This document shows, piece after piece, positions 1 to 64,000 of a stretch of 64,000 bases of DNA. Position 1 is the first letter of the stretch; every line of letters begins with the position of its first letter. The stretch is from Pedobacter frigiditerrae (lineage in GTDB: Bacteria > Bacteroidota > Bacteroidia > Sphingobacteriales > Sphingobacteriaceae): assembly GCF_004331645.1 (NCBI RefSeq), contig NZ_SJSK01000001.1:310001-374000 (forward strand), read 5' to 3'. The notes under the pieces were generated by a model that worked only from the letters and a program-made list of their open reading frames with translations, was not told where the DNA came from and made no database searches. The position numbers were made by a program, and so were the translations under genes.

Positions 1-164
1 CAATGGCAATGGCACAACAAAAACAACCAGGCCATATCGAAACTCCAATTGAGGTTTTGGGTGGCAAACTGAAAATCAACTTTGATTATGATGGCGCTAA
101 ATTTACAAACGTATTTTTATGTGGGCCAGCAGAAAAGGTTTTTGAGGGAGAATTGTCAATATAG
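1..164 (+). CDS. dapF: Diaminopimelate epimerase, C-terminal end (partial)
   Basis: Only the last 53 or so codons are in the window; the 5' part lies upstream. DapF interconverts LL- and meso-diaminopimelate in the cytoplasm for lysine and peptidoglycan synthesis. The readable tail has the family's closing pattern: a glycine-rich strand (IEVLGGKLKINF) followed by TNVFLCGPAEKVFEGEL, which matches the usual 'GPA..VFEGE' ending of DapF. The two catalytic cysteines are outside the window. The frame ends in TAG at 162-164. Identification rests on this short tail, so it is good but not absolute. Confidence 0.8.
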   Translation, partial: MAMAQQKQPGHIETPIEVLGGKLKINFDYDGAKFTNVFLCGPAEKVFEGELSI

Positions 165-207
165 ATTTGTCATTCAGAGCGCAGTGAAGAATCTAATTTT
201 AGTAAAA

Positions 208-235
208 TAACCGCAAAGAAGAGAAGGGCGCAAAG
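208..235. repeat. CGCAAAG-type intergenic repeat, copy 1
   Basis: The segment TAACCGCAAAG..GGGCGCAAAG, just downstream of dapF, is closely related to the sequence at 52315-52346 (read on the minus strand) and 52236-52266. It is an intergenic sequence word shared within the window. Nothing here suggests coding. Confidence 0.5.
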
Positions 236-244
236 TTTTTTTCG

Positions 245-276
245 CTTATCGGCCGGTGTCTCCACCGGTCAATAAG
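245..276. other. Hairpin between dapF and the helicase gene
   Basis: A near-perfect inverted repeat with 14-nt arms (CTTATCGGCCGGTG / CACCGGTCAATAAG) and a TCTC loop has one mismatch and one wobble. It lies between two genes that converge here. No T-run follows on either strand, so it is not a classical intrinsic terminator. It could still cap 3' ends of both transcripts. Confidence 0.5.
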
Positions 277-394
277 AATCTTAACCTACTTTCGTTTTAA
301 GATGTCCACTCAAGCTGATCATGAGGTTCTGGAAAAGATTAAATATTGCTTTTCATTCCATCTTCCCTTTCCCATCTTATATTTTCCATTTCCT

Positions 395-2695
395 TTAATT
401 TCCTTCTGCTAAATAAGCGGCAATACCAATCTTTATTTCTCCAAAGCCATAACTTTTACCTAATGCATCACGTACCTCATTTAGCTTCATAGATTTTAGC
501 TTTGCGATTACGCTGGTAATTTCATCTAATCGTTTAGCGGGTACAAGTTCAGTTGCCTTTACCTCTTGCCTAGCAACAAAATGTGCCAAATGACCTTCAA
601 TTGTACCAATAGTCATTTTTCTTTCTGCAGCAATTTCAGTCATATTTTTGCCTTGCTTAAATAAAGCCAAGGTAATTTCTTTTGTATCTTCCTTTGGCTC
701 TTTAGGCTCCTTGATTTTTTTGGCAGCTCTAATTCTCGAGTAAACATCCTCACCTGGCGGCTTAAATTCTTCCTTATTGGGCAAAGTATAAGCTGTTTTT
801 ATCTGCTCTGCTCTTTTAGCACTATCATACAAAGCTAGCACATCTTCCTTTTTTAGCTCTACCCCCTGGTTTGCTGCTGCGAGCATTGCTTTTGCTTTAC
901 GAATCCTTTTATATTGCTCGTAAAACATCGCTTCCATCTCTAACAATTCGACTAAATATTCTTTGGTTTGCTTTTGAGTTTTAACCACTTCAATAAGTTC
1001 GAATATAGAACCGCTCATTTGCTGTAGTTGCGGATTAAAATAATTTTCTGCCGCTTGTGTCCTTTCCAAAAGCAAGTTTAAACTTTCGGCGTTGCCCGCT
1101 ATAAATAATTTTTCAATTTGTCTTAAAAACTTATCTGCATTAACCTTTAAGGCCATTAAATCTTTCTGCAGTTTTGTTGCCCAAGACAAATGTGTCTGTT
1201 TCATAGAACGTTTTTCATCTTTTGTATAACTAAATACATGTTCGAAAACATACACATCCAATACAGAAAAATTGAAGCTTTGTAATAAGGAATGGTTTAG
1301 AAATGCATCGCTCTCCTTTTTAATTTGTATGGTTAAATCTTCTTGCTGTTCCTTTGTTTTAGCAAAATAAGTTACGTTTTGGTCTTGTCTAATTCCTCTC
1401 CCAGAAATTAAAGATGTTAGAATCAAACCTTTCATGGAACGTAAGCGAGAAAGCGCTACATAGATTTGTCCTGGCGCAAATGCATCGCCAATATCCACAA
1501 TTGCTTTGTCGAAAGTTAAACCCTGGCTTTTATGGACAGTAATTGCCCAAGCCAATTTCAAAGGAAACTGAGTAAATGTTCCGGCAATTTCTTCTTCTAT
1601 ATCATTAGTAACCTTGTTGGCAGTATACTTGATGTTTTTCCAAGTGTATTTCTCGATAATTATATTTTGTCTTGAACCATCTGCTTCTACTTCTATAACC
1701 TCATCGGTTAACTTTTTAACGATAGCAATTTTTCCGTTAAAAAATCTTTGCTCTCCAGTCGGGTCATTCTTGATAAACATAACTTGCGCACCAACCTTTA
1801 GCTCTAGACTTTTTTCTGCCGGATAAGACCCTTCACTAAATTCTTTATCTATTATTGCATTATAGAAGTAAGACTTTCCTGCTAATTCCTTTAAACTATT
1901 TCTGTTAAGCGTATCTGCCTTATTATTATGCGTTGTTAAGGTGATATAATTATCAGTCAATACAGGTCTATAGTTTTCTTTATAGTAAGTTTTAAGTAGA
2001 GCGATATCCTGTTCTGTTACTTGATTATTCCTCAGGTTATTTAATAAGTGAATAAAAGTTTCATCTGCTTGTCGATAAATTTTCTCTAACTCAATATAAA
2101 CAGGTGGATTTTTCTCTAAAACTTGCGCATCGAAAAAGAATGCACTTTTGTAAAAAGCACTTAACAAGTTCCACTCTGTGTTTTTAACAACTGGAGGCAA
2201 TTGATGTAAATCGCCAATAAACAAAACTTGCACACCGCCAAAGCTTGCAGAGTTGTTTTTGCGGATATAACGCAAAACCATATCAATGGCATCCAATAAA
2301 TCTGCCCTTAACATACTCACTTCATCAATAATCAACAATTCTAAATCTAACAAAATACGTCGCTTGGTAGCGTTCATATTTAAGTGTTTGATGATAGATT
2401 TTGGAGTATTGTAATGCTGGTATTCTGCAACATTAGTTGTTAGCACAACCTTTGGTAAATAAGTTCCAAATGGCAATTGAAAAAGTGAATGAATGGTAAC
2501 CCCTGCTGCATTAATTGCAGCAATACCAGTTGGGGCAACAATTACTGCCTTTTTATGTGTTAAGGAAATAAGGCTTCGAAGAAATGTAGTTTTACCAGTG
2601 CCAGCTTTACCAGTTAAAAAAATATGTCTCGAAGTTAAATTTATAAACTTTGCCGCAAGTTGGGCAGGCTGTAGTTCTTCTATGGGTTGTAACAT
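395..2695 (-). CDS. PIF1/RecD2-like superfamily 1 DNA helicase with C-terminal helix-turn-helix
   Basis: This is a 766-residue SF1 helicase, expected to unwind DNA or RNA-DNA structures with ATP in the cytoplasm. Walker A is GKAGTGKT at residues 29-36, Walker B is LIIDEVSM near 120-127, a GDLHQLPPV motif (motif III) follows, and the UvrD_C_2-type end reads WAITVHKSQGLTFDKA...YVALSR. After residue 460 comes a charged helical region. The last 100 residues contain a helix-turn-helix (MTEIAAERKMTIGTIEGHLAHF) of the HTH_40 kind found at the C-terminus of RecQ-like proteins, probably a second nucleic-acid contact. It starts at ATG 2695 and is monocistronic. The family is widespread in Bacteroidota; the precise substrate is not known from sequence. 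Confidence 0.85.
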   Translation of the reverse strand: MLQPIEELQPAQLAAKFINLTSRHIFLTGKAGTGKTTFLRSLISLTHKKAVIVAPTGIAAINAAGVTIHSLFQLPFGTYLPKVVLTTNVAEYQHYNTPKSIIKHLNMNATKRRILLDLELLIIDEVSMLRADLLDAIDMVLRYIRKNNSASFGGVQVLFIGDLHQLPPVVKNTEWNLLSAFYKSAFFFDAQVLEKNPPVYIELEKIYRQADETFIHLLNNLRNNQVTEQDIALLKTYYKENYRPVLTDNYITLTTHNNKADTLNRNSLKELAGKSYFYNAIIDKEFSEGSYPAEKSLELKVGAQVMFIKNDPTGEQRFFNGKIAIVKKLTDEVIEVEADGSRQNIIIEKYTWKNIKYTANKVTNDIEEEIAGTFTQFPLKLAWAITVHKSQGLTFDKAIVDIGDAFAPGQIYVALSRLRSMKGLILTSLISGRGIRQDQNVTYFAKTKEQQEDLTIQIKKESDAFLNHSLLQSFNFSVLDVYVFEHVFSYTKDEKRSMKQTHLSWATKLQKDLMALKVNADKFLRQIEKLFIAGNAESLNLLLERTQAAENYFNPQLQQMSGSIFELIEVVKTQKQTKEYLVELLEMEAMFYEQYKRIRKAKAMLAAANQGVELKKEDVLALYDSAKRAEQIKTAYTLPNKEEFKPPGEDVYSRIRAAKKIKEPKEPKEDTKEITLALFKQGKNMTEIAAERKMTIGTIEGHLAHFVARQEVKATELVPAKRLDEITSVIAKLKSMKLNEVRDALGKSYGFGEIKIGIAAYLAEGN

Positions 2696-2990
2696 TTTAT
2701 TCTATAAATCACAGGTTGTACAATATACATTTTCCATTTCTAATGTTACTGTTAAATAGTTCATTATTTTCCAAATTCACAGCCAAATGGTATGAATACT
2801 AGTTATAGGTTTTTTTAGCGTAATAGAGTTGCTACGTTTGAGCTAGAAATAACTATATGTATCGAAATTATTTGCATGTATATGATTAAACCAAATGTTA
2901 AATATTGTTATTTAATGTTAAAATCTTACAACTAAATTTTTAGTATTAAAGATTTAGTTATACATTTAGAAGACCAAAACAAACCTAATA

Positions 2991-5783
2991 ATGAAATCTA
3001 TAAGCCTGGCCATTGTGCTATCCTTATGCTTTTCTACTATGCTATTTGCTCAAAATCCTTATACCATCAAGGGGATTGCTGCTGATACTGCTAGTAATGC
3101 TAAGCTTCAAAACGCAACAATTAGCATTTTAAATGCTAAAGATTCTACACTTTACAAGTTTACAAGAGCCAAAGCAGATGGTACATTTGCAATTAGCCCA
3201 ATGAGAAAAGGAAATTTCATTTTGCTACTCACCTATCCTGAATATGCAGATTATGTATCTCCATTTGCATTAGATTCTGTTAACCGCAGCTTTGATTTTA
3301 AGCAGATTAACATGAAATCTAAAGCGAAATTGCTAAATGAGGTTATCATTAAAGGGCAGGGCGCTGCTATTAAAATTAAAGGGGACACCACTGAATTTAA
3401 TGCAGCAAGTTATACCATACAACCCAACGACAAGGTAGAAGATTTACTTAAAAAACTACCTGGTATACAAGTAGATAAAGATGGTAAGATTACTGCACAA
3501 GGAAAAACTGTACCTAAAGTTTTGGTAGATGGTGAAGAGTTTTTTGGCGATGACCCCACTTTAGTAACCAAAAACATTAGAGCAGATATGGTTGACAAGG
3601 TCCAGCTTTTTGAAAAAGCAAGTGACCAGGCTGCTTTTACAGGTGTTGATGATGGACAAAAGACTCAAACGATTAATATCAAACTTAAAGAAGATGCTAA
3701 AAACGGTTATTTCGGTAAAGTAGACCTAGGTGGAGGAACAGATGATTTTTACACCGCTCAATTACTTTTCAATAAATTTAAAGGCAAAGAAAAGTTCTCA
3801 TTTTATGGAACAGCCAGTAATAATGGCAAAACAGGATTAAGCTGGCAAGATAGTGATAAGTATGGCAGTAGCGGTGGTGGCGATGTACAGTTTATAGATG
3901 GCGGTATGATGATTACTGGCGGAGGAAGGGATGAGTTAGATTCATGGGGAGGAACCTATCGCGATGAGGGAATTCCTGTTGCAAGAAATGGTGGCGCACA
4001 TTATGAAACAAAATGGAATAAGGATAAAGAATCTATTAACACAAATTATAAAGTTGGTTCTTTAAAAGTGAATATTATTAAAAACACACTTTCACAGCAA
4101 AACATCCCAGACAACTTTGTAAATAGAAATAATGACCAGACAACTGAAAACTACATATTTAGACAAAAGTTAGATGCAACTTATCAAATTAAGCTAGATA
4201 CGACTAGCAATTTAAAAGTTACTGCAAGTGGAACATTGAAAAATAATGAAACTGAAAGTATTTTTAATACTACTGGAAGAAGAGAAGATAATAGCTTATT
4301 GAATACTGAAATACGATCTAACAATAGTGAAGGCAATGACAAAATATTTAATTTATCAGCCTTATATACTAAAAAGTTAAAAAAATTGGGCCGTAATTAT
4401 TCACTTAACCTAAGCGCTGCAAGAACAGAAACTGATACTGAAGGTTTTTTATATTCTGAAAATGTGGCTTACAATCTAGATAAGTCTATAAAAGAATCTA
4501 TTGTTACTGATCAATTGAAAGATAATAATATAGAAACCGGCTTATATTCTGCCAACTTTACATTCTCAGAGCCAATTAACAAAAAACTTTCTCTTGTATT
4601 TAATTATGGCTTAAGTTTAAATAGCGGAAAGGCAGATCGTAAATCTTTTAATCAATCAATTCCGGGAAGATACGATGTGCTTGATTTACAGTTTAGCAAT
4701 AACTTTACAACAGATCAGTTATCTAATCAAGGCGGCGCAACATTTAGCTATAAAAACAAAAAGACTGTTTTAAGTGGTGGTTTAAAAGTTAACAATATTA
4801 ATTTTGATCAACTAGATGTTTATAATGATGTGCGCTATCAAAGAAATTTCTTTAACTGGATGCCACAAGCCAGGTATCAATATAAGTTCTCACAATACAA
4901 ATCCTTGTCATTAGGCTATAATGGGCGCACCAGTCAACCAAGTGTTTCTCAGTTACAACCTGTTAAGGTAAATGATGATTTGCTAAACATTCCTATAGGA
5001 AATCCTAACCTGAAGCCATCATACAACAACAATTTCAGTATTGATTACAACTCTTATAAAGTTATCTCTGATCAATACATGTATGGTTATGCCAGTTTAA
5101 GTTTTGTAAACAATCAAATTGTAAATAATACGACTTTTGATAGTACTACAGGAAAATCTTCTTATCAGTTCATTAACTTAAATGGTAAAACCCCATACAA
5201 CTTCTATGGATACCTTGAGTTTTCGAGAAAGATAAAAAAACTGGGTTTTAGTGGCAATTTTGGGCTAAATTTAGATGGAAGTACCTCCTATAGTTACGTT
5301 AATAATACGCTTAATAAAACAAAAAGTAATAGCTATGGCTTTACTATAGGTGTAAATAAATATGCTGAGAAAAAATTCAGTTTCAATCTGCGTTTTAGTC
5401 CAAGCTATGAAACACAAGAATCATCATTAAACGAAAACGTTAATAGTAATGGTTTAGCAACTAGCGGCTACGGTTCATTTACTGTTTACTTACCAGGAAA
5501 GGTACAGATAAGCAGTGATGCAAATTATAAATACAATGCAGCAACAGCTTCGTTCGATCAAAGTTTTGAGCAAATGATCATTAACTCTACCATTAGCAAA
5601 ACATTCCTAAAAACGGATAACCTTAAGTTAAGTATTTCAGGAAATGATATCTTAAATCAAAACAGAGGGTTTAACAGGTATGCTAGCGCAAACACTATTA
5701 CTCAAACAAAATTCAATAATATTAAACGCTATTTTATGTGCTCTGTAATTTGGGATTTCAATAAAATGGGTGTAAAAAAATAA
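2991..5783 (+). CDS. Outer-membrane beta-barrel receptor, TonB-dependent-receptor-like (OMP_b-brl family)
   Basis: A 930-residue outer-membrane protein. Residues 1-20 form a signal peptide (cleavage after LFAQ). A CarboxypepD_reg beta-sandwich spans about 24-105, and a plug-like region about 110-220 includes LLKKLPGIQVDKDG and VLVDGEEFFGDDP. The rest is a long barrel of alternating aromatic strands, ending near SVIWDFNKMGVKK. The architecture matches the outer-membrane beta-barrel family related to TonB-dependent receptors but without a recognisable TonB box. The ligand is unknown. A GLPGLI-family gene follows after 18 nt and is probably cotranscribed. A paralogue of similar size and layout lies at 47340-50120. 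Confidence 0.85.
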   Translation: MKSISLAIVLSLCFSTMLFAQNPYTIKGIAADTASNAKLQNATISILNAKDSTLYKFTRAKADGTFAISPMRKGNFILLLTYPEYADYVSPFALDSVNRSFDFKQINMKSKAKLLNEVIIKGQGAAIKIKGDTTEFNAASYTIQPNDKVEDLLKKLPGIQVDKDGKITAQGKTVPKVLVDGEEFFGDDPTLVTKNIRADMVDKVQLFEKASDQAAFTGVDDGQKTQTINIKLKEDAKNGYFGKVDLGGGTDDFYTAQLLFNKFKGKEKFSFYGTASNNGKTGLSWQDSDKYGSSGGGDVQFIDGGMMITGGGRDELDSWGGTYRDEGIPVARNGGAHYETKWNKDKESINTNYKVGSLKVNIIKNTLSQQNIPDNFVNRNNDQTTENYIFRQKLDATYQIKLDTTSNLKVTASGTLKNNETESIFNTTGRREDNSLLNTEIRSNNSEGNDKIFNLSALYTKKLKKLGRNYSLNLSAARTETDTEGFLYSENVAYNLDKSIKESIVTDQLKDNNIETGLYSANFTFSEPINKKLSLVFNYGLSLNSGKADRKSFNQSIPGRYDVLDLQFSNNFTTDQLSNQGGATFSYKNKKTVLSGGLKVNNINFDQLDVYNDVRYQRNFFNWMPQARYQYKFSQYKSLSLGYNGRTSQPSVSQLQPVKVNDDLLNIPIGNPNLKPSYNNNFSIDYNSYKVISDQYMYGYASLSFVNNQIVNNTTFDSTTGKSSYQFINLNGKTPYNFYGYLEFSRKIKKLGFSGNFGLNLDGSTSYSYVNNTLNKTKSNSYGFTIGVNKYAEKKFSFNLRFSPSYETQESSLNENVNSNGLATSGYGSFTVYLPGKVQISSDANYKYNAATASFDQSFEQMIINSTISKTFLKTDNLKLSISGNDILNQNRGFNRYASANTITQTKFNNIKRYFMCSVIWDFNKMGVKK

Positions 5784-5801
5784 TCTTTCATCACAACTGA
5801 A

Positions 5802-6575
5802 ATGAAAATATATCAATTTATTATAAGCTGTTTAGTTCTAGGATCGCAGACAGTTGTTGCTCAAAATGCTCGTTTTACCAATCAAGGAGTAATTGAATAT
5901 GAGAAAAAGGTTAATATGTATGCTTTAATCAAAGATCAAGTAAAAAAGAATTCTGACAGAAGTTATTATGCACAAGCCTTTGAAGATTATCAAAAAAAGA
6001 ACCCTCAGTTTAAAGTTTTAAAAAGCACCTTAAAATTCTCAAAAGAACAAACCTTATTCACCCCAATTGAGGAGGATGTAGTTGGAAGTGGATTTTTCGA
6101 TTTTGAATCTGCAAATCAGCATAATACTACGGCTACAAATACTAATGCAGGTACAGTTATATCTCAGAAAAAAGTATTTGAAGAAACCTATCTATTAAAA
6201 GATAGCACCCGCAAGATTAATTGGAAAATTACCAATGAGATAAGAAACATTGCTGGATATGACTGCAGAAGAGCGAATGCCTTAATAATGGATTCTATTT
6301 ATGTTGTTGCCTTTTACACAGAAGAAATACCTGTATCTGGTGGACCTGAAACTTTTTCGGGCTTACCTGGAATGATTTTAGGGGTTGCTTTACCTTATGA
6401 ACACATTACATGGTTTGCAACTTCTGTTTTAGACCAACCAGTAACAGATGATAAATTAAAAGCTCCAGTTAAGGGAAAACCTGTTGATAGCAAACAATTA
6501 ACTGCAATCCTAAAAGCTGCCACCAAAGACTGGGGAGAATGGGGTCAAGATTCTTTAAAGGCTTTTCTACTCTAA
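5802..6575 (+). CDS. GLPGLI family protein
   Basis: A 257-residue exported protein with a signal peptide ending in VVAQ at about residue 21. It carries the family hallmark GLPGM in ETFSGLPGMILGVALP, preceded by the typical IAGYDCRRA..VVAFYTEEIP stretch. GLPGLI proteins are found almost only in Bacteroidota, usually beside OMP_b-brl/TonB-like receptors, as here (18-nt gap). Their biochemical role is not established. The cysteine in YDCRRA is conserved in the family. Transcription probably ends at the hairpin at 6592-6628. Confidence 0.88.
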   Translation: MKIYQFIISCLVLGSQTVVAQNARFTNQGVIEYEKKVNMYALIKDQVKKNSDRSYYAQAFEDYQKKNPQFKVLKSTLKFSKEQTLFTPIEEDVVGSGFFDFESANQHNTTATNTNAGTVISQKKVFEETYLLKDSTRKINWKITNEIRNIAGYDCRRANALIMDSIYVVAFYTEEIPVSGGPETFSGLPGMILGVALPYEHITWFATSVLDQPVTDDKLKAPVKGKPVDSKQLTAILKAATKDWGEWGQDSLKAFLL

Positions 6576-6591
6576 AAACCCCTTAAAATAT

Positions 6592-6628
6592 AAAAAGGTC
6601 GTTATCCATTAGGGTAACGACCTTTTTT
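6592..6628. terminator. Bidirectional intrinsic terminator
   Basis: The stem AAAAAGGTCGTTATCC / GGGTAACGACCTTTTT has a 4-nt ATTA loop and one wobble pair. It is followed by T on the plus strand and, read in reverse, by T on the minus strand. It sits between the convergent GLPGLI gene and the response-regulator gene and can serve both. Confidence 0.85.
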
Positions 6629-6645
6629 AATCTTTATGTATTCGA

Positions 6646-7341
6646 TTAATTAATCAGCAATTTATAGCCTTTTCCGTGTACGTTTAAAATCTCCACTTTT
6701 GGATCTTCCTTAAGGTACTTACGAAGCTTACTTAAAAAAACATCCATACTTCTGCCATTAAAATAATTATCATCATGCCAAATACTTAACAAGGCCTCTT
6801 CCCTTGTTAAAACAGTATTTTTCTTTAAACAAAGTAATTGTAAAAGCTCAGCTTCTTTAGTTGAGAGTTTCTGCTGCTTTCCATCAAAATGTATCAGTTG
6901 AGTAGTGTAGTCAAATTTGTAGTTCCCAATTTCAAATTGAGTTTGTGCTGGTTCACTTGCAGTCTCTTTACTGGAAACTCTTTTTAACAAAGCATTTATA
7001 CGCAACAACAACTCTTCTATCCGGAAAGGTTTGGTAATGTAATCATCGCCTCCCAAATCATAGGCGGAAGCTTTATCCTCCATCATAGCTTTTGCAGTTG
7101 CAAAAATTATTGGCACATTTTGATTTATCTTACGGATATCTTTTCCCAATGTAAAGCCATCTTTTTTAGGCATCATTACATCCAAAATACAAAGATCGAA
7201 ATTCTGCTTACTAAAGGCTTTTAATCCTTCATCACCATCGGTACAAAGCACCACATCAAACTTACCTTTTAACTGCAAATAATCTTGTAGTAACATCCCC
7301 AAGTTAGGGTCATCTTCAACCAATAATATTTTCTTCATCAT
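6646..7341 (-). CDS. OmpR-family response regulator (RprY-like)
   Basis: A 231-residue transcription factor. The receiver domain (about 4-118) has acidic residues E9-D11, phosphoacceptor D54 in LCILDVMMPKKDG, and the conserved lysine in YITKPF. The C-terminal winged helix (about 135-230) ends VEILNVHGKGYKLL. It is translated downstream of the sensor kinase with a 2-nt gap, so the two form one operon. Domain order and kinase type resemble the Bacteroides RprX/RprY pair. The signal and regulon are not visible here. Confidence 0.9.
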   Translation of the reverse strand: MMKKILLVEDDPNLGMLLQDYLQLKGKFDVVLCTDGDEGLKAFSKQNFDLCILDVMMPKKDGFTLGKDIRKINQNVPIIFATAKAMMEDKASAYDLGGDDYITKPFRIEELLLRINALLKRVSSKETASEPAQTQFEIGNYKFDYTTQLIHFDGKQQKLSTKEAELLQLLCLKKNTVLTREEALLSIWHDDNYFNGRSMDVFLSKLRKYLKEDPKVEILNVHGKGYKLLIN

Positions 7342-7343
7342 AA

Positions 7344-9176
7344 TTAATTGCTTTGTTTAAACGGTAATATCACTTCAAATGTTGTTCCTTTATCCTTCTC
7401 ACTATGCACTTTCACCAAACCATTCATTTCATTAACAATATCTTGTACATAATTTAAGCCTAGGCCAAAACCTTTCACGTCATGTAAATTCCCTGTAGGA
7501 ACTCTATAGAATTGATCAAAAATGCGTTTAGTTTGCTCTTTGGTCAATCCAATACCTTCATCACTAATTTCAATGTACAAATTTTTGATGTTACTTTTGG
7601 TGCTGATATGGATTTTTGGTGTATCTGAGCTATATTTATTAGCATTGTCAATCAAGTTGTAAATCACGTTCGATAAATGTAGTTCATCTCCCATGATCAC
7701 ATCCTCTGCAGCGTTAAGATCCAATGTTAAAACTGCATTCCTCTTTTGCAATTGTAAACTCATGCTATCTACAACGGCCGTAATCAAGTCATTTACATTT
7801 ACTGGATTACATTCAAGTTTAATTTCCTTTTTCTCTAACCTTGCTACGCTTAAAACTCGTTCAATATGATTACCCAATCGTACGTTTTCATCATAAATAA
7901 TATTAGCCAACCGGCTGATTCTATTTTTATCTTCAGTAACCTCTGGATCTTTTAAAGCTTCACTAGCAATCATGATAGTAGCAACAGGAGTTTTAAACTC
8001 GTGTGTCATGTTGTTAATGAAATCTGTTTTCATCTCAGATAATTTTTTCTGTCTGATGATAGCATAAATTGTATAAGCAAAAATCGAAATAAGTACTAAT
8101 AACAAAGCAACAGATGATGCCATAGAGACAAACATATTGCTGAAGATTAAGGAGCTTTTTTCTGGAAAATAGACATAAAGCAACCCTGGATCACGAATGA
8201 TATCCTGATTAAACAAGGTAAATCGATATACGTTAGTAGGCAGAAACTCCCCCGTCTTTTGCGATGCATTCTGATAAATAATAGAATCTTTATTTGCCAG
8301 CTTAACCCAAAAATCATAATCAATCGTTATGCTTTTATTCAGCAGCTCTCTTTTAATAAGTGTATCTAAATGCTCTTTGCTAGGAATCCTTTGAATTAGA
8401 GGAACGTCCTTGTCGGCCATTTCTTTAGCAGCATCCTGAAAAACACTTACACTCTTATCGTCTAAAATATTTATCGTATCCGCACTTAAGTCCTTCAGGG
8501 CTTGTTGGTATCTCCTTTGTGCAATTGCATCTTCAATTTTAAATTTCTTAGCCATCGTGCTATCAACAGTAGCAACCGAGACTGATAAAGGCTTTGCATT
8601 TATAGGATTTTGAACTAGGTATCTTATGGTATCAGGTAGCGAAGCTGGAGTTAAATTAAATGTTCTTTCTCTGTTAGGATTATATCTTAATTGAGCAATC
8701 CTTTGTTTAATATTTCCATTTACATCTCTAGTTTCATCTAAAAAAAATACGATACCTGAGTTTTTACTTAGATTGACATACTCTTCCTCAGAAATCACTA
8801 TCGCATCTCCAAAATTCATTTTTATCAGTTTGTCCTGATAATTAAGTGCATCTAAAATTTGCTTAAATTTCTCTTGGTTTCTTTTCTCTTCTTGTAAACT
8901 GAATTTTTCTTTAAGGTCAACGTACTTTTGTGCTCTTTGTAAATCACTCTCTTTCCTTTGAACCTCAAAATCTAAATCCTTCTTTTTGATATGATTAACT
9001 GCATTTTGCTTTTGAACTTTATTAACAACAGCATTTAATGCCTGATTAACATTTTGTTCGAAGAGCTTAGAATTAAGTTTGTAAGATTCCTTGATGTAAT
9101 ACAATTGCATTACAAATACACCTAGCAATGCTAGTGTCATTAAAGCGGTAATTAACCAAAGGCTTCTCTTCTTCAT
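7344..9176 (-). CDS. Sensor histidine kinase with large periplasmic coiled-coil domain (RprX-like)
   Basis: A 610-residue membrane kinase. TM1 is at about 8-27, followed by a periplasmic region of about 320 residues whose first part (40-115) is charged and helical. TM2 is at about 350-373. HisKA carries H392 in NNMTHEFKTP, and the HATPase domain has the N box (NVIYNLIDNANKYS), G1 (DEGIGLT) and G2 (GFGLGLNYV). It autophosphorylates and passes phosphate to the adjacent regulator. A minus-strand -7 box (TATTTTTG at 9188-9195) lies just before the ATG. The ligand is unknown. Confidence 0.9.
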   Translation of the reverse strand: MKKRSLWLITALMTLALLGVFVMQLYYIKESYKLNSKLFEQNVNQALNAVVNKVQKQNAVNHIKKKDLDFEVQRKESDLQRAQKYVDLKEKFSLQEEKRNQEKFKQILDALNYQDKLIKMNFGDAIVISEEEYVNLSKNSGIVFFLDETRDVNGNIKQRIAQLRYNPNRERTFNLTPASLPDTIRYLVQNPINAKPLSVSVATVDSTMAKKFKIEDAIAQRRYQQALKDLSADTINILDDKSVSVFQDAAKEMADKDVPLIQRIPSKEHLDTLIKRELLNKSITIDYDFWVKLANKDSIIYQNASQKTGEFLPTNVYRFTLFNQDIIRDPGLLYVYFPEKSSLIFSNMFVSMASSVALLLVLISIFAYTIYAIIRQKKLSEMKTDFINNMTHEFKTPVATIMIASEALKDPEVTEDKNRISRLANIIYDENVRLGNHIERVLSVARLEKKEIKLECNPVNVNDLITAVVDSMSLQLQKRNAVLTLDLNAAEDVIMGDELHLSNVIYNLIDNANKYSSDTPKIHISTKSNIKNLYIEISDEGIGLTKEQTKRIFDQFYRVPTGNLHDVKGFGLGLNYVQDIVNEMNGLVKVHSEKDKGTTFEVILPFKQSN

Positions 9177-9262
9177 TTTAAACTATTCAAAAATAATCAA
9201 GAATTAAGCAAATGGCCTTGTTTTAACACTTTTTAACACAGTAACAGCCAATGTATTAAAGC

Positions 9263-9291
9263 AAAAAAGCTCCCGAAAAAATTCGAGAGCT
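9263..9291 (-). terminator. Intrinsic terminator after the DUF3127 gene
   Basis: On the minus strand, AGCTCTCGAA pairs with TTCGGGAGCT (one mismatch) and runs into six T residues. It lies 33 nt after the DUF3127 stop codon. Confidence 0.8.
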
Positions 9292-9323
9292 CAATTAACC
9301 TGTTTTCTTAAAAAAGATTTTTA

Positions 9324-9692
9324 CTAGAATGGAAGGTCATCTTCCTCTCCTGCTTTAGCACTTAAATCTACAGGAGCTGCATATTGTGGTGCCGCAGGAG
9401 CTGCAGCAGTATTTGTTAAAGTTGTCAAGCGCCAAACTATTAAACTGTTAAAATAAGTTGTAACGCCTTCTTTATTTGTCCATGGGCGACCGCGTAAGTT
9501 GAAAGAAACTTCAACTTCATCACCTGGCTTTAAAGAATCAAATAAAGCTGTTTTATCTTGTATTGCTTCAAACCTAATAAACTCAGGATAGGTTGGGTTC
9601 TCTGCGTATTCTATAATTAAATCACGTTTTTTAAACGTGTCACTCACTTGTTGTAAAGCACCTATTTCGTGCACCTTGCCTTTAATTTCCAT
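9324..9692 (-). CDS. DUF3127 protein with SSB-like acidic C-terminal tip
   Basis: A 122-residue cytoplasmic protein. Residues 1-92 match DUF3127, a small beta-rich domain predicted to be OB-fold-like: MEIKGKVHEIG, an LIIEY strand, LKPGDEVEVSFNLRGRPW and FNSLIVWRL. After an Ala/Pro linker the chain ends in GEEDDLPF. This resembles the protein-docking tip of single-stranded-DNA-binding protein (acidic residues followed by hydrophobic-Pro-Phe). The domain match is firm; a role at single-stranded DNA is inference. It is monocistronic, with a terminator directly after it. Confidence 0.85.
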   Translation of the reverse strand: MEIKGKVHEIGALQQVSDTFKKRDLIIEYAENPTYPEFIRFEAIQDKTALFDSLKPGDEVEVSFNLRGRPWTNKEGVTTYFNSLIVWRLTTLTNTAAAPAAPQYAAPVDLSAKAGEEDDLPF

Positions 9693-9854
9693 TTCAATAC
9701 TAATATTTGTTCCTAAATCAAATCTCTAAAATTTTCTTGATAATCCTACATCAAGTTTTCCACACAATTAATAGTTAAGTAATTAAATAATAACGACAAT
9801 TTGTTAGATATCATACACTAAAACTCCTTTAAAATTAATTCTGTTTTTTATTGG

Positions 9855-9862
9855 TAACTTTG
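9855..9862 (+). promoter_or_regulatory. -7 promoter box TAACTTTG
   Basis: It matches the Bacteroidota -7 consensus TAnnTTTG exactly and lies 7 nt before the ATG of the RNA methyltransferase gene. The transcript would be almost leaderless. No good -33 TTTG is seen, so the call is moderate. Confidence 0.5.
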
Positions 9863-9869
9863 CCCCAAT

Positions 9870-11066
9870 ATGATGCAAGTTTTCCAAACCAAAAGCAAGG
9901 TAATAATTACCTGCAATAAAAGGCTATCGCCTTATTTACAAGATGAAGTTACAGCTTTAGGCTATGAAATTGTAAGGTCTTTTCCAACAGGTGTTGAGTT
10001 AAATATTACTTTAACTGAATGCATAAAACTGAATTTGAATTTAAGATGTGCTAGTCAGATTTTATATTGCATAAATAGCTTTAAAGCAAACACGCCTGAT
10101 GAATTATATACTGCTTTACTTACCATAGAATGGGAAGAATTGATAGATTTTGCAGGCTATTTCTCTGTAACTTCTAACGTAGATAATCCAACTATTACTA
10201 CACCCCTTTTTGCAAATTTGAAAGTAAAGGATGCAATTGTAGACCGTTTTAGAGAAAAGAAAAACATCCGTCCTAACTCTGGTTCTGACGCCAATAAAAC
10301 CGTTGTGCATTTATATTGGAAAGATGATGATGTTGATATCTTTTTAGATACCAGTGGCGAAACTTTAGCAAAACATGGCTATCGTAAAATCCCAGGAAAG
10401 GCACCTATGTTAGAAGCGTTAGCAGCAAGTACAATCATGGCTACTCAATGGGATCAAAAATCTCCTTTTGTAAATCCGATGTGTGGTTCTGGAACTTTGG
10501 CAATTGAAGCAGCGTTATTAGCAACTAATCGCCGACCAGGTTTATTTAGGATGAATTATGGTTTCATGCATATTTTGGGTTATGATGAAGAAGTGTTTTT
10601 TGCAGAGCGAAGAATATTAAAAGACCAAGTAATTAAAAATGTCGACCTACAAATTATAGCTTCAGATATTTCTGAAGATGCAGTTGAAGTAACTCGTAGA
10701 AATGCAAAAACCGCTGGCGTAGACACCTTAATTACTTTTGAAGTGTGCGATTTTGAAGAAACACCAGTTCCAGAAGGCGGAAGAGGAGTTGTCATTTTCA
10801 ATCCCGAATATGGAGAGCGTTTAGGTGTACATAGCAAATTGGAATTGACCTATAAACGCATTGGCGATTTCATGAAGCAAAACTGCAAAGGCTATTTTGG
10901 GTATATTTTTACGGGAAACCCAGATTTAGCTAAAAAAATTGGACTTAAAGCTGATAAAAAAATAGAGTTTTACAATGGGAAGCTGGATTGTAGAATGTTA
11001 GAATACGAACTTTATGATGGCACCAGAAGGGCTGAAGATGAAAGACCTAAACCTAAATTAAGTTAA
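9870..11066 (+). CDS. THUMP-domain class I SAM-dependent RNA methyltransferase (RlmL/YpsC-like)
   Basis: A 398-residue enzyme expected to methylate a guanine N2 in 23S rRNA. An N-terminal ferredoxin-like/THUMP region spans about 1-170. The methyltransferase core follows: motif I is FVNPMCGSGTLAIEAAL at about 205-221, and the acidic strand end is ASDISEDAV. Motif IV reads FNPEYGERLG where RlmL-type enzymes usually have NPPYGERL. The length fits the stand-alone family. Two ATGs are adjacent (9870, 9873) directly after the -7 box. It is monocistronic. The exact rRNA target cannot be read from sequence. Confidence 0.85.
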   Translation: MMQVFQTKSKVIITCNKRLSPYLQDEVTALGYEIVRSFPTGVELNITLTECIKLNLNLRCASQILYCINSFKANTPDELYTALLTIEWEELIDFAGYFSVTSNVDNPTITTPLFANLKVKDAIVDRFREKKNIRPNSGSDANKTVVHLYWKDDDVDIFLDTSGETLAKHGYRKIPGKAPMLEALAASTIMATQWDQKSPFVNPMCGSGTLAIEAALLATNRRPGLFRMNYGFMHILGYDEEVFFAERRILKDQVIKNVDLQIIASDISEDAVEVTRRNAKTAGVDTLITFEVCDFEETPVPEGGRGVVIFNPEYGERLGVHSKLELTYKRIGDFMKQNCKGYFGYIFTGNPDLAKKIGLKADKKIEFYNGKLDCRMLEYELYDGTRRAEDERPKPKLS

Positions 11067-11137
11067 AATTATCTGAAAAATAATCAAAACTGTTAGCACT
11101 CCTTTTTCGTTAATAGGTTACATCAACCTAAGTAAAA

Positions 11138-11380
11138 ATGAAAGATAAAGTAAAAGCAGAGATGCAAGCCGTAGCTGGCAACATCCGGAAGGTGAGGGAA
11201 TATCGAAATTATACTCAAGATTATTTGGCTGCAAAGTTAGATATATCGCAAAATGCTTATAGTAAAATAGAGCTAGGTTACAGCAAGATTACTTTAGATA
11301 GGTTATTTCATATTGCCATCATTTTAGAAGTAGAAGTAACTCAATTGTTATACTTCAATAAAGCAGAATTTGAAAAGTAA
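11138..11380 (+). CDS. XRE-family helix-turn-helix regulator
   Basis: An 80-residue protein that is almost entirely one Cro/C1-type DNA-binding domain: NIRKVREYRNYTQDYLAAKLDISQNAYSKIELGYSKITLDRL. No effector domain is present. It lies 71 nt before the HD-domain gene on the same strand, so they may be cotranscribed. Its target is unknown. Small solitary XRE regulators of this kind are common in Pedobacter and need not belong to a toxin-antitoxin pair; no toxin-like partner is adjacent. Confidence 0.85.
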   Translation: MKDKVKAEMQAVAGNIRKVREYRNYTQDYLAAKLDISQNAYSKIELGYSKITLDRLFHIAIILEVEVTQLLYFNKAEFEK

Positions 11381-11450
11381 GGTTAACCTTAACTTTTCAA
11401 CAAACGCCCTTTTTAAATTTTTTCGAGATAACTTGCACAAAAATTCTTCT

Positions 11451-12098
11451 ATGCAAGCTATCATCGACCAAACCATCAACTTTGTTAAAATTACGCTCGC
11501 CAATGCCGAAACCGGACATGATTGGTTTCATATTGAGCGAGTTTTTAAAACTGCTCAAGCCATTAATGCGAAAGAAAAAGGTGATGAATTAATTGTAGCA
11601 TTAGCTGCTCTTTTACACGATATTGCAGATAGCAAATTTAATGGTGGTGACGAAGAAATTGGCCCTCAAAAAGCTGGTGATTTCTTAAAAAGCATTGGCA
11701 TAAGTGATGACATTATTTTTCACGTACAAGAAGTAATCAGAAATTTATCGTACAAAGCCAGTTTAGGAACTATTACTTTTAAATCAAAAGAGTTAGATGT
11801 AGTACAAGATGCTGATAGATTAGATGCAATTGGTGCAATTGGCATTGCGAGGGCTTTTACTTATGGAGGTTATAAAAACAGAGTTTTATACGACCCATCA
11901 ATTCCTGTTAATTTAAATATGAGTAAAGAGGAATATAAAAATACCACTGCGCCAACTTTAAATCACTTTTATGAAAAGCTTTTGTTGTTAAAGGATTTAA
12001 TGAAAACAGAAGCGGGAAAGGAAATAGCAGAGCAACGTCATCAGTTTATGCTCAATTATCTCGAACAATTTTACGGTGAATGGGAAGGTAAACGCTAA
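11451..12098 (+). CDS. HD-domain phosphohydrolase (YedJ-like)
   Basis: A 215-residue protein of the metal-dependent HD superfamily. Metal ligands are visible in GHDWFHIERV, the LLHDIADSKF core HD pair, and VVQDADRLDAIGAIG. The layout is that of the YedJ-like group, whose substrate is unsettled. The reading frame is open further upstream to a TTG at 11370 that would overlap the XRE gene. The ATG at 11451 is preferred because similarity to the family begins there (MQAIIDQTINFVK), and the extra 27 residues look like random coding. Confidence 0.85.
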   Translation: MQAIIDQTINFVKITLANAETGHDWFHIERVFKTAQAINAKEKGDELIVALAALLHDIADSKFNGGDEEIGPQKAGDFLKSIGISDDIIFHVQEVIRNLSYKASLGTITFKSKELDVVQDADRLDAIGAIGIARAFTYGGYKNRVLYDPSIPVNLNMSKEEYKNTTAPTLNHFYEKLLLLKDLMKTEAGKEIAEQRHQFMLNYLEQFYGEWEGKR

Positions 12099-12158
12099 AA
12101 AAATACCCATGAATAGGTATTGTTAGGTGAAAATGCTTTGGGTAATTTTAAATAAAAA

Positions 12159-12845
12159 ATGTTACCATATAGGCTTTTATATAGCAAAAACTCAGTACTT
12201 ATCTTAGCAATGATTCTCATTCCAACTTTTGGAATGGATATTATGTTTGTCATTCTACTTAATCTTCCAAAGGACTTACCAGATTGGATAATCTACGGCC
12301 TTATCGTTTTCTTTTTGATAGTATTGGTCGTCTCTTTATTGCTTATGATCAAAAAATGGCTTAATGTACCTTGCAAAACCTTTGTTAATGAAAGTGGAAT
12401 AAGCTTTAAGTTTGAGAAGAAGAATTTTTTCTATAAGTACAATACCTTTTTTTCTGGCTGGGAAAATGTAACCAACATTTCAGATACTGCTTATAATGAA
12501 CAAGGTAATTTTTATCAAATCACTTTTAAAAATCCAAGTTTTACTGCCAACTTTAGTGCTATCAAAACTGAAGAAGAAGATGCAGAAAAGTTCTTTAATG
12601 AATTAACTTATTATCAAGATTTATATAATCTATCACACCCTAAAATTCCAATTAGCTCTAAGAATTTCTACGAAAGTACCTTGGCAAGAATGATTACTTT
12701 GCTATTTTATATTTTAGTTATCGCAATACCAATGGTTTATTTCACTACTGATAAGAATATAGACTGGTGGCGTGTAATTTCTCTTTTTTGTTTTGGTAGC
12801 ATTTGGGTTGGTAATTATTACAAAAACACCAAAAAGCTCTATTAA
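12159..12845 (+). CDS. Unknown membrane protein, four predicted TM segments
   Basis: A 228-residue protein not assigned to a known family. Two hydrophobic segments near 14-35 and 42-66 precede a soluble stretch of about 110 residues rich in aromatic and charged residues. Two more hydrophobic segments lie near 172-193 and 202-219. The soluble part (KTFVNESGISFKF, a tryptophan-containing WENVTNI strand) looks like a short beta-rich domain of the kind seen in bacterial PH-like membrane proteins, but this is only a pattern impression. It has no obvious operon partner. Confidence 0.6.
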   Translation: MLPYRLLYSKNSVLILAMILIPTFGMDIMFVILLNLPKDLPDWIIYGLIVFFLIVLVVSLLLMIKKWLNVPCKTFVNESGISFKFEKKNFFYKYNTFFSGWENVTNISDTAYNEQGNFYQITFKNPSFTANFSAIKTEEEDAEKFFNELTYYQDLYNLSHPKIPISSKNFYESTLARMITLLFYILVIAIPMVYFTTDKNIDWWRVISLFCFGSIWVGNYYKNTKKLY

Positions 12846-12873
12846 TTTACTAAATATTTTAGTTTTTGTTTGC

Positions 12874-12881
12874 TATTTTTG
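12874..12881 (+). promoter_or_regulatory. -7 promoter box TATTTTTG
   Basis: An exact TAnnTTTG match lies 18 nt before the ATG of the radical-SAM gene. It probably drives the two-gene radical-SAM/DUF4130 operon. Confidence 0.45.
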
Positions 12882-12899
12882 ATAGTAAATTAGATTAAG

Positions 12900-14159
12900 A
12901 TGTCGGAGAGATTAAGAGAGAAGTTGAGTATCCTTGCTGACGCAGCCAAATACGATGTTTCGTGTTCATCAAGCGGAAGCGATAGAAAAAATACCAATAA
13001 AGGCATAGGCAATGGGCATCATTCAGGCATTTGCCATACTTATACTGAAGATGGAAGATGTGTTTCTCTTTTAAAAATCTTACTTACAAATCATTGCATT
13101 TTTGATTGTGCCTATTGTGTTTCCAGAAAAAGCAACGACATAGAACGAGCAGCTTTTACGGTTGACGAGGTTGTAGAATTAACAATGAATTTTTATCGCA
13201 GAAACTTCATTGAAGGCCTATTCTTGAGCTCTGGCATTTTTAAAAATGCAGATTATACAATGGAAAGGCTTTTAAGAGTTGTCAAAAAACTTCGTCTTGA
13301 GCAAAACTACAATGGGTATATCCATTTAAAAACAATTCCTGGCGCAAGTGAAGAATTAATTAAAGAAGCGGGTTTATATGCCGACAGAATGAGTATTAAT
13401 TTAGAAATGCCAACAGAAACTGGATTGAAGTTATTAGCTCCAGATAAAAGCCATAAAGATGTGATTAAACCACTCGGTTTTGTTCAGAATCAAATTGTAC
13501 AATTTAAGGTTGAAAAAAAACTAATTAAAAGCGTTCCTAAATTTGTTCCTGCTGGACAGAGTACGCAAATGGTGATAGGTGCCACACCAGAAACGGATAA
13601 AGAAATCATGTATACCGCCGATGCCTTTTACAAAAACTTCGCCTTGCGTAGAGTTTATTATTCTGGCTATATTCCAATTAGTAATGATACTAGAATGCCA
13701 ATTTTAGGCACCCAACCTCCCCTATTAAGAGAAAACAGATTGTATCAAACAGATTGGTTAATGCGTTTTTACGGATTTAAAGTCCAAGAAATTTTAAATG
13801 ATGCCAACCCGCATTTAGAGATTGATATTGACCCAAAATTAAGTTGGGCACTAAGAAACTTGAAGCATTTTCCTGTTGACATAAATACGGCTCCGTATCG
13901 AATGATTTTAAGAATTCCTGGGATTGGTGTCATGTCCGCTCAAAAGATCGTCCAAGCTCGTCAGTTTGGGAAATTGCATATTTATCAATTGAAAAATATT
14001 GGCGTGGCTTACAGTAGAGCTAAACACTTTATTAAATGTGCCGATACTCCTTTTCAAATGAAAGATTTTCAAGCCACTCAAATCAAGGCATTTATTTTAG
14101 CAGAAAGCCAGAGTAAATATTTAAAAACAGATTCCAATCAACTAATTCTATTTAAATGA
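12900..14159 (+). CDS. Radical SAM protein of the putative DNA modification/repair family
   Basis: A 419-residue iron-sulfur enzyme. The radical-SAM cluster motif is C66-x3-C70-x2-C73 (CIFDCAYC), preceded by two further cysteines (C45, C54) in ICHTYTEDGRC. Near the C-terminus lies a helix-hairpin-helix, YRMILRIPGIGVMSAQKI (about 327-345), a typical non-specific DNA-binding element. This matches the family described as putative DNA modification/repair radical SAM proteins, which is encoded beside a DUF4130 protein. The next gene is that partner, with an ATGA overlap implying translational coupling. The reaction is not known. Confidence 0.88.
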   Translation: MSERLREKLSILADAAKYDVSCSSSGSDRKNTNKGIGNGHHSGICHTYTEDGRCVSLLKILLTNHCIFDCAYCVSRKSNDIERAAFTVDEVVELTMNFYRRNFIEGLFLSSGIFKNADYTMERLLRVVKKLRLEQNYNGYIHLKTIPGASEELIKEAGLYADRMSINLEMPTETGLKLLAPDKSHKDVIKPLGFVQNQIVQFKVEKKLIKSVPKFVPAGQSTQMVIGATPETDKEIMYTADAFYKNFALRRVYYSGYIPISNDTRMPILGTQPPLLRENRLYQTDWLMRFYGFKVQEILNDANPHLEIDIDPKLSWALRNLKHFPVDINTAPYRMILRIPGIGVMSAQKIVQARQFGKLHIYQLKNIGVAYSRAKHFIKCADTPFQMKDFQATQIKAFILAESQSKYLKTDSNQLILFK

Positions 14160-14914
14160 TTTATGTTTTTGACGGAAGTTTAGAAGGTTTGCTAACTACT
14201 GTTTTCGAATGGTATGAACGTAAACCAGGAGAAGTAATATTAAGAACTGAGAAGTTTTATCAGCCAGATGCTTTTACCGAATCCTTTCCAATTCAAAACG
14301 ACAGGACAAAAGCCGATAGAGTTTGGGCAGCTTTGCAGAAGAAACTGAGCAAAGAATGGGTTAGGAAATTTTACTGCGCCTATCTTTCTGAAATTCCTGA
14401 AATTTTCAACTCTCTTTTTCTCTTTACAATTTACATTTTTCAAAATCCAGCAGGTGCTGAAAAAAACTATGGAAATGATCACGTATTGGCATTATCGAAA
14501 GCTGCCAAGAGTGTAGAACGAGAAAAACACAGAATGGAAGCTTTTATTAGGTTTCAACATACAGCCGATGGGATTTTCTATTGTGGCATAGACCCAGATT
14601 TTAATGTTTTGCCTTTAATTCTCAATCATTTCAAAAATCGCTATGCAGATCAAAAATGGATTATTTACGATTTAAAAAGGCATTATGGTTTATTCTACGA
14701 TTTAACTGTGGTAGAGGAAATTACGATAGAAATTAATCTTCAAGCTTTAAAACAACCTGCTGCTCATCAGTTAAATGAAAAAGAAGAACTATACGCTCAT
14801 TTGTGGAAAGATTATTTTAAAAGCACCAATATTGTTTCTCGAAAAAACACAAAACTTCATATTAAGCATGTGCCAAAAAGGTACTGGAAATATTTAACCG
14901 AGAAGCAGTTGTAA
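14156..14914 (+). CDS. DUF4130 putative DNA-metabolism protein, partner of the radical SAM protein
   Basis: A 252-residue protein starting MIYVFDGSLEGLLTTVFEWYE, the standard opening of the DUF4130 family that is coupled to the radical-SAM gene. A central conserved block (REKHRMEAFIRFQHTADGIFYCGIDPDFNVLPLILNHF is split across about 120-160) and YADQKWIIYDLKRHYGLFYD follow. In other genomes DUF4130 is often fused to a UdgX/uracil-DNA-glycosylase-like domain. Here the protein ends after DUF4130 (RYWKYLTEKQL), so no glycosylase is attached or adjacent. The ATG overlaps the stop of the preceding gene. Function is inferred only from this association. Confidence 0.87.
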   Translation: MIYVFDGSLEGLLTTVFEWYERKPGEVILRTEKFYQPDAFTESFPIQNDRTKADRVWAALQKKLSKEWVRKFYCAYLSEIPEIFNSLFLFTIYIFQNPAGAEKNYGNDHVLALSKAAKSVEREKHRMEAFIRFQHTADGIFYCGIDPDFNVLPLILNHFKNRYADQKWIIYDLKRHYGLFYDLTVVEEITIEINLQALKQPAAHQLNEKEELYAHLWKDYFKSTNIVSRKNTKLHIKHVPKRYWKYLTEKQL

Positions 14915-14949
14915 TAATGAATAATGAGCAAAGACTGATTTCCACTCTG

Positions 14950-14966
14950 TTAACAATTAATTAACC
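14950..14966 (+). promoter_or_regulatory. Pho-box-like direct repeat before the PhoR-like kinase
   Basis: TTAACA-N5-TTAACC is a direct repeat with 11-bp periodicity, ending about 20 nt before the kinase ATG. It has the form of PhoP/PhoB-class boxes (6-7-bp direct repeats one helical turn apart). A second, better copy precedes the phosphate transporter genes at 16040. Confidence 0.55.
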
Positions 14967-14987
14967 TTAAAACTGTAAATTAGCTCT

Positions 14988-16013
14988 ATGAAGCTTAGCG
15001 TACTTGTTTTAATTACAGCATTAGCTGTAGCACTTTCTATCGGATTAGTTAATTTCTATTTTCAACATAATCTATATTATTTGGCTGTTTCTTTTGGGAT
15101 ATCATTTGTAACCAGTTTTTTGGTTTTTTATTATCTTTTCGAAAAGTATATATATACCAAAATTAAGCTGATTTATAAGTTGATTCATAACCTAAAACTA
15201 GGGAAAGATTTAAAAGAAGCTTTAGGCGAATATGTAAGTTCTGACCCTATAAATGATGTTGAGGCTGAAGTTAAAGAATGGGCAGGCGCAAAAAAGAAAG
15301 AGATAGATTTACTTAAAAAACAAGAGCAATTTCGTAGAGAGTTTCTTTCAAACGTATCTCACGAGTTTAAAACACCTCTTTTTGCCATTCAAGGTTACGT
15401 AGAAACCTTACAAGACTGTTTGCTTGACGATCCAGAAATGGCAATGAAATTCTTAAAAAAAGCTGAAAATAATATTGAACGATTGAGCTACTTGATTAAC
15501 GATTTAGATGCTATATCCAAGCTAGAAACTGGCGAAATGCCTATCAATTATCAAAAATTTGACTTTGTAGTTTTAGCTAAGGAAGTAATGGATAGTTTAG
15601 AAGATACAGCACAGAGGCATAAAATAAAGCTTTTCTTTAAAGATAAGTACACAGGCCCCACAATGGTTTTTGCGGACAGAGAAAAGATAAGGCAGATATT
15701 AATTAACCTATTGCAAAATTCTATTAAATATGGAAATGAAAATGGATCTACAGCTGTTAAGATTTTTGAATTACATGACCAATTTTTAATTGAAGTAACA
15801 GACAATGGAATTGGGATTGAAGAAAAACACTTAACAAGATTATTTGAACGTTTTTACAGAATAGATTCACATCGATCTAGAACAGAAGGTGGTACAGGAC
15901 TGGGTCTAGCTATTGTTAAACACATTCTTGAAGCACATGAGCAGACCATTTCTGTTCGTAGCACACCAAATATTGGAACTACTTTTGGCTTTACCTTACA
16001 AAAAAGCAATTAA
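14988..16013 (+). CDS. PhoR-like sensor histidine kinase (orphan)
   Basis: A 341-residue kinase. Two TM segments (about 4-22 and 30-51) are separated by only a few residues, so there is no real periplasmic sensor domain. A HAMP-like linker follows, then HisKA with H125 in [16 protein letters not shown], and HATPase with [18 protein letters not shown] and GTGLGLAIV. The layout is that of PhoR-type phosphate-response kinases of Bacteroidota. No response regulator is adjacent, so the partner must be encoded elsewhere. The downstream PhoU-like and Pit genes and the TTAACA repeats at both promoters support a phosphate role; this is inference. Confidence 0.8.
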
Positions 16014-16039
16014 CTAATAATTTAAAATAGTTATAAGAG

Positions 16040-16057
16040 TTAACATTAACTTAACAT
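16040..16057 (+). promoter_or_regulatory. Pho-box-like direct repeat before the phosphate transporter operon
   Basis: TTAACAT-TAAC-TTAACAT is a perfect 7-bp direct repeat with 4-bp spacing (11-bp period), ending 8 nt before the -7 box at 16066. This is where an activator replacing the -33 contact would bind. The geometry equals that of the copy at 14950. Confidence 0.65.
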
Positions 16058-16065
16058 ACTAACTT

Positions 16066-16073
16066 TAGCTTTG
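16066..16073 (+). promoter_or_regulatory. -7 promoter box TAGCTTTG
   Basis: An exact TAnnTTTG box lies 18 nt before the ATG of the PhoU-like gene and directly downstream of the TTAACAT repeat. No independent -33 TTTG is visible, which fits an activator-dependent promoter. Confidence 0.6.
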
Positions 16074-16091
16074 CAGCATATTTAATTTAGT

Positions 16092-16733
16092 ATGAATAGT
16101 ATATTTAGCTTCTTTACTCCAAAAGACAAAAAATTTCAACCGCTTTTTGAACAAGCAGGAACAAATGTTGTAAAAATCTCTGAAGCATTATTGGTTGCGG
16201 TAACTACTAATGATTTAGAAAAAAGAAAAGAAGCCATTAAGGAAGTTGAGCGTTTGGAGCATGTTGGAGACGACATTACTCACACCATCTTCATAGAGCT
16301 AAGCAAAAACTTCATCACTCCGTTTGATAGAGAAGATATTCACTCTTTAGCAGCCGCCATTGATGACATTGCTGATTACATCCATGCTTCTGCAGGAAAT
16401 ATTGAATTGTACAATGTAACTAACATCGGCGATGCCATGGTTAAACTGGCAGAACTTTTAGTAGAAATGTGTGGCGATTTAGAAAAAGCGATTAAAGAAT
16501 TAAGAAGCTTTAAAAACATAAGAGTTATTGCTGATGCTTGCGTTAGGATTAATAGTGCAGAAAACCAAGCAGATTACGTTTGTAATTTAGCCATTGCTCG
16601 TTTATTCGAATTTGAAACCAATGCAATAGAATTGATTAAACAAAAAGAGATTTTACAAACCTTAGAAATTGCAACAGACAAATGTGAAGATGCAGCTAAC
16701 GTATTGGAATCTATTTTGGTTAAAAACGCTTAA
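16092..16733 (+). CDS. DUF47 PhoU-like phosphate transport regulator
   Basis: A 213-residue all-helical cytoplasmic protein of the DUF47/PhoU-like family (MNSIFSFFTPKDKKFQPLFEQA is the usual opening). It has the acidic metal-binding motifs EHVGDDITHTI (about 57-67) and FDREDIHSLAAAIDDIADYI, and a repeated ENQAD / DKCEDAAN motif in the second half. DUF47 genes are typically cotranscribed with Pit permeases and thought to modulate them. Here the pit gene starts 2 nt after the stop, so this is a clear operon. Confidence 0.92.
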   Translation: MNSIFSFFTPKDKKFQPLFEQAGTNVVKISEALLVAVTTNDLEKRKEAIKEVERLEHVGDDITHTIFIELSKNFITPFDREDIHSLAAAIDDIADYIHASAGNIELYNVTNIGDAMVKLAELLVEMCGDLEKAIKELRSFKNIRVIADACVRINSAENQADYVCNLAIARLFEFETNAIELIKQKEILQTLEIATDKCEDAANVLESILVKNA

Positions 16734-16735
16734 AT

Positions 16736-18037
16736 ATGACTTTAACCCTTCTTTTTGTAATTATTGGTTTAGCACTAGTTTTTGACTATATCAATGGTTT
16801 TCATGATGCTGCCAATGCAATTGCTACAATTGTTGCAACCAAAGTTTTATCTCCATTTCAAGCGGTTGTTTGGGCTGCATTTTTTAATTTTTTAGCATAT
16901 TGGGTGTTTGGTTTTGGTGTAGCCGATACGGTTGCTAAAACTGCCAACACCATGGAAATTAACCTTACCGTAATTTTAGCAGGTGTTATTGCGGCTATTA
17001 TTTGGAATTTATTTACTTGGTGGTTTGGTATCCCTTCTAGTTCTTCACATACTTTAATTGGTGGTTTTGCTGGTGCAGCAATTGCCCACGCTGGATTAAG
17101 CGCAGTTAACTGGTATAAAGAAGGTAAAGCTGGCGAAATGCCAACTGGCGTATTAGTTATTATTGGATTTATCGTAATTGCACCCTTTATTGGAGCAATC
17201 ATCTCCTACTTTATATCCATTTGGCTCTTACATTCATCCAAAAAGAGTATTTGGCCCAAAGTGTTTACGCTTACTTTAATGGCCATAACAGCTTGGTATA
17301 TCTATAACCAAATGTTGTTCTATAATGAAATTAGGCACCCAAGATTTGAATCTCATTTCTTAAGTGTAATGTTTGAATCGCATAACATTAAATGGCTACT
17401 TGTATTCTTTATAGTATTCTCTATTAGTTTCTTCTGTTTAATTTTTAGCAGTTTAAATCAAACTCAATCTACGGCTTGGTTAAGAAAAATGCAGTTATTA
17501 TCATCAGCTTCATTTAGTTTGGGCCATGGCGGTAACGATTCGCAAAAGGTAATGGGAATTATTGCGGCAGCTGTTGTCGTTTATATACATACTAGTGGAG
17601 TATCAATGGATGCTTTGCCTAGTTGGCTGCATGTAGCATTACCTTCTAAAGGACCAAATGGTGAAGAAATTGCTGGTCAGATGCCTTCATGGATACCATT
17701 AGCTTGTTATAGCGCAATTGCAGCAGGAACTTTAAGTGGTGGGTGGAAAATTGTGAAAACAATGGGCTCTAAAATTACTAAAGTAACTCCATTTGAAGGT
17801 GTAACGGCTGAAACTGCTGGTGCATTGACTTTATATTTTACAGAACATTTAAAAATTCCGGTAAGTACAACTCATACAATTACAGGTTCTATTATTGGTT
17901 CTGGTTTAACAAAAGGTGTTTCTGCAGTTAAATGGGGCGTCACGGTAAAGCTAATTTGGGCTTGGGTATTAACTATTCCCGTATCGGCAGCGTTAGCAGC
18001 TTTAATTTATTACTTACTAAGCGTTTTCATTAAATAG
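16736..18037 (+). CDS. pit: Inorganic phosphate permease of the PiT family
   Basis: A 433-residue inner-membrane transporter. The PiT signature appears twice, as required for its duplicated fold: FDYINGFHDAANAIATIVATKVL near 15-37, and SLGHGGNDSQKVMGIIA near 260-275. The second-half repeat TAGALTLYFTEHLKIPVSTTHTITGSI mirrors the first-half GIPSSSSHTLIGGFAGA. Phosphate import coupled to H+ or Na+ is the expected function. It is cotranscribed with the DUF47 gene and probably induced through the TTAACAT repeat. It starts with ATG 2 nt after the upstream stop. Confidence 0.93.
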   Translation: MTLTLLFVIIGLALVFDYINGFHDAANAIATIVATKVLSPFQAVVWAAFFNFLAYWVFGFGVADTVAKTANTMEINLTVILAGVIAAIIWNLFTWWFGIPSSSSHTLIGGFAGAAIAHAGLSAVNWYKEGKAGEMPTGVLVIIGFIVIAPFIGAIISYFISIWLLHSSKKSIWPKVFTLTLMAITAWYIYNQMLFYNEIRHPRFESHFLSVMFESHNIKWLLVFFIVFSISFFCLIFSSLNQTQSTAWLRKMQLLSSASFSLGHGGNDSQKVMGIIAAAVVVYIHTSGVSMDALPSWLHVALPSKGPNGEEIAGQMPSWIPLACYSAIAAGTLSGGWKIVKTMGSKITKVTPFEGVTAETAGALTLYFTEHLKIPVSTTHTITGSIIGSGLTKGVSAVKWGVTVKLIWAWVLTIPVSAALAALIYYLLSVFIK

Positions 18038-18070
18038 TTAGTTTAAGGAAACTACACAATGTAAACTGAT

Positions 18071-18685
18071 CTATAGCATTTTCTTCATTTGTTTAGCAAC
18101 TTCTTGTGCATCTGGATTATCGCTTTTAGCTAAATCCTTAGCAATATTTGTACGGTTTTGATAGCTATGGTTTTGACTTAGCTTGAATACGTTATTAATG
18201 GATTCTACTTTAATTTCAAAACCTACAATTGCCTTTAAATTGTTTTCAATATAAACATCATCCATTTTGTGAAATGCCGCAGGACTAGATTTTGGGTCTT
18301 CGAAACTATCTGTTAAATGTTTGATAACGGCTCTTGTTTCATCAGCATTCATCAATTTTATTTTGCCTTTGCATTGTACTGAACTATAATTCCAAGTAGA
18401 GGCAACTGCCGGATTTTCGTAAACCGAAGCACTCACATAACTATGAGCTCCTGTAAAAAGCGCCATGACATTTTCGTTTTTAGCATAAGCTTGATGATGG
18501 TCGGTTTTTTTCATGATATGCCCTACCAAACGGATGCCATTTTCATCTTGATAAATGTGAACAGGTATTTGAGTTACTACAGGAAACTCTCCATCATGAC
18601 CAATTAAGGTTATAAAAGAATGAGCTTTCATGAATGCCAGAACTTTATCGGCATCTTTCTCTTCAAATTGAGAATTTTTATACAT
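18071..18685 (-). CDS. FMN-binding PaiB-like negative transcriptional regulator
   Basis: A 204-residue protein with a split-barrel flavin-binding fold. It matches PaiB-type proteins: MYKNSQFEEKD opening, FPVVTQIPVHI, GHIMKKTDHHQAY, ALFTGAHSYVSASVY and STWNYSSVQCKGKI. The last is the conserved W-N-Y region. The family name comes from Bacillus PaiB, reported to repress sporulation and degradative-enzyme genes; most members are probably flavoproteins or heme-related enzymes rather than DNA-binding factors, and no DNA-binding motif is visible here. It is monocistronic and convergent with pit. Confidence 0.88.
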   Translation of the reverse strand: MYKNSQFEEKDADKVLAFMKAHSFITLIGHDGEFPVVTQIPVHIYQDENGIRLVGHIMKKTDHHQAYAKNENVMALFTGAHSYVSASVYENPAVASTWNYSSVQCKGKIKLMNADETRAVIKHLTDSFEDPKSSPAAFHKMDDVYIENNLKAIVGFEIKVESINNVFKLSQNHSYQNRTNIAKDLAKSDNPDAQEVAKQMKKML

Positions 18686-18734
18686 GATGTTAAAATTGAT
18701 TGGTAGCCTACAATCTACCTTTGATAAAAATAAG

Positions 18735-19985
18735 TTAAAACTTAATGCTAAGTTCTACTATGTTACTTGAGGTTGAAGATAAAGTCCATTTTGGCCCTTC
18801 ATTAATTAAGCGAACAGCTTCATCATTTTCGGCTTTGGTTAAACCTTGAAGTATTTTAATGTTACTTGGCCGTCCATTTTTTTGAACTTTAAAGGTCAAT
18901 TTTACTAATTTACCAGTAGTAGCTGCTCCATTTTTTAGTAGCTTATTGTTTTCAACTAAATATTTCGAAAAACTTAACCACCCTTCAAACGGTATTGGGC
19001 TTGTATTTTTGTACGTTCCATAACCAACTACTACGTTTTCATTTTGAGCATTTTTGTTAGCTTCGAGCTCAACTTTGAAAGATTGGTTACCATTTACTTT
19101 TACTACTTGAGACGCAAAGCCAGGATAACCTATAGCTAACTGTTGGCTTTGAGTGGTATCTGCCCTTAAATGAAATTCCCCTTTAGTATTTGTGATTGTA
19201 CTCACATCGCTATTGGCCAAAATAACATCAGCACCTTGAATTGGCATTCCGTCGTATTTCGAAACAACTTTGCCATTAATATTTGGGTTAAACTTTATAC
19301 CTTCTGCTTTACCTACTAAAATTTCATTTAACGCTTTTACTTCTTTCCTTTTAGCTAATGCATCATTTATTTTAATCTCTTCATTTACTACTGCAGATTG
19401 GGCAGCTACAGGAACTCTAGCGGCAGAAACAACTGGTTTAGCTGGAGCGGCAACAACCGTTGGCTCTGGTTCTTGAACAAGTGGTTCTTTCCTATTGATT
19501 TTTGCCATACTGTTAGCTTTTGAATTAGCTAGCGCCTTATCAATTTCCATCTCAACTTTTGGTACTGGAGGCACAGGAGCCGCAGGTTTTATTATTTTTG
19601 TTTCCGCAACTTGTGGTGCAATATTTACATCAACCTTTTTAGCTTGTTGAGCCTCAAATTGTCTGCGGTTATTTTCCTTCATCCAGAATAACACACTAAC
19701 TGCAACAAAAAGAACGGCAGCCGCAGCAGCTATACTTAGTCTTTGTGAAGTAAGTGTCCAACGTTTTTTCTCAATTGGTTTTTGAGCAATTCGCTCTTGA
19801 AGTTGTTTTTGTAATAACGATAAAGATTGAGAACGTTTTGGAGATTGGCTTAACCCAGCTAAAGCTTCGGCTACAAAGGGGTCTTCGAGTGAAATACGCT
19901 CTACCTTATGCATAGTTTTGGCATCAAGCTTACCATCAAGGTAATCTTCCAATACATCTATATCTAACCACTCGTTATAGCTCAC
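18735..19985 (-). CDS. Anti-sigma-factor-like TM protein with CarboxypepD_reg and TonB-type C-terminus
   Basis: A 416-residue inner-membrane protein encoded directly after an ECF sigma factor, with an 11-nt overlap. The N-terminal 75 residues are cytoplasmic and acidic (DIDVLEDYLDGKLD, like zinc-less anti-sigma domains), and one TM lies at about 84-102. A Pro/Val/Ala-rich linker follows, then a CarboxypepD_reg domain (about 235-310), a receptor-plug-like NVVVGYGT segment, and a TonB C-terminal-like fold (about 325-416, KLTFKVQKNGRPSNIKILQG). It probably holds the sigma factor and senses something in the periplasm, perhaps through TonB-like contacts. Confidence 0.75.
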   Translation of the reverse strand: MSYNEWLDIDVLEDYLDGKLDAKTMHKVERISLEDPFVAEALAGLSQSPKRSQSLSLLQKQLQERIAQKPIEKKRWTLTSQRLSIAAAAAVLFVAVSVLFWMKENNRRQFEAQQAKKVDVNIAPQVAETKIIKPAAPVPPVPKVEMEIDKALANSKANSMAKINRKEPLVQEPEPTVVAAPAKPVVSAARVPVAAQSAVVNEEIKINDALAKRKEVKALNEILVGKAEGIKFNPNINGKVVSKYDGMPIQGADVILANSDVSTITNTKGEFHLRADTTQSQQLAIGYPGFASQVVKVNGNQSFKVELEANKNAQNENVVVGYGTYKNTSPIPFEGWLSFSKYLVENNKLLKNGAATTGKLVKLTFKVQKNGRPSNIKILQGLTKAENDEAVRLINEGPKWTLSSTSSNIVELSIKF

Positions 19986-20553
19986 TGTTTTTCTCGATAC
20001 AAATTTTCAAATTCCTTTTCCCATTTTGAATATAACTCTTTACTTTAAGCATATCGTATCCGGTAATATCCGCCACTTCCTTATAACATTTCTCCTGCAA
20101 ATAAAACAAATCTACACTTTTCCTTTGCTCTTCTGGCAGGGTTTCCATGCATTTTTCCATCACTGTTAACTGGGTCTCTTTCGTATCATCAATATCTAGA
20201 TGCACAAAATCTCCATTTTCCACAAAATTATCTTCCATTGCTATTGTCGGATTTTTTGCAGACTTTCTCAACGCCATTAAACAATGATTTCTGGACAAAA
20301 CGTGTAACCAACTTTTAAAGTTTTGAACTTGATGAACTTTCAATTTCACCACTAATTCTTCAAAAATTTGCATTACAGCGTCCTTGCTTTGCTCTTCATC
20401 CTTAAAATAATTAAAGCAAACCCCAAAAACCAGGTGCATATATTTATTATAAAGAGTCCCTAGCACTTCTAAATCGCCACTTTGCTGATAAGTGGCTATG
20501 AGCGATAAGTCGTCCTGCTCATTAATTTTAGATGTGTTCTTTATAAACTTCAA
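19975..20553 (-). CDS. ECF-type RNA polymerase sigma factor
   Basis: A 192-residue sigma-70 family protein with region 2 (about 18-90: LGTLYNKYMHLVFGVCFNYFKDEEQSKDAVMQIF) and region 4 (about 125-185: LPEEQRKSVDLFYLQEKCYKEVADITGYDMLKVKSYIQNGKRNL). It starts at a TTG (20551-20553). An in-frame stop lies 12 nt upstream and no ATG fits before region 2, so TTG is the likely true start. It overlaps the downstream anti-sigma-like gene by 11 nt. The divergent vWA gene 99 nt away is a plausible target. Confidence 0.87.
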   Translation of the reverse strand: MKFIKNTSKINEQDDLSLIATYQQSGDLEVLGTLYNKYMHLVFGVCFNYFKDEEQSKDAVMQIFEELVVKLKVHQVQNFKSWLHVLSRNHCLMALRKSAKNPTIAMEDNFVENGDFVHLDIDDTKETQLTVMEKCMETLPEEQRKSVDLFYLQEKCYKEVADITGYDMLKVKSYIQNGKRNLKICIEKNSEL

Positions 20554-20652
20554 TTGGGTTACCGGCTAAATGTTGTTCAAGTATAAAAAATATTTTCCGA
20601 TAAGGATATGGAAATCTGATAAACCTTACATCAATAGTTAAAACCCAAACTT

Positions 20653-22632
20653 ATGAAAAAAATATTGACCATCATTTTAGCGTGCTTCCTATTTGTAGGA
20701 TTTAAAGCTGCCAACCAAAGAATAATTACAGGTTTAGTAACAGACAGAGCAGATGGCCTGCAAATGGTTGGTGCAGATGTTAAAAGTTTGCCGAGTAATA
20801 AAGCTACCATAGTTGATATGGCTGGCAAGTTCTCTTTAAAAATCCCTATAACTGATACAGCAATTTCAGTTTCCTATTTAGGATATGAAACCCAAATTAT
20901 TAAACTAAGTAAAAATAGCAATTACAACATTTCGATGACGGCAAACAGGCAAACACTAAATGAAATAGTAGTTACAGCTGGAGGATTAAACTTAAAAAGG
21001 CGTGAACAAGGAAGCCAGTCGACTACAATTTCAAGTCAAGAATTAAAAAATGCTAAACCCTTCAGTGTCCAATCTGCTTTGTCAGGTAAGGTTGCAGGAC
21101 TATCTGCTAAATCAAATTCTTCGATAAAAATAAGAGGTAATAGTTCTGTTCAAATCATTAACAACACAGAAAGTTATAGTACTATCAGCGAAATCGGTTT
21201 TCGCAAAACGGATAAAGACCCCCTCTCAACATTTTCTATTGATGTAGATGCTGCTGCATATAGTAATGTTCGTCGTTTTATTAATAATGGCGGCTTACCC
21301 CCAAAAGATGCAGTCCGCATTGAAGAAATGGTAAATTATTTTGATTACGATTATGCACAGCCTACAGGAAAAGACCCAATAAATATTGTTACTGAAATCG
21401 CTCCAGCACCTTGGAACCCTAGCCATAGGTTATTGCATATTGGTTTACAAGCGAGAACTGTTTCAACTGAGAAATTACCCGCATCTAATCTTGTATTTTT
21501 AATTGATGTTTCTGGTTCAATGAGTGATGCAAACAAACTTCCTTTATTAGTTTCGTCTCTTAAACTACTAACCGACCAACTAAGGGAGAAAGATAAAGTT
21601 GCTATTGTAGTTTATGCTGGAAGTTCAGGTTTGGCTTTACCCTCAACTGCTGGCGACAATAAAACTGCCATAAAAGAAGCATTAAATAGATTAAATGCAG
21701 GTGGTTCTACCGCTGGCGGCGCTGGTTTGGCTTTAGCATATAAAGTAGCATCAGAAAACTTTATAAAAGGCGGCAACAACAGAATAATTCTAGCCACCGA
21801 TGGTGATTTTAACGTTGGTCAAAGCAGTGATTTAGATATGCAAAAATTAATTGAAGAAAAGCGTAAAACCGGGGTATTTTTAACTGTTTTAGGATACGGA
21901 ATGGGGAATTACAAAGACAGTAAAATGGAGACGCTAGCTGATAAAGGAAATGGAAATTATGCTTATATAGATAACATTTCCGAAGCTAAAAAAGTATTGG
22001 TTAATGAATTTGGAGGTACATTATTTACAGTTGCAAAAGATGTAAAGTTTCAATTAGAATTTAATCCTGCTAAAGTTCAGGCTTACCGTTTAATTGGCTA
22101 TGAAAATAGAATGTTAAATAGCGAAGATTTTAATGATGACAAAAAAGATGCTGGCGAAATTGGCTCCGGGCATACGGTTACTGCACTTTATGAAATTATC
22201 CCAGTAGGTATAAAAAGTGAATTTATTGGTTCAGTTGATGCTTTGAAATATCAAAGAACTAAGAAAAATGTGGCAGAAAATGCAAGTGATGAAATGTTAA
22301 CCATCAAATTACGCTATAAGGAACCTGATGGAAATACAAGTAAACTAATCCAAGAAACCGTGATTGATAATATAGTAAAGAAAAACATCACAATGAGTAG
22401 CAACTTCAACTTTTCTGCAGCGGTGGCCGAATTCGGCATGCTTTTACGCCAATCTGATTTTAAACAACAAAGTAATTTTGAACAGGTTATACAATTAGCC
22501 GAAGGTTCTTTAGGTAAAGACAAAGATGGCTATCGTTCAGAATTTTTAAGATTAGCAAAAGCGACACAATTAATGGCAAAGGATTTGCTTAGTATTGCAA
22601 ATAGAAACGGTATTGAAGAAAATAAAAGATAA
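20653..22632 (+). CDS. von Willebrand factor A protein with CarboxypepD_reg and receptor-plug fragment
   Basis: A 659-residue exported protein. A signal peptide spans about 1-19, a CarboxypepD_reg domain about 24-98, and then a fragment of a TonB-receptor plug about 102-170 (LNEIVVTAGGLNLKRREQG...VQSALSGKVAGL...IKIRGNSSV) with no barrel. The YfbK-type vWA module follows: TFSIDVDAAAYSNVRRFI, then the metal site DVSGSM (MIDAS) at 285-290, and a C-terminal DUF3520-like region (about 470-650). The protein is probably periplasmic and binds a protein partner through the MIDAS metal. It is divergent from the sigma/anti-sigma operon. A DUF4197 gene follows after 31 nt. Confidence 0.85.
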   Translation: MKKILTIILACFLFVGFKAANQRIITGLVTDRADGLQMVGADVKSLPSNKATIVDMAGKFSLKIPITDTAISVSYLGYETQIIKLSKNSNYNISMTANRQTLNEIVVTAGGLNLKRREQGSQSTTISSQELKNAKPFSVQSALSGKVAGLSAKSNSSIKIRGNSSVQIINNTESYSTISEIGFRKTDKDPLSTFSIDVDAAAYSNVRRFINNGGLPPKDAVRIEEMVNYFDYDYAQPTGKDPINIVTEIAPAPWNPSHRLLHIGLQARTVSTEKLPASNLVFLIDVSGSMSDANKLPLLVSSLKLLTDQLREKDKVAIVVYAGSSGLALPSTAGDNKTAIKEALNRLNAGGSTAGGAGLALAYKVASENFIKGGNNRIILATDGDFNVGQSSDLDMQKLIEEKRKTGVFLTVLGYGMGNYKDSKMETLADKGNGNYAYIDNISEAKKVLVNEFGGTLFTVAKDVKFQLEFNPAKVQAYRLIGYENRMLNSEDFNDDKKDAGEIGSGHTVTALYEIIPVGIKSEFIGSVDALKYQRTKKNVAENASDEMLTIKLRYKEPDGNTSKLIQETVIDNIVKKNITMSSNFNFSAAVAEFGMLLRQSDFKQQSNFEQVIQLAEGSLGKDKDGYRSEFLRLAKATQLMAKDLLSIANRNGIEENKR

Positions 22633-22663
22633 AATTTAATTCTTTTCGTTTAAAACACATAAA

Positions 22664-23407
22664 ATGGAAATGATGAAAAAAATTAGCTTATACTTCTTTG
22701 CACTGGTTATTCTTAGCTTGAGTAGCTGTGATGTTCAAAGTCAAAATGCTATTGGCGGCATATTAAAGCAAATTCCTATGGGAGGAACGCCAACAACTTT
22801 AGAGATAAGTTCTGGTTTAAAACAAGCCTTAGAATTTGGAACAACAGCAGGAGCAGATAGACTTTCAGCAAAAGATGGCTTTTTTGGCAATTTAGCTGTT
22901 AAGATATTATTCCCAACAGAAGCACAAAAAGTAGAGAAAACCCTACGAAGTGTAGGTTTAAATTCACTTGCAGACAATGTGATTTTGAGTATAAATCGTG
23001 CCGCTGAAGACGCTGCAAAAGAAGCAAAGCCGATTTTTGTTTCTGCAATTAAACAAATGACGATTGCTGATGCAACAAATATTTTATTAGGCAATAAAAA
23101 TTCTGCTACGGAATACTTTAAACGTGTAACTACAGCACAGCTGATGGAAAAATTTAGACCAGTAATTACAACGAGTTTAAGTAAAGTTGGCGCAACTAGA
23201 TATTGGGGAGATGCAGCTACAGCTTATAACAAAATACCTTTGGTTAAACCTGTGAATACAGATTTATCTACTTATGTAGCACAAAAAGCAATAGATGGAA
23301 TGTTTATTCAAGTAGCACAAGAAGAACTTAAAATTAGAGATAATATTAGCGCTCGTACTACTGGCTTATTACAAAAGGTATTCGGCTATGCGGATACGAA
23401 GAAATAA
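22664..23407 (+). CDS. DUF4197 lipoprotein
   Basis: A 247-residue exported protein. The signal sequence ends in a lipobox LSSC (Cys at about 23), so it is probably lipid-anchored. The rest is the all-helical DUF4197 domain: SSGLKQALEFGTTAGADRLSAKDGF, then VKILFPTEAQKVEKTLRSVGL. The hallmark ADATNILLGNKNSATEYFK..TTAQL and WGDAATAYNKIP blocks follow. The function of DUF4197 is unknown. It is likely cotranscribed with the vWA gene (31-nt gap). Two start ATGs are possible (22664 and 22670 or 22673). Confidence 0.85.
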   Translation: MEMMKKISLYFFALVILSLSSCDVQSQNAIGGILKQIPMGGTPTTLEISSGLKQALEFGTTAGADRLSAKDGFFGNLAVKILFPTEAQKVEKTLRSVGLNSLADNVILSINRAAEDAAKEAKPIFVSAIKQMTIADATNILLGNKNSATEYFKRVTTAQLMEKFRPVITTSLSKVGATRYWGDAATAYNKIPLVKPVNTDLSTYVAQKAIDGMFIQVAQEELKIRDNISARTTGLLQKVFGYADTKK

Positions 23408-23635
23408 GAGACTTGTTTGCTAAGTCGTCGTTTTGTTGAGGCGCCTAAACACCTTATCGAATAGTCAAATCAAATAACTAACACAAATGTGGATTTGTGG
23501 ATAAATTATTATCGAATTAAAACTAAAGAATTGCTAGCTTGTTCTATCAAAAACAAGGAACCACAATTTGATAAAAAAGTCCTGTGAACGGGCGATCCGT
23601 GAAGGGCAGGCACACCATAAATTAACCTAGTTAAG

Positions 23636-23672
23636 ATAAAGCTTCGATTATAAATCGGGGCTTTATTGTTTT
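23636..23672 (+). terminator. Terminator-like hairpin
   Basis: ATAAAGCTTCGATT pairs with AATCGGGGCTTTAT (14 bp with two G-U pairs) around an ATA loop, followed by TGTTTT. It is 230 nt after the DUF4197 stop, far for an mRNA terminator, so it may end an unrecognised small transcript. Confidence 0.55.
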
Positions 23673-23833
23673 GAGAGTAGCCAAATAGTGAACATAACAA
23701 AGGAGTTTATTGAGACCAAGTGTAATTTTTTTACCTATCTTCCTTGGTCATTTATCATACTGCTCTTAACGTAACGCTAAGGTCCCAACAACCCTTACCT
23801 AAACCTTAAACGCTATCTCTCGGCACCTATAAA

Positions 23834-23876
23834 GACGAAGGATGAACGTAAGATGAACGAAGGATGGACGTAAGAT
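23834..23876. repeat. Four-copy 11-bp tandem repeat
   Basis: Four consecutive units of the form GRACGWARGAT (the first is 10 bp), alternating GAAGGAT and GTAAGAT endings. This is an intergenic microsatellite-like array without coding sense. Confidence 0.7.
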
Positions 23877-23982
23877 GCTACCATCAACACTAAGGCTAAA
23901 CTAACGTATGGCTGGTGCTTTCGCATTACCATTATCCATACCCTAAGCAGCTTAATTCGTTTTTTAATACTTTTTTGTTATG

Positions 23983-24005
23983 CTGAGCACTTCGACTACG
24001 CTCAG
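23983..24005. repeat. CTGAGC..TTCGA..GCTCAG palindrome
   Basis: A short inverted repeat (CTGAGC / GCTCAG) flanks a TTCGACTAC core. The same sequence words recur at 29961-29980, 30041-30064 and 42006-42022, so it belongs to a dispersed intergenic family. Confidence 0.55.
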
Positions 24006-24155
24006 TGTGGCAGCACAAAAAAGATTACATTGATAGCTGGACTAAATATCCCCAAAACAACCGAACCCTGCTTTTCTAATTCTTATCCTAAACCTCCCAT
24101 TTGTTTTTGGCCTTAATTTAAGGTACTTTTATACAGTATTTTACAACACGTAACA

Positions 24156-25373
24156 TTGGATTTTAAAGATTTTAATTTTAACCCCGAACTTTTAGAGGGT
24201 TTACTGGCAATGGGTTTCAAAAACGCAACGCCTATACAACAACAAGCCATTCCGCTAATTTTAGCTAAAAAAGATTTAATTGCTTGTGCACAAACTGGAA
24301 CAGGAAAAACAGGTGCCTTTTTATTGCCCATCATGAATATGCTTACCGAAAACCACGATAGGCACAACACCACCTTGATTTTAACACCTACAAGAGAACT
24401 TGCGCAACAAATAGATTTACAGGTTGAGGCACTTTCTTATTTCACCAATATCAGCTCATTAACGGTTTTTGGTGGCGGCGATGGTATTGCCTACGAACAG
24501 CAAAAACGTTCGATGCGTGAAGGTGTAGATATCATTATTGCTACACCTGGAAGGTTAATTGCACATCTTTCTAGTGGGCTTTTAAAAATGGACCAATTAC
24601 AATACTTGGTATTAGATGAAGCTGATAGGATGTTGGACATGGGTTTTTACGAGGACATCATGAAAATAGTTGGCTACCTACCCAAAGAACGCCAAACGGT
24701 AATGTTTTCGGCTACCATGCCCCCTAAAATAAGGTCTTTGGCAGCTACACTATTAAAGGACCCAGAAAATATTAGTCTTGCCATTTCTAAACCTGCGGAA
24801 GGAATTAATCAGCAGATTTATTTTGTACATGATGAGCAAAAAGTATCTTTATTAACAGAGATTCTTAAACCTGCTACCTATAAACGCATTATTGTATTTG
24901 CAGGACGAAAAGAAAAAGTGAAGGAACTTGGCAAAGTTTTCAAAAAACTTGGTCAAAAGGTTGCCGCGTTTCATAGCGATTTAGAGCAAAAAGATCGTGA
25001 AGCGATCATGCTTGATTTTAAAAATAGCAAACTTGATGTTTTAATTGGAACTGACGTTTTAAGTAGAGGTATTGATGTAACAGGTATTGATTTAGTAATC
25101 AATTTTGATGCTCCACAAGACCCAGAGGATTATATCCATAGAATTGGCAGAACGGCAAGAGCTGCCACAACAGGAACTGCAATTACGTTTGTAAATAATA
25201 AGGATAAACGCAAATTGGCTAATATTGAGAAACTAATTGAGCGTAAGATTGATCGCATTGAATTACCAGCACATTTAGGTGAAGCACCTAAAGACGAACC
25301 TGCTGGCAAAGACGAAAAACCTTACGTAAAGAAAAAAAAGTTTTTTAAGAAGAAGCCAAAGGCGAGTACTTAG
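24156..25373 (+). CDS. DEAD-box RNA helicase (RhlE-like)
   Basis: A 405-residue ATP-dependent RNA helicase. The Q motif is MGFKNATPIQQQAIP, motif I AQTGTGKT, Ia PTRELAQQ, II LDEADRMLDMGF, III SAT, IV IIVFAGRKEKV, V TDVLSRGIDV, and VI HRIGRTARA, ending in a basic tail (KKKKFFKKKPKAS). Such helicases remodel ribosomal or mRNA structures. The start is a TTG at 24156; an in-frame stop is 42 nt upstream and no ATG precedes the Q-motif region. MDFKDFNFNPELLEGL is the normal opening of the family, so the TTG start is well supported. Confidence 0.92.
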   Translation: MDFKDFNFNPELLEGLLAMGFKNATPIQQQAIPLILAKKDLIACAQTGTGKTGAFLLPIMNMLTENHDRHNTTLILTPTRELAQQIDLQVEALSYFTNISSLTVFGGGDGIAYEQQKRSMREGVDIIIATPGRLIAHLSSGLLKMDQLQYLVLDEADRMLDMGFYEDIMKIVGYLPKERQTVMFSATMPPKIRSLAATLLKDPENISLAISKPAEGINQQIYFVHDEQKVSLLTEILKPATYKRIIVFAGRKEKVKELGKVFKKLGQKVAAFHSDLEQKDREAIMLDFKNSKLDVLIGTDVLSRGIDVTGIDLVINFDAPQDPEDYIHRIGRTARAATTGTAITFVNNKDKRKLANIEKLIERKIDRIELPAHLGEAPKDEPAGKDEKPYVKKKKFFKKKPKAST

Positions 25374-25377
25374 TATA

Positions 25378-25443
25378 TAGTAGTTAGTATTTAGAGAAAA
25401 TAAATCTAAGACTCCTTGTCTAACCACTAAATACTAACTACTA
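25378..25443. repeat. 17-bp perfect inverted repeat
   Basis: TAGTAGTTAGTATTTAG at 25378-25394 and its exact reverse complement at 25427-25443 are separated by 32 nt. It lies between the helicase and rarA genes and could act as a terminator-like structure, but there is no T-run. It looks like a mobile or dispersed intergenic palindrome. Confidence 0.65.
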
Positions 25444-25460
25444 ATTTCTTATCTTTAGTT

Positions 25461-26741
25461 ATGCAAAATCTACCGCCATTAGCAGAACGGATGCGCCCTC
25501 AAAATCTGGACGAATATGTTGGTCAAAAGCATTTGGTTGGTCATGATGCGGTATTACGCAAAGCGATAGAAAGTGGTCAATTGCCATCAATGATTTTCTG
25601 GGGGCCACCAGGAGTTGGCAAAACTACTTTAGCCTCTATCATTTCCTTAAGTTTAGATAGACCTTTTTTTAACCTCAGCGCCATTAATTCTGGCGTTAAA
25701 GATATTCGCGAAGTTATTGATAAAGCCGCTGCCCTTAAAGACAGTTTCTTAGGATTGCCTATTTTATTTATTGATGAGATTCATCGTTTCAGCAAATCGC
25801 AACAAGATAGTTTATTGGGTGCTGTAGAACGAGGCTTAGTTACCTTGATTGGCGCTACAACAGAAAACCCAAGTTTCGAAGTTATTTCCGCTTTGCTATC
25901 TCGATGCCAAGTTTATATTTTACAAGCTTTAACAGAAGATGAACTTGCTGGCTTATTACAAACAGCAGTTGAAAAGGATGTCGTTTTAAAGGAAAAGAAA
26001 ATCAAAATCAAAGAACATGAAGCTTTAATTCGTTTATCTGGTGGTGATGCCCGAAAATTATTGAACGTATTAGAAATTGCTGTAAATGGAATTGGCGGCA
26101 ATAAAATTGAACTGACAAACGAGAATGTCCTCGCCCATGCACAACAAAACCTAGCTTTATATGATAAGGCTGGCGAGCAGCATTACGATATCATTTCTGC
26201 CTTTATTAAATCTATTCGTGGTAGCGACCCAAATGCAGCTGTTTATTGGTTGGCGAGAATGATTGAGGGTGGTGAAGACCCATTATTTATTGCCCGTAGA
26301 TTATTGATTTTAGCATCAGAAGATATTGGAAATGCCAACCCTAATGCATTACTTTTAGCAAACAACTGTTTTACTGCTGTAAATGTGATTGGTTTTCCAG
26401 AGTCTAGAATAATTCTATCGCAATGTGTAACTTACTTGGCTTCAAGCGCTAAGAGTAACGCAAGTTATGAAGCCATAAATAAAGCACAGGCTTTGGTGAA
26501 ACAAACTGGTAATTTACCAGTCCCATTACATATTCGCAATGCACCAACAAAGTTGATGAAGAACATTGGTTATGGAAAAGACTACCAATATGCTCATGGA
26601 TATGAAGGTAATTTCTCTGAGCAGGAGTATTTCCCAGAGCAGCTAAGTGGAACAAAATTATACGACCCGGGCAAAAATCCGGCAGAAGAAAAATTGAGAG
26701 AGAAATTGAAACAGAATTGGAAAAACAAATACAACTATTAA
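25461..26741 (+). CDS. rarA: Replication-associated recombination protein A
   Basis: A 426-residue AAA+ ATPase of the RarA/MgsA/WRNIP1 family, which acts at stalled replication forks. Opening [21 protein letters not shown], Walker [11 protein letters not shown], Walker [10 protein letters not shown], sensor 1 [13 protein letters not shown], arginine-finger region [10 protein letters not shown], and the clamp-loader-like C-terminal half ([32 protein letters not shown] is the family block near 250-285). It starts with ATG after the 17-bp inverted repeat. The next gene begins 1 nt after the stop. Confidence 0.95.
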
Positions 26742-26742
26742 T

Positions 26743-28215
26743 ATGCTATCAACTTTTTTAAGCCATCAATGGAAAGATTTTTGGCGTAGCCGAAACAAAG
26801 CTGGCAGTATTGCTGCTCAAATTCTACTTGGTTTTTTTATGCTCTATTTCTTAGTGGCGGCTATTGGGCTTGGCTTTGGAATGAGTTACCTCATCCAAGA
26901 ATTCTTTCCCAGCAAGAATGTTATTGTAATTTTTAACGGGTTTATTTTATATTATTTCTTGTTTGATTTAGGTATTAGAACACAAATGCAAGAACTACCA
27001 ACACTAAGTATAATTCCTTATTTGCATTTAAATATCAGTAAAAAGACAATCGTTAATTTCTTGAACATAAAATCGTTGTTCTCGTTCTTTAATCTTTTGC
27101 CATTGTTTATTTTTATTCCTTTTAGCATTATTAAAATTGGGACAACTTATGGCGCAATAACTGGGATAATGTATATCGTATCTATTCTTTCGCTTACAGT
27201 TTTCAATAATTATTTGGTGCTGTATCTAAAAAGAAAATCAATAAATAACATTGCATATTTCGGTTTAATTATTGGTTTTGTTGCTGTATTTGCTGGTCTG
27301 GATTATTACAACATTGTTTCCGTAAGGGCTGCATCAAACTTTATTTTTATGACTGTTGTAAAATATCCTTTCTTAGGATTGGCATTTACTTTAGCAGCGG
27401 GAATAATATTCTTTATCAATTCTATTTACCTACGCACTAATTTATATACAGAAGAGTTAAGTACAAAAGATGATAAAAAAGTAAGTACTGATTATGCCTT
27501 TTTAAATCGTTATGGTAAAGTTGGTGAATTGGCAGCATTAGAATTAAAATTGATTTTAAGGCATAAGCGTTCTCGTGGTTCTATCTTTATGGGGTTTGCT
27601 TTTCTCGCTTATGGCTTTATCTTTTATAAAGCACCTATGATAGCGAAGGACGAATTTGGAAAAATGCTTTTTGCTGCACTATTTATGACAGGCATTACCA
27701 TCATTTCTTACGGACAGTTTATGTTTGCTTGGCAAAGCACTCATTTTGATGGCTTGCTAGTCAACAAGATTGATTTCAAGAATTTCATTAAGGCTAAATT
27801 CCTATTGTTTACCATTAGCTGTACTATTATAACTCTTTTGGCCAGTTTTTATGGTTTCATGAGTTATAAGCTTTTGTTGATGCATTTGGCAGCTTATCTC
27901 TATAACATCGGCTTTGCTACAGTAATTGTACTTTATTTTGCTACAATGAATTATAAACGATTGGACCTTACTAAAGGTGCGAGCTTTAATTGGCAGGGTG
28001 TGGGTGCCACTCAGTGGATTTTGGGCCTGCCATTTATTTTAGTTCCAGTTTTTATTTATTTACCTTTTGGCATATTAAATAAACCTTATTGGGGTTTAGC
28101 AGCCATTGCAATTTTCGGATTAATTACATTATTGATGCGTAACTTCTGGATAAACTTACTAGTTAAAAGATTTGAGAAACAACGTTATAAAATAGCTGAA
28201 GGCTTTAGAGAATAA
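26743..28215 (+). CDS. DUF5687 ABC-exporter permease
   Basis: A 490-residue integral membrane protein with about a dozen hydrophobic segments and a cytoplasmic loop near 240-275. The N-terminal pattern LSTFLSHQWKDFWRSRNKAGSIAAQILLG and the FDLGIRTQMQELPTLSIIPYLHLNISK region are typical of DUF5687. These proteins are encoded with an ABC ATPase and taken to be exporter membrane subunits. The ATPase gene starts 3 nt after the stop, confirming the pairing. The substrate is unknown. Confidence 0.87.
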   Translation: MLSTFLSHQWKDFWRSRNKAGSIAAQILLGFFMLYFLVAAIGLGFGMSYLIQEFFPSKNVIVIFNGFILYYFLFDLGIRTQMQELPTLSIIPYLHLNISKKTIVNFLNIKSLFSFFNLLPLFIFIPFSIIKIGTTYGAITGIMYIVSILSLTVFNNYLVLYLKRKSINNIAYFGLIIGFVAVFAGLDYYNIVSVRAASNFIFMTVVKYPFLGLAFTLAAGIIFFINSIYLRTNLYTEELSTKDDKKVSTDYAFLNRYGKVGELAALELKLILRHKRSRGSIFMGFAFLAYGFIFYKAPMIAKDEFGKMLFAALFMTGITIISYGQFMFAWQSTHFDGLLVNKIDFKNFIKAKFLLFTISCTIITLLASFYGFMSYKLLLMHLAAYLYNIGFATVIVLYFATMNYKRLDLTKGASFNWQGVGATQWILGLPFILVPVFIYLPFGILNKPYWGLAAIAIFGLITLLMRNFWINLLVKRFEKQRYKIAEGFRE

Positions 28216-28218
28216 GAT

Positions 28219-28914
28219 ATGTTAGAGATTAAACAATTAAAAAAATCATACGGTGGTCGCACTGTAGTTGACATTAAAAGCTTGAACATTCGTGCAGGCG
28301 AAACCGTTGGTTTAGTGGGTAATAATGGTGCAGGAAAAACAACCATGTTTAGAATGTTGCTTGATTTAATTAGACCCGATAGCGGCGAAGTTTTATCAAA
28401 AGACCAAAATGTGGCCAATAACGACCATTGGAAAGATTATACCGCTTCTTATTTAGATGAAGGTTTTTTAATAGATTATTTAACTCCAGAAGAATATTTC
28501 ATTTTCATTGGTGGCTTACATCATTTAAGCGTAGCTGATGTTGCTGATTATTTGAAACAATACGATGAATTTTTTAATGGCGAAATTTTAAATCGAGGTA
28601 AATATATAAGAGATTTCTCTAAAGGAAACCAGAACAAAGTTGGCATTGCAGCAGCGCTGATGCAAAAGCCTGAGCTTTTGGTATTGGATGAACCTTTTGC
28701 AAATTTAGACCCAACTACGCAAATTAGATTAAAGACTTTGATTAAGTCCTTAAAAGCGACACATCGTTTAACTACTTTAATTTCTAGTCACGATTTAAAT
28801 CATGTAACTGATGTTTGTGATAGGATTATCCTTTTAGAAAAAGGGTTAGTCATTAAAGACTTCCATACAGATGAAAATACATTGAAGGAATTGGAAGCTT
28901 ATTTTGCAGAGTAA
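28219..28914 (+). CDS. ABC transporter ATP-binding protein
   Basis: A 231-residue nucleotide-binding subunit with Walker A GNNGAGKTT, Q-loop region, a degenerate signature FSKGNQNKVGIAAAL (in place of LSGGQ), Walker B LLVLDEPFANLDP, and switch histidine in ISSHDLNHV. It pairs with the DUF5687 permease directly upstream (3-nt gap). It is an exporter-type ATPase of the bacitracin/CcmA-like class; the cargo is not deducible. Confidence 0.92.
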   Translation: MLEIKQLKKSYGGRTVVDIKSLNIRAGETVGLVGNNGAGKTTMFRMLLDLIRPDSGEVLSKDQNVANNDHWKDYTASYLDEGFLIDYLTPEEYFIFIGGLHHLSVADVADYLKQYDEFFNGEILNRGKYIRDFSKGNQNKVGIAAALMQKPELLVLDEPFANLDPTTQIRLKTLIKSLKATHRLTTLISSHDLNHVTDVCDRIILLEKGLVIKDFHTDENTLKELEAYFAE

Positions 28915-29163
28915 GCTCCCTTCACCCACTCTTAAAAGAGAAGGCTAACAGATTAATGTATAGAATTATGGTCAATCGGATACCCAATTTGAGGTATAAG
29001 ATTGGCCATTTTATTTGATTAAATAAAAACTAAGATTATAGATTTTCAATTTAAATCGCTGTGTGACAATAAAAAAGAAGGCTTTTTACAACAATCGAAT
29101 AATTAGTGCTGCACTTGGCACTAGGTTTGAATAACGCTTATTACTAAATTAAATTGTAATAAA

Positions 29164-29844
29164 ATGATGACTTCAAAATTCAAAATAGCAACATTAAGTA
29201 TTGCCCTATCATTAGGAGCAATGACATTTCAAGGTTGTGATAGTTTAACGAACACACAAAAAGGTGCTGGTATTGGCGCTGCAGCTGGCGGTGTTATTGG
29301 CGGTATTATTGGTAAAAAAGCAGGTAACACTGCAGTAGGTGCAATTATTGGTGCTGCTGTTGGTGGTACAGCTGGTGGTTTCATTGGTAAAAGAATGGAT
29401 AAACAAGCTGCCGAAATTCAAAATGCAATTCCAAATGCGGAGGTAATTCGTGAAGGTGAAGGTATCATCGTTAAATTTGACAGTGGTATTTTATTCGACT
29501 TTGATAAGTTTGCTTTAAAAGATGCTGCTAAAACTAACATCCAATCTTTAGCTACTTCATTGAATCAATATCCAGGTACTGATATTAAAGTTATCGGACA
29601 TACAGATAGCCGTGGTACTGAAGAATATAACATGACACTTTCTCAAAAGAGAGCTGCAGCTGTTAAAGCTTATGCTGTTTCTCAAGGTGTTCCTGCTTCA
29701 CGTTTAATTACTGTTGGTAAAGGTTTTGCAGAGCCAATTGGCGATAACGCAACTGAAGCTGGTAGAGCAGAAAACAGAAGAGTAGAGATTGTAATCGTTG
29801 CAAACGATCAATTGAAAAAAGAAGCTGCTGCCTCAGGCAAATAA
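29164..29844 (+). CDS. OmpA-family lipoprotein with glycine-zipper
   Basis: A 226-residue outer-membrane lipoprotein. The lipobox TFQGC puts the lipidated Cys at 25. A glycine-zipper region (about 35-75: GAGIGAAAGGVIGGIIGKKAG and GAIIGAAVGGTAGGFIG) follows. Residues 100-215 form the OmpA/MotB peptidoglycan-binding domain with VIGHTDSRGTEEYNMTLSQKRA and ENRRVEIVI. It probably links the outer membrane to the cell wall. It is monocistronic, with a strong terminator 29 nt after the stop. Codon usage (e.g. GGT for glycine) suggests strong expression. Confidence 0.92.
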   Translation: MMTSKFKIATLSIALSLGAMTFQGCDSLTNTQKGAGIGAAAGGVIGGIIGKKAGNTAVGAIIGAAVGGTAGGFIGKRMDKQAAEIQNAIPNAEVIREGEGIIVKFDSGILFDFDKFALKDAAKTNIQSLATSLNQYPGTDIKVIGHTDSRGTEEYNMTLSQKRAAAVKAYAVSQGVPASRLITVGKGFAEPIGDNATEAGRAENRRVEIVIVANDQLKKEAAASGK

Positions 29845-29872
29845 TAAAATTTATATTTACCTATATAAACTT

Positions 29873-29909
29873 AAAAGCCCCGTTGCATTAATTTGTTTCG
29901 GGGTTTTTT
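29873..29909 (+). terminator. Intrinsic terminator after the OmpA lipoprotein gene
   Basis: AAAAGCCCCG / CGGGGTTTTT stem with a T6 tail on the plus strand. Confidence 0.88.
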
Positions 29910-29960
29910 AATGTTAAATTTAGCGTTAACGATGGAAGCGGCATCCTTTTTGGCTATTAT

Positions 29961-30064
29961 CCTGAGTGTAATCGAAGGACAGCTAAAAAGATACAGCGGA
30001 CAGCGTGTTAAAACGCCCAAATTATTAATCGCAAATTAGACCCTTCGACTTCGCTCAGGGTGAC
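29961..30064. repeat. CCTGAG..CGAAGG inverted repeat element
   Basis: CCTGAGTGTAATCGAAGGAC (29961-29980) and CCCTTCGACTTCGCTCAGGG (30041-30060) are near inverted copies, flanking a looser sequence. It lies between the OmpA gene and the convergent small gene. This is another member of the dispersed TTCGA/CTGAG family. Confidence 0.55.
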
Positions 30065-30072
30065 TAACAACT

Positions 30073-30417
30073 TTAAGAATAAATATCCTCGAAATAAGTT
30101 ATTGCTAAACCTTTAAGCAACAACTCTTGCTCCATTAAAGCATAAGATGGGACCGGCTTTACCAACTTCCAATGTGGCCAACCATCCTGGTCTAATCCTT
30201 CTAATTCGTAAAAACCCATTTCACTTAACAAACGACAAGTTGCAATATGCATTAACTCTTCTTTTTGCCTTTTACTGTATTTACCTGGGCCTTTGCCTAA
30301 TTCTTGAACGCCAATTAAAAACAGAATCACTTTCAAATCTGGTGTATCAGAATCAAATTCTTCAGAAATTTTTTTCTGTAACTCTTTCCATTTAGCGTGT
30401 ATTTCTGCTGGCTTCAT
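30073..30417 (-). CDS. Conserved small Bacteroidota protein of unknown function
   Basis: A 114-residue cytoplasmic protein with no signal or TM. The sequence is smooth coding (MKPAEIHAKWKELQKKISEEF, LFLIGVQELGKGPGKYSKRQKEELMHIATCRLL, DQDGWPHWKLVKPVP). It has the appearance of a conserved family member rather than a chance frame, but I do not recognise a named domain. It is divergent from the oxidoreductase gene (66 nt). Confidence 0.7.
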   Translation of the reverse strand: MKPAEIHAKWKELQKKISEEFDSDTPDLKVILFLIGVQELGKGPGKYSKRQKEELMHIATCRLLSEMGFYELEGLDQDGWPHWKLVKPVPSYALMEQELLLKGLAITYFEDIYS

Positions 30418-30471
30418 GGTACAAATATACTTTTATGACAAACAGTTTAACGCACATATAAGTCAAATTTT

Positions 30472-30479
30472 TAGCTTTG
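30472..30479 (+). promoter_or_regulatory. -7 promoter box TAGCTTTG
   Basis: An exact TAnnTTTG lies 4 nt before the oxidoreductase ATG, implying a leaderless or nearly leaderless message. Confidence 0.45.
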
Positions 30480-30483
30480 TGTC

Positions 30484-32505
<2,022 letters not shown>

Positions 32506-32572
32506 ATTTATTAAACGTTGATAAAAGAAAACAATGATTACTCTTGATTGTGTTAAATTTAACCATTATTTA

Positions 32573-32580
32573 TACTTTTG
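32573..32580 (+). promoter_or_regulatory. -7 promoter box TACTTTTG before hutH
   Basis: An exact TAnnTTTG match; a TTG at 32548-32550 lies 22 nt upstream as a possible -33 element. The ATG is 19 nt downstream. Confidence 0.55.
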
Positions 32581-32599
32581 CGCCACCAAATAGAAATAC

Positions 32600-34087
32600 A
32601 TGACAGTTTACGAAATCGGTTCTGGGCAATTATCATTGTCCACTATTGAGCTAATAATTGAAGAAAATTTAACTATAAAATTATCTACTCAAGCTATAGA
32701 ACGCATTGAGAAATGCAGAAAATACCTCGATGATAAATTAAGCAATAACGAAGACCCGATTTACGGTATCAATACTGGATTTGGCTATTTACAAAACGTA
32801 AAGATTGAGGCAGAAAATCTTACTCAACTTCAACATAATTTATTGTTATCTCACGCTTGTGGAACCGGGCAAGAAGTACCAAATGAGGTTGTAAAATTGA
32901 TGCTGCTGTTAAAGATACAATCGCTAAGTTATGGTCATTCGGCTATTGCCTTAACAACCGTACAAAGGCTAGTAGATTTTTACAACCACGATATTCTACC
33001 TATAATTTATACACAGGGTTCTTTAGGTGCATCTGGCGATTTAGCCCCATTGGCACACTTGGCATTACCTTTAATTGGCGAAGGGGAAGTTTATTATCAA
33101 GGCAAGAAAATTACCACCAAACAGCTTTATCAAAATTTAGGTTGGTCGTCTTTAACCTTGCAGAGCAAAGAGGGTTTAGCCTTGATAAATGGAACACAGT
33201 TCATGAGTGCTTATGGGACTTTCTGTTTGCTAAAAGCCCAACAGTTTTCTGTGTGGGCTGATGCAATTGCTGCCATTTCAATAGATGCATTTGATTGCAG
33301 AATTGACCCATTTTTAACTTTGAGTCACCTCATTAGGCCACACCAAGGGCAAATTGCCACCGCTGCAAGTATTAATAACTGGCTAGAAGGAAGTGAATTA
33401 ATTGCTAGAAAAGGCAAACAAACCCAAGACCCTTATTCTTTCCGTTGCGTGCCACAGGTGCATGGTGCAAGTAAGGATAGTATCAATTACATTAAGTCTG
33501 TATTTGAAACCGAAATGAATTCGGTAACAGATAATCCGAATGTTTTTCCTGATGAGGATTTAATTATTTCAGCTGGCAATTTCCATGGACAGCCTTTGGC
33601 GTTAACATTAGATTTTCTGTGTTTGGCATTGGCCGAATTGGGTTCTATCTCAGAACGAAGAATTTTCCAATTGATTTCCGGAACAAGAGGACTACCTCCA
33701 TTCTTAGTTAAAAATGCTGGATTAAATTCGGGATTAATGATTACTCAATATACAGCAGCCTCAATTGCAAGTGAGAATAAACAATTGTGTACACCTGCTT
33801 CTGTAGATAGCATTGTGAGCAGTAACGGACAAGAAGACCATGTAAGTATGGGGGCAAATGCTGCAACAAAATGTCTTCGCGTTTGCGATAATTTAGAAAG
33901 AATTTTGGCTATAGAACTCCTAACAGCAAGCCAAGCACTAGAATTAAGATTGCCAGAAAAATCATCAGTTAAAATTGAAAAATTGGTGAATGATTATCGA
34001 AAAGTTGTTTCCTTTAACGAGGCTGATCGGATTTTATCAACTGACATCAAAGTGAGCGTTGAGTTTATGAGGGATAGAAAAATCTAA
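32600..34087 (+). CDS. hutH: Histidine ammonia-lyase
   Basis: A 495-residue enzyme that converts L-histidine to urocanate and ammonia, the first step of histidine breakdown. The MIO prosthetic group forms from A144-S145-G146 in GSLGASGDLAPLAHLAL. The catalytic tyrosine region is YGINTGFG (55-62), and the FHGQPLALTLDFL and GSISERR blocks are present. The length is typical (about 500). It stands alone here; urocanate hydratase is 6 kb downstream, and hutI and hutG-type genes are not in the window. A 14-bp inverted repeat follows at 34092-34135. Confidence 0.95.
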   Translation: MTVYEIGSGQLSLSTIELIIEENLTIKLSTQAIERIEKCRKYLDDKLSNNEDPIYGINTGFGYLQNVKIEAENLTQLQHNLLLSHACGTGQEVPNEVVKLMLLLKIQSLSYGHSAIALTTVQRLVDFYNHDILPIIYTQGSLGASGDLAPLAHLALPLIGEGEVYYQGKKITTKQLYQNLGWSSLTLQSKEGLALINGTQFMSAYGTFCLLKAQQFSVWADAIAAISIDAFDCRIDPFLTLSHLIRPHQGQIATAASINNWLEGSELIARKGKQTQDPYSFRCVPQVHGASKDSINYIKSVFETEMNSVTDNPNVFPDEDLIISAGNFHGQPLALTLDFLCLALAELGSISERRIFQLISGTRGLPPFLVKNAGLNSGLMITQYTAASIASENKQLCTPASVDSIVSSNGQEDHVSMGANAATKCLRVCDNLERILAIELLTASQALELRLPEKSSVKIEKLVNDYRKVVSFNEADRILSTDIKVSVEFMRDRKI

Positions 34088-34091
34088 ATAG

Positions 34092-34135
34092 TCATCGGAT
34101 GAATATTGGTTGCATTGCCCATATTCATCCGATGA
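34092..34135. terminator. Inverted repeat between convergent hutH and DUF2807-like gene
   Basis: TCATCGGATGAATA at 34092-34105 has its exact complement at 34122-34135. It lies between convergent genes. No long T-run follows, so termination efficiency is uncertain. Confidence 0.6.
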
Positions 34136-34142
34136 TTAAAAC

Positions 34143-35000
34143 TTACTTCTTATACATTTGGTTCAAATTAACCGCAGGCATTTGCACCTGAGTTTCGTCT
34201 GAAAGTTTACCTGAACAGTTTGAAACCTTAATATTTCCCAATTTCACATCGGCTATGCCATTTGTAATCAAGCTCAAATTGTTAATGGTGTATTTGTTCT
34301 GAACATCACGGTCTCCAATAAACTCAATTTCACATTTACCATTAGTGGTAATTGAAACATTCTCAAAAGAACTCTCTTCACTATAAAAATTAGTGTTGTG
34401 CAAATCTAATTTAATAGATTTAATATCATCTTCCCTAAAACGAATACCTTCAACATCGGCTGTTTTTACATTTAATTGTTTAATATGTGTTTCAGAATCA
34501 AATGAAATACCTGTAGATTTTTGAATACTTAAACTTAAAGTATCTGTTACAGCCATGATGTTGATGTCATTTGCATTCGACACATTTAAGCTCTTTATAG
34601 TTGGAGAATAAACATAAATGTTTATATAATACCTGTGTCTATTTTCTTCAGATTTAGGTTTATCTTTAATTACAATCTGTAACTGACCATTTGTATCAAC
34701 GGTTGCAGTGACTAAACCTTTTAAATCATCCTGGATTTTAACGCCGAACTTATCGTCTTTAATAAACTGTACATTTAACACCATTCCTTTAGCATCTGCA
34801 ATATTAACAGATTCAAATGGAGATGAAATAGCTAAGCTTTCCATATTTTTAGTGGGTGTGCTAAAATTTTCAATTTTAAGAACATTCTCTTTGTAAGTTC
34901 CAGTTTTATACATTGTTGCAGATACAAATATCATCCCAAAAAACGGAATTAAAATAAGTGAAGCTGCAAAAGCGATTAATAATTTATTACTTAATTTCAT
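34143..35000 (-). CDS. DUF2807-like (GIN domain) envelope protein, last gene of the ABC operon
   Basis: A 285-residue protein with an N-terminal membrane anchor (about 6-25: LLIAFAASLILIPFFGMIF). The remainder is a repetitive beta-rich domain with right-handed parallel-helix character (SLNVSNANDINIMAV, QLNVKTADVEGIRF, SIKLDLHNTNFYS). It resembles the putative auto-transporter adhesin head (DUF2807) family. The chosen ATG (34998-35000) is 4 nt after the GntR stop; an alternative start 30 nt upstream would overlap that gene. It is the fourth gene of an ATPase-permease-regulator operon. Confidence 0.72.
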   Translation of the reverse strand: MKLSNKLLIAFAASLILIPFFGMIFVSATMYKTGTYKENVLKIENFSTPTKNMESLAISSPFESVNIADAKGMVLNVQFIKDDKFGVKIQDDLKGLVTATVDTNGQLQIVIKDKPKSEENRHRYYINIYVYSPTIKSLNVSNANDINIMAVTDTLSLSIQKSTGISFDSETHIKQLNVKTADVEGIRFREDDIKSIKLDLHNTNFYSEESSFENVSITTNGKCEIEFIGDRDVQNKYTINNLSLITNGIADVKLGNIKVSNCSGKLSDETQVQMPAVNLNQMYKK

Positions 35001-35004
35001 CTCT

Positions 35005-35379
35005 TTAAGGATTAAAAGTTTCTTTAACAAAAGTGTTGTAGCGAGTTTCTAATTCATCAAACCCGATGTTTAACAAGTAAACATTTCTAAAAACTACAGG
35101 TAGTTCTTCTTCTATAAATTGTGTTTTTAGGTAGTCCTTTACATTTTTCAATGCATCTTCGGCTACGAAAAACCCAATACCCCTTTTGTTGCTAATTATA
35201 TTTTTGTTCTGCAGTAACTCGTAAGTACGCATTACTGTATTCGGGTTTACCTCTAGCGTTACTGCCATTTCCCTAACCGAGGAAACTTTCTCGTCTACTT
35301 TCCATTTGCCAAGTAAAATATGCTCACAAACGTAAGCTGCTATTTGAAGGTATATTGCCTTGTTATCTCTAAATTCCAT
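35005..35379 (-). CDS. GntR-family regulator, YtrA subfamily
   Basis: A 124-residue repressor. The winged helix-turn-helix occupies about 8-75 (KWKVDEKVSSVREMAVTLEVNPNTVMRTYELLQNKNII with the wing GIGFFV). The effector part is only about 45 residues, which is diagnostic of the YtrA subfamily. YtrA regulators usually control the ABC transporter encoded with them, and a palindrome fitting that role lies at 37071-37094 before the first gene of this operon. The gap to the upstream permease gene is 17 nt. Confidence 0.9.
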   Translation of the reverse strand: MEFRDNKAIYLQIAAYVCEHILLGKWKVDEKVSSVREMAVTLEVNPNTVMRTYELLQNKNIISNKRGIGFFVAEDALKNVKDYLKTQFIEEELPVVFRNVYLLNIGFDELETRYNTFVKETFNP

Positions 35380-35396
35380 ATCTATACCGTTTAAAA

Positions 35397-36224
35397 TTAA
35401 ACCTCTTTTTCTTTAAGGCGTACATAAGTGATGCTCCAGAATATTGCAGTAAGAGTTACTATTAAAAGTACACCCAACCATTCTCCTGTATTCTGCGACA
35501 TATGGTTCATGTTTCTGTTTTCTTGGTCAATCATAATCTTCCCTTCAAATAACCACTCACCTGACTTAACTACAATGGCAGTCCAGATTCCCGAGAAAAT
35601 CATTACACAAATTGCAGTTTTAATGTAGTGGAATTTATTAAAGAAGATTGAACCCAATAAGAAAACACTGGTCACAAAAAATGGGAAGAAATACAATGGA
35701 AGAAATTTATCACGACCACTATATTTGCTGAAAAAGTAAGCGATGTGATCAATACTTGTTATTTCCTTACCATTGTGTACATAAGGTGTAATTTGTTCTA
35801 CACTGGTATACATTCCTCTTAGTTTTGATACGAATGCCAAGTCTGTAATGTAAAACAAGAATAAAAAACTTACGATTGACAAAATTGAAGTAAAGAAAAC
35901 TCCAGTTAAAAACTTTTCAAAAGTTGAGGCTGGTATCAACAAATCAATAATCGCCTTTGGTTTTTGACCCAAGTGTGCAAAATAACTACTTGCAATTATA
36001 CTGATAAAGATGAAGCCGAAAATTAAAAATAAGGGCTCTCTAAAGTTCAGGTCTCTTGGAGAAAACGAATCTGCGTAAGTGAAGGCTTTCCATAAGGCGA
36101 AACCATAAAATGCAACGATTACACCTAATGCAACCAATAAGCTGATCAAATAAATTTTGCCAAATTCTAGCCATTGTCTCTTCAACAAAAGACCAAAACG
36201 TTGTATGTTAAATGTGTTGTTCAT
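35397..36224 (-). CDS. ABC transporter membrane subunit
   Basis: A 275-residue integral membrane protein with six hydrophobic segments (about 20-43, 64-84, 103-127, 172-193, 202-218, 248-268). It has a large extracytoplasmic loop between 128 and 170. It matches no catalytic family and is the expected permease partner of the ATPase 13 nt upstream. In YtrA-type operons such transporters respond to envelope stress or metabolites. Confidence 0.8.
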   Translation of the reverse strand: MNNTFNIQRFGLLLKRQWLEFGKIYLISLLVALGVIVAFYGFALWKAFTYADSFSPRDLNFREPLFLIFGFIFISIIASSYFAHLGQKPKAIIDLLIPASTFEKFLTGVFFTSILSIVSFLFLFYITDLAFVSKLRGMYTSVEQITPYVHNGKEITSIDHIAYFFSKYSGRDKFLPLYFFPFFVTSVFLLGSIFFNKFHYIKTAICVMIFSGIWTAIVVKSGEWLFEGKIMIDQENRNMNHMSQNTGEWLGVLLIVTLTAIFWSITYVRLKEKEV

Positions 36225-36237
36225 GTCTGTTTAAGAT

Positions 36238-37065
36238 TTAGTTAAAAATTGGTTTTAGTTTATTTTTTTCCGCCAATACAGCATTAAATAGCAACTCTAA
36301 GTCGAGCTTACTATCTTCTTTATGAAAGTTTGGCATTACGGCATTGAAACCAGCTAGTGATGGCTCTGAATAGATTACTGTTTCATCAATTTCTTTAACT
36401 CGTTTAAATACCAATTTGTCAGTAATCTCTTCTACCGATGCTTTTAAGGCAACGCTATTTTCATCAAGCATAATCACTGTATCAATTAGGTTATCTAAAT
36501 CTCTTACTTGGTGCGTAGAGATGATAATACATCTATCTTCTGTTAATGCCGATGCCATGATTTTACGAAATTGTGCTTTTGAAGGAATATCCAAACCATT
36601 TGTAGGCTCATCCATGATGATTAGTTTGGCATTTGTAGCTAAGCCAAAGGCGATGATTACCTTTTTCTTCTGACCATAAGACATATTAATTAATTTCTGT
36701 CCTACCGGAATATCAAACTCTGCTAACAGGCTCGTAAAATAAGGATGGTCGAAGTTTGGGTAAAAAACTGCATTTGCTTTTACATAAGCATCTATTTTAA
36801 CCGATGGCAAATAAAACTCTTCTGGAATAAAACAGATTTGCTCTAATAAAGCAGGTTGACGCTTTGCAGGATTATAGCCTAACACATCCATACTTCCGCT
36901 TTCAGCGTACACCAATCCGGCTAGGTTTTTTAATAAGGTTGATTTACCAGCACCGTTCTTGCCAAGCAATCCATATATATGACCATTGCTTAATTGCATG
37001 CTCAAGTTTTTGAATAACAGTTGATGTTTGCTGTAACCAAAATTTAGGTTGTTAATTTTAATCAT
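36238..37065 (-). CDS. ABC transporter ATP-binding protein (YtrB-like)
   Basis: A 275-residue ATPase with Walker A GLLGKNGAGKSTLL, signature NMSYGQKKKVIIAFGLA (variant), Walker B LIIMDEPTNGLDIP, and switch IISTHQVRD. The last 70 residues (EITDKLVFKRVKEIDE onward) form a regulatory extension. It is the first gene of the operon running 37065 to 34143: ATPase, permease, YtrA-type regulator, DUF2807-like protein. The operator-like palindrome ends 6-30 nt upstream of the ATG. Confidence 0.92.
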   Translation of the reverse strand: MIKINNLNFGYSKHQLLFKNLSMQLSNGHIYGLLGKNGAGKSTLLKNLAGLVYAESGSMDVLGYNPAKRQPALLEQICFIPEEFYLPSVKIDAYVKANAVFYPNFDHPYFTSLLAEFDIPVGQKLINMSYGQKKKVIIAFGLATNAKLIIMDEPTNGLDIPSKAQFRKIMASALTEDRCIIISTHQVRDLDNLIDTVIMLDENSVALKASVEEITDKLVFKRVKEIDETVIYSEPSLAGFNAVMPNFHKEDSKLDLELLFNAVLAEKNKLKPIFN

Positions 37066-37070
37066 TCTCT

Positions 37071-37094
37071 ACTGTATTAGTTAAATAATACACT
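37071..37094 (-). promoter_or_regulatory. Palindromic operator, probable YtrA-type regulator site
   Basis: A perfect inverted repeat TGTATTA-N6-TAATACA (37073-37092) with ACTGTA / TACACT outer ends lies 6 nt upstream of the ATPase start codon. Its form resembles the AGTGTA/TACACT-type sites reported for YtrA. Repression of the operon by its own GntR-family product is the natural reading. Confidence 0.7.
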
Positions 37095-37160
37095 AAAGTA
37101 TGAGCTATTTTTGAAACCACCAAATTATTTGTGATTTATTTTTCTTTTTATCATTCTATT

Positions 37161-37255
37161 TTGTCATTCTGACGAAGCCTGCCTACTGGACAGTCAGGGA
37201 AGAATCTCATTAAAGGAATTCTGAACAGAGGTCCTTCGCAGGCTCAGGACGACAA
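37161..37255. repeat. TTGTC..GAC inverted repeat element
   Basis: TTGTCATTCTGACGAAGCCTGC (37161-37182, read in two parts) is mirrored imperfectly by GCAGGCTCAGGACGACAA (37238-37255). A second inner pair is present (AAGAATC / GAATTCT). It resembles the element at 60568-60669 in ends and size. Confidence 0.55.
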
Positions 37256-37264
37256 ATGCGCATT

Positions 37265-37320
37265 AAAAAAGCCACAAATTCGCAGATTTAAAATCTGTTA
37301 ATCTGTGGCTAATAATTTGT
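37265..37320 (-). terminator. Terminator after the TonB-dependent receptor gene
   Basis: On the minus strand AGCCACAGATT pairs with the complementary arm ending TGTGGCT, with an inner CAGATTT/AAATCTG stem. A T6 run follows. It lies 82 nt after the receptor stop codon. Confidence 0.65.
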
Positions 37321-37364
37321 TTCGGTCGGTGAGGCAACAACCGATAGGCTGCAGCTTTGCAAAC

Positions 37365-37400
37365 CAATGAACAATTGAACTAATGAACTAGTGATCCAAT
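37365..37400. repeat. AATGAAC..TTGAACTAATGA repeat, copy 1
   Basis: A stretch of AATGA/ATTGAAC words shared with 60754-60786 (CAATGAACCATTGAACTAAT). It is an intergenic repeat of unknown role placed just beyond stop codons in both cases. Confidence 0.5.
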
Positions 37401-37402
37401 AT

Positions 37403-39700
37403 TTACAAAAGAGGAACGCTAATACCCAAGCTCACGTTTCTTCCTGGATTATAAATTCCTTCTGGTTTATATCTACTTTGGTGATTGTAATAAAGTTTAT
37501 CAGTTAAATTTTGTCCGGTTAACCAGATATTGATTTTACCATTTTTAACTTTTAAAGAAGTTCCGATACCTGCATCTAATAAAGTATAACCATCAGTCTC
37601 TGTCTCAAAACTATCAAAGCGATTTTGTTTAAAAACGTTTGTAACTCCAACTTTAATAAAGCTATCGCTTAATCCTTTAATTGTTGGCTCAAAACGTAAT
37701 TCATTATTTAAACTAGCTGCTGGTATAAATGGCAATGCAGAATTATCTGCTAAGTTTTTTGCCCGTACGTAAGCAAATGTGTTTTCAAAGTGAAGTGATT
37801 TAATCAAATGGAAATCTATAGATGCTTCTCCGCCTAAAAATTGCGCATCAGTTTGCACAAAACGATATAGAGGTAAAATACTAGTTGTTCCATCCTCTTC
37901 ATCATACGGGATAGTTTCATTATTGAAATTACCTGGATAAATGTAATTGTAAATGCGATTGCTATAAGCATTCAATCCTAAGGTTACTTTCTCCGCATTA
38001 TATGCTAAACCTAAATCAAATTGCAAACTTGTTTCTTGCTTCAAATTGCTGTTTCCAACTTCGTATCTAAAAGTACCTTCATGTTTACCATTTGCGCCAA
38101 GTTCGGCAATATTTGGCGCCCTAAAACCAGAACCCACATTTCCTTTTAGGTTTAAGTTTTTAGCCAATTCAAAAGCAAAACCTAGCGAGCCAGAAATATT
38201 TGAGAAGTTGTTGTTAAAAGCTTTAAAAACTTGAGTTCCATTTTCAAATAAGTCAGCACCATCTATATTTTTATAATCATAACGCACACCTGCATTTAAC
38301 GCACCATTTTTAAAGTTGCGTTTCAAATAGGCAAAAACTCCTATATTATCACTCACATAATCTGGAATTAAAAACTCATCGCCAGCATTTACATTGGTTT
38401 GATGCATTCCTTGTACACCAATTGTTGGCTCCCAAGTTCCACTGTTGGCGAAAGAATATTTAACATCATAGGTATAAGAGTTTAATCCTAAATTTAATCC
38501 AGGTTCATCCTTACTTTCTTCAAATTCTTTACGAATGTTTCTTTGCAAGGCCAAGGTGGTTTTCAATTGTCCACCGCCTAAAAGGATGTTACTATTTATT
38601 GCAGCACGATAATGATTAATGTTTTGAAAAGGTAATCCTAGTTTTCTTGTCCTAGCATCACTGTTTGAAATTACATTACCATCTTCATCTAAATAATCGC
38701 CATTAGCATCTGGACCTTCCTCTACTAAACCAACATTGGTATTAAATCTCGATAAGCTTAAATGCGCATAACCCCAAGTTTTATTTAAACCAAGCATTGT
38801 GCTAAAATTAGTCTCGTTAAATCCCGAGTTCGGTACTGTTTTATCTTTGTAGCTAAACCCGTAAGCATTTTTGTAAGAAACACGACCGCGATAAACAAAA
38901 CCATTTGTATTGCCCTGCAACATTAAAGAAGAAGCAGTTAAACCGTTATTAGTTCCATGGCTAGTTGTGAAATTTCCATTAAAATCTCCTGCTGGCGGCA
39001 CCAAATCATCAATAATATTGATTACCCCACCCAAAGCATCAGAACCATAAAGTAAACTTGCAGGCCCTTTTAAAATCTCAATTCTATTGGCAGAAAACTG
39101 GTCTACTTCTGCGCCATGTTCATCGCCCCATTGTTGGGCTTCTTCTCGTGCTCCATCAACAATAGTTAAAACCCTGTTATACCCTAAACCTCTAATTGAA
39201 GGTTTTGAAATAGCGCCACCAGTGGTTACTTGAGAAATTCCAGGAACTTTAGAAATGGCATCAATAATATTTGTACCAGCAGATTGAGCTAACTTTTCTC
39301 GATTTACAGAAACTACTGCCAAACTATTTGTTTTGTTATTAGAGCTATAAGGTGTTCCGGTAATTACTACCTCAGCGCTTTCAATAACAGAAGATTCTAA
39401 AGCAAAAGTAATTTCTTTAGCTAAGCTTAAATCTACTTGCTGAGAAGTAGTTTTATAGCCAACGTATCTAACCTCTACCAAAAACTTTCCTTTTGCCGGT
39501 ACATTGGTAAAAGTAAACTCTCCATTTACATTGGTTGTAGTGGTGGCTTTTAAATCTGAGATATAAACAGTAGCGCCAGAAAGTGGCTCTTTTGTATTGG
39601 CATCGGTAACCTTCCCTTTAAATTCTGCTAAAACATTGGCATAAGTTGGTAGGGTAAAAAAAGTAACTAGTACAACCAGTAATAGGTGTATCTTTTTCAT
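37403..39700 (-). CDS. TonB-dependent receptor, possibly metal-related (ZnuD-like)
   Basis: A 765-residue outer-membrane receptor. A signal peptide spans 1-21, a CarboxypepD_reg domain about 26-105, and the plug about 110-240 (SVNREKLAQSAG, IRGLGYNRVLTIVDGAR, ILKGPASLLYGSDALGGVINII). The barrel ends in a C-terminal TonB-receptor strand (RNVSLGISVPLL). The ATG at 39698-39700 is used rather than a longer frame, because it gives a normal signal peptide. An acidic, His-containing loop (QQWGDEHGAEVDQ) and the barrel pattern recall zinc/metal receptors of the ZnuD kind; this is tentative. A small Cys/His-rich exported protein is encoded upstream. Confidence 0.87.
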   Translation of the reverse strand: MKKIHLLLVVLVTFFTLPTYANVLAEFKGKVTDANTKEPLSGATVYISDLKATTTTNVNGEFTFTNVPAKGKFLVEVRYVGYKTTSQQVDLSLAKEITFALESSVIESAEVVITGTPYSSNNKTNSLAVVSVNREKLAQSAGTNIIDAISKVPGISQVTTGGAISKPSIRGLGYNRVLTIVDGAREEAQQWGDEHGAEVDQFSANRIEILKGPASLLYGSDALGGVINIIDDLVPPAGDFNGNFTTSHGTNNGLTASSLMLQGNTNGFVYRGRVSYKNAYGFSYKDKTVPNSGFNETNFSTMLGLNKTWGYAHLSLSRFNTNVGLVEEGPDANGDYLDEDGNVISNSDARTRKLGLPFQNINHYRAAINSNILLGGGQLKTTLALQRNIRKEFEESKDEPGLNLGLNSYTYDVKYSFANSGTWEPTIGVQGMHQTNVNAGDEFLIPDYVSDNIGVFAYLKRNFKNGALNAGVRYDYKNIDGADLFENGTQVFKAFNNNFSNISGSLGFAFELAKNLNLKGNVGSGFRAPNIAELGANGKHEGTFRYEVGNSNLKQETSLQFDLGLAYNAEKVTLGLNAYSNRIYNYIYPGNFNNETIPYDEEDGTTSILPLYRFVQTDAQFLGGEASIDFHLIKSLHFENTFAYVRAKNLADNSALPFIPAASLNNELRFEPTIKGLSDSFIKVGVTNVFKQNRFDSFETETDGYTLLDAGIGTSLKVKNGKINIWLTGQNLTDKLYYNHQSRYKPEGIYNPGRNVSLGISVPLL

Positions 39701-39778
39701 AATAATATATTTAAGATAAAGAGGAATAGCTGAAGCCATCCATTTATCGAACAATTAGACAATAAATTTTTAGTAATT

Positions 39779-39920
39779 GCGTCACCCTGAATTTTTCAGT
39801 AGCTTCTATTGAATTTTTGACTTCAAGAAAGCTTCTCTGCTTATTTCAGGGTCTTTGGTGATTTAACAATGCATAAAAGATGCTGAAATAATCCAGGTAA
39901 TTATCGGGACAGCATGACGC
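39779..39920. repeat. GCGTCA..TGACGC inverted element
   Basis: Ends GCGTCA (39779-39784) and TGACGC (39915-39920) are inverted, and an inner pair (CACCCTGAA / TTCAGGGT) is present. The element sits between the small Cys/His protein and the receptor gene and could form an RNA structure within their common transcript. Confidence 0.45.
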
Positions 39921-39931
39921 CTCTAGAAGTA

Positions 39932-40279
39932 TTATGAAAAAACTGGAGGTCCTCTTAGTGAGGTAGAAATCAGTTCGGTGTATGAACTGGTTACAATTGG
40001 TATATTTTTAGACATCAACTTACTATTTAAATAAGTGATGAAAGTTGCACTTGAAATGGTATAATTTTTCTCGAAATGAGCTTTACAAATTAAACAGGTA
40101 TCTGCATTGGTTTTAACGTGAACCTTATGTGTGCAGTTTTTCTCGACTGAACTAGTAGCGACCTCTGCGTGATGATGCAAAGCGCTCCAAGGTGTAATGG
40201 CAAGGGAAAATACCCAAAGCATCACCAAGGTTAAAATTCGTTGAATATGTAAACGTCTCTTTTTCAATTTCTTTGACAA
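39932..40279 (-). CDS. Small exported Cys/His-rich protein upstream of the TonB receptor
   Basis: A 115-residue protein with a basic N-terminus and a hydrophobic signal/anchor (about 14-32). Potential metal ligands follow: ALHHHAEV, then CTHKVHV and TCLICKAHF (Cys-x2-Cys). The remainder has no recognisable fold. The frame starts at TTG 40279; no ATG lies upstream, and the first ATG (codon 20) would remove the basic n-region, so the start is uncertain. It is read in the same direction as the receptor 231 nt downstream and divergent from hutU. A metal-handling accessory role is inference. Confidence 0.6.
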   Translation of the reverse strand: MSKKLKKRRLHIQRILTLVMLWVFSLAITPWSALHHHAEVATSSVEKNCTHKVHVKTNADTCLICKAHFEKNYTISSATFITYLNSKLMSKNIPIVTSSYTELISTSLRGPPVFS

Positions 40280-40304
40280 ACCTAAACAAATAACAATAAT
40301 TTTC

Positions 40305-40312
40305 TACATTTG
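40305..40312 (+). promoter_or_regulatory. -7 promoter box TACATTTG before hutU
   Basis: An exact TAnnTTTG match lies 20 nt before the hutU ATG. The divergent small exported protein starts only 53 nt away, so the two promoters share this region. Confidence 0.5.
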
Positions 40313-40332
40313 GCTTGTAACATTGCCTTGAT

Positions 40333-42000
40333 ATGACCACAAATATAAACGAAGGTTTAAACCTAAAAGTTAAGAACACACCAACGGGAAGTACATTAAC
40401 CTGTAAAGGTTGGGTACAAGAGGCAGCATTAAGAATGTTGTTAAACAACCTAGACCCAGAGGTTGCTGAAAGACCAGAAGATTTAATTGTTTATGGCGGA
40501 AGAGGAAAGGCCGCTCGTAACAAAGAAGCTTTAGAACTAATTATTAAAGCCTTACAGAACTTAGAAGATAACGAGACTTTATTAATTCAATCGGGTAAAC
40601 CAGTAGGTGTTTTACCAACTCATAAAGATGCACCAAGGGTTTTAATTTCTAATTCGCAATTGGTTCCAAAATGGGCAACACAACAACATTTTGATGAGTT
40701 GGAAGATAAAGGCTTAATGATGTACGGCCAAATGACAGCTGGTTCTTGGATATATATCGGCTCACAAGGAATTGTACAAGGCACCTACGAAACCTACTCG
40801 GCACTTGCCAAAAAACATTTCCAAAGTAATTTAAAAGGAACGTTAAATGTTACTGCTGGTTTAGGCGGAATGGGCGGCGCACAACCTTTGGCCATTACAA
40901 TGAATCAAGGAGTTTGCCTAGCGGCGGATGTAGAAGAATGGCGAATCAAAAAGCGCTTAGAAACCAGATATATTGATGAAATTTCTTATGATATTGATGA
41001 AGCAATCGACAAAGCATTACAATACAAAAAAGAAAATAAGGCACTTTCAATTGGTGTAGTTTGCAATGCAGTTGAGCTTTTGCAGCGATTAATTGATAGA
41101 AATATTGTTCCAGATACATTAACCGACCAAACTTCTGCACACGATCCATTGATTGGTTATTTCCCAGAAGGATTAGGTGTAGCTGAAGCAAATGTATTAA
41201 GAACTGAAAACCCTACCGAATATACCAAGCATTCTTACGCTACAATGGCTAAACATGTTCAGCAAATGCTGGAGCTACAAAAACGTGGCGCAATCACTTT
41301 CGATTATGGCAATAACTTGCGTGGAAGGGCTTTGGAAGCTGGTGTTAAAAACGCTTTCGATTTTCCTGGCTTTGTACCTGCCTACATTCGTCCTTTATTT
41401 TGTGAAGGAAAAGGACCTTTTAGATGGGCAGCCTTAAGTGGCGACCCTCAAGATATTTATGAAACCGATAAATTGATTTTGGAGTTGTTTCCAGAAAATG
41501 AAAGTTTACGCCAATGGATTAAAATGGCTCAAGAACGAATTGCTTTTCAGGGTTTACCTGCCAGAATTTGTTGGCTGGGGCAAGGAGAAAGAGAAAAAGC
41601 TGGCTTAGCCTTTAACAAATTAGTAGCCGATGGAAAAGTGAAAGCGCCTATTGTTATTGGTCGCGACCATTTAGATACGGGCTCTGTTGCTTCTCCAAAT
41701 CGTGAAACAGAAGCTATGCTTGATGGCTCCGATGCTGTTGCAGATTGGCCAATTTTAAATGCGCTGATCAATACTGCTGGTGGTGCAAGTTGGGTTTCTT
41801 TGCATCATGGTGGTGGTGTTGGCATTGGTTATTCTATTCACGCCGGTATGGTTATCGTTGCCGATGGAACTGAAGACGCAGCAATACGCATTAAACGTGT
41901 ATTACATAACGACCCTGCAATGGGCGTAATTCGCCACGCTGATGCTGGTTACGATATTGCAAAAGATACATTAAGAAAACATAGATTGGGATTGAAGTAG
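40333..42000 (+). CDS. hutU: Urocanate hydratase
   Basis: A 555-residue NAD+-dependent enzyme converting urocanate to imidazolonepropionate, step two of histidine catabolism. The NAD-binding segment is [28 protein letters not shown], split around residues 175-200. The active-site cysteine lies in [21 protein letters not shown], and [17 protein letters not shown] is the conserved C-terminal block. The length matches the family (about 555). It is monocistronic and separated from hutH by 6 kb containing unrelated genes. Confidence 0.96.
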
Positions 42001-42003
42001 ACT

Positions 42004-42022
42004 CATCCTGAGCTTGTCGAAG
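42004..42022. repeat. CCTGAGCTTGTCGAAGG element after hutU
   Basis: Directly after the hutU stop, CATCCTGAGCTTGTCGAAGG is a further copy of the dispersed CTGAG/TTCGA word also seen at 29961 and 30041. A partial reverse match (ATTACGCTCAGACCG) follows at about 42042-42056. Confidence 0.5.
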
Positions 42023-42100
42023 GACAATTGAAGAGTTTTCGATTACGCTCAGACCGACAATTCTTTAATTTTTCCAAAAATAATATTAAGTTTGCCTTAA

Positions 42101-42150
42101 GGAAATGGTGTCTTCCTATTTGAACCGCCCTAAAAAGCTGATGACGCCTG
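42101..42150 (+). promoter_or_regulatory. Fluoride riboswitch (crcB motif)
   Basis: The leader before the CLC-type channel carries the conserved fluoride-aptamer sequence. GGAA (42101-42104) pairs with TTCC (42113-42116) around ATGGTGTC. GGTGTC (42107-42112) pairs with GACGCC (42143-42148), giving the interlocked helix. AACCGCC and GCTGATGACGCCT hold the conserved nucleotides of the motif. The gene downstream is a fluoride-type CLC protein, the expected partner. An alternative hairpin at 42147-42178, just before the ATG at 42184, could be the expression platform. Confidence 0.93.
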
Positions 42151-42178
42151 GTTATGAATGTAAAAACATTTAATCAGG
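42147..42178 (+). promoter_or_regulatory. Possible riboswitch expression-platform hairpin
   Basis: CCTGGTTA pairs with TAATCAGG (one wobble), and AATGT/ACATT forms an inner stem around AAAA. It uses the CC at 42147-42148 that belongs to the aptamer helix, so the two structures should be exclusive. It ends 5 nt before the preferred start codon. Confidence 0.5.
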
Positions 42179-42183
42179 GTATT

Positions 42184-43491
42184 ATGTCATTAAAAAAAGA
42201 AAAATCGATCAGCAAAAAAATCAATCTTAATATTTTAATTTTTTTCAGGAAATATCCTGCTATTCCATACATCTTAAAATGGCTGTTTATCAGTTTAATT
42301 GTAGGTGGCTTAATTGGCACAGCATCTGCCGGATTTTTGCAATCTTTAGAATGGGTTACCAATTTCCGAGAAAATCATATATGGATAATTGGCTTTTTAC
42401 CAATTGCAGGTTTGCTTATTGGCTTGCTCTATTATTATTGGGGCAAAGATGTTGAAGCAGGTAACAATTTATTGATTGATACCATTCATGAACCCAAACA
42501 AATTATTCCTTTTAAAATGATGCCCTTTGTGTATTTGGGCACAATGGCTACACATCTATTTGGTGGTTCTGCAGGACGTGAAGGTACTGCTTTACAAATG
42601 GCAGGTGCAATTGCCGACCAATTCAGCAAACCTTTTAAGCTGTCTTCAGATGAGAGAAAGATTTTAATTATTGCCGCAATTGCTGCAGGTTTTGGATCTG
42701 TTTTCGGAACACCTTTGGCTGGCGCCGTATTCGGAATGGAAGTCTTTTTAATCGGCAAATTAAAATACGATTCGATTTTTCCTGCATTTGCATCAGCAAT
42801 CATTGCAGATTTAGTTACTAAACTTTGGAATACACACCATACCGTTTATCACATAGACTTTGTTCCAAATGTTTCTTTCTTAAACCTTATTTATGCGATA
42901 ATTGCAGGTGTTATTTTTGGCTTATGCGCCGCAGCATTTAGCAAAACCTTGCATTATGTTGGTTCTATTTTCAAATCGAAAATAAAATATCCTCCACTTA
43001 GACCATTAATTGGAGGTATAATCCTGGTAATCATTATTTACCTTTCAGGAACTACGAAATACATTGGCTTAGGTATTCCAACCATTGTTGAATCATTTAA
43101 CCAACAATTACCAACTTATAGTTTTGCCATAAAAATGGCATTAACCATACTCACTTTGGCTGCTGGTTTTAAAGGCGGCGAAGTAACTCCACTATTTTTT
43201 ATTGGCGCAACCTTGGGCAGTGCTTTATCGTTATTTTTGCCGTTACCCGTTGGACTTTTAGCCGGAATGGGCTTTGTTGCTGTTTTTGCTGGTGCAACCA
43301 ATACTCCTTTAGCTTGTATATTTATGGCAATGGAGTTATTTGGTAGCGAATGTGGAATATATGTGGCCATTGCTTGCACTATTTCTTACCTGCTTTCTGG
43401 CCCCAATGGAATTTATGGCAAACAAGCAGTAGGAGAAGCTAAACATAGTAGATTTAAGAACTACATCAATAAGCGAATCAGCGAGATTTAG
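42184..43491 (+). CDS. CLC-type fluoride/proton antiporter (CLC-F)
   Basis: A 435-residue membrane protein of the CLC family. The first selectivity motif is GNNLL (about 93-97) instead of GSGIP, a feature of the fluoride-specific CLC-F branch. GREGTAL (about 131-137) holds the gating glutamate, followed by FGTPLAGAVFGMEV and a second-half KGGEVTPLFFIGATLG. It expels fluoride from the cytoplasm. An ATG at 42154 is in frame but lies at the aptamer edge inside the alternative hairpin, so ATG 42184 is preferred. The fluoride riboswitch upstream fits the function. The 3' end overlaps the convergent FAD gene by 4 nt. Confidence 0.92.
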   Translation: MSLKKEKSISKKINLNILIFFRKYPAIPYILKWLFISLIVGGLIGTASAGFLQSLEWVTNFRENHIWIIGFLPIAGLLIGLLYYYWGKDVEAGNNLLIDTIHEPKQIIPFKMMPFVYLGTMATHLFGGSAGREGTALQMAGAIADQFSKPFKLSSDERKILIIAAIAAGFGSVFGTPLAGAVFGMEVFLIGKLKYDSIFPAFASAIIADLVTKLWNTHHTVYHIDFVPNVSFLNLIYAIIAGVIFGLCAAAFSKTLHYVGSIFKSKIKYPPLRPLIGGIILVIIIYLSGTTKYIGLGIPTIVESFNQQLPTYSFAIKMALTILTLAAGFKGGEVTPLFFIGATLGSALSLFLPLPVGLLAGMGFVAVFAGATNTPLACIFMAMELFGSECGIYVAIACTISYLLSGPNGIYGKQAVGEAKHSRFKNYINKRISEI

Positions 43492-44897
43492 TTATAATAA
43501 GCATCAAATAGCTTATTTCTAAATTTATATTCAGGGTCATATTTTTTCTTTAATTTGAAAAATTCCAAGGCATTAGGATATGCTTTCAAAAATTGTTCTT
43601 TACGAGCATAGATTTGATATGGCAAATAATAAGAACCTTTTTCGACTATTGAAGCATCAATTAATTGACCTGTCCATATTTTTACTTTTTCTTTATCAGC
43701 ATCTAAAACTCCTTGTTTATAATAAATTACAAAAGCAAAAACTTCAGCCTTTGCCCAAGCCATCTGTGAGCCAGGGTCGCGATTTGCATGCCTAATTGAA
43801 ATATTCATTACGTTGACTTTATTCTCTTTCAAAACCCTAATCATTTTTGGATAAAAAGAACCAAATTGCGCTATAGGAACAAAGTATTCTTGCAGTACAT
43901 AAGTAGATTTCTCACGAGAACTTGGTTCCAATTCTGCCACATCATAAGTCGCCTCATAATTTCTCCACTCAACTACGTTTCCAGAATAATACAATGGATT
44001 AATAACATCCTTTCTTAACCATTTTCCAAAGCAAGAATTTGAAACAGTTTTTATCGCGAATCGATTCATCACATAACTACCATCATTGGGCTTCAACCTG
44101 TCTTTAATTGTCAATTCCTTATCTGTTTTCATATAAGAAATTGCCCTAATCTCATCAAAATCCCTAGGGTAAATATCTGCGTTATGAAAAATTACATCTG
44201 AATTGTTTTTTATGGTGTTTGAGAAAAAATGATTGTATCCACTAATCTTCATTACGGTATCTTTCCGTTCTACTTTACAATTTTCTGTTAATGAAAGGGT
44301 AACTTCTGTAATTACCCCAATACCACCATATCCTCCAATTGCAGCATAAAAAATTTCTTGATTTTGGAATGGGCTAGCGGCTATCAAATCACCATTGGCT
44401 AGTAAAATTTTTATGCTTTTAACTGATAAAATAATTGGGCCTTGTCCAACATATCTGCCGTGTACATTTACACTTAAAGAACCACCAACAGTGAAATTTG
44501 CATAAGTCTGCATTATTTTAACCGACAAATCGTACTTGTCTATAAATTGAATTAATTCTCTCCACCTTATTCCTGCTTGAACTGTAATTTCTTTTTGCTC
44601 TTTCGAAAAACTAATAATACGATTGAACTTACGCATATCTATTTGGATTGTATTCTCAGTTGCAGTTTGTCCACCCATACTAAATCTTCCTCCGCCTATA
44701 GAAATTGTTCCTTTTTGATTTTTAACAACACCTATAATTTCTGAGTTAGTTGTTGGCACTACAACTCGCTGAACCTTTATTGGGTTAAGTTGAGAAACAT
44801 CATTAACAATATTTTGTTCTTCTTTTGGGTTATCAATTGAACAAGAAGAAATTATTAATAGAAAATAAAGTATCGATAGTCGAAAATATTTTTCCAT
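43488..44897 (-). CDS. Secreted FAD-binding oxidoreductase lipoprotein
   Basis: A 469-residue protein of the FAD_binding_4/D-arabinono-lactone-oxidase-like group, with a lipobox (IISSC, Cys about 19) so it is outside the cytoplasm. The flavin segment IGGGRFSMGGQT (about 68-79) is followed by VQAGIRWRELIQFI, ANFTVGGSLSVNVHGRYVGQG and GYGGIGVITEVTLSL. Where related enzymes have a His for covalent FAD (GGGHS) this one has Arg-Phe, so the flavin may be non-covalent. The substrate is unknown. It converges on the CLC gene with a 4-nt overlap. Confidence 0.85.
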   Translation of the reverse strand: MEKYFRLSILYFLLIISSCSIDNPKEEQNIVNDVSQLNPIKVQRVVVPTTNSEIIGVVKNQKGTISIGGGRFSMGGQTATENTIQIDMRKFNRIISFSKEQKEITVQAGIRWRELIQFIDKYDLSVKIMQTYANFTVGGSLSVNVHGRYVGQGPIILSVKSIKILLANGDLIAASPFQNQEIFYAAIGGYGGIGVITEVTLSLTENCKVERKDTVMKISGYNHFFSNTIKNNSDVIFHNADIYPRDFDEIRAISYMKTDKELTIKDRLKPNDGSYVMNRFAIKTVSNSCFGKWLRKDVINPLYYSGNVVEWRNYEATYDVAELEPSSREKSTYVLQEYFVPIAQFGSFYPKMIRVLKENKVNVMNISIRHANRDPGSQMAWAKAEVFAFVIYYKQGVLDADKEKVKIWTGQLIDASIVEKGSYYLPYQIYARKEQFLKAYPNALEFFKLKKKYDPEYKFRNKLFDAYYN

Positions 44898-45025
44898 AAT
44901 CCAATATCAATAAATTTCAGGAAATTACAGCTCATTTTATTGCAAATTCGTGATAAATAAAATCTTAATTTTGAGTGCTTTCGCAAACCAACACCACATT
45001 TTTTACGTTTTTAAATAAAAAGAAA

Positions 45026-45679
45026 ATGGCAACTCAGGCGCAAATCAAAAAAGGTTATATCGATTACGTTTTAACACATAACGAGCAACCTAAATCAGTT
45101 TATAGTTTTGTTAAGAAATTAAAAATAACAGAGGCTGATTTTTATGCTTTTTATGGTTCGTTTGAAAGCATTGAAAAGAACATTTGGTTTGAGCTTACTG
45201 TAGAAACCATTGATGAGATTCAGAAACAAGAACTTTGGGAGCAATATTCGTCAAGAGAGAAAATATTATCCTTCTTCTATAGTTATGTTGAGTTGCTGAA
45301 AAGTCAAAGAAGCTTTGTAATTTATAGTTTGAAAAAACACGGCATTAGGTTATCAACTCCTGAAGTTTTATCGGGGGTTAAACCGATTTTCGAAAACTTC
45401 GCAGAGCAAATTATTAATGAAGGTTTGGAAAGTGGCGAACTTGCCGAACGCAAATTCTTTAGCAAACGCTATAAAGATGCACTTTGGGTTCAATATGCAT
45501 TTATCTTAAACTTTTGGGTAAATGATGATAGCAATGGTTTTGAAAAAACAGATGAAGCCATTGAAAGAGGCATTCAAGTTACGTTCGATTTATTTCAACG
45601 TTCTCCAATAGACAACCTTTTCGAATATGGAAAATTCCTTTCGCAAAACGGAAAGTTGAAAGAAAAGATGGGATTTTAG
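45026..45679 (+). CDS. TetR-family regulator paired with UbiB-like kinase
   Basis: A 217-residue protein whose N-terminal helices (IKKGYIDYVLTHNEQPKSVYSFVKKLKITEADFYAFYGSFESIEKNIWFEL, about 6-56) are of TetR helix-turn-helix type. An all-helical C-terminal region follows. The ATG at 45026 (MATQAQIKKGY) is preferred over an upstream GTG at 44975, whose added residues (Thr/Phe-rich) look non-coding. The UbiB-like kinase gene starts 4 nt after the stop, so the two are coupled. The regulator may control this operon; the ligand is unknown. Confidence 0.8.
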   Translation: MATQAQIKKGYIDYVLTHNEQPKSVYSFVKKLKITEADFYAFYGSFESIEKNIWFELTVETIDEIQKQELWEQYSSREKILSFFYSYVELLKSQRSFVIYSLKKHGIRLSTPEVLSGVKPIFENFAEQIINEGLESGELAERKFFSKRYKDALWVQYAFILNFWVNDDSNGFEKTDEAIERGIQVTFDLFQRSPIDNLFEYGKFLSQNGKLKEKMGF

Positions 45680-45683
45680 GCTA

Positions 45684-46994
45684 ATGAAGGCACAAGAAAC
45701 AATGCCTACCACCAAGGTAGAGCGCTCGGCGAAATTTGTAAAAACAGGTTTCCAGATTGGTGGAAATTACATTAAACATTATTCAAAAAAAATCTTCAAT
45801 CCAGAGCTTAGTCGCGATGAATTGAATGAAGATAACGCATCAGATATATACAATTCTTTAAGTGAATTAAAAGGTTCTGCATTAAAGATTGCACAAATGC
45901 TCAGTATGGATAAAAACACCTTGCCAAGAGCTTATGTAGATAAATTTACGCAATCTCAATACAACGCACCTCCATTATCCGGACCGCTAATTGTACGCAC
46001 ATTTACCAAGAGTTTCGGCAAGACACCTGAGAAAATATTCGATAAATTTAACATCAAATCTACTCACGCTGCCTCAATTGGGCAAGTCCATGAAGCTGAG
46101 TTAGATGGTAAAAAACTAGCCATTAAAATTCAATACCCGGGTGTTGGAGATAGCATTTCATCTGATTTAAAATTGGTTAAACCTTTTGCTTTCCGGTTAT
46201 TGGGAATGAGCGAAAAGGAGCTAAATATCTATATCAAGGAAGTTGAAGAACGCTTATTAGAAGAGACAGATTATGAGCGTGAAGTTCGCAGTTCAATGGA
46301 ATTTGCTGAAGCTTGTAAAAATTTAGATAATGTTGTTTTCCCTAATTATTACCCAGCCCTTTCTAGCAATAGAATTATTACCATGGATTGGATTGAAGGA
46401 ATGCATTTAAAAGAGTTTTTAAAGACAAATCCTTCGCAAGAATTAAAGAATAAAATTGGTCAGGCATTGTGGGATTTCTATAATTTCCAGCAACACGAAT
46501 TAAGAAAAGTACACGCCGACCCGCATCCAGGAAATTTTTTAATTACCAAGGATGAAAAGTTAGGGGCCATAGATTTTGGCTGTATTAAAGAAATGCCTGA
46601 TGATTTTTATGAGCCATTTTTCTCGCTAACCTCTACAGATTTATTTGAGAATAAAGAAGAAACCATCAAGGCTTTTAGAAAACTAGAAATGATTTTGGCA
46701 AATGATACGCCAGCACAAATTGAATTCTATTACAAAGCCTATAAGGAAATGATTAGCCTTTTTGCTAAACCATACATCACTCCAACCTTTGATTTTAGTC
46801 AGAATGATTTTTTTGAAGCTTTATACAGCTATGGCGAAAAGATTGCTAAAATGCCAGAATTTAAACAAGCACGTGGTGTAAAACATTTCATTTACATTAA
46901 CCGTACAAATTTTGGCTTGTACAATATTTTGAATGAACTAAAAGCAACAGTCAAAACAGATACTTTTAAACCTCACGTTTCTAAAAGTTTTTAA
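45684..46994 (+). CDS. AarF/UbiB/ABC1-family atypical kinase
   Basis: A 436-residue protein with the UbiB-family marks: the KxGQ-like segment LKGSALKIAQMLSMD (about 57-71), the Ala-rich loop HAASIGQVHEAELDG and the ATP lysine in LAIKIQYPG. The catalytic loop is VHADPHPGNFLI, and DFGCIKE holds the metal-binding DFG. Family members support quinone or lipid metabolism as ATPases or kinases. Here it follows a TetR regulator by 4 nt; no quinone-synthesis genes are near. Confidence 0.9.
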   Translation: MKAQETMPTTKVERSAKFVKTGFQIGGNYIKHYSKKIFNPELSRDELNEDNASDIYNSLSELKGSALKIAQMLSMDKNTLPRAYVDKFTQSQYNAPPLSGPLIVRTFTKSFGKTPEKIFDKFNIKSTHAASIGQVHEAELDGKKLAIKIQYPGVGDSISSDLKLVKPFAFRLLGMSEKELNIYIKEVEERLLEETDYEREVRSSMEFAEACKNLDNVVFPNYYPALSSNRIITMDWIEGMHLKEFLKTNPSQELKNKIGQALWDFYNFQQHELRKVHADPHPGNFLITKDEKLGAIDFGCIKEMPDDFYEPFFSLTSTDLFENKEETIKAFRKLEMILANDTPAQIEFYYKAYKEMISLFAKPYITPTFDFSQNDFFEALYSYGEKIAKMPEFKQARGVKHFIYINRTNFGLYNILNELKATVKTDTFKPHVSKSF

Positions 46995-47339
46995 GCAGCT
47001 CATTTCGAGTAGTTTTTGAAAAGCAATATTGTTGTCAATCTGAATGGTCTTGCCCCGCTATTCCTGGCCGGCAGGCCGGCGCTTTGTTTCACTTCGTGTC
47101 GTGCTCGCCACTATGGTTTAGGAAATAGGCCTTTGCAAAGAAACCGTTCATAGCAGCAAAACCCTGCGTAAATTAAACCTGACAGCAGTGGAAATATCCC
47201 GATTCTTCATCGGGAATTGTAACGAATGGCAGGACTAACATTAAAAAGAAACTCTACTTTTGCTTTTCAAATTATTAACGATTTAAATTTTGTCAAAGCT
47301 CCAAGTATGTTGTTATAACTTTAACAAAGTTCATCAAGT
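46995..47339. other. Intergenic region of 345 nt with GC-rich palindromes
   Basis: It contains CCTGGCCGGCAGGCCGGC (47064-47081), a GC-rich palindrome out of keeping with the AT-rich surroundings, and a hairpin TCCCGAT-ATCGGGA (47197-47215). The start (GTCAATCTGAATGG) resembles the ends of the other dispersed elements. No gene is supported. Confidence 0.5.
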
Positions 47340-50120
47340 TTAAAACCTAAACATCGTATCCTTTCCGCCAACTTTGCCACCAAAATTTTGGATATTATAA
47401 GTGAGGGTCAGCAAGCCGTGTCTGCCAATATTATTTGTTCTTAAATCTCTTGCAGTGTTTTCAGTAATGTAAACATAACGACGGTTATTAGTATTTAAGA
47501 TATCGTTAACAGATAATTTAAGTTGCAACCTATCATTTTTCATAAAAAGTGTGGTAACTGCTGCATTCCAAAAACTGATGGTATTATTTTGCCCATTAAG
47601 CGTTTGGGTGTTGTACTGTAAACGGTAATTGGTTTCCCAAACTACCTTTTTAGGTATGCGGATAATTAATTCGGTATCACTTCCGTGGTTGTAATAATTT
47701 AGATCCCTAAAAAAGTTATCGGTGTAAAAACTTTTGTTAAAACCGAAGCTGTAAGTTTCTCCAAACTCAAGTTTATCATTCAAATTAATTCTTCCACCAA
47801 TGCGGGGGCCGCCATTAATGATCTTGCTCTCGCTAATAATGTTATTTACTATGACGTAACTTTTATTGTAATTGCCCCAATAACTAGCACTTACGGTAAA
47901 CTGTTTTTTTGTGCTTTTAAAATCTTTAGAAATACTACCATTACTGTGAAACTGCCAAATACCATCTCGATTAACCGGTGTTACGGTTTGTACGCCACCA
48001 TCGCCAATTACTCTCGACATAATTACACCATCATTTTGTACGCTACCACCTAGGTACAAGTTATAACTCAATGTTTTTTGTGTATCGTATTTGTACAAAT
48101 TCATATTTACCTGATGTGTTTTGGACGGTCGTAAATTCGAATTACCATTTTGAATATAGAATTGATTAGTATTGTTTGCAATTGGTTGCAAATATCTTAC
48201 ATCGGCCTCTCTAAAAGATGGCGAATAACTAAAGTTTAAATTTTTATACCTTATGGTTAATTGCGGGGCAAAAAAATTAAAATGTTGGTCGAAGTTTTGG
48301 TTATTGGTAAACTCATTTTTTAAATCAATAGTATTAAAAACAAAACCTGGCTGAATATTTAAGTCTTTAGTTATGGCCCATCGTAAACTTACTCTGTTGT
48401 TGGTTTTATAACCACTTTGATTTACTGTTTCGCTAAGACTAGGCACTGCCATATCATAAGCTTGATTGTTCGGGTTTCTGAAAAAAGTAACCAAAGCGTT
48501 TTCATTGTCTATATAATTAGCGCTACTTGCAATGCTCAACGTTAAAACTTTACTAAGCGGTTCGCTGTAGTTTCCGTTTAGGTTAATATTAAAATTAAAA
48601 ATGCTATTATCCCTTAGTTGATCTAATAATACAGTTGGACTTTGTGGGAGGTAGAAATTGCTTTCGTTAATATTAAAATTATCTGTTAGGTTATCTCTTT
48701 GCGACACATTTAAGGTAAGGTTTAGCGACCTGCCTTTTTTCTTAAAGTCTTTCCAAAGGTTGGTGCTAATGTTATAATCAGTAGTACGCCCTTTTAATTT
48801 AGAAATGTTATTACCTTCACTTTCAAGCTGAAAATTGTTGTTAAAAGTTGAGGTAACTAAAGTGCCATCGTTATTTGCAATACCAATTGAGACGTTTGGT
48901 TCGATAATTAGTTTTGTTAAACTATCTAATTTTGCTTCTATTTTGCCACCAAAATTATGGCTATAATTTATATTGTTTTGCAATGATTGACTGTTTGTAA
49001 ATAATCGCCTGTTACCCAGCATTTGGTCTACATCTGTTTGTGTATCATTAAAGTTATCGCTATAACCTAAAAAGTATTTCCCATTAATCTTCAATCCTTT
49101 TTTAGTAATCGTATTAAAATTAGCTCCTCCACCGGCTGATTTTTGTACCCCACCATTCATAGAACCCCCAAAGGAAATTCCGTTTAAAGAAAAGCCTCCG
49201 TCTGAATTAACTGAAGTTGAGTTTACACCTGATCTTGAGAAACCTCCAATACGCATTACATCGCTAATGCTAAAACCAGGCTTGTTTACATTATTGCCAT
49301 AACCTAAAACACTAACTTGTGTGGTATCTCTAAAAAAATTCATAATACCACCAGCTTCAAAAAGTTCTTTAAAACCACCACCAGCATAAATTTTACCAAA
49401 AGCACCACTTTTAATTGCTTTCTTTAATTTCAGATTAATGATTTGTGGTATGTTACCTGCTACCACATCAGGATCTCTCCGCTTTGCCTCAGGATCATCG
49501 CTTAATTGCACTTTATCGATAATGTTTGCAGGCAGATTTTTAGTCGCTATTTGCTGATCTCCACCAAAGAATTCTTTTCCGTCAACTAATATTTTACTAA
49601 CGGATTTTCCATTAACCATAATTGCCCCATTTGCATCAATAGCTACTCCTGGCAACTTTTTCAATAAATCTTCAACTACAGCACTTGGCAAAGTTTTAAA
49701 AGATTCGGCATTAAATTCTATGGTATCTTTTCTCACAATAACTGGTGGCCGCTCAGAGAGGATGACTACTTCATTTAGATTGTTTCTTTTTTCTGATAAA
49801 GCTAAACTTCCAAAATTTACGTTTGGCTCAGTAACGGTTATAGAAACCTCCTTACGAACAATGTTATACATCCAGGCATTAATTACCAAACGATATTTTA
49901 CGCCAATTTCAAGATTATTGATTTTAAAAATTCCCTTATCATCTGATAACTTATAAGTACTTAAAACGGTATCTGCTCCTTTAAAAACGGAAACAGTAGC
50001 ATAATTTAATGTGGTTTTTTGATTTGCGCTATCTACTAAAACTCCTGTTACACTACCTTTTTGGGCAAACAATAAATTGGCAGTTAAAACTAAGGCAAGG
50101 CTAAATAAAATTCTCTTCAT
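47340..50120 (-). CDS. Outer-membrane beta-barrel receptor, TonB-dependent-receptor-like (paralogue)
   Basis: A 926-residue exported barrel protein. A signal peptide spans 1-19 (cleavage after LFAQ), CarboxypepD_reg about 22-110, and the plug-like region about 115-225 (VEDLLKKLPGVAIDANGAI, KILVDGKEFFGGDQ, PANIIDKVQLSDDPEAKRRDP). A barrel follows, ending in DTMFRF with the C-terminal aromatic. The central insert (about 270-345) is Gly/Ser-rich, probably an extracellular loop. The layout equals that of the 2991-5783 protein, but no GLPGLI gene is adjacent. The ligand is unknown. Confidence 0.85.
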   Translation of the reverse strand: MKRILFSLALVLTANLLFAQKGSVTGVLVDSANQKTTLNYATVSVFKGADTVLSTYKLSDDKGIFKINNLEIGVKYRLVINAWMYNIVRKEVSITVTEPNVNFGSLALSEKRNNLNEVVILSERPPVIVRKDTIEFNAESFKTLPSAVVEDLLKKLPGVAIDANGAIMVNGKSVSKILVDGKEFFGGDQQIATKNLPANIIDKVQLSDDPEAKRRDPDVVAGNIPQIINLKLKKAIKSGAFGKIYAGGGFKELFEAGGIMNFFRDTTQVSVLGYGNNVNKPGFSISDVMRIGGFSRSGVNSTSVNSDGGFSLNGISFGGSMNGGVQKSAGGGANFNTITKKGLKINGKYFLGYSDNFNDTQTDVDQMLGNRRLFTNSQSLQNNINYSHNFGGKIEAKLDSLTKLIIEPNVSIGIANNDGTLVTSTFNNNFQLESEGNNISKLKGRTTDYNISTNLWKDFKKKGRSLNLTLNVSQRDNLTDNFNINESNFYLPQSPTVLLDQLRDNSIFNFNINLNGNYSEPLSKVLTLSIASSANYIDNENALVTFFRNPNNQAYDMAVPSLSETVNQSGYKTNNRVSLRWAITKDLNIQPGFVFNTIDLKNEFTNNQNFDQHFNFFAPQLTIRYKNLNFSYSPSFREADVRYLQPIANNTNQFYIQNGNSNLRPSKTHQVNMNLYKYDTQKTLSYNLYLGGSVQNDGVIMSRVIGDGGVQTVTPVNRDGIWQFHSNGSISKDFKSTKKQFTVSASYWGNYNKSYVIVNNIISESKIINGGPRIGGRINLNDKLEFGETYSFGFNKSFYTDNFFRDLNYYNHGSDTELIIRIPKKVVWETNYRLQYNTQTLNGQNNTISFWNAAVTTLFMKNDRLQLKLSVNDILNTNNRRYVYITENTARDLRTNNIGRHGLLTLTYNIQNFGGKVGGKDTMFRF

Positions 50121-50373
50121 AAAATGAGATTAAATAAGATAAAATAAATAGAAGACACTACACTTTTAAGAATGTTGCATCAAACCTAAAAAAATAGTTG
50201 ATTAAAATAATGATTTAACAGCTTTGTTACGAAACTCTTCGTAGATAAGTTAGCTCATTATTTAACGAGGATGATTATCCCTTGAGGATCGTTTTAGGAA
50301 AATGTAATAAAACTAGGAGTTGCCGCAGGTTAATAAATATCAAATCTGCGAATCTATGGCTAAAATTATCAAG

Positions 50374-52041
50374 CTAATAAAACAACTTTCCGATGTAATA
50401 GTTAAAATCTACTTCAATGTTATCTTTTGTTGCTCCTGCTAATTCGATTGGTTTAAATGCAGTTGTTAAATTATAGAATTTAAAATCTCCTCCTTTTACC
50501 TTCAACCTAACAGGCATATCAAATCCTTTAACATCGGCAATCCAACGAGCAGTAGCCTTACCATCTAAAACCCTTATTTCAAGAATTGGCAAGTTGGTAT
50601 GTTTTAAATACTGGTCGAATACCTTAGTAAAATCCTTCCCAGATTGTTTGTTGATGTAACCAATTACATCTTCGGCATTAACTGTAGAATGATAAAATTC
50701 TTTATTCAAACCTCTTAAAATCGAACGCCATTTTTCATCATCATTAATAACGGTTCGCACCATATTCAAGAGATTTCCTCCTTTCGGGTACATATCTCCA
50801 GAGCCTTCCCTATTCACATTGTAAATCCCTTGAACCGGTGCCTGATTTAGAATGGCTTTTCGTGTGCCTTCAATATATTCTTGTCCGGCTTGTTTGCCAA
50901 ACATACTTTCTGTAAATAATGATTCAGAGTAATTAGTAAAGCTTTCATGAATCCACATGTCAGCTAAATCTTTTGAGGTAATGTTGTTACCAAACCATTC
51001 GTGGCCACTTTCGTGAACAATGATGAAATCCCATTTTAAACCTATTCCAGTTGTAGACATGTCTCTGCCTAAATAACCATTTTGGTATTTATTGCCATAA
51101 GCAACTGCACTTTGATGTTCCATTCCTAAATGCGGGCTCTCCACTAATTTATAGCCGTCTTCATAAAATGGATAAGGACCAAACCAATACTCAAAAGACT
51201 TTAACATCGGTTTTACGTTAGCTGCAAATTGAACTTTCGCTTTCTCTAAATTTTCTGGCAATACCCAGTAGTCTAAAGTTAACTTGCCTTTTTCTCCTTC
51301 GTAAATATCATCAAAATGAACAAAGTCGCCAACGTTAAGTGCAACATCGTAATTGTTAATTGGGTTAGACACAAACCAATCGAAACGAGTGTAACCATCT
51401 TTTAGTTCGGTAGTTTTTCTTAATCTTCCATTAGAAATATCCTTTAAGCCCTTTGGCACACTTATGCTAATTAACATACTATCGACTTCATCTGCCTGAT
51501 GGTCTTTATTTGGCCACCAAATACTTGCACCTACACCCTGACAAGCAGTTGCTATAAATGGTTTGCCTGCTACATCTTTTGCAAATACAAAACCACCATC
51601 CCAAGGGGCTCGTTTTGCAATAGTAGGATTACCTGAATAATATACGGTGAAGCTATTTTTACTACCTTTTTTTACCAAAGGAAAGTTTACAAAAACAGCA
51701 TTAATTTCTCTTTTAAAGGTTAAGGATTTGCCTTTATAAATCACCTTTTCTACTTTAAAATTGGCAAATAAATCGAATTGTAACTTGGTAAAATCTCTAG
51801 TTGCTGTAAACTTAAACTCATTAGAACCGCTAATTGCCTTTTTATCAATATCTATTTTTAAGTCGAGGTGATAATAATTAATATCATAACAACTTCGCAT
51901 AGGCGATAAATAACCACGAAGCGAGTCGGCCCTGCCATATTCTGCTTTTTCTACCAGTAATTGCGCATTGGCAGATAAAGTGATAAGAAAAATAAATGCA
52001 AATAAGTATATATTTTTGGAAAGTGTTGAGCTTGTTTTCAT
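50374..52041 (-). CDS. M1-family metallopeptidase (aminopeptidase N-like), exported
   Basis: A 555-residue zinc peptidase. A signal peptide spans about 1-27 (SANAQ). The gluzincin core HESGH (343-347) carries the two zinc histidines and catalytic glutamate. The distal zinc ligand is E366 in WIHESFTNYSE. The exopeptidase GxMEN motif appears as LGMEH. The protein lacks the long C-terminal helical domain of E. coli PepN and is of the short M1 type. The ATG at 52041 is used; a GTG 9 nt upstream is also open. It probably trims peptides in the periplasm. Confidence 0.92.
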   Translation of the reverse strand: MKTSSTLSKNIYLFAFIFLITLSANAQLLVEKAEYGRADSLRGYLSPMRSCYDINYYHLDLKIDIDKKAISGSNEFKFTATRDFTKLQFDLFANFKVEKVIYKGKSLTFKREINAVFVNFPLVKKGSKNSFTVYYSGNPTIAKRAPWDGGFVFAKDVAGKPFIATACQGVGASIWWPNKDHQADEVDSMLISISVPKGLKDISNGRLRKTTELKDGYTRFDWFVSNPINNYDVALNVGDFVHFDDIYEGEKGKLTLDYWVLPENLEKAKVQFAANVKPMLKSFEYWFGPYPFYEDGYKLVESPHLGMEHQSAVAYGNKYQNGYLGRDMSTTGIGLKWDFIIVHESGHEWFGNNITSKDLADMWIHESFTNYSESLFTESMFGKQAGQEYIEGTRKAILNQAPVQGIYNVNREGSGDMYPKGGNLLNMVRTVINDDEKWRSILRGLNKEFYHSTVNAEDVIGYINKQSGKDFTKVFDQYLKHTNLPILEIRVLDGKATARWIADVKGFDMPVRLKVKGGDFKFYNLTTAFKPIELAGATKDNIEVDFNYYIGKLFY

Positions 52042-52357
52042 AAAAACCACCTGTTAAAAGACAAGCCAATTTAGGGAATAATTATGAAAAGACTTTCCTG
52101 AAATTAATCGGTATTAAACGGATATTAACTCTGGAGTTAACCACATAGAAACATAGGTAACATAAAAAGTAAATAAGCTTTAAAATATTACAGCTAATCC
52201 CATTTCCTTTATGCTCTTGTATCTGATAGTTCTTTTTAACGCAGAGAGCGCAAAGTTTTCGCAAAGTAAACTAAGCACAACTTCTTATCCCATTAAATCC
52301 CTCTAGCTTTTTTTCTTTGCGCTTTCTCTGTGTTCTTTGCGGTTAACCAAAGAATGC
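52042..52357. other. Intergenic region of 316 nt with CGCAAAG/CACATAG repeats
   Basis: It contains TTAACCACATAGAAACATAG (52137-52156) and the inverted CGCAAAG pair (52236-52266, 52315-52346), which are low-complexity intergenic words. No gene is supported. Confidence 0.55.
52236..52346. repeat. Inverted pair of CGCAAAG-type repeats
   Basis: TTAACGCAGAGAGCGCAAAG (52236-52255) and the reverse strand of 52315-52346 (TTAACCGCAAAGAACACAG onward) are related copies in opposite orientation. A further copy lies at 208-235. Confidence 0.6.
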
Positions 52358-52960
52358 TTACAACAAAATCTTACTACTCACTTCTTTATCAATGGTAATA
52401 TAACCAGGATATTTCACCAATCCGCCACCAACCATAATAGAAGGACGAATTTTTAACGTAACTATCCCTTTCTTTTCACTTCCAGAATTAGCCGCTTTTA
52501 CAAAATCTGTAATATCTGAAAGCGCTGTTCCGTCTGACAAAAATTTATAGATATTAGCGTTTAACTGAACAGGAACATTGGTGGTCTGACCAGCATCAAT
52601 GCTTACCTTTTGGTCAACCGTTCCGTTAGCAATTTCTTGCTTGTTAATTAAGATGATATAATCGAAATTATTAATCGCCGCTAAAGTTGACGAAGGATTA
52701 GAAATCTGCAAGTTTAGTTTTGCCTTTAGAGGAATATCCTTTCTTAAATAACCTAAAGCTAAGGAAGGCAAGCTGCTCAAGTCAATATTATTTCCTTTAA
52801 TTAATTTCTGCACATCAGCACCACCAACTGTAATATTTGTTGCATTTAGGAGCTTATAATCGCACTTTTCTAATGCTTTAATTTGTTGCGCTTGTTTATT
52901 CACACTGCACGCTGATAATCCTACAACTAACAGGCAACCTAGAAAAAATCTATTCATCAT
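52358..52960 (-). CDS. LEA14-like lipoprotein
   Basis: A 200-residue exported protein. The lipobox LSAC puts the lipidated Cys near 18. The remainder is a beta-sandwich of the late-embryogenesis-abundant type 2 kind: LKAKLNLQISNPSSTLAAINNFDYIILINKQEIANG is the typical block (about 84-120), then VPVQLNAN. These domains are found in many Gram-negative envelopes; the function is unknown. The first of two adjacent ATGs (52960) is used; 52957 is equally possible. Confidence 0.78.
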   Translation of the reverse strand: MMNRFFLGCLLVVGLSACSVNKQAQQIKALEKCDYKLLNATNITVGGADVQKLIKGNNIDLSSLPSLALGYLRKDIPLKAKLNLQISNPSSTLAAINNFDYIILINKQEIANGTVDQKVSIDAGQTTNVPVQLNANIYKFLSDGTALSDITDFVKAANSGSEKKGIVTLKIRPSIMVGGGLVKYPGYITIDKEVSSKILL

Positions 52961-53102
52961 TTTATAACGGTTATTTAAACACAAAGGTATAATCAACTAT
53001 GGTACCAAAACTATTTTTGCTTAGTTAAATTGTTACGCAATTGAAGATTTATCACCCTTGGTTGTACTAAATTTTAATTAATTTAGTGATTTAAAACCTT
53101 GT

Positions 53103-55505
53103 ATGAAACGCTTAATTTATCTTATTGCCTTTTTAATTTTTCCTGCTTTTTTAAAAGCACAAATGCAACAATTAAATGCTGCAGAAATTGCTTTGGGCAT
53201 TGCAAAACTGAATGTTAAAGGTAGTGTTTTATATATCGCAGCTCATCCAGATGATGAAAACACTCGCCTGTTGGCTTATTTAGCTAAAGAAGCAAAAGTA
53301 AGAACTGGATATTTATCCTTAACCAGAGGTGATGGCGGACAGAACTTAATTGGTAACGAACAAGCAGAACTTTTAGGATTAATTAGAACGCAAGAATTGT
53401 TAGCGGCCAGAAGAACCGATGGAGCCGAACAATTTTTCACAAGAGCCAACGATTTTGGCTTTTCAAAAACATCAGATGAAAGCTTTAAAATTTGGGGCAA
53501 GGAACAGATTTTGTCAGATGTGGTTTGGGTAATTCGCAAGTTTCAACCAGATGTTATCATTACTCGTTTCCCCGAAGATGCACGAGCTGGCCATGGCCAT
53601 CATGCTGGTTCGGCTATCTTAGCTAGAGAAGCTTTTGTAGCAGCGGCTGATAAAACTCGTTTCCCAGAGCAATTGAAATATGTAAAAGTTTGGCAAGCGA
53701 AGAGAATATTATGGAACACCTTTAATTTTGGTGGCAACAACACCACTTCTCCCGACCAACTGAAATTAGATGTGGGTTTATACAATCCATTATTAGGAAA
53801 AAGTTATGGCGAAATAGCTGCAATCAGTAGAACAAATCATAAAAGCCAAGGTTTTGGCTCTACCTTACAACGTGGCGAAGCTTATGAATTTTTCACTCCA
53901 GTTGCTGGCGAGCCGGCTAAGACTTCAATTTTTGATGGCATAGATTTAACCATAAAAGATAAAGCAGTTGAACTTTTATTAAGCGAGATTAAAAAGGAAT
54001 ATAATGTAGCGGCACCAGAGGCTATCCTGCCCAAATTACTTCAACTCAAAAAACTGACCGATTCAAAAGATTTTAATCATCAACTTTTAAATGAATTGAT
54101 TTTAGCAACTGCCGGATTTTGGACCGAAGCCGTTACAACAGAAAATGCTTATGCCCTTGGCGATAGCGTTAAGTTTTCATTAAACACCATTTATAGAGCT
54201 AAAACCAGTTCCCCTTTAACAATTAAAGTAGATAATGTTTTTGCACTTGAAAATAATAAAATGCAAAGCCTAAGTATGAGCGCAAAGGCAAATGCAATTT
54301 CACAACCTTATTACCTCGAAAAAAATCATCCTATAGGAAGTTATATTATCGATAATCAAACCGATATTGGTTATCCTGAAAACCCAAAACCATTTGCTTT
54401 ACACCGAACCGTTACCATAAATGGCACTGATATAAGTATCGATATTCCGATTTTATATAAAAATACAAATCCAGTAAAAGGCGAGCGTTATCAACCACTA
54501 GTTATTGCACCTGCAGTAACTGCCACGATGAGCGAAAAAGCTTATATCTTCAGTAGCAATTCTCCTAAAACAATTACTGTTCAATTGAAAAATTTTCGCA
54601 ATAACAGTACTGGTTTTATAACGCCACAATTACCAAAAGGATGGAAAAGTAATCCAGAGAAAATAGATTTTAACCTAACCAGAAAGGGCGATGAGCAAAA
54701 CATTAGTTTTAGCATTACTCCCGGAGGCGATATAAACAGCGGCAATATTACGCTACAAGTTAATACCGATGGAAAAATAGATGATAAAGGTCTAAAAATC
54801 ATCAGTTATGAACATATCCCAACAATTACAATCTTCCCTCAAGCAACTGCCCGACTAGAAAAGATAGACTTAAAAATTGCAGGGAAAAAAATTGGTTATT
54901 TAGATGGCGCCGGAGATTTAACTGCTGATGCCTTAAAAGAAATGGGTTATCAGGTTACTAATTTAAACCCTGCACAAGTTTTAACCAGCGACCTGTCTAC
55001 TTTTGATGCAATTGTGGTTGGTGTTCGTTTTTATAACATTAACGATGATGCAAAAATTGTTCAGCCAAAACTATTGGCTTACGTTCAAAATGGCGGCACT
55101 TTGTTAATTCAATACAATGTAAACAATGGATTAAAATATTCAAACTTTGGACCGTATCCATTTAAGTTGGCTAACAAAAGGGTAACCGAAGAAGATGCAA
55201 AAGTTAACTTCATTAACCCTAAAAGTGCTGCTTTAAATTATCCAAACAAAATAACTGAAAAGGATTTTGATGGCTGGATACAAGAAAGAGGATTATATTT
55301 TGCAACAGATATAGACCCAAAATATGCAACCGTTTTGAGTATGAAAGATACTGGAGAAACTGAAAGCGATGGCTCCTTATTAATCGCCGATTATGGCAAA
55401 GGAAAATTCGTTTATACTTCCCTAGTTTTCTTTAGAGAATTACCGGCTGGTGTGCCGGGCGCTTACCGTTTATTCGCAAATTTATTAGCTCCGAAACAAC
55501 CCTAA
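53103..55505 (+). CDS. PIG-L family deacetylase with C-terminal amidotransferase-like domain
   Basis: An 800-residue exported protein with a signal peptide (cleavage about KAQ, residue 20). The PIG-L/LmbE zinc-dependent deacetylase domain (about 40-260) has AHPDDE at 47-52 and GHGHHAGSA (H164, H166, H167). A middle beta-sandwich region follows. The last 200 residues resemble a glutamine-amidotransferase-like fold (KKIGYLDGAGD, DAIVVGVRFYN, YVQNGGTLLIQYN). It probably deacetylates an N-acetyl sugar in the envelope. It is followed by a 43-codon membrane gene and an SSS symporter. Confidence 0.88.
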   Translation: MKRLIYLIAFLIFPAFLKAQMQQLNAAEIALGIAKLNVKGSVLYIAAHPDDENTRLLAYLAKEAKVRTGYLSLTRGDGGQNLIGNEQAELLGLIRTQELLAARRTDGAEQFFTRANDFGFSKTSDESFKIWGKEQILSDVVWVIRKFQPDVIITRFPEDARAGHGHHAGSAILAREAFVAAADKTRFPEQLKYVKVWQAKRILWNTFNFGGNNTTSPDQLKLDVGLYNPLLGKSYGEIAAISRTNHKSQGFGSTLQRGEAYEFFTPVAGEPAKTSIFDGIDLTIKDKAVELLLSEIKKEYNVAAPEAILPKLLQLKKLTDSKDFNHQLLNELILATAGFWTEAVTTENAYALGDSVKFSLNTIYRAKTSSPLTIKVDNVFALENNKMQSLSMSAKANAISQPYYLEKNHPIGSYIIDNQTDIGYPENPKPFALHRTVTINGTDISIDIPILYKNTNPVKGERYQPLVIAPAVTATMSEKAYIFSSNSPKTITVQLKNFRNNSTGFITPQLPKGWKSNPEKIDFNLTRKGDEQNISFSITPGGDINSGNITLQVNTDGKIDDKGLKIISYEHIPTITIFPQATARLEKIDLKIAGKKIGYLDGAGDLTADALKEMGYQVTNLNPAQVLTSDLSTFDAIVVGVRFYNINDDAKIVQPKLLAYVQNGGTLLIQYNVNNGLKYSNFGPYPFKLANKRVTEEDAKVNFINPKSAALNYPNKITEKDFDGWIQERGLYFATDIDPKYATVLSMKDTGETESDGSLLIADYGKGKFVYTSLVFFRELPAGVPGAYRLFANLLAPKQP

Positions 55506-55507
55506 AA

Positions 55508-55639
55508 ATGGAAGACAAACAAACAGAAAAAGACCTTCCACCATTTGTGAATACTTGGAAGCAGTTTTACTTTTTATTAGGTTTTTGGCTCGTTTTACTC
55601 ATTGCTTTGTTTTACGCCTTTACTAAATATTTCGAATGA
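55508..55639 (+). CDS. Small single-TM membrane protein (43 aa)
   Basis: ATG at 55508, 2 nt after the PIG-L stop, to TGA at 55637-55639. The sequence has a charged N-terminal third (MEDKQTEKDLPPFVNTWKQ), then one hydrophobic segment (FYFLLGFWLVLLIALFYAF) and a short TKYFE tail. The TGA overlaps the symporter ATG as ATGA, typical of coupled genes. It is probably an accessory subunit of the symporter, as in other SSS operons with a small membrane subunit. That role is inference. Confidence 0.75.
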   Translation: MEDKQTEKDLPPFVNTWKQFYFLLGFWLVLLIALFYAFTKYFE

Positions 55640-57345
55640 GCTATATAGATTGGGCCGTTTTATTCACCACGATATTAGCTATCGTTGGCTACGGCGTATA
55701 TAAAAGTCGTGGTGCACAAAGTATGCAAGCCTACCTTTTAGGCAACCAAAGTTTGCCATGGTACACGGTTTGCCTTTCGGTAATGGCAACTCAAGCCAGT
55801 GCCATCACATTTCTCTCGGCTCCGGGCTTGGCTTATACATCAGGCATGAGTTTTGTTCAGTTCTATTTTGGTTTGCCATTGGCAATGATTGTATTGTGTA
55901 TCACCTTCGTACCCATATTTCATCGATTAAAAGTTTACACCGCCTACGAATATTTAGAACAACGATTCGATTTAAACACAAGGGCATTAACCGCATTTTT
56001 ATTCTTAATCCAACGTGGATTATCTACTGGAATTACAATCTATGCACCATCCATTATCTTATCTACTATTTTAAATATCGACACCACGTACACCACCTTA
56101 TTTATTGGCGGATTAGTGGTTTTTTACACCGTTTATGGCGGAACAAAAGCTGTTTCTTATACCCAGCTTTTGCAAATGAGCATTATTTTCTGCGGTCTTT
56201 TCGCTGCCGGAATTATGGTTGTTCATCTCCTGCCGGGAGATGTTGGTTTTACAAAAGCCATCAGCATTGCTGGAAAAATGGGAAGAACAAATGTGATAGA
56301 TTTTAGTTTCGATTGGAATAACCCTTACACTGTTTGGAGCGGGTTAATAGGAGGATTTTTCTTGCAACTATCTTATTTTGGTACCGACCAAAGTCAGGTT
56401 GGAAGGTATTTAACAGGTTCATCTGTTAGTCAAAGTAGATTGGGTTTATTGATGAATGGTCTGGTTAAAATACCAATGCAATTCTTGATTTTGTTAATCG
56501 GCGTTTTGGTTTTTACTTTTTATCAATACAATAAAGCACCTATCTTTTTTAACAGTTATGAGTTAAATAAACTAGAGGCAAGTCCGTACAAAGCAGAGCT
56601 GAATAAAATAAAAACCGATTACAATTCAGCATTCGAAAGCAAGCAACAAGAAGTAATTAAACTCGATAAAGCACTTGAGGCCAAAGATGAAACCTTAATT
56701 AATCAGCAAAGAACTGCCGTTAAAAAAGCCGATGAAGAAACAAAAACCATTCGCAAAAGCTTAACAGAGCTAATGTTAAAGAATGATGCAAAAGCGAGCA
56801 CAAATGATAACAATTATGTCTTTTTAAGCTTCGTTACGCAATATCTGCCAAAGGGATTAATTGGTTTGTTAATCGCCATTATCTTTTTAGCTTCGATGGG
56901 TTCTACTGCAAGTGCCTTAAATTCATTGGCATCTACAAGTGTGGTAGACATTTACAAACGATTAATCAACAAAGAAGCAACTGACCAACAATATGTTAAA
57001 GCTTCTCGTTGGGCAACCTTAATTTGGGGTGCAGTTTGTATTGTGATGGCTTTATTTACTAGCAAAATCGGCAACTTATTAGAAGCCGTTAATATTTTAG
57101 GTTCCTTTATTTATGGAACAATTTTAGGCGTTTTTATTGTTGCTTTTTACATTAAAAAAGTACGTGGAAAAGCCGTTTTTTATGCCGCGATTTTAACAGA
57201 GGCTATAGTATGTATTATTGGTTTTAACGAATGGGTTGCTTATTTATGGCTAAATGTAATTGGCTGTTTGTTGGTGGTGTTTTTTGCTTTAATAATACAG
57301 AGGTTATTGAAAAAGAAGACCGTTGAGTTGGAGGTTAATCATTAA
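55636..57345 (+). CDS. Sodium:solute symporter (SSS family)
   Basis: A 569-residue transporter with about 13 TM segments. Typical blocks are YLLGNQSLPWYTVCLSVMATQASAITFLSAPG (split over 33-64), YTVYGGTKAVSYTQLLQ and LIAIIFLASMGSTASALNSLAS. A charged, helical insert of about 90 residues (about 300-392, KIKTDYNSAFESKQQEVIKLDKA) interrupts the TM pattern and may form a coiled coil outside the membrane. It overlaps the small upstream gene by 4 nt. The substrate is unknown, but the PIG-L neighbour suggests a sugar or deacetylation product. Confidence 0.9.
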   Translation: MSYIDWAVLFTTILAIVGYGVYKSRGAQSMQAYLLGNQSLPWYTVCLSVMATQASAITFLSAPGLAYTSGMSFVQFYFGLPLAMIVLCITFVPIFHRLKVYTAYEYLEQRFDLNTRALTAFLFLIQRGLSTGITIYAPSIILSTILNIDTTYTTLFIGGLVVFYTVYGGTKAVSYTQLLQMSIIFCGLFAAGIMVVHLLPGDVGFTKAISIAGKMGRTNVIDFSFDWNNPYTVWSGLIGGFFLQLSYFGTDQSQVGRYLTGSSVSQSRLGLLMNGLVKIPMQFLILLIGVLVFTFYQYNKAPIFFNSYELNKLEASPYKAELNKIKTDYNSAFESKQQEVIKLDKALEAKDETLINQQRTAVKKADEETKTIRKSLTELMLKNDAKASTNDNNYVFLSFVTQYLPKGLIGLLIAIIFLASMGSTASALNSLASTSVVDIYKRLINKEATDQQYVKASRWATLIWGAVCIVMALFTSKIGNLLEAVNILGSFIYGTILGVFIVAFYIKKVRGKAVFYAAILTEAIVCIIGFNEWVAYLWLNVIGCLLVVFFALIIQRLLKKKTVELEVNH

Positions 57346-57476
57346 AAACTACTCTTTAAAGCATCTTACGGATTTGAAATCCGTTGTTATCACATAATTC
57401 GAAATGCGCTAAGCTAACCTCTCAAACAGCTGTGCGATTATTTCACTTATATAATTCAGTTGATTAGATTTACAGG

Positions 57477-57995
57477 ATGATTTACAAAGTCTCTACGAAA
57501 GGCAAAATATATAGCCTGAAATGGGTAATATTATTTTCGTTTCTTTTGATTCCTATCTTATTTATGCCATTATTTATGGAATCGCAAAAAGGAAAATTAG
57601 TAATTTTGTTCTGCATTTTTATTTGGCTCTTGTTTTGTTTTCCACAGCTAAACTTGTTTTTACAGTACCGAAAGGTGACCAACTATCAAAGCATAGAGAT
57701 TGACTATCACCAAAAAACTATCTCAATCTCAAAAGATGGTATACAGCTCGAAAAAAATTTCTCTGACATCAAAAGACTTGCCTTGCATAAAGCTAAAGCC
57801 CCATTTTTCGCAGGGTCATGGTGGCTTACCATTTGTAGTGAATTCTATTATTATAAAATTGATTTCGCTGAAGAATCGTACTACTTGACCAGCATATTAT
57901 TCCCAACTCCTTCGTTAAATGGAGAAAAACATTTTTACGAATCATATATGGAAGTTACTACAGCTTATGCCAACATAAAGAAGACAATCGGATAG
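57477..57995 (+). CDS. Unknown membrane protein with two N-terminal TM segments
   Basis: A 172-residue protein not matched to a named family. Hydrophobic segments lie near 15-33 and 41-61. The C-terminal part (about 70-170) is a soluble, aromatic-rich domain (IEIDYHQKTISISKDGIQLEKNFSDI) that resembles bacterial PH-like domains following TM pairs. It is preceded by an 8-bp palindrome (ACGGATTTGAAATCCGT, 57369-57385). It is monocistronic. Confidence 0.55.
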   Translation: MIYKVSTKGKIYSLKWVILFSFLLIPILFMPLFMESQKGKLVILFCIFIWLLFCFPQLNLFLQYRKVTNYQSIEIDYHQKTISISKDGIQLEKNFSDIKRLALHKAKAPFFAGSWWLTICSEFYYYKIDFAEESYYLTSILFPTPSLNGEKHFYESYMEVTTAYANIKKTIG

Positions 57996-58077
57996 ATTTG
58001 AACTAACTTACCTCTTACTATTCTCGAATGCACCCCACTACATCTCGAACAGAAATTTGTGGGAATGAAGCGGAGTA

Positions 58078-58113
58078 AACAAAAAACCGTTCCAACACAA
58101 GTTGAAACGGTTT
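58078..58113 (-). terminator. Terminator after the minus-strand DUF2911 gene
   Basis: AAACCGTTCCAAC (58084-58096) pairs with GTTGAAACGGTTT (58101-58113), with one G-U pair and an ACAA loop. A T-run follows on the minus strand. Confidence 0.85.
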
Positions 58114-58151
58114 AGCATATTAACTCAAGAATTAGAATAATGACTCAAGAC

Positions 58152-58997
58152 TTACTTTTTCGTCTCTGCCAATAGTTGTGTGTTTAACCTGATGTACTCA
58201 TCATTTTTCATTGTAGTTGCTAAGGCGATACCAGCTTTTGCGCTTTCAGCAGCACCAACTTTATCACCAGATTTTAACTGCATTTTGCCTAACCATAGTT
58301 TAGTCCAAGGCATTTTAGGCTCAGCTTTATCAGCCTCTACCATCCAACCTAAAGCAGTTTTTAAATCTTTTCCATTCGTAAAATAATAAATCGCCGATTG
58401 CATGTAAGGCTTTTTCTCACCTTTCATAGCCTCCGCAATATTAGCCATTGCTTTTGCATCAACATCCGTTGTTAAATTTACTGCAAAAGACATGTTCTCC
58501 CACGTTAATTGCAATTGAGCTTTGCTTTCTGTTACGTTCGCAAACTGCATCGTTAAAGTTTCTACTTTATCTTTCAATGCATTAGTTTTCACTTTTACAC
58601 GCAAAACATCATCCTTTTGGTCATAAGTGTAAGCTCCCCACTGTTTAGCAGTTTTACTAAAAATAACTGTCCATTCTTTAGCATTAGGAATAGAGAACAA
58701 ACCATATTCGCCAGCTGGCAAATCTTGTCCTTCTATTTTAACAGCATCAGTAAAAGTGATAATGGTAGCAGCATTTGCCCCTGTTCTCCAAACCTTGTCC
58801 ATTGGTTCCATTCCGCCGAATATTTTACGTCCCTTAACGCTTGGTCTAGCATAGGTCAAAGTAATTTTTCCCAATCCAAATTCTTGGATTATGGTTTGTG
58901 TACTACTTGGTGCTGGTAGTTTCAGTTGTGCGCTTAGGTTGTTATTGATACCCAAAGCCACTAAAAGCAATACCATAGTTTTGATTGTAAATTTCAT
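58152..58997 (-). CDS. DUF2911 protein with TPR-like C-terminal region
   Basis: A 281-residue exported protein with a signal peptide (about 1-23, ending LSAQ). The DUF2911 domain (about 40-165) has YARPSVKGRKIFGG, DKVWRTGANAATIITF, PAGEYGLFSIP and WGAYTYDQKDDVLRV. Residues 185-280 are helical, with alternating ALGWMVEADKAEP and AAESAKAGIALA helices, suggesting TPR-like repeats. A second ATG (59019-59021) is in frame upstream. The function of DUF2911 is unknown. A shorter DUF2911 protein is encoded divergently (59154). Confidence 0.85.
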   Translation of the reverse strand: MKFTIKTMVLLLVALGINNNLSAQLKLPAPSSTQTIIQEFGLGKITLTYARPSVKGRKIFGGMEPMDKVWRTGANAATIITFTDAVKIEGQDLPAGEYGLFSIPNAKEWTVIFSKTAKQWGAYTYDQKDDVLRVKVKTNALKDKVETLTMQFANVTESKAQLQLTWENMSFAVNLTTDVDAKAMANIAEAMKGEKKPYMQSAIYYFTNGKDLKTALGWMVEADKAEPKMPWTKLWLGKMQLKSGDKVGAAESAKAGIALATTMKNDEYIRLNTQLLAETKK

Positions 58998-59153
58998 TTT
59001 GTTTGATTTTAAGTTTGACATTTAAAATTACAATAATAAAGTCTCAAAATTAATTCAATCGCTAATTGAATGTAAAGAAATATAAGCAAATCGAAATTTC
59101 TTAAGCTAAAACCTTAGATTTATAGAAATCAGATTCCGTTAACCAAAATTAAA

Positions 59154-59678
59154 ATGATAATGAAAAGGACAATTAAATCAATAGCTACTTTATTATTTGT
59201 AGCTACAATTTCGGCAAGTGCATTTGCACAAGAGACCAAGGCTCCAGCTAGTCCACCCGCCACAGCTACAGGAAAAATTGGCGATGCAACAGTTACTATC
59301 AACTATAGCAGCCCAGCAGTAAAAGGTCGTACAATTTGGGGTGGATTAGAGAAATACGATAAGGTTTGGCGTGCTGGCGCAAATAAAACTACAACTTTCG
59401 AAACTGATAAGGACTTAACGGTACAAGGTAAAAAATTGCCAGCAGGTAAATATAACTTCTTCTTAATCCCTAAAGAAGGTGGAACTTGGACAGCTATTTT
59501 CAATAAAGAAGTAGCAAATACAAACCCTTTCAATTACAAGGAGGCTGAAGATCAATTGAGAGTTGATGTGAAAGTGAAAGCGTTAAAAGAAAATCAAGAA
59601 AGATTAGTTTACAAAATAGACAATAAGGGTTTTGCTCTAGAGTGGGAAAAAGTTTCAGTTCCACTAGCTGTTAAATAA
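59154..59678 (+). CDS. DUF2911 protein (short paralogue)
   Basis: A 174-residue exported protein consisting of a signal peptide (about 1-25, SAFAQ) and one DUF2911 domain (YSSPAVKGRTIWGGLEKYDKV, VWRAGANKTTTFE, LPAGKYNFFLIP). It lacks the C-terminal helical part of its neighbour. The two genes are divergent, with 156 nt between them, so they may be coregulated duplicates. The start could also be 59160. A terminator follows at 59695-59729. Confidence 0.87.
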   Translation: MIMKRTIKSIATLLFVATISASAFAQETKAPASPPATATGKIGDATVTINYSSPAVKGRTIWGGLEKYDKVWRAGANKTTTFETDKDLTVQGKKLPAGKYNFFLIPKEGGTWTAIFNKEVANTNPFNYKEAEDQLRVDVKVKALKENQERLVYKIDNKGFALEWEKVSVPLAVK

Positions 59679-59694
59679 TATAAAAAACTTAAGC

Positions 59695-59729
59695 AAGCCT
59701 CGTTGGTTAAATCCCTGCGAGGCTTTTTT
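59695..59729 (+). terminator. Terminator after the short DUF2911 gene
   Basis: AAGCCTCG (59695-59702) pairs with CGAGGCTT (59718-59725), followed by a T-run on the plus strand. The next ATG is only 5 nt further on. Confidence 0.82.
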
Positions 59730-59733
59730 ATAA

Positions 59734-60549
59734 ATGGAAAACAGAACAATCAGTATTTTAGGATGTGGATGGTATGGATTAGCAATGGCAAAAGCACTCG
59801 TTGTTGCTGGGTATCATGTTAATGGCTCTACCACTAGCACAGAGAAGCTAGAAACCTTCAGCAAGTTTAACATACAACCTTACTTAATAAATTTTGATGG
59901 TGAGTCTGTCAATTATGATGAAACATTCTTTAACTGCGATGTTTTAATCATCAGCATTCCCCCAAAAAGAAATGCCCAGGCAGATTACCCAAGCAAGATT
60001 AAAAACATCGCAATAGCTGCTGAAAAGGCTAAAGTGAAGCAAGTTATTTTCATCAGCTCTACCGGAATTTTCCAAAATGGGAATTTTATTTTAGATGAAG
60101 AAACTATCCCAGAACCAAACACAACAGCTGGACAAGTATTATCGGAAGCAGAAACAGCTTTAAAAGGAGCCCAAGCTTTTACTACAACCATCATCCGCTT
60201 TGCCGGATTAATTGGACCAGAAAGAAATTTAGCCAAACATTTTGCAGGTAAAACTGATATTGCCAATGGTTTGGCACCAATTAATTTAATCCATTTAGAC
60301 GATTGTATAGGCATTACGAAAACAATTATCGAGCAAAAAGCCTTTGGCAATATTTACCATGGCGTAACACCAAGTCATCCTTCTAGAAAAGATTTTTACA
60401 CTAAAGCTTGCTTAACAAGTGGTTTTGAAAAGCCCCAATTTATAGATGAACTTTTAGACTGGAAACAAGTAGAAAGTAAAAATGTAGCTAGAAATTTAGC
60501 TTACCAATTTAAGATAGAAAATTGGATGGAATATGTAGGGAGCGTTTGA
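59734..60549 (+). CDS. NAD(P)-binding Rossmann-fold protein (YeeZ-like, extended-SDR)
   Basis: A 271-residue protein with the glycine-rich motif ILGCGWYGLAMAKALVVAGYHVNGST (ILGCGWYGLA at about 8-17). It then has VLIISIPPKRN, FISSTGIFQNG, and the INLIHLDDCIGIT block of epimerase-like enzymes. It is most like E. coli YeeZ. The substrate is unknown. The gene has little room for its own promoter after the terminator, so it probably depends on read-through or a weak promoter. Confidence 0.82.
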   Translation: MENRTISILGCGWYGLAMAKALVVAGYHVNGSTTSTEKLETFSKFNIQPYLINFDGESVNYDETFFNCDVLIISIPPKRNAQADYPSKIKNIAIAAEKAKVKQVIFISSTGIFQNGNFILDEETIPEPNTTAGQVLSEAETALKGAQAFTTTIIRFAGLIGPERNLAKHFAGKTDIANGLAPINLIHLDDCIGITKTIIEQKAFGNIYHGVTPSHPSRKDFYTKACLTSGFEKPQFIDELLDWKQVESKNVARNLAYQFKIENWMEYVGSV

Positions 60550-60567
60550 TGAAATATAATAATCTTC

Positions 60568-60669
60568 GTCATATCGAACGCAGCGCAGCGAGGAGATATC
60601 TGTTCACTAACATATCTTTTGCAGATAACTCCAGAGATTCCTCCTCGTGAAAAACTCGTTCGGAATGAC
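60568..60669. repeat. GTCAT..ATGAC palindromic intergenic element
   Basis: GTCATATCGAACG (60568-60580) mirrors CGTTCGGAATGAC (60657-60669) with mismatches. Inner arms GCGAGGAG / CTCCTCGT and TATCTG / CAGATA also pair. The whole can fold into a nested cruciform or RNA hairpin, similar in ends to the element at 37161. Confidence 0.65.
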
Positions 60670-60753
60670 TCACGCAGATATAAATCCATAAAAAAACTTT
60701 GACAAAAACCTTCTTGTGTGTTAGGTCTTGTCAAAGTAGAATTATATAATAGC

Positions 60754-60786
60754 CCAATGAACCATTGAACTAATGACTAATGACTA
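60754..60786. repeat. AATGAACC..TTGAACTAATGA repeat, copy 2
   Basis: A near-copy of the sequence at 37365, again next to a stop codon (here that of the minus-strand DnaJ-KTSC gene). Confidence 0.5.
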
Positions 60787-61233
60787 TTACGCTGTAGCTA
60801 ACTTCGCTACGTTACGATAAGGGAAAGCATTAAAAATGTGTCTTCTTGCAAATCTTCCTGGAGAATCAGCATTTACCAATTTAATGTACATTGCTCTTGG
60901 CACATCAAAATATTCGTAAGCACTACCATCGAAGAAATCGATACGTAAAATCGCATCTTTAAACTGAAAATCTTGAATGTTAGAGGTAGTTGTAGTCTGA
61001 ATATATTCGTCTTTAGCATGCTCCAAAGTTTCTGGTGCAATACTCAATAAAAAATTATACGCTTCAATAATTTCTTTACTTTTTTCTTCTGCTTCTAAGT
61101 GCTTTTCAGCATCTGAACTAAACTTATCAGGATGCCAATCTTTCATCAAGCCTCTGTAAATACTCTTGATTTCTTTTAGCTCTGTAGCTTTAGTAACACC
61201 TAATGTTTTTCTGTAATCTCCAACTTTCTTCAT
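60787..61233 (-). CDS. DnaJ-domain protein fused to KTSC domain
   Basis: A 148-residue cytoplasmic protein. The N-terminal J-domain (about 5-68) contains the HPD motif in KDWHPDKFSS and IIEAYNFLLSI. The C-terminal KTSC domain (about 85-145) has YEYFDVPRAMYIKLVNADSPGRFARRHIFNAFPYR (read in two parts). KTSC is a small domain known alone or fused to other modules. The J-domain should stimulate DnaK; the KTSC part may supply nucleic-acid or partner binding. It is monocistronic. Confidence 0.88.
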   Translation of the reverse strand: MKKVGDYRKTLGVTKATELKEIKSIYRGLMKDWHPDKFSSDAEKHLEAEEKSKEIIEAYNFLLSIAPETLEHAKDEYIQTTTTSNIQDFQFKDAILRIDFFDGSAYEYFDVPRAMYIKLVNADSPGRFARRHIFNAFPYRNVAKLATA

Positions 61234-61360
61234 AAACCTTTTTTATATGTTATTGTTTATGAAACGATTGCAAATAATCAAAGCGCAAACCACAGGGAAA
61301 CAATTTTTGTGCAAAGGTACAATTAAATAAGCAAAATTCTAATAGTCGGTTAACTAATAG

Positions 61361-62671
61361 TTATTTGCCACTTATCCAAAGTGCAATATCACTAATCAAT
61401 TGTTCAGATACGTTTACAGGAACTTGATATTGTTGGGTATATGCCTTTTCTGTTTGTGGACTTAACAAGTGATTTAATTCTGGATAAAGTTTCAACTTCG
61501 CATTTGCTGATTTACCTAAAGCAGCGTTCCAGATATTGAAATCTGCCATAGCTACTTGAAAATCATTCCCCCCTTGGAAAACTAAAATACGTTGTTTTAA
61601 TTTTTTGGCTGTAGCCACTTGGTCGTAAGCATTTAAATCTACCCAATAAGCAGCTGGCAAACCTAGGATAACAGAATCAGGTTTCATATTTGGCGCCAGT
61701 TTAACCAATTTAGCAGCCTCAATTTCCTTAATTGCTTCACCAAGTTTTACTTGTGTAGCTTTCGTAGTGTCTTTTGCAAGTTCTACGATGTATTTATTCT
61801 GATCAATTATAATATCAGCTAATTTTCTAGCCGGTGCAGCAGCTAAGATAATACCCTTTATACTTGGCGCAAGTGTTGCTAAACGTGGTGCTAGCATCCC
61901 TCCTAAACTATGCCCTAAAACATAAATACTTTTTTGGTCTGCACCCATTATGGTTTTTGCCATTGCAATTGCTGCAAGAGCATCATCGGTTACTTCTTCC
62001 TTAGCTGTAAAAACTTTATTAAATTCCCCGGCATAAACTAAGGTCCTTTTCACGTAACGTACACTTGCAATACCTTTTGAAGCCAAACCTGTTGCAATAT
62101 CTCTAAAAGGTTTATTTGGACCAACTGTTTCATCCATATCGCCAGGGCCAGAACCATGAACCAAAACCACGACAGGGAAATTTGTCTTGTTTTTAGGTGT
62201 GGTAATTATCGCTGCCAACTGGTGTCCAGGGGTTTGTAAATATACCGATTTTTCAGTGTACAAGGCAGTGTCTGCATAAGCAGGTTTAGTATAAGTCGCA
62301 GCTTTTGGAGGCATAAATAAACCTACAATTTTCTCCTTCTTGTTAAACATTAAAACAAAATTTTGCTCTGCTTTCTCAAATTTACCCTCTACGGTAACCG
62401 CATAAAAATCTCCTTGAACTTTACTAGAGATCGCATCTAAGATTTCGGGCTTGCCTAAGTTGGTGGTAATATTATCCCAAAGTTTTTTTAAGTTATCTGG
62501 TGTAATTTTTGCTTGTTCGGCTTCATCAAAAAATAGATGTGCGGTGTCATATTTTGCTTCGGCCATATAAATAAAAAACGAATTAGTTTTGTTAAATAAG
62601 CTAATTACGTTTTGTGAAAATCCAATGGTGCTAACTAAAAGCAGGGCAATTACTAAAAAGGCTTTCTTCAT
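61361..62671 (-). CDS. Exported alpha/beta hydrolase with N-terminal DUF3887-like domain
   Basis: A 436-residue protein with a signal peptide (about 1-19). Residues 25-125 resemble DUF3887 (YDTAHLFFDEAEQAKITPDNLKKLW). The hydrolase domain has the oxyanion motif VVLVHGSGPGDMDET, nucleophile elbow LGHSLGGMLAPR (Ser about 252), acid region FQGGNDFQV and His in YPELNHLLSP. It is probably a periplasmic esterase or peptidase; the substrate is unknown. Confidence 0.88.
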   Translation of the reverse strand: MKKAFLVIALLLVSTIGFSQNVISLFNKTNSFFIYMAEAKYDTAHLFFDEAEQAKITPDNLKKLWDNITTNLGKPEILDAISSKVQGDFYAVTVEGKFEKAEQNFVLMFNKKEKIVGLFMPPKAATYTKPAYADTALYTEKSVYLQTPGHQLAAIITTPKNKTNFPVVVLVHGSGPGDMDETVGPNKPFRDIATGLASKGIASVRYVKRTLVYAGEFNKVFTAKEEVTDDALAAIAMAKTIMGADQKSIYVLGHSLGGMLAPRLATLAPSIKGIILAAAPARKLADIIIDQNKYIVELAKDTTKATQVKLGEAIKEIEAAKLVKLAPNMKPDSVILGLPAAYWVDLNAYDQVATAKKLKQRILVFQGGNDFQVAMADFNIWNAALGKSANAKLKLYPELNHLLSPQTEKAYTQQYQVPVNVSEQLISDIALWISGK

Positions 62672-62748
62672 AAAATTTTATAATCATCGCATAAGATGAC
62701 AATCAAAGTTAATATTATTTAAACCGCTTTAATGTTAAAAATTGTGAA

Positions 62749-62784
62749 ATAAAAAGCGCCAATCAAACAATTTGATTGGCGCTT
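62749..62784 (-). terminator. Intrinsic terminator after osmC-like gene
   Basis: A perfect 14-bp stem AAGCGCCAATCAAA / TTTGATTGGCGCTT around CAA, followed on the minus strand by T5. Confidence 0.9.
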
Positions 62785-62804
62785 AATTATTAGGACAATA
62801 TTGT

Positions 62805-63221
62805 TTATAACAACTCTGCTTCGATAGTAATTGGTGCATTCATTAATTTAGAGATTGGACAATTAGCTTTTGCATCTGCTACTAGTTCTTCAAACTTTTC
62901 TTTTGACAAACCTTCTGCCTTTACTTTAACTTCTAAATGAATACCTACAATTTCTCCTTTTTCTGGATTTAAATCTACAGTTGCTTTAGTTGTAATGTCT
63001 TCTGGAGTGATATTTTCTGCTGAGATATTAAAGCTTAACTTCATGGTAAAGCAGCCCGAATGTGCTGCAGCAATTAACTCCTCAGGGTTTGTACCCACAC
63101 CTTCTTCAAAACGACTTTTGAAAGAATATTGTGTATTACTTAATGTTCCACTTTGTGTGGTCAATGTTCCTTTTCCATCTTTTCCGGTGCCATTCCAAAC
63201 GGCAGTTGCGTTTCTTTTCAT
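62805..63221 (-). CDS. OsmC-family peroxiredoxin
   Basis: A 138-residue cytoplasmic thiol peroxidase of the OsmC type. The two redox cysteines are in AAHSGCFTMKLS (about 57) and ANCPISKLMN (about 121). VGTNPEELIAAAHSGC is the family signature. It reduces organic hydroperoxides. It starts with ATG 63221 and is monocistronic, with its own terminator. Confidence 0.93.
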   Translation of the reverse strand: MKRNATAVWNGTGKDGKGTLTTQSGTLSNTQYSFKSRFEEGVGTNPEELIAAAHSGCFTMKLSFNISAENITPEDITTKATVDLNPEKGEIVGIHLEVKVKAEGLSKEKFEELVADAKANCPISKLMNAPITIEAELL

Positions 63222-63344
63222 ATCAAATTCTTTTTTTAGTAAAATATAAACTAAGGCAATTTTTTTATTGCCTTAAAAATCTAAGGATAAATTTACAGCT
63301 TTAAATTGACAAATAATTTTTGCAAAAGTTATCATTGCATTAAA

Positions 63345-63352
63345 TATATTTG
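63345..63352 (+). promoter_or_regulatory. -7 promoter box TATATTTG
   Basis: An exact TAnnTTTG, with a TTTG at 63319-63322 (22-nt spacing) as -33 element. It lies inside the longest possible frame of the following gene and shows that translation must start downstream, at the TTG 63372. Confidence 0.6.
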
Positions 63353-63371
63353 TGTTACAAAAATCATCACT

Positions 63372-63764
63372 TTGGCAAACAAATCTAAGTACAAAAACAT
63401 ATTAGTTATAGAAGATAATCACGCTATTCTAGATGTGATTACTTTGGTATTGCAAAGCGAAGCCTATAAGGTTTCAGGCTTAAATAAAAGTGTTGACATG
63501 ATGGAACATATCGATTCCTTTAAACCAGACTTATTGATTTTAGACATCATGTTACCCGATGGTGATGGTCGCGAATTGTTAGGACAATTACGTAATAACG
63601 AAAAAACAGCTCACATCCCTGTTTTAATGATTTCTGCAAAATACACCACAGCAACTTTTCAACAAAACACAGAACATAAGCCTAACGGATTTTTAGCTAA
63701 GCCTTTTGACATAGATGATTTGCTAGATAAAATCGAAGGTATCCTTGCCGGAAAGAACTTCTAA
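63372..63764 (+). CDS. Single-domain response regulator (CheY-like)
   Basis: A 130-residue receiver domain only: ILVIEDNHAILDV with the acidic pair, phosphoacceptor Asp in LLILDIMLPDGDG, and the conserved Lys in FLAKPFDIDD. No output domain is present. There is no ATG before the receiver core; TTG 63372 (LANKSKYKNILV) is chosen because a promoter box lies between it and an upstream TTG at 63306. The partner kinase is not in the window's vicinity. It may act in a phosphorelay. Confidence 0.85.
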   Translation: MANKSKYKNILVIEDNHAILDVITLVLQSEAYKVSGLNKSVDMMEHIDSFKPDLLILDIMLPDGDGRELLGQLRNNEKTAHIPVLMISAKYTTATFQQNTEHKPNGFLAKPFDIDDLLDKIEGILAGKNF

Positions 63765-63797
63765 ATTTTTGCATACATTTATGCAAATCCAAAGGTG

Positions 63798-64000
63798 ATG
63801 ATAGATAATGAACAACTAATCCATAATTTTTACACTAGTTTTAAAAATAAGGATTACAAGGGAATGCAAGCTAGTTACGCAGACAATGCAATTTTTAGCG
63901 ATGCTGTTTTTAAAAATCTCAACTCCGAGCAAGTAAAAGCAATGTGGGAAATGCTAGTTGTCAAGGGCAAGGATATGAGGCTTGAATTTAGTAGAATTAC
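63798..64000 (+). CDS. NTF2-like (SnoaL-type) protein, N-terminal part
   Basis: ATG 63798 opens a frame that runs off the window. The 67 visible residues (LIHNFYTSFKNKDYKGMQASYADNAIFSDAVFKNL read in two parts) are the typical start of a nuclear-transport-factor-2-like/SnoaL domain. Function depends on the missing part. It follows the response regulator by 33 nt and may be cotranscribed. Confidence 0.75.
   Translation, partial: MIDNEQLIHNFYTSFKNKDYKGMQASYADNAIFSDAVFKNLNSEQVKAMWEMLVVKGKDMRLEFSRI

Follow-up and report, generated by a model that had tools for sequence, protein, structure and literature searches.

A fluoride riboswitch of Pedobacter with a switch hairpin at the start codon: a probable control of translation initiation without a Shine-Dalgarno sequence

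We find that the leader of clcF, a predicted CLC-type fluoride/proton antiporter gene of Pedobacter frigiditerrae, is probably an ON switch that responds to fluoride and controls the initiation of translation with no Shine-Dalgarno (SD) sequence involved. The leader lies in a stretch of 64,000 nt (contig NZ_SJSK01000001.1, positions 310,001 to 374,000; hereafter the window), and all coordinates below are those of the window. Comparison with related leaders shows the aptamer and a predicted hairpin that excludes the aptamer pseudoknot, lies by the start codon in the majority of the sampled Bacteroidia leaders and usually lacks a U tract. We named this hairpin P4 after the switch stem in PMC13273304.

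The aptamer and its gene

The leader and the gene comprise the following features:

42087-42094, + strand: TANNTTTG box, read in the sequence, a promoter -7-like element by its consensus; it ends 6 nt before P1
42092-42157, + strand: fluoride riboswitch aptamer RF01734 (cmscan, 40.3 bits, E 1.1e-7)
42101-42104 with 42113-42116 (42101..42116), + strand: P1 hairpin, from the covariance-model alignment, paired in 27/27 window-like leaders
42107-42112, + strand: pseudoknot 5' strand GGUGUC, read from the sequence, pairing with 42143-42148
42143-42148, + strand: pseudoknot 3' strand GACGCC, read from the sequence, its last two bases common to P4
42147-42154, + strand: P4 5' arm CCUGGUUA, from folding and comparison of leaders
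42154-42156, + strand: in-frame ATG within P4, poorly conserved and judged to be no start
42171-42178, + strand: P4 3' arm UAAUCAGG, whose last base leaves 5 nt before ATG 42184
42184-43491, + strand: clcF, predicted CLC-type fluoride/proton antiporter gene, start ATG 42184 (Pfam Voltage_CLC, 1.9e-77)

A sequence-only reading had proposed a fluoride riboswitch at this place, and the covariance search with RF01734 bears it out: the score lies above the gathering score of 34 bits (the E-value being computed over 64 kb), and the 5.8 Mb genome has no other match at E <= 0.001. The model aligned end to end, and the conserved elements AACCGCC and GCUGAUGAC, P1 and both pseudoknot strands are all present, at a score that belongs to the low end of the range seen in the genus. 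From sequence and model, then, 42092-42157 is a fluoride riboswitch aptamer and a putative fluoride binder. It sits between ORF 40333-42000, which is urocanate hydratase-like (named by eye), and ORF 42184-43491. Of 225 distinct upstream sequences from Bacteroidia (the group B leaders described below included), 163 contain a TANNTTTG box within the 35 nt that precede P1; shuffling gives an expectation of 5.9. The window also holds two Flavo-1 RNAs (RF01705; 29918-30014 and 47171-47240, with 54.4 and 51.0 bits), and a further one was seen in L239 (389-463).

The best solved relative of the clcF product is CLC-F 6d0j (E 1.5e-64, spanning query residues 35-417 of 435), compared to only 3.9e-16 for the best ClcA (1kpl). 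Because of this match we retain the earlier assignment of the gene to the CLC-F antiporters, its transport selectivity being predicted; the product also contains GNNLL, a motif linked to the fluoride selectivity of CLC-F. The protein would be of the same CLC-type fluoride/proton antiporter class as 6d0j, from which it differs by sequence divergence; in the passing look that we gave it, nothing unusual was noticed. At their stops, clcF and a convergent ORF on the - strand (43488-44897), an FAD-oxidase-like lipoprotein by eye, share 4 nt (43488-43491).

The start of clcF was examined in the window-like set, i.e. 27 leaders including the window, from Pedobacter and other genera. The sequence-only reading had drawn attention to the in-frame ATG at 42154 inside the hairpin. 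This codon does exist, but the comparison does not support it as a working part of the switch or as a second start: an ATG stands in this place in 4/27 leaders, in frame in two of them (the window and L050), and is absent in 23/27, while L049, with 94% protein identity over the aligned part, has it out of frame. A different in-frame open ATG lies inside the hairpin in L059 and L173. Since all 27 leaders keep an ATG in the position of 42184, whereas ATG 42154 is unconserved, 42184 is the likely start, and ATG 42154 was dropped as a candidate.

Leaders compared

RF01734 scored over the cut-off in 93/145 genomes of the genus, 135/251 of a family sample, 30/295 of a class sample and 46/395 of a phylum sample; these samples overlap. 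In total we used 273 leaders, 229 from the genome samples and 44 from named CLC-F loci in genera that include Chryseobacterium, Flavobacterium, Empedobacter, Arcicella, Confluentibacter and Sphingobacterium. From L001-L234 five were dropped to give the 229: L060, L125, L211 and L214 (weak, clipped or unparsed) and L232 (2 bases). The named loci numbered 80, of which 29 had no aptamer by pattern and 7 more were removed, either as other phyla or mis-hits (L293, L311, L314) or as duplicates of group B leaders (L270, L274, L285, L298). An Rfam check of 20 named loci gave RF01734 in 19; the exception, L306, was negative by pattern too. No start was assigned in 23/273 leaders, and the assignment prefers ATG, so that some GUG starts escape it (L178, L189). 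The full Bacteroidia set holds 182 distinct leaders, kept apart from group B, and 169 of them have an assigned start. Among the 28 leaders from other classes, L230 and L231 fall below the gathering cut-off.

Overlap of hairpin and pseudoknot

P4 consists of 42147-42154 paired with 42171-42178, plus an inner stem, and it overlaps the pseudoknot at C42147 and C42148. A second hairpin at 42147-42178 that competes for these two bases had been pointed out before, and the folding upholds it: the segment 42140-42185 has a folding energy of -12.4 kcal/mol (z -3.75), with 1/200 shuffles equally good, and the hairpin ends 5 nt from ATG 42184. The fold of the whole leader is weaker (z -1.76; 13/200 shuffles equally good). 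The P4 hairpin itself is calculated at -10.1 kcal/mol and falls to -4.2 to -5.0 kcal/mol once its two C-G pairs, which are the entire overlap, are ceded to the pseudoknot; as isolated duplexes the two are balanced, with -7.7 kcal/mol for the pseudoknot and -8.0 kcal/mol for the outer P4. The modelled cost of opening the region from -12 to +12 around the start is 10.5 kcal/mol when the leader folds freely and 3.5 kcal/mol with the aptamer strand withheld, a drop that partly follows from the constraint. The lowest-energy fold also contained a helix of UGAUGAC (42139-42145) with 42186-42192, which was left out because window-like relatives (L051, L054, L057) carry other bases after the ATG.

Across the leaders the pseudoknot partner covaries with the base equivalent to 42147. 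In the 165 leaders that could be parsed (of 182) we counted 131 G-C-G and 24 A-U-A triples and 10 exceptions, where the choice of helix could include the shared base. For the partner test the helix was chosen without the shared base, and such a helix is present in 129/182 leaders: a shared C has G as its partner in 100/114 cases and a shared U has A in 13/15 (p 7e-9; Fisher values overstate independence because the leaders are related by ancestry, and p values here and below are only a guide). When the P4 arms were exchanged among the 159 distinct leaders whose start lies at a distance of 28-100 nt, own arms outscored exchanged arms (mean 15.2 versus 11.1, sd 0.25), and none of 2000 permutations scored as high. 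Double-sided changes in P4 were found across groups (72 distinct leaders, register chosen by the best helix); within the 27 window-like leaders, an alignment uninformative for P4, there were none. Comparison of the leaders shows P4 and the pseudoknot, as predicted pairings, to be mutually exclusive.

P4 and the start codon in Bacteroidia

In a first set of 91 leaders, P4 ends between -4 and +9 nt from the start in 79; of the 91, 63 beat 95% of their shuffles and 28 do not. In the full set a helix of at least 5 pairs is present in 180/182 distinct Bacteroidia leaders, and P4 overlaps the start or lies no more than 10 nt away in 131/169, compared to 6/21 leaders from other classes of the phylum (Fisher p 1.3e-5, with the caution given above). 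The commonest gaps between P4 and start are 6, 1, 0, 4 and 5 nt, and close relatives retain both P4 and the short spacing. In the other 38/169 Bacteroidia leaders P4 lies outside this distance. Some of these result from miscalled starts, as in L137, L159 and L165, where the assigned start is more than 200 nt away; among the others are short or distant cases (L109, L112, L300).

The helix may also take in the start itself. In L065, L071, L178, L179 and L185 the gap is -3 and the assigned GUG start pairs with the pseudoknot strand CGC; L142, L155 and L161 likewise have a gap of -3, with AUG but only 3-5 pairs. The AUG itself is in the stem in L108 (CCUGUACAU/AUGUACAGG), and in L126 the arm extends from the AUG into the first codons. 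L198, L291, L297 and L309 show another placement of the switch arm: their helix, CUUCAAC/GUUGAAG (or GUUGGAG), starts inside the AUG and reaches codons 2-3. As judged from these predicted structures, a helix that is seeded by an aptamer strand and covers or abuts the start codon is a recurring feature, found in at least two architectures.

A second arrangement in Pedobacter

A second architecture was seen in group B, 47 leaders of the genus that we set apart from the P4-type leaders. None of the 47 has a P4 that beats 95% of its shuffles; we therefore looked for a helix formed by the P3 strand, and found it. All 47 carry the aptamer strand ACAGGC before UGAUGAC and AUGCCUGUU at the start, and the two can form a helix of six pairs, ACAGGC/GCCUGU, whose probability in the unbound ensemble averages 0.93 (>0.5 in 46/47). 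Across 35 genes of equal length there are 111 conserved fourfold codons; the third base is fixed in codons 2 and 3 alone, and the median share of the majority base is 0.49. In L306, a Pedobacter relative without the riboswitch, the AUGCCUGUU start is absent (a single case). The pairs are invariant, so covariation cannot be tested within group B. These data suggest that in group B the P3 strand would pair with the start codon region, codons 1-3, and so freeze synonymous sites.

Mechanism and alternative explanations

From the known riboswitch class we infer that the aptamer would bind fluoride, that binding would turn expression on and that translation would be the regulated step. Without fluoride, P4 (or, in group B, the P3-strand helix) would cover the start region. 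With fluoride, the pseudoknot would claim C42147-C42148 and P4 would lose its base; in group B, pseudoknot and P3 would reclaim the aptamer strand. The start region would then be open, and ribosomes of the Bacteroidia type, reliant on an unstructured start, could load and make the fluoride exporter. A preference of Bacteroidia for low structure near the start is reported in PMC9976891 and PMC6847099, the latter describing initiation in F. johnsoniae as dependent on low structure and upstream adenines. According to PMC9976891, Bacteroidia ribosomes fail to recognise SD sequences, with rpsU as the described exception, and contacts to the 16S tail come mostly from residues uniquely conserved in Bacteroidia.

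The characterised fluoride riboswitches offer another explanation, in which P4 would be an intrinsic terminator with a poor U tract and the leader would act by transcription attenuation. The overlap of P4 and pseudoknot does match the one in the transcriptional covariation model of PMC13273304, and clear platforms of hairpin plus U tract exist in other classes of the phylum (L207, L209, L216, L225). Within Bacteroidia 11/182 leaders have at least 6 T in the 9 nt after P4, compared to 9/28 in other classes (p 2.3e-4); with a laxer cut of at least 5 T in 9 the numbers are 48/182 and 11/28, and the class difference shrinks. This scarcity of U tracts in Bacteroidia agrees with the class boundary for SD use as given in PMC9976891. 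In the window P4 is followed directly not by a U tract but by GUAUUAUGU, the start codon among these bases, and in L108 and L126 the arm falls inside the coding start. No terminator-like site was found in 41950-42300, by a scan that has little power because it gave no excess over shuffles across 20 kb (15 versus 14.3). We regard attenuation as unlikely at this locus; the earlier suggestion that the layout fits a translational rather than a terminator-type output now has the class-wide comparison behind it.

If the regulated step is translation, the hidden element could still be a real SD sequence, namely CAGG (often followed by A) in the 3' arm of P4. Most window-like leaders indeed place CAGG about 4-7 nt before the AUG, where an SD would be expected, and the window has an SD-like AGGG at an SD-like distance. 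However, AGG in this arm is dictated by complementarity to the pseudoknot end and the next base (CCU), and in other genera the arm stands at a spacing of 0 or 1 or overlaps the start (-3), too near for an SD. Together with the reported failure of Bacteroidia ribosomes to recognise SD sequences, rpsU excepted (PMC9976891), this makes SD sequestration quite improbable. That the hairpin is a chance fold next to an aptamer relic, with P4 non-functional at this locus, would match the low score for the genus (40.3 bits) and the weak fold of the whole leader, but the aptamer model is aligned over its full length, and in close relatives both P4 and its short distance to the start are preserved; we give this explanation hardly any weight. 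In some other translational riboswitches the block is known to be coupled to Rho-dependent termination or mRNA decay. Such coupling would leave the same appearance in the sequence, and with this precedent it may occur here as well, although we consider it doubtful; it would add a consequence to the block at the start codon and not replace it.

Relation to known riboswitches and significance

The proposed start-codon switch shares several traits with known systems. Pseudomonas syringae and Burkholderia are bacteria that use SD sequences, whereas here the hidden element would be the neighbourhood of the start codon and the ribosomes are reportedly SD-blind. The translational fluoride riboswitches of these hosts, which are named as translational controls in PMC13273304, would have the regulated step in common with the present one. 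The terminating fluoride riboswitches (RF01734; PMC13273304) likewise combine aptamer and pseudoknot with a P4 further downstream, some of whose bases belong to the pseudoknot 3' strand, but there P4 is followed by poly-U, with start codons in most cases 28 nt after the termination site, while the P4 described here has no U tract and abuts or contains the start codon. The direct-type riboswitches of a 2007 survey (PMC2258182) also have a ligand-linked structure near the start codon; as described there, the start lies no more than 15 nt from the aptamer core, whereas here a separate switch helix is seeded by the aptamer, and no ribosome-binding sequence is implied.

The aptamer, the gene and, for terminator-type members, the overlap of P4 and pseudoknot (PMC13273304) were thus already known; an output directed at the start codon for SD-blind ribosomes we did not find described among the open-licence papers listed. 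PMC13273304 tested 1901 fluoride riboswitches, and its main text does not contain 'Bacteroid', though its supplement may hold such sequences. Among the matches listed from the open-licence literature, no title or abstract opening treats the output of fluoride riboswitches in Bacteroidota, and translational riboswitch control in non-SD bacteria seems, within the same matches, to be little described.

TPP leaders of the same genus were inspected by eye (20 leaders, no control). Downstream of the aptamers, L318 and L323 have CAUUCC upstream and GGAAUG containing the AUG, and L319 and others have UUCCA together with a UGGAA that lies in AUGGAA. These patterns hint that start codons may be paired in the TPP riboswitch class too.

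On the whole we lean, with some reserve, towards a wider interpretation: Bacteroidia would have rebuilt the fluoride output for SD-blind ribosomes, with an aptamer strand that pairs either in the pseudoknot or with the start region and a helix that moves across the start (upstream of it, enclosing the GUG or AUG, or within the first codons), next to a separate Pedobacter version in which the P3 strand pairs with codons 1-3 and freezes synonymous sites. The set of leaders offers testable contrasts between stems with the GUG or AUG inside, stems that abut the start and terminator-type relatives in sister classes, and the switch may be of use as an ON switch for Bacteroidia genetics. If this interpretation is true, occlusion of the start codon would be how translational riboswitches of Bacteroidia act in general.
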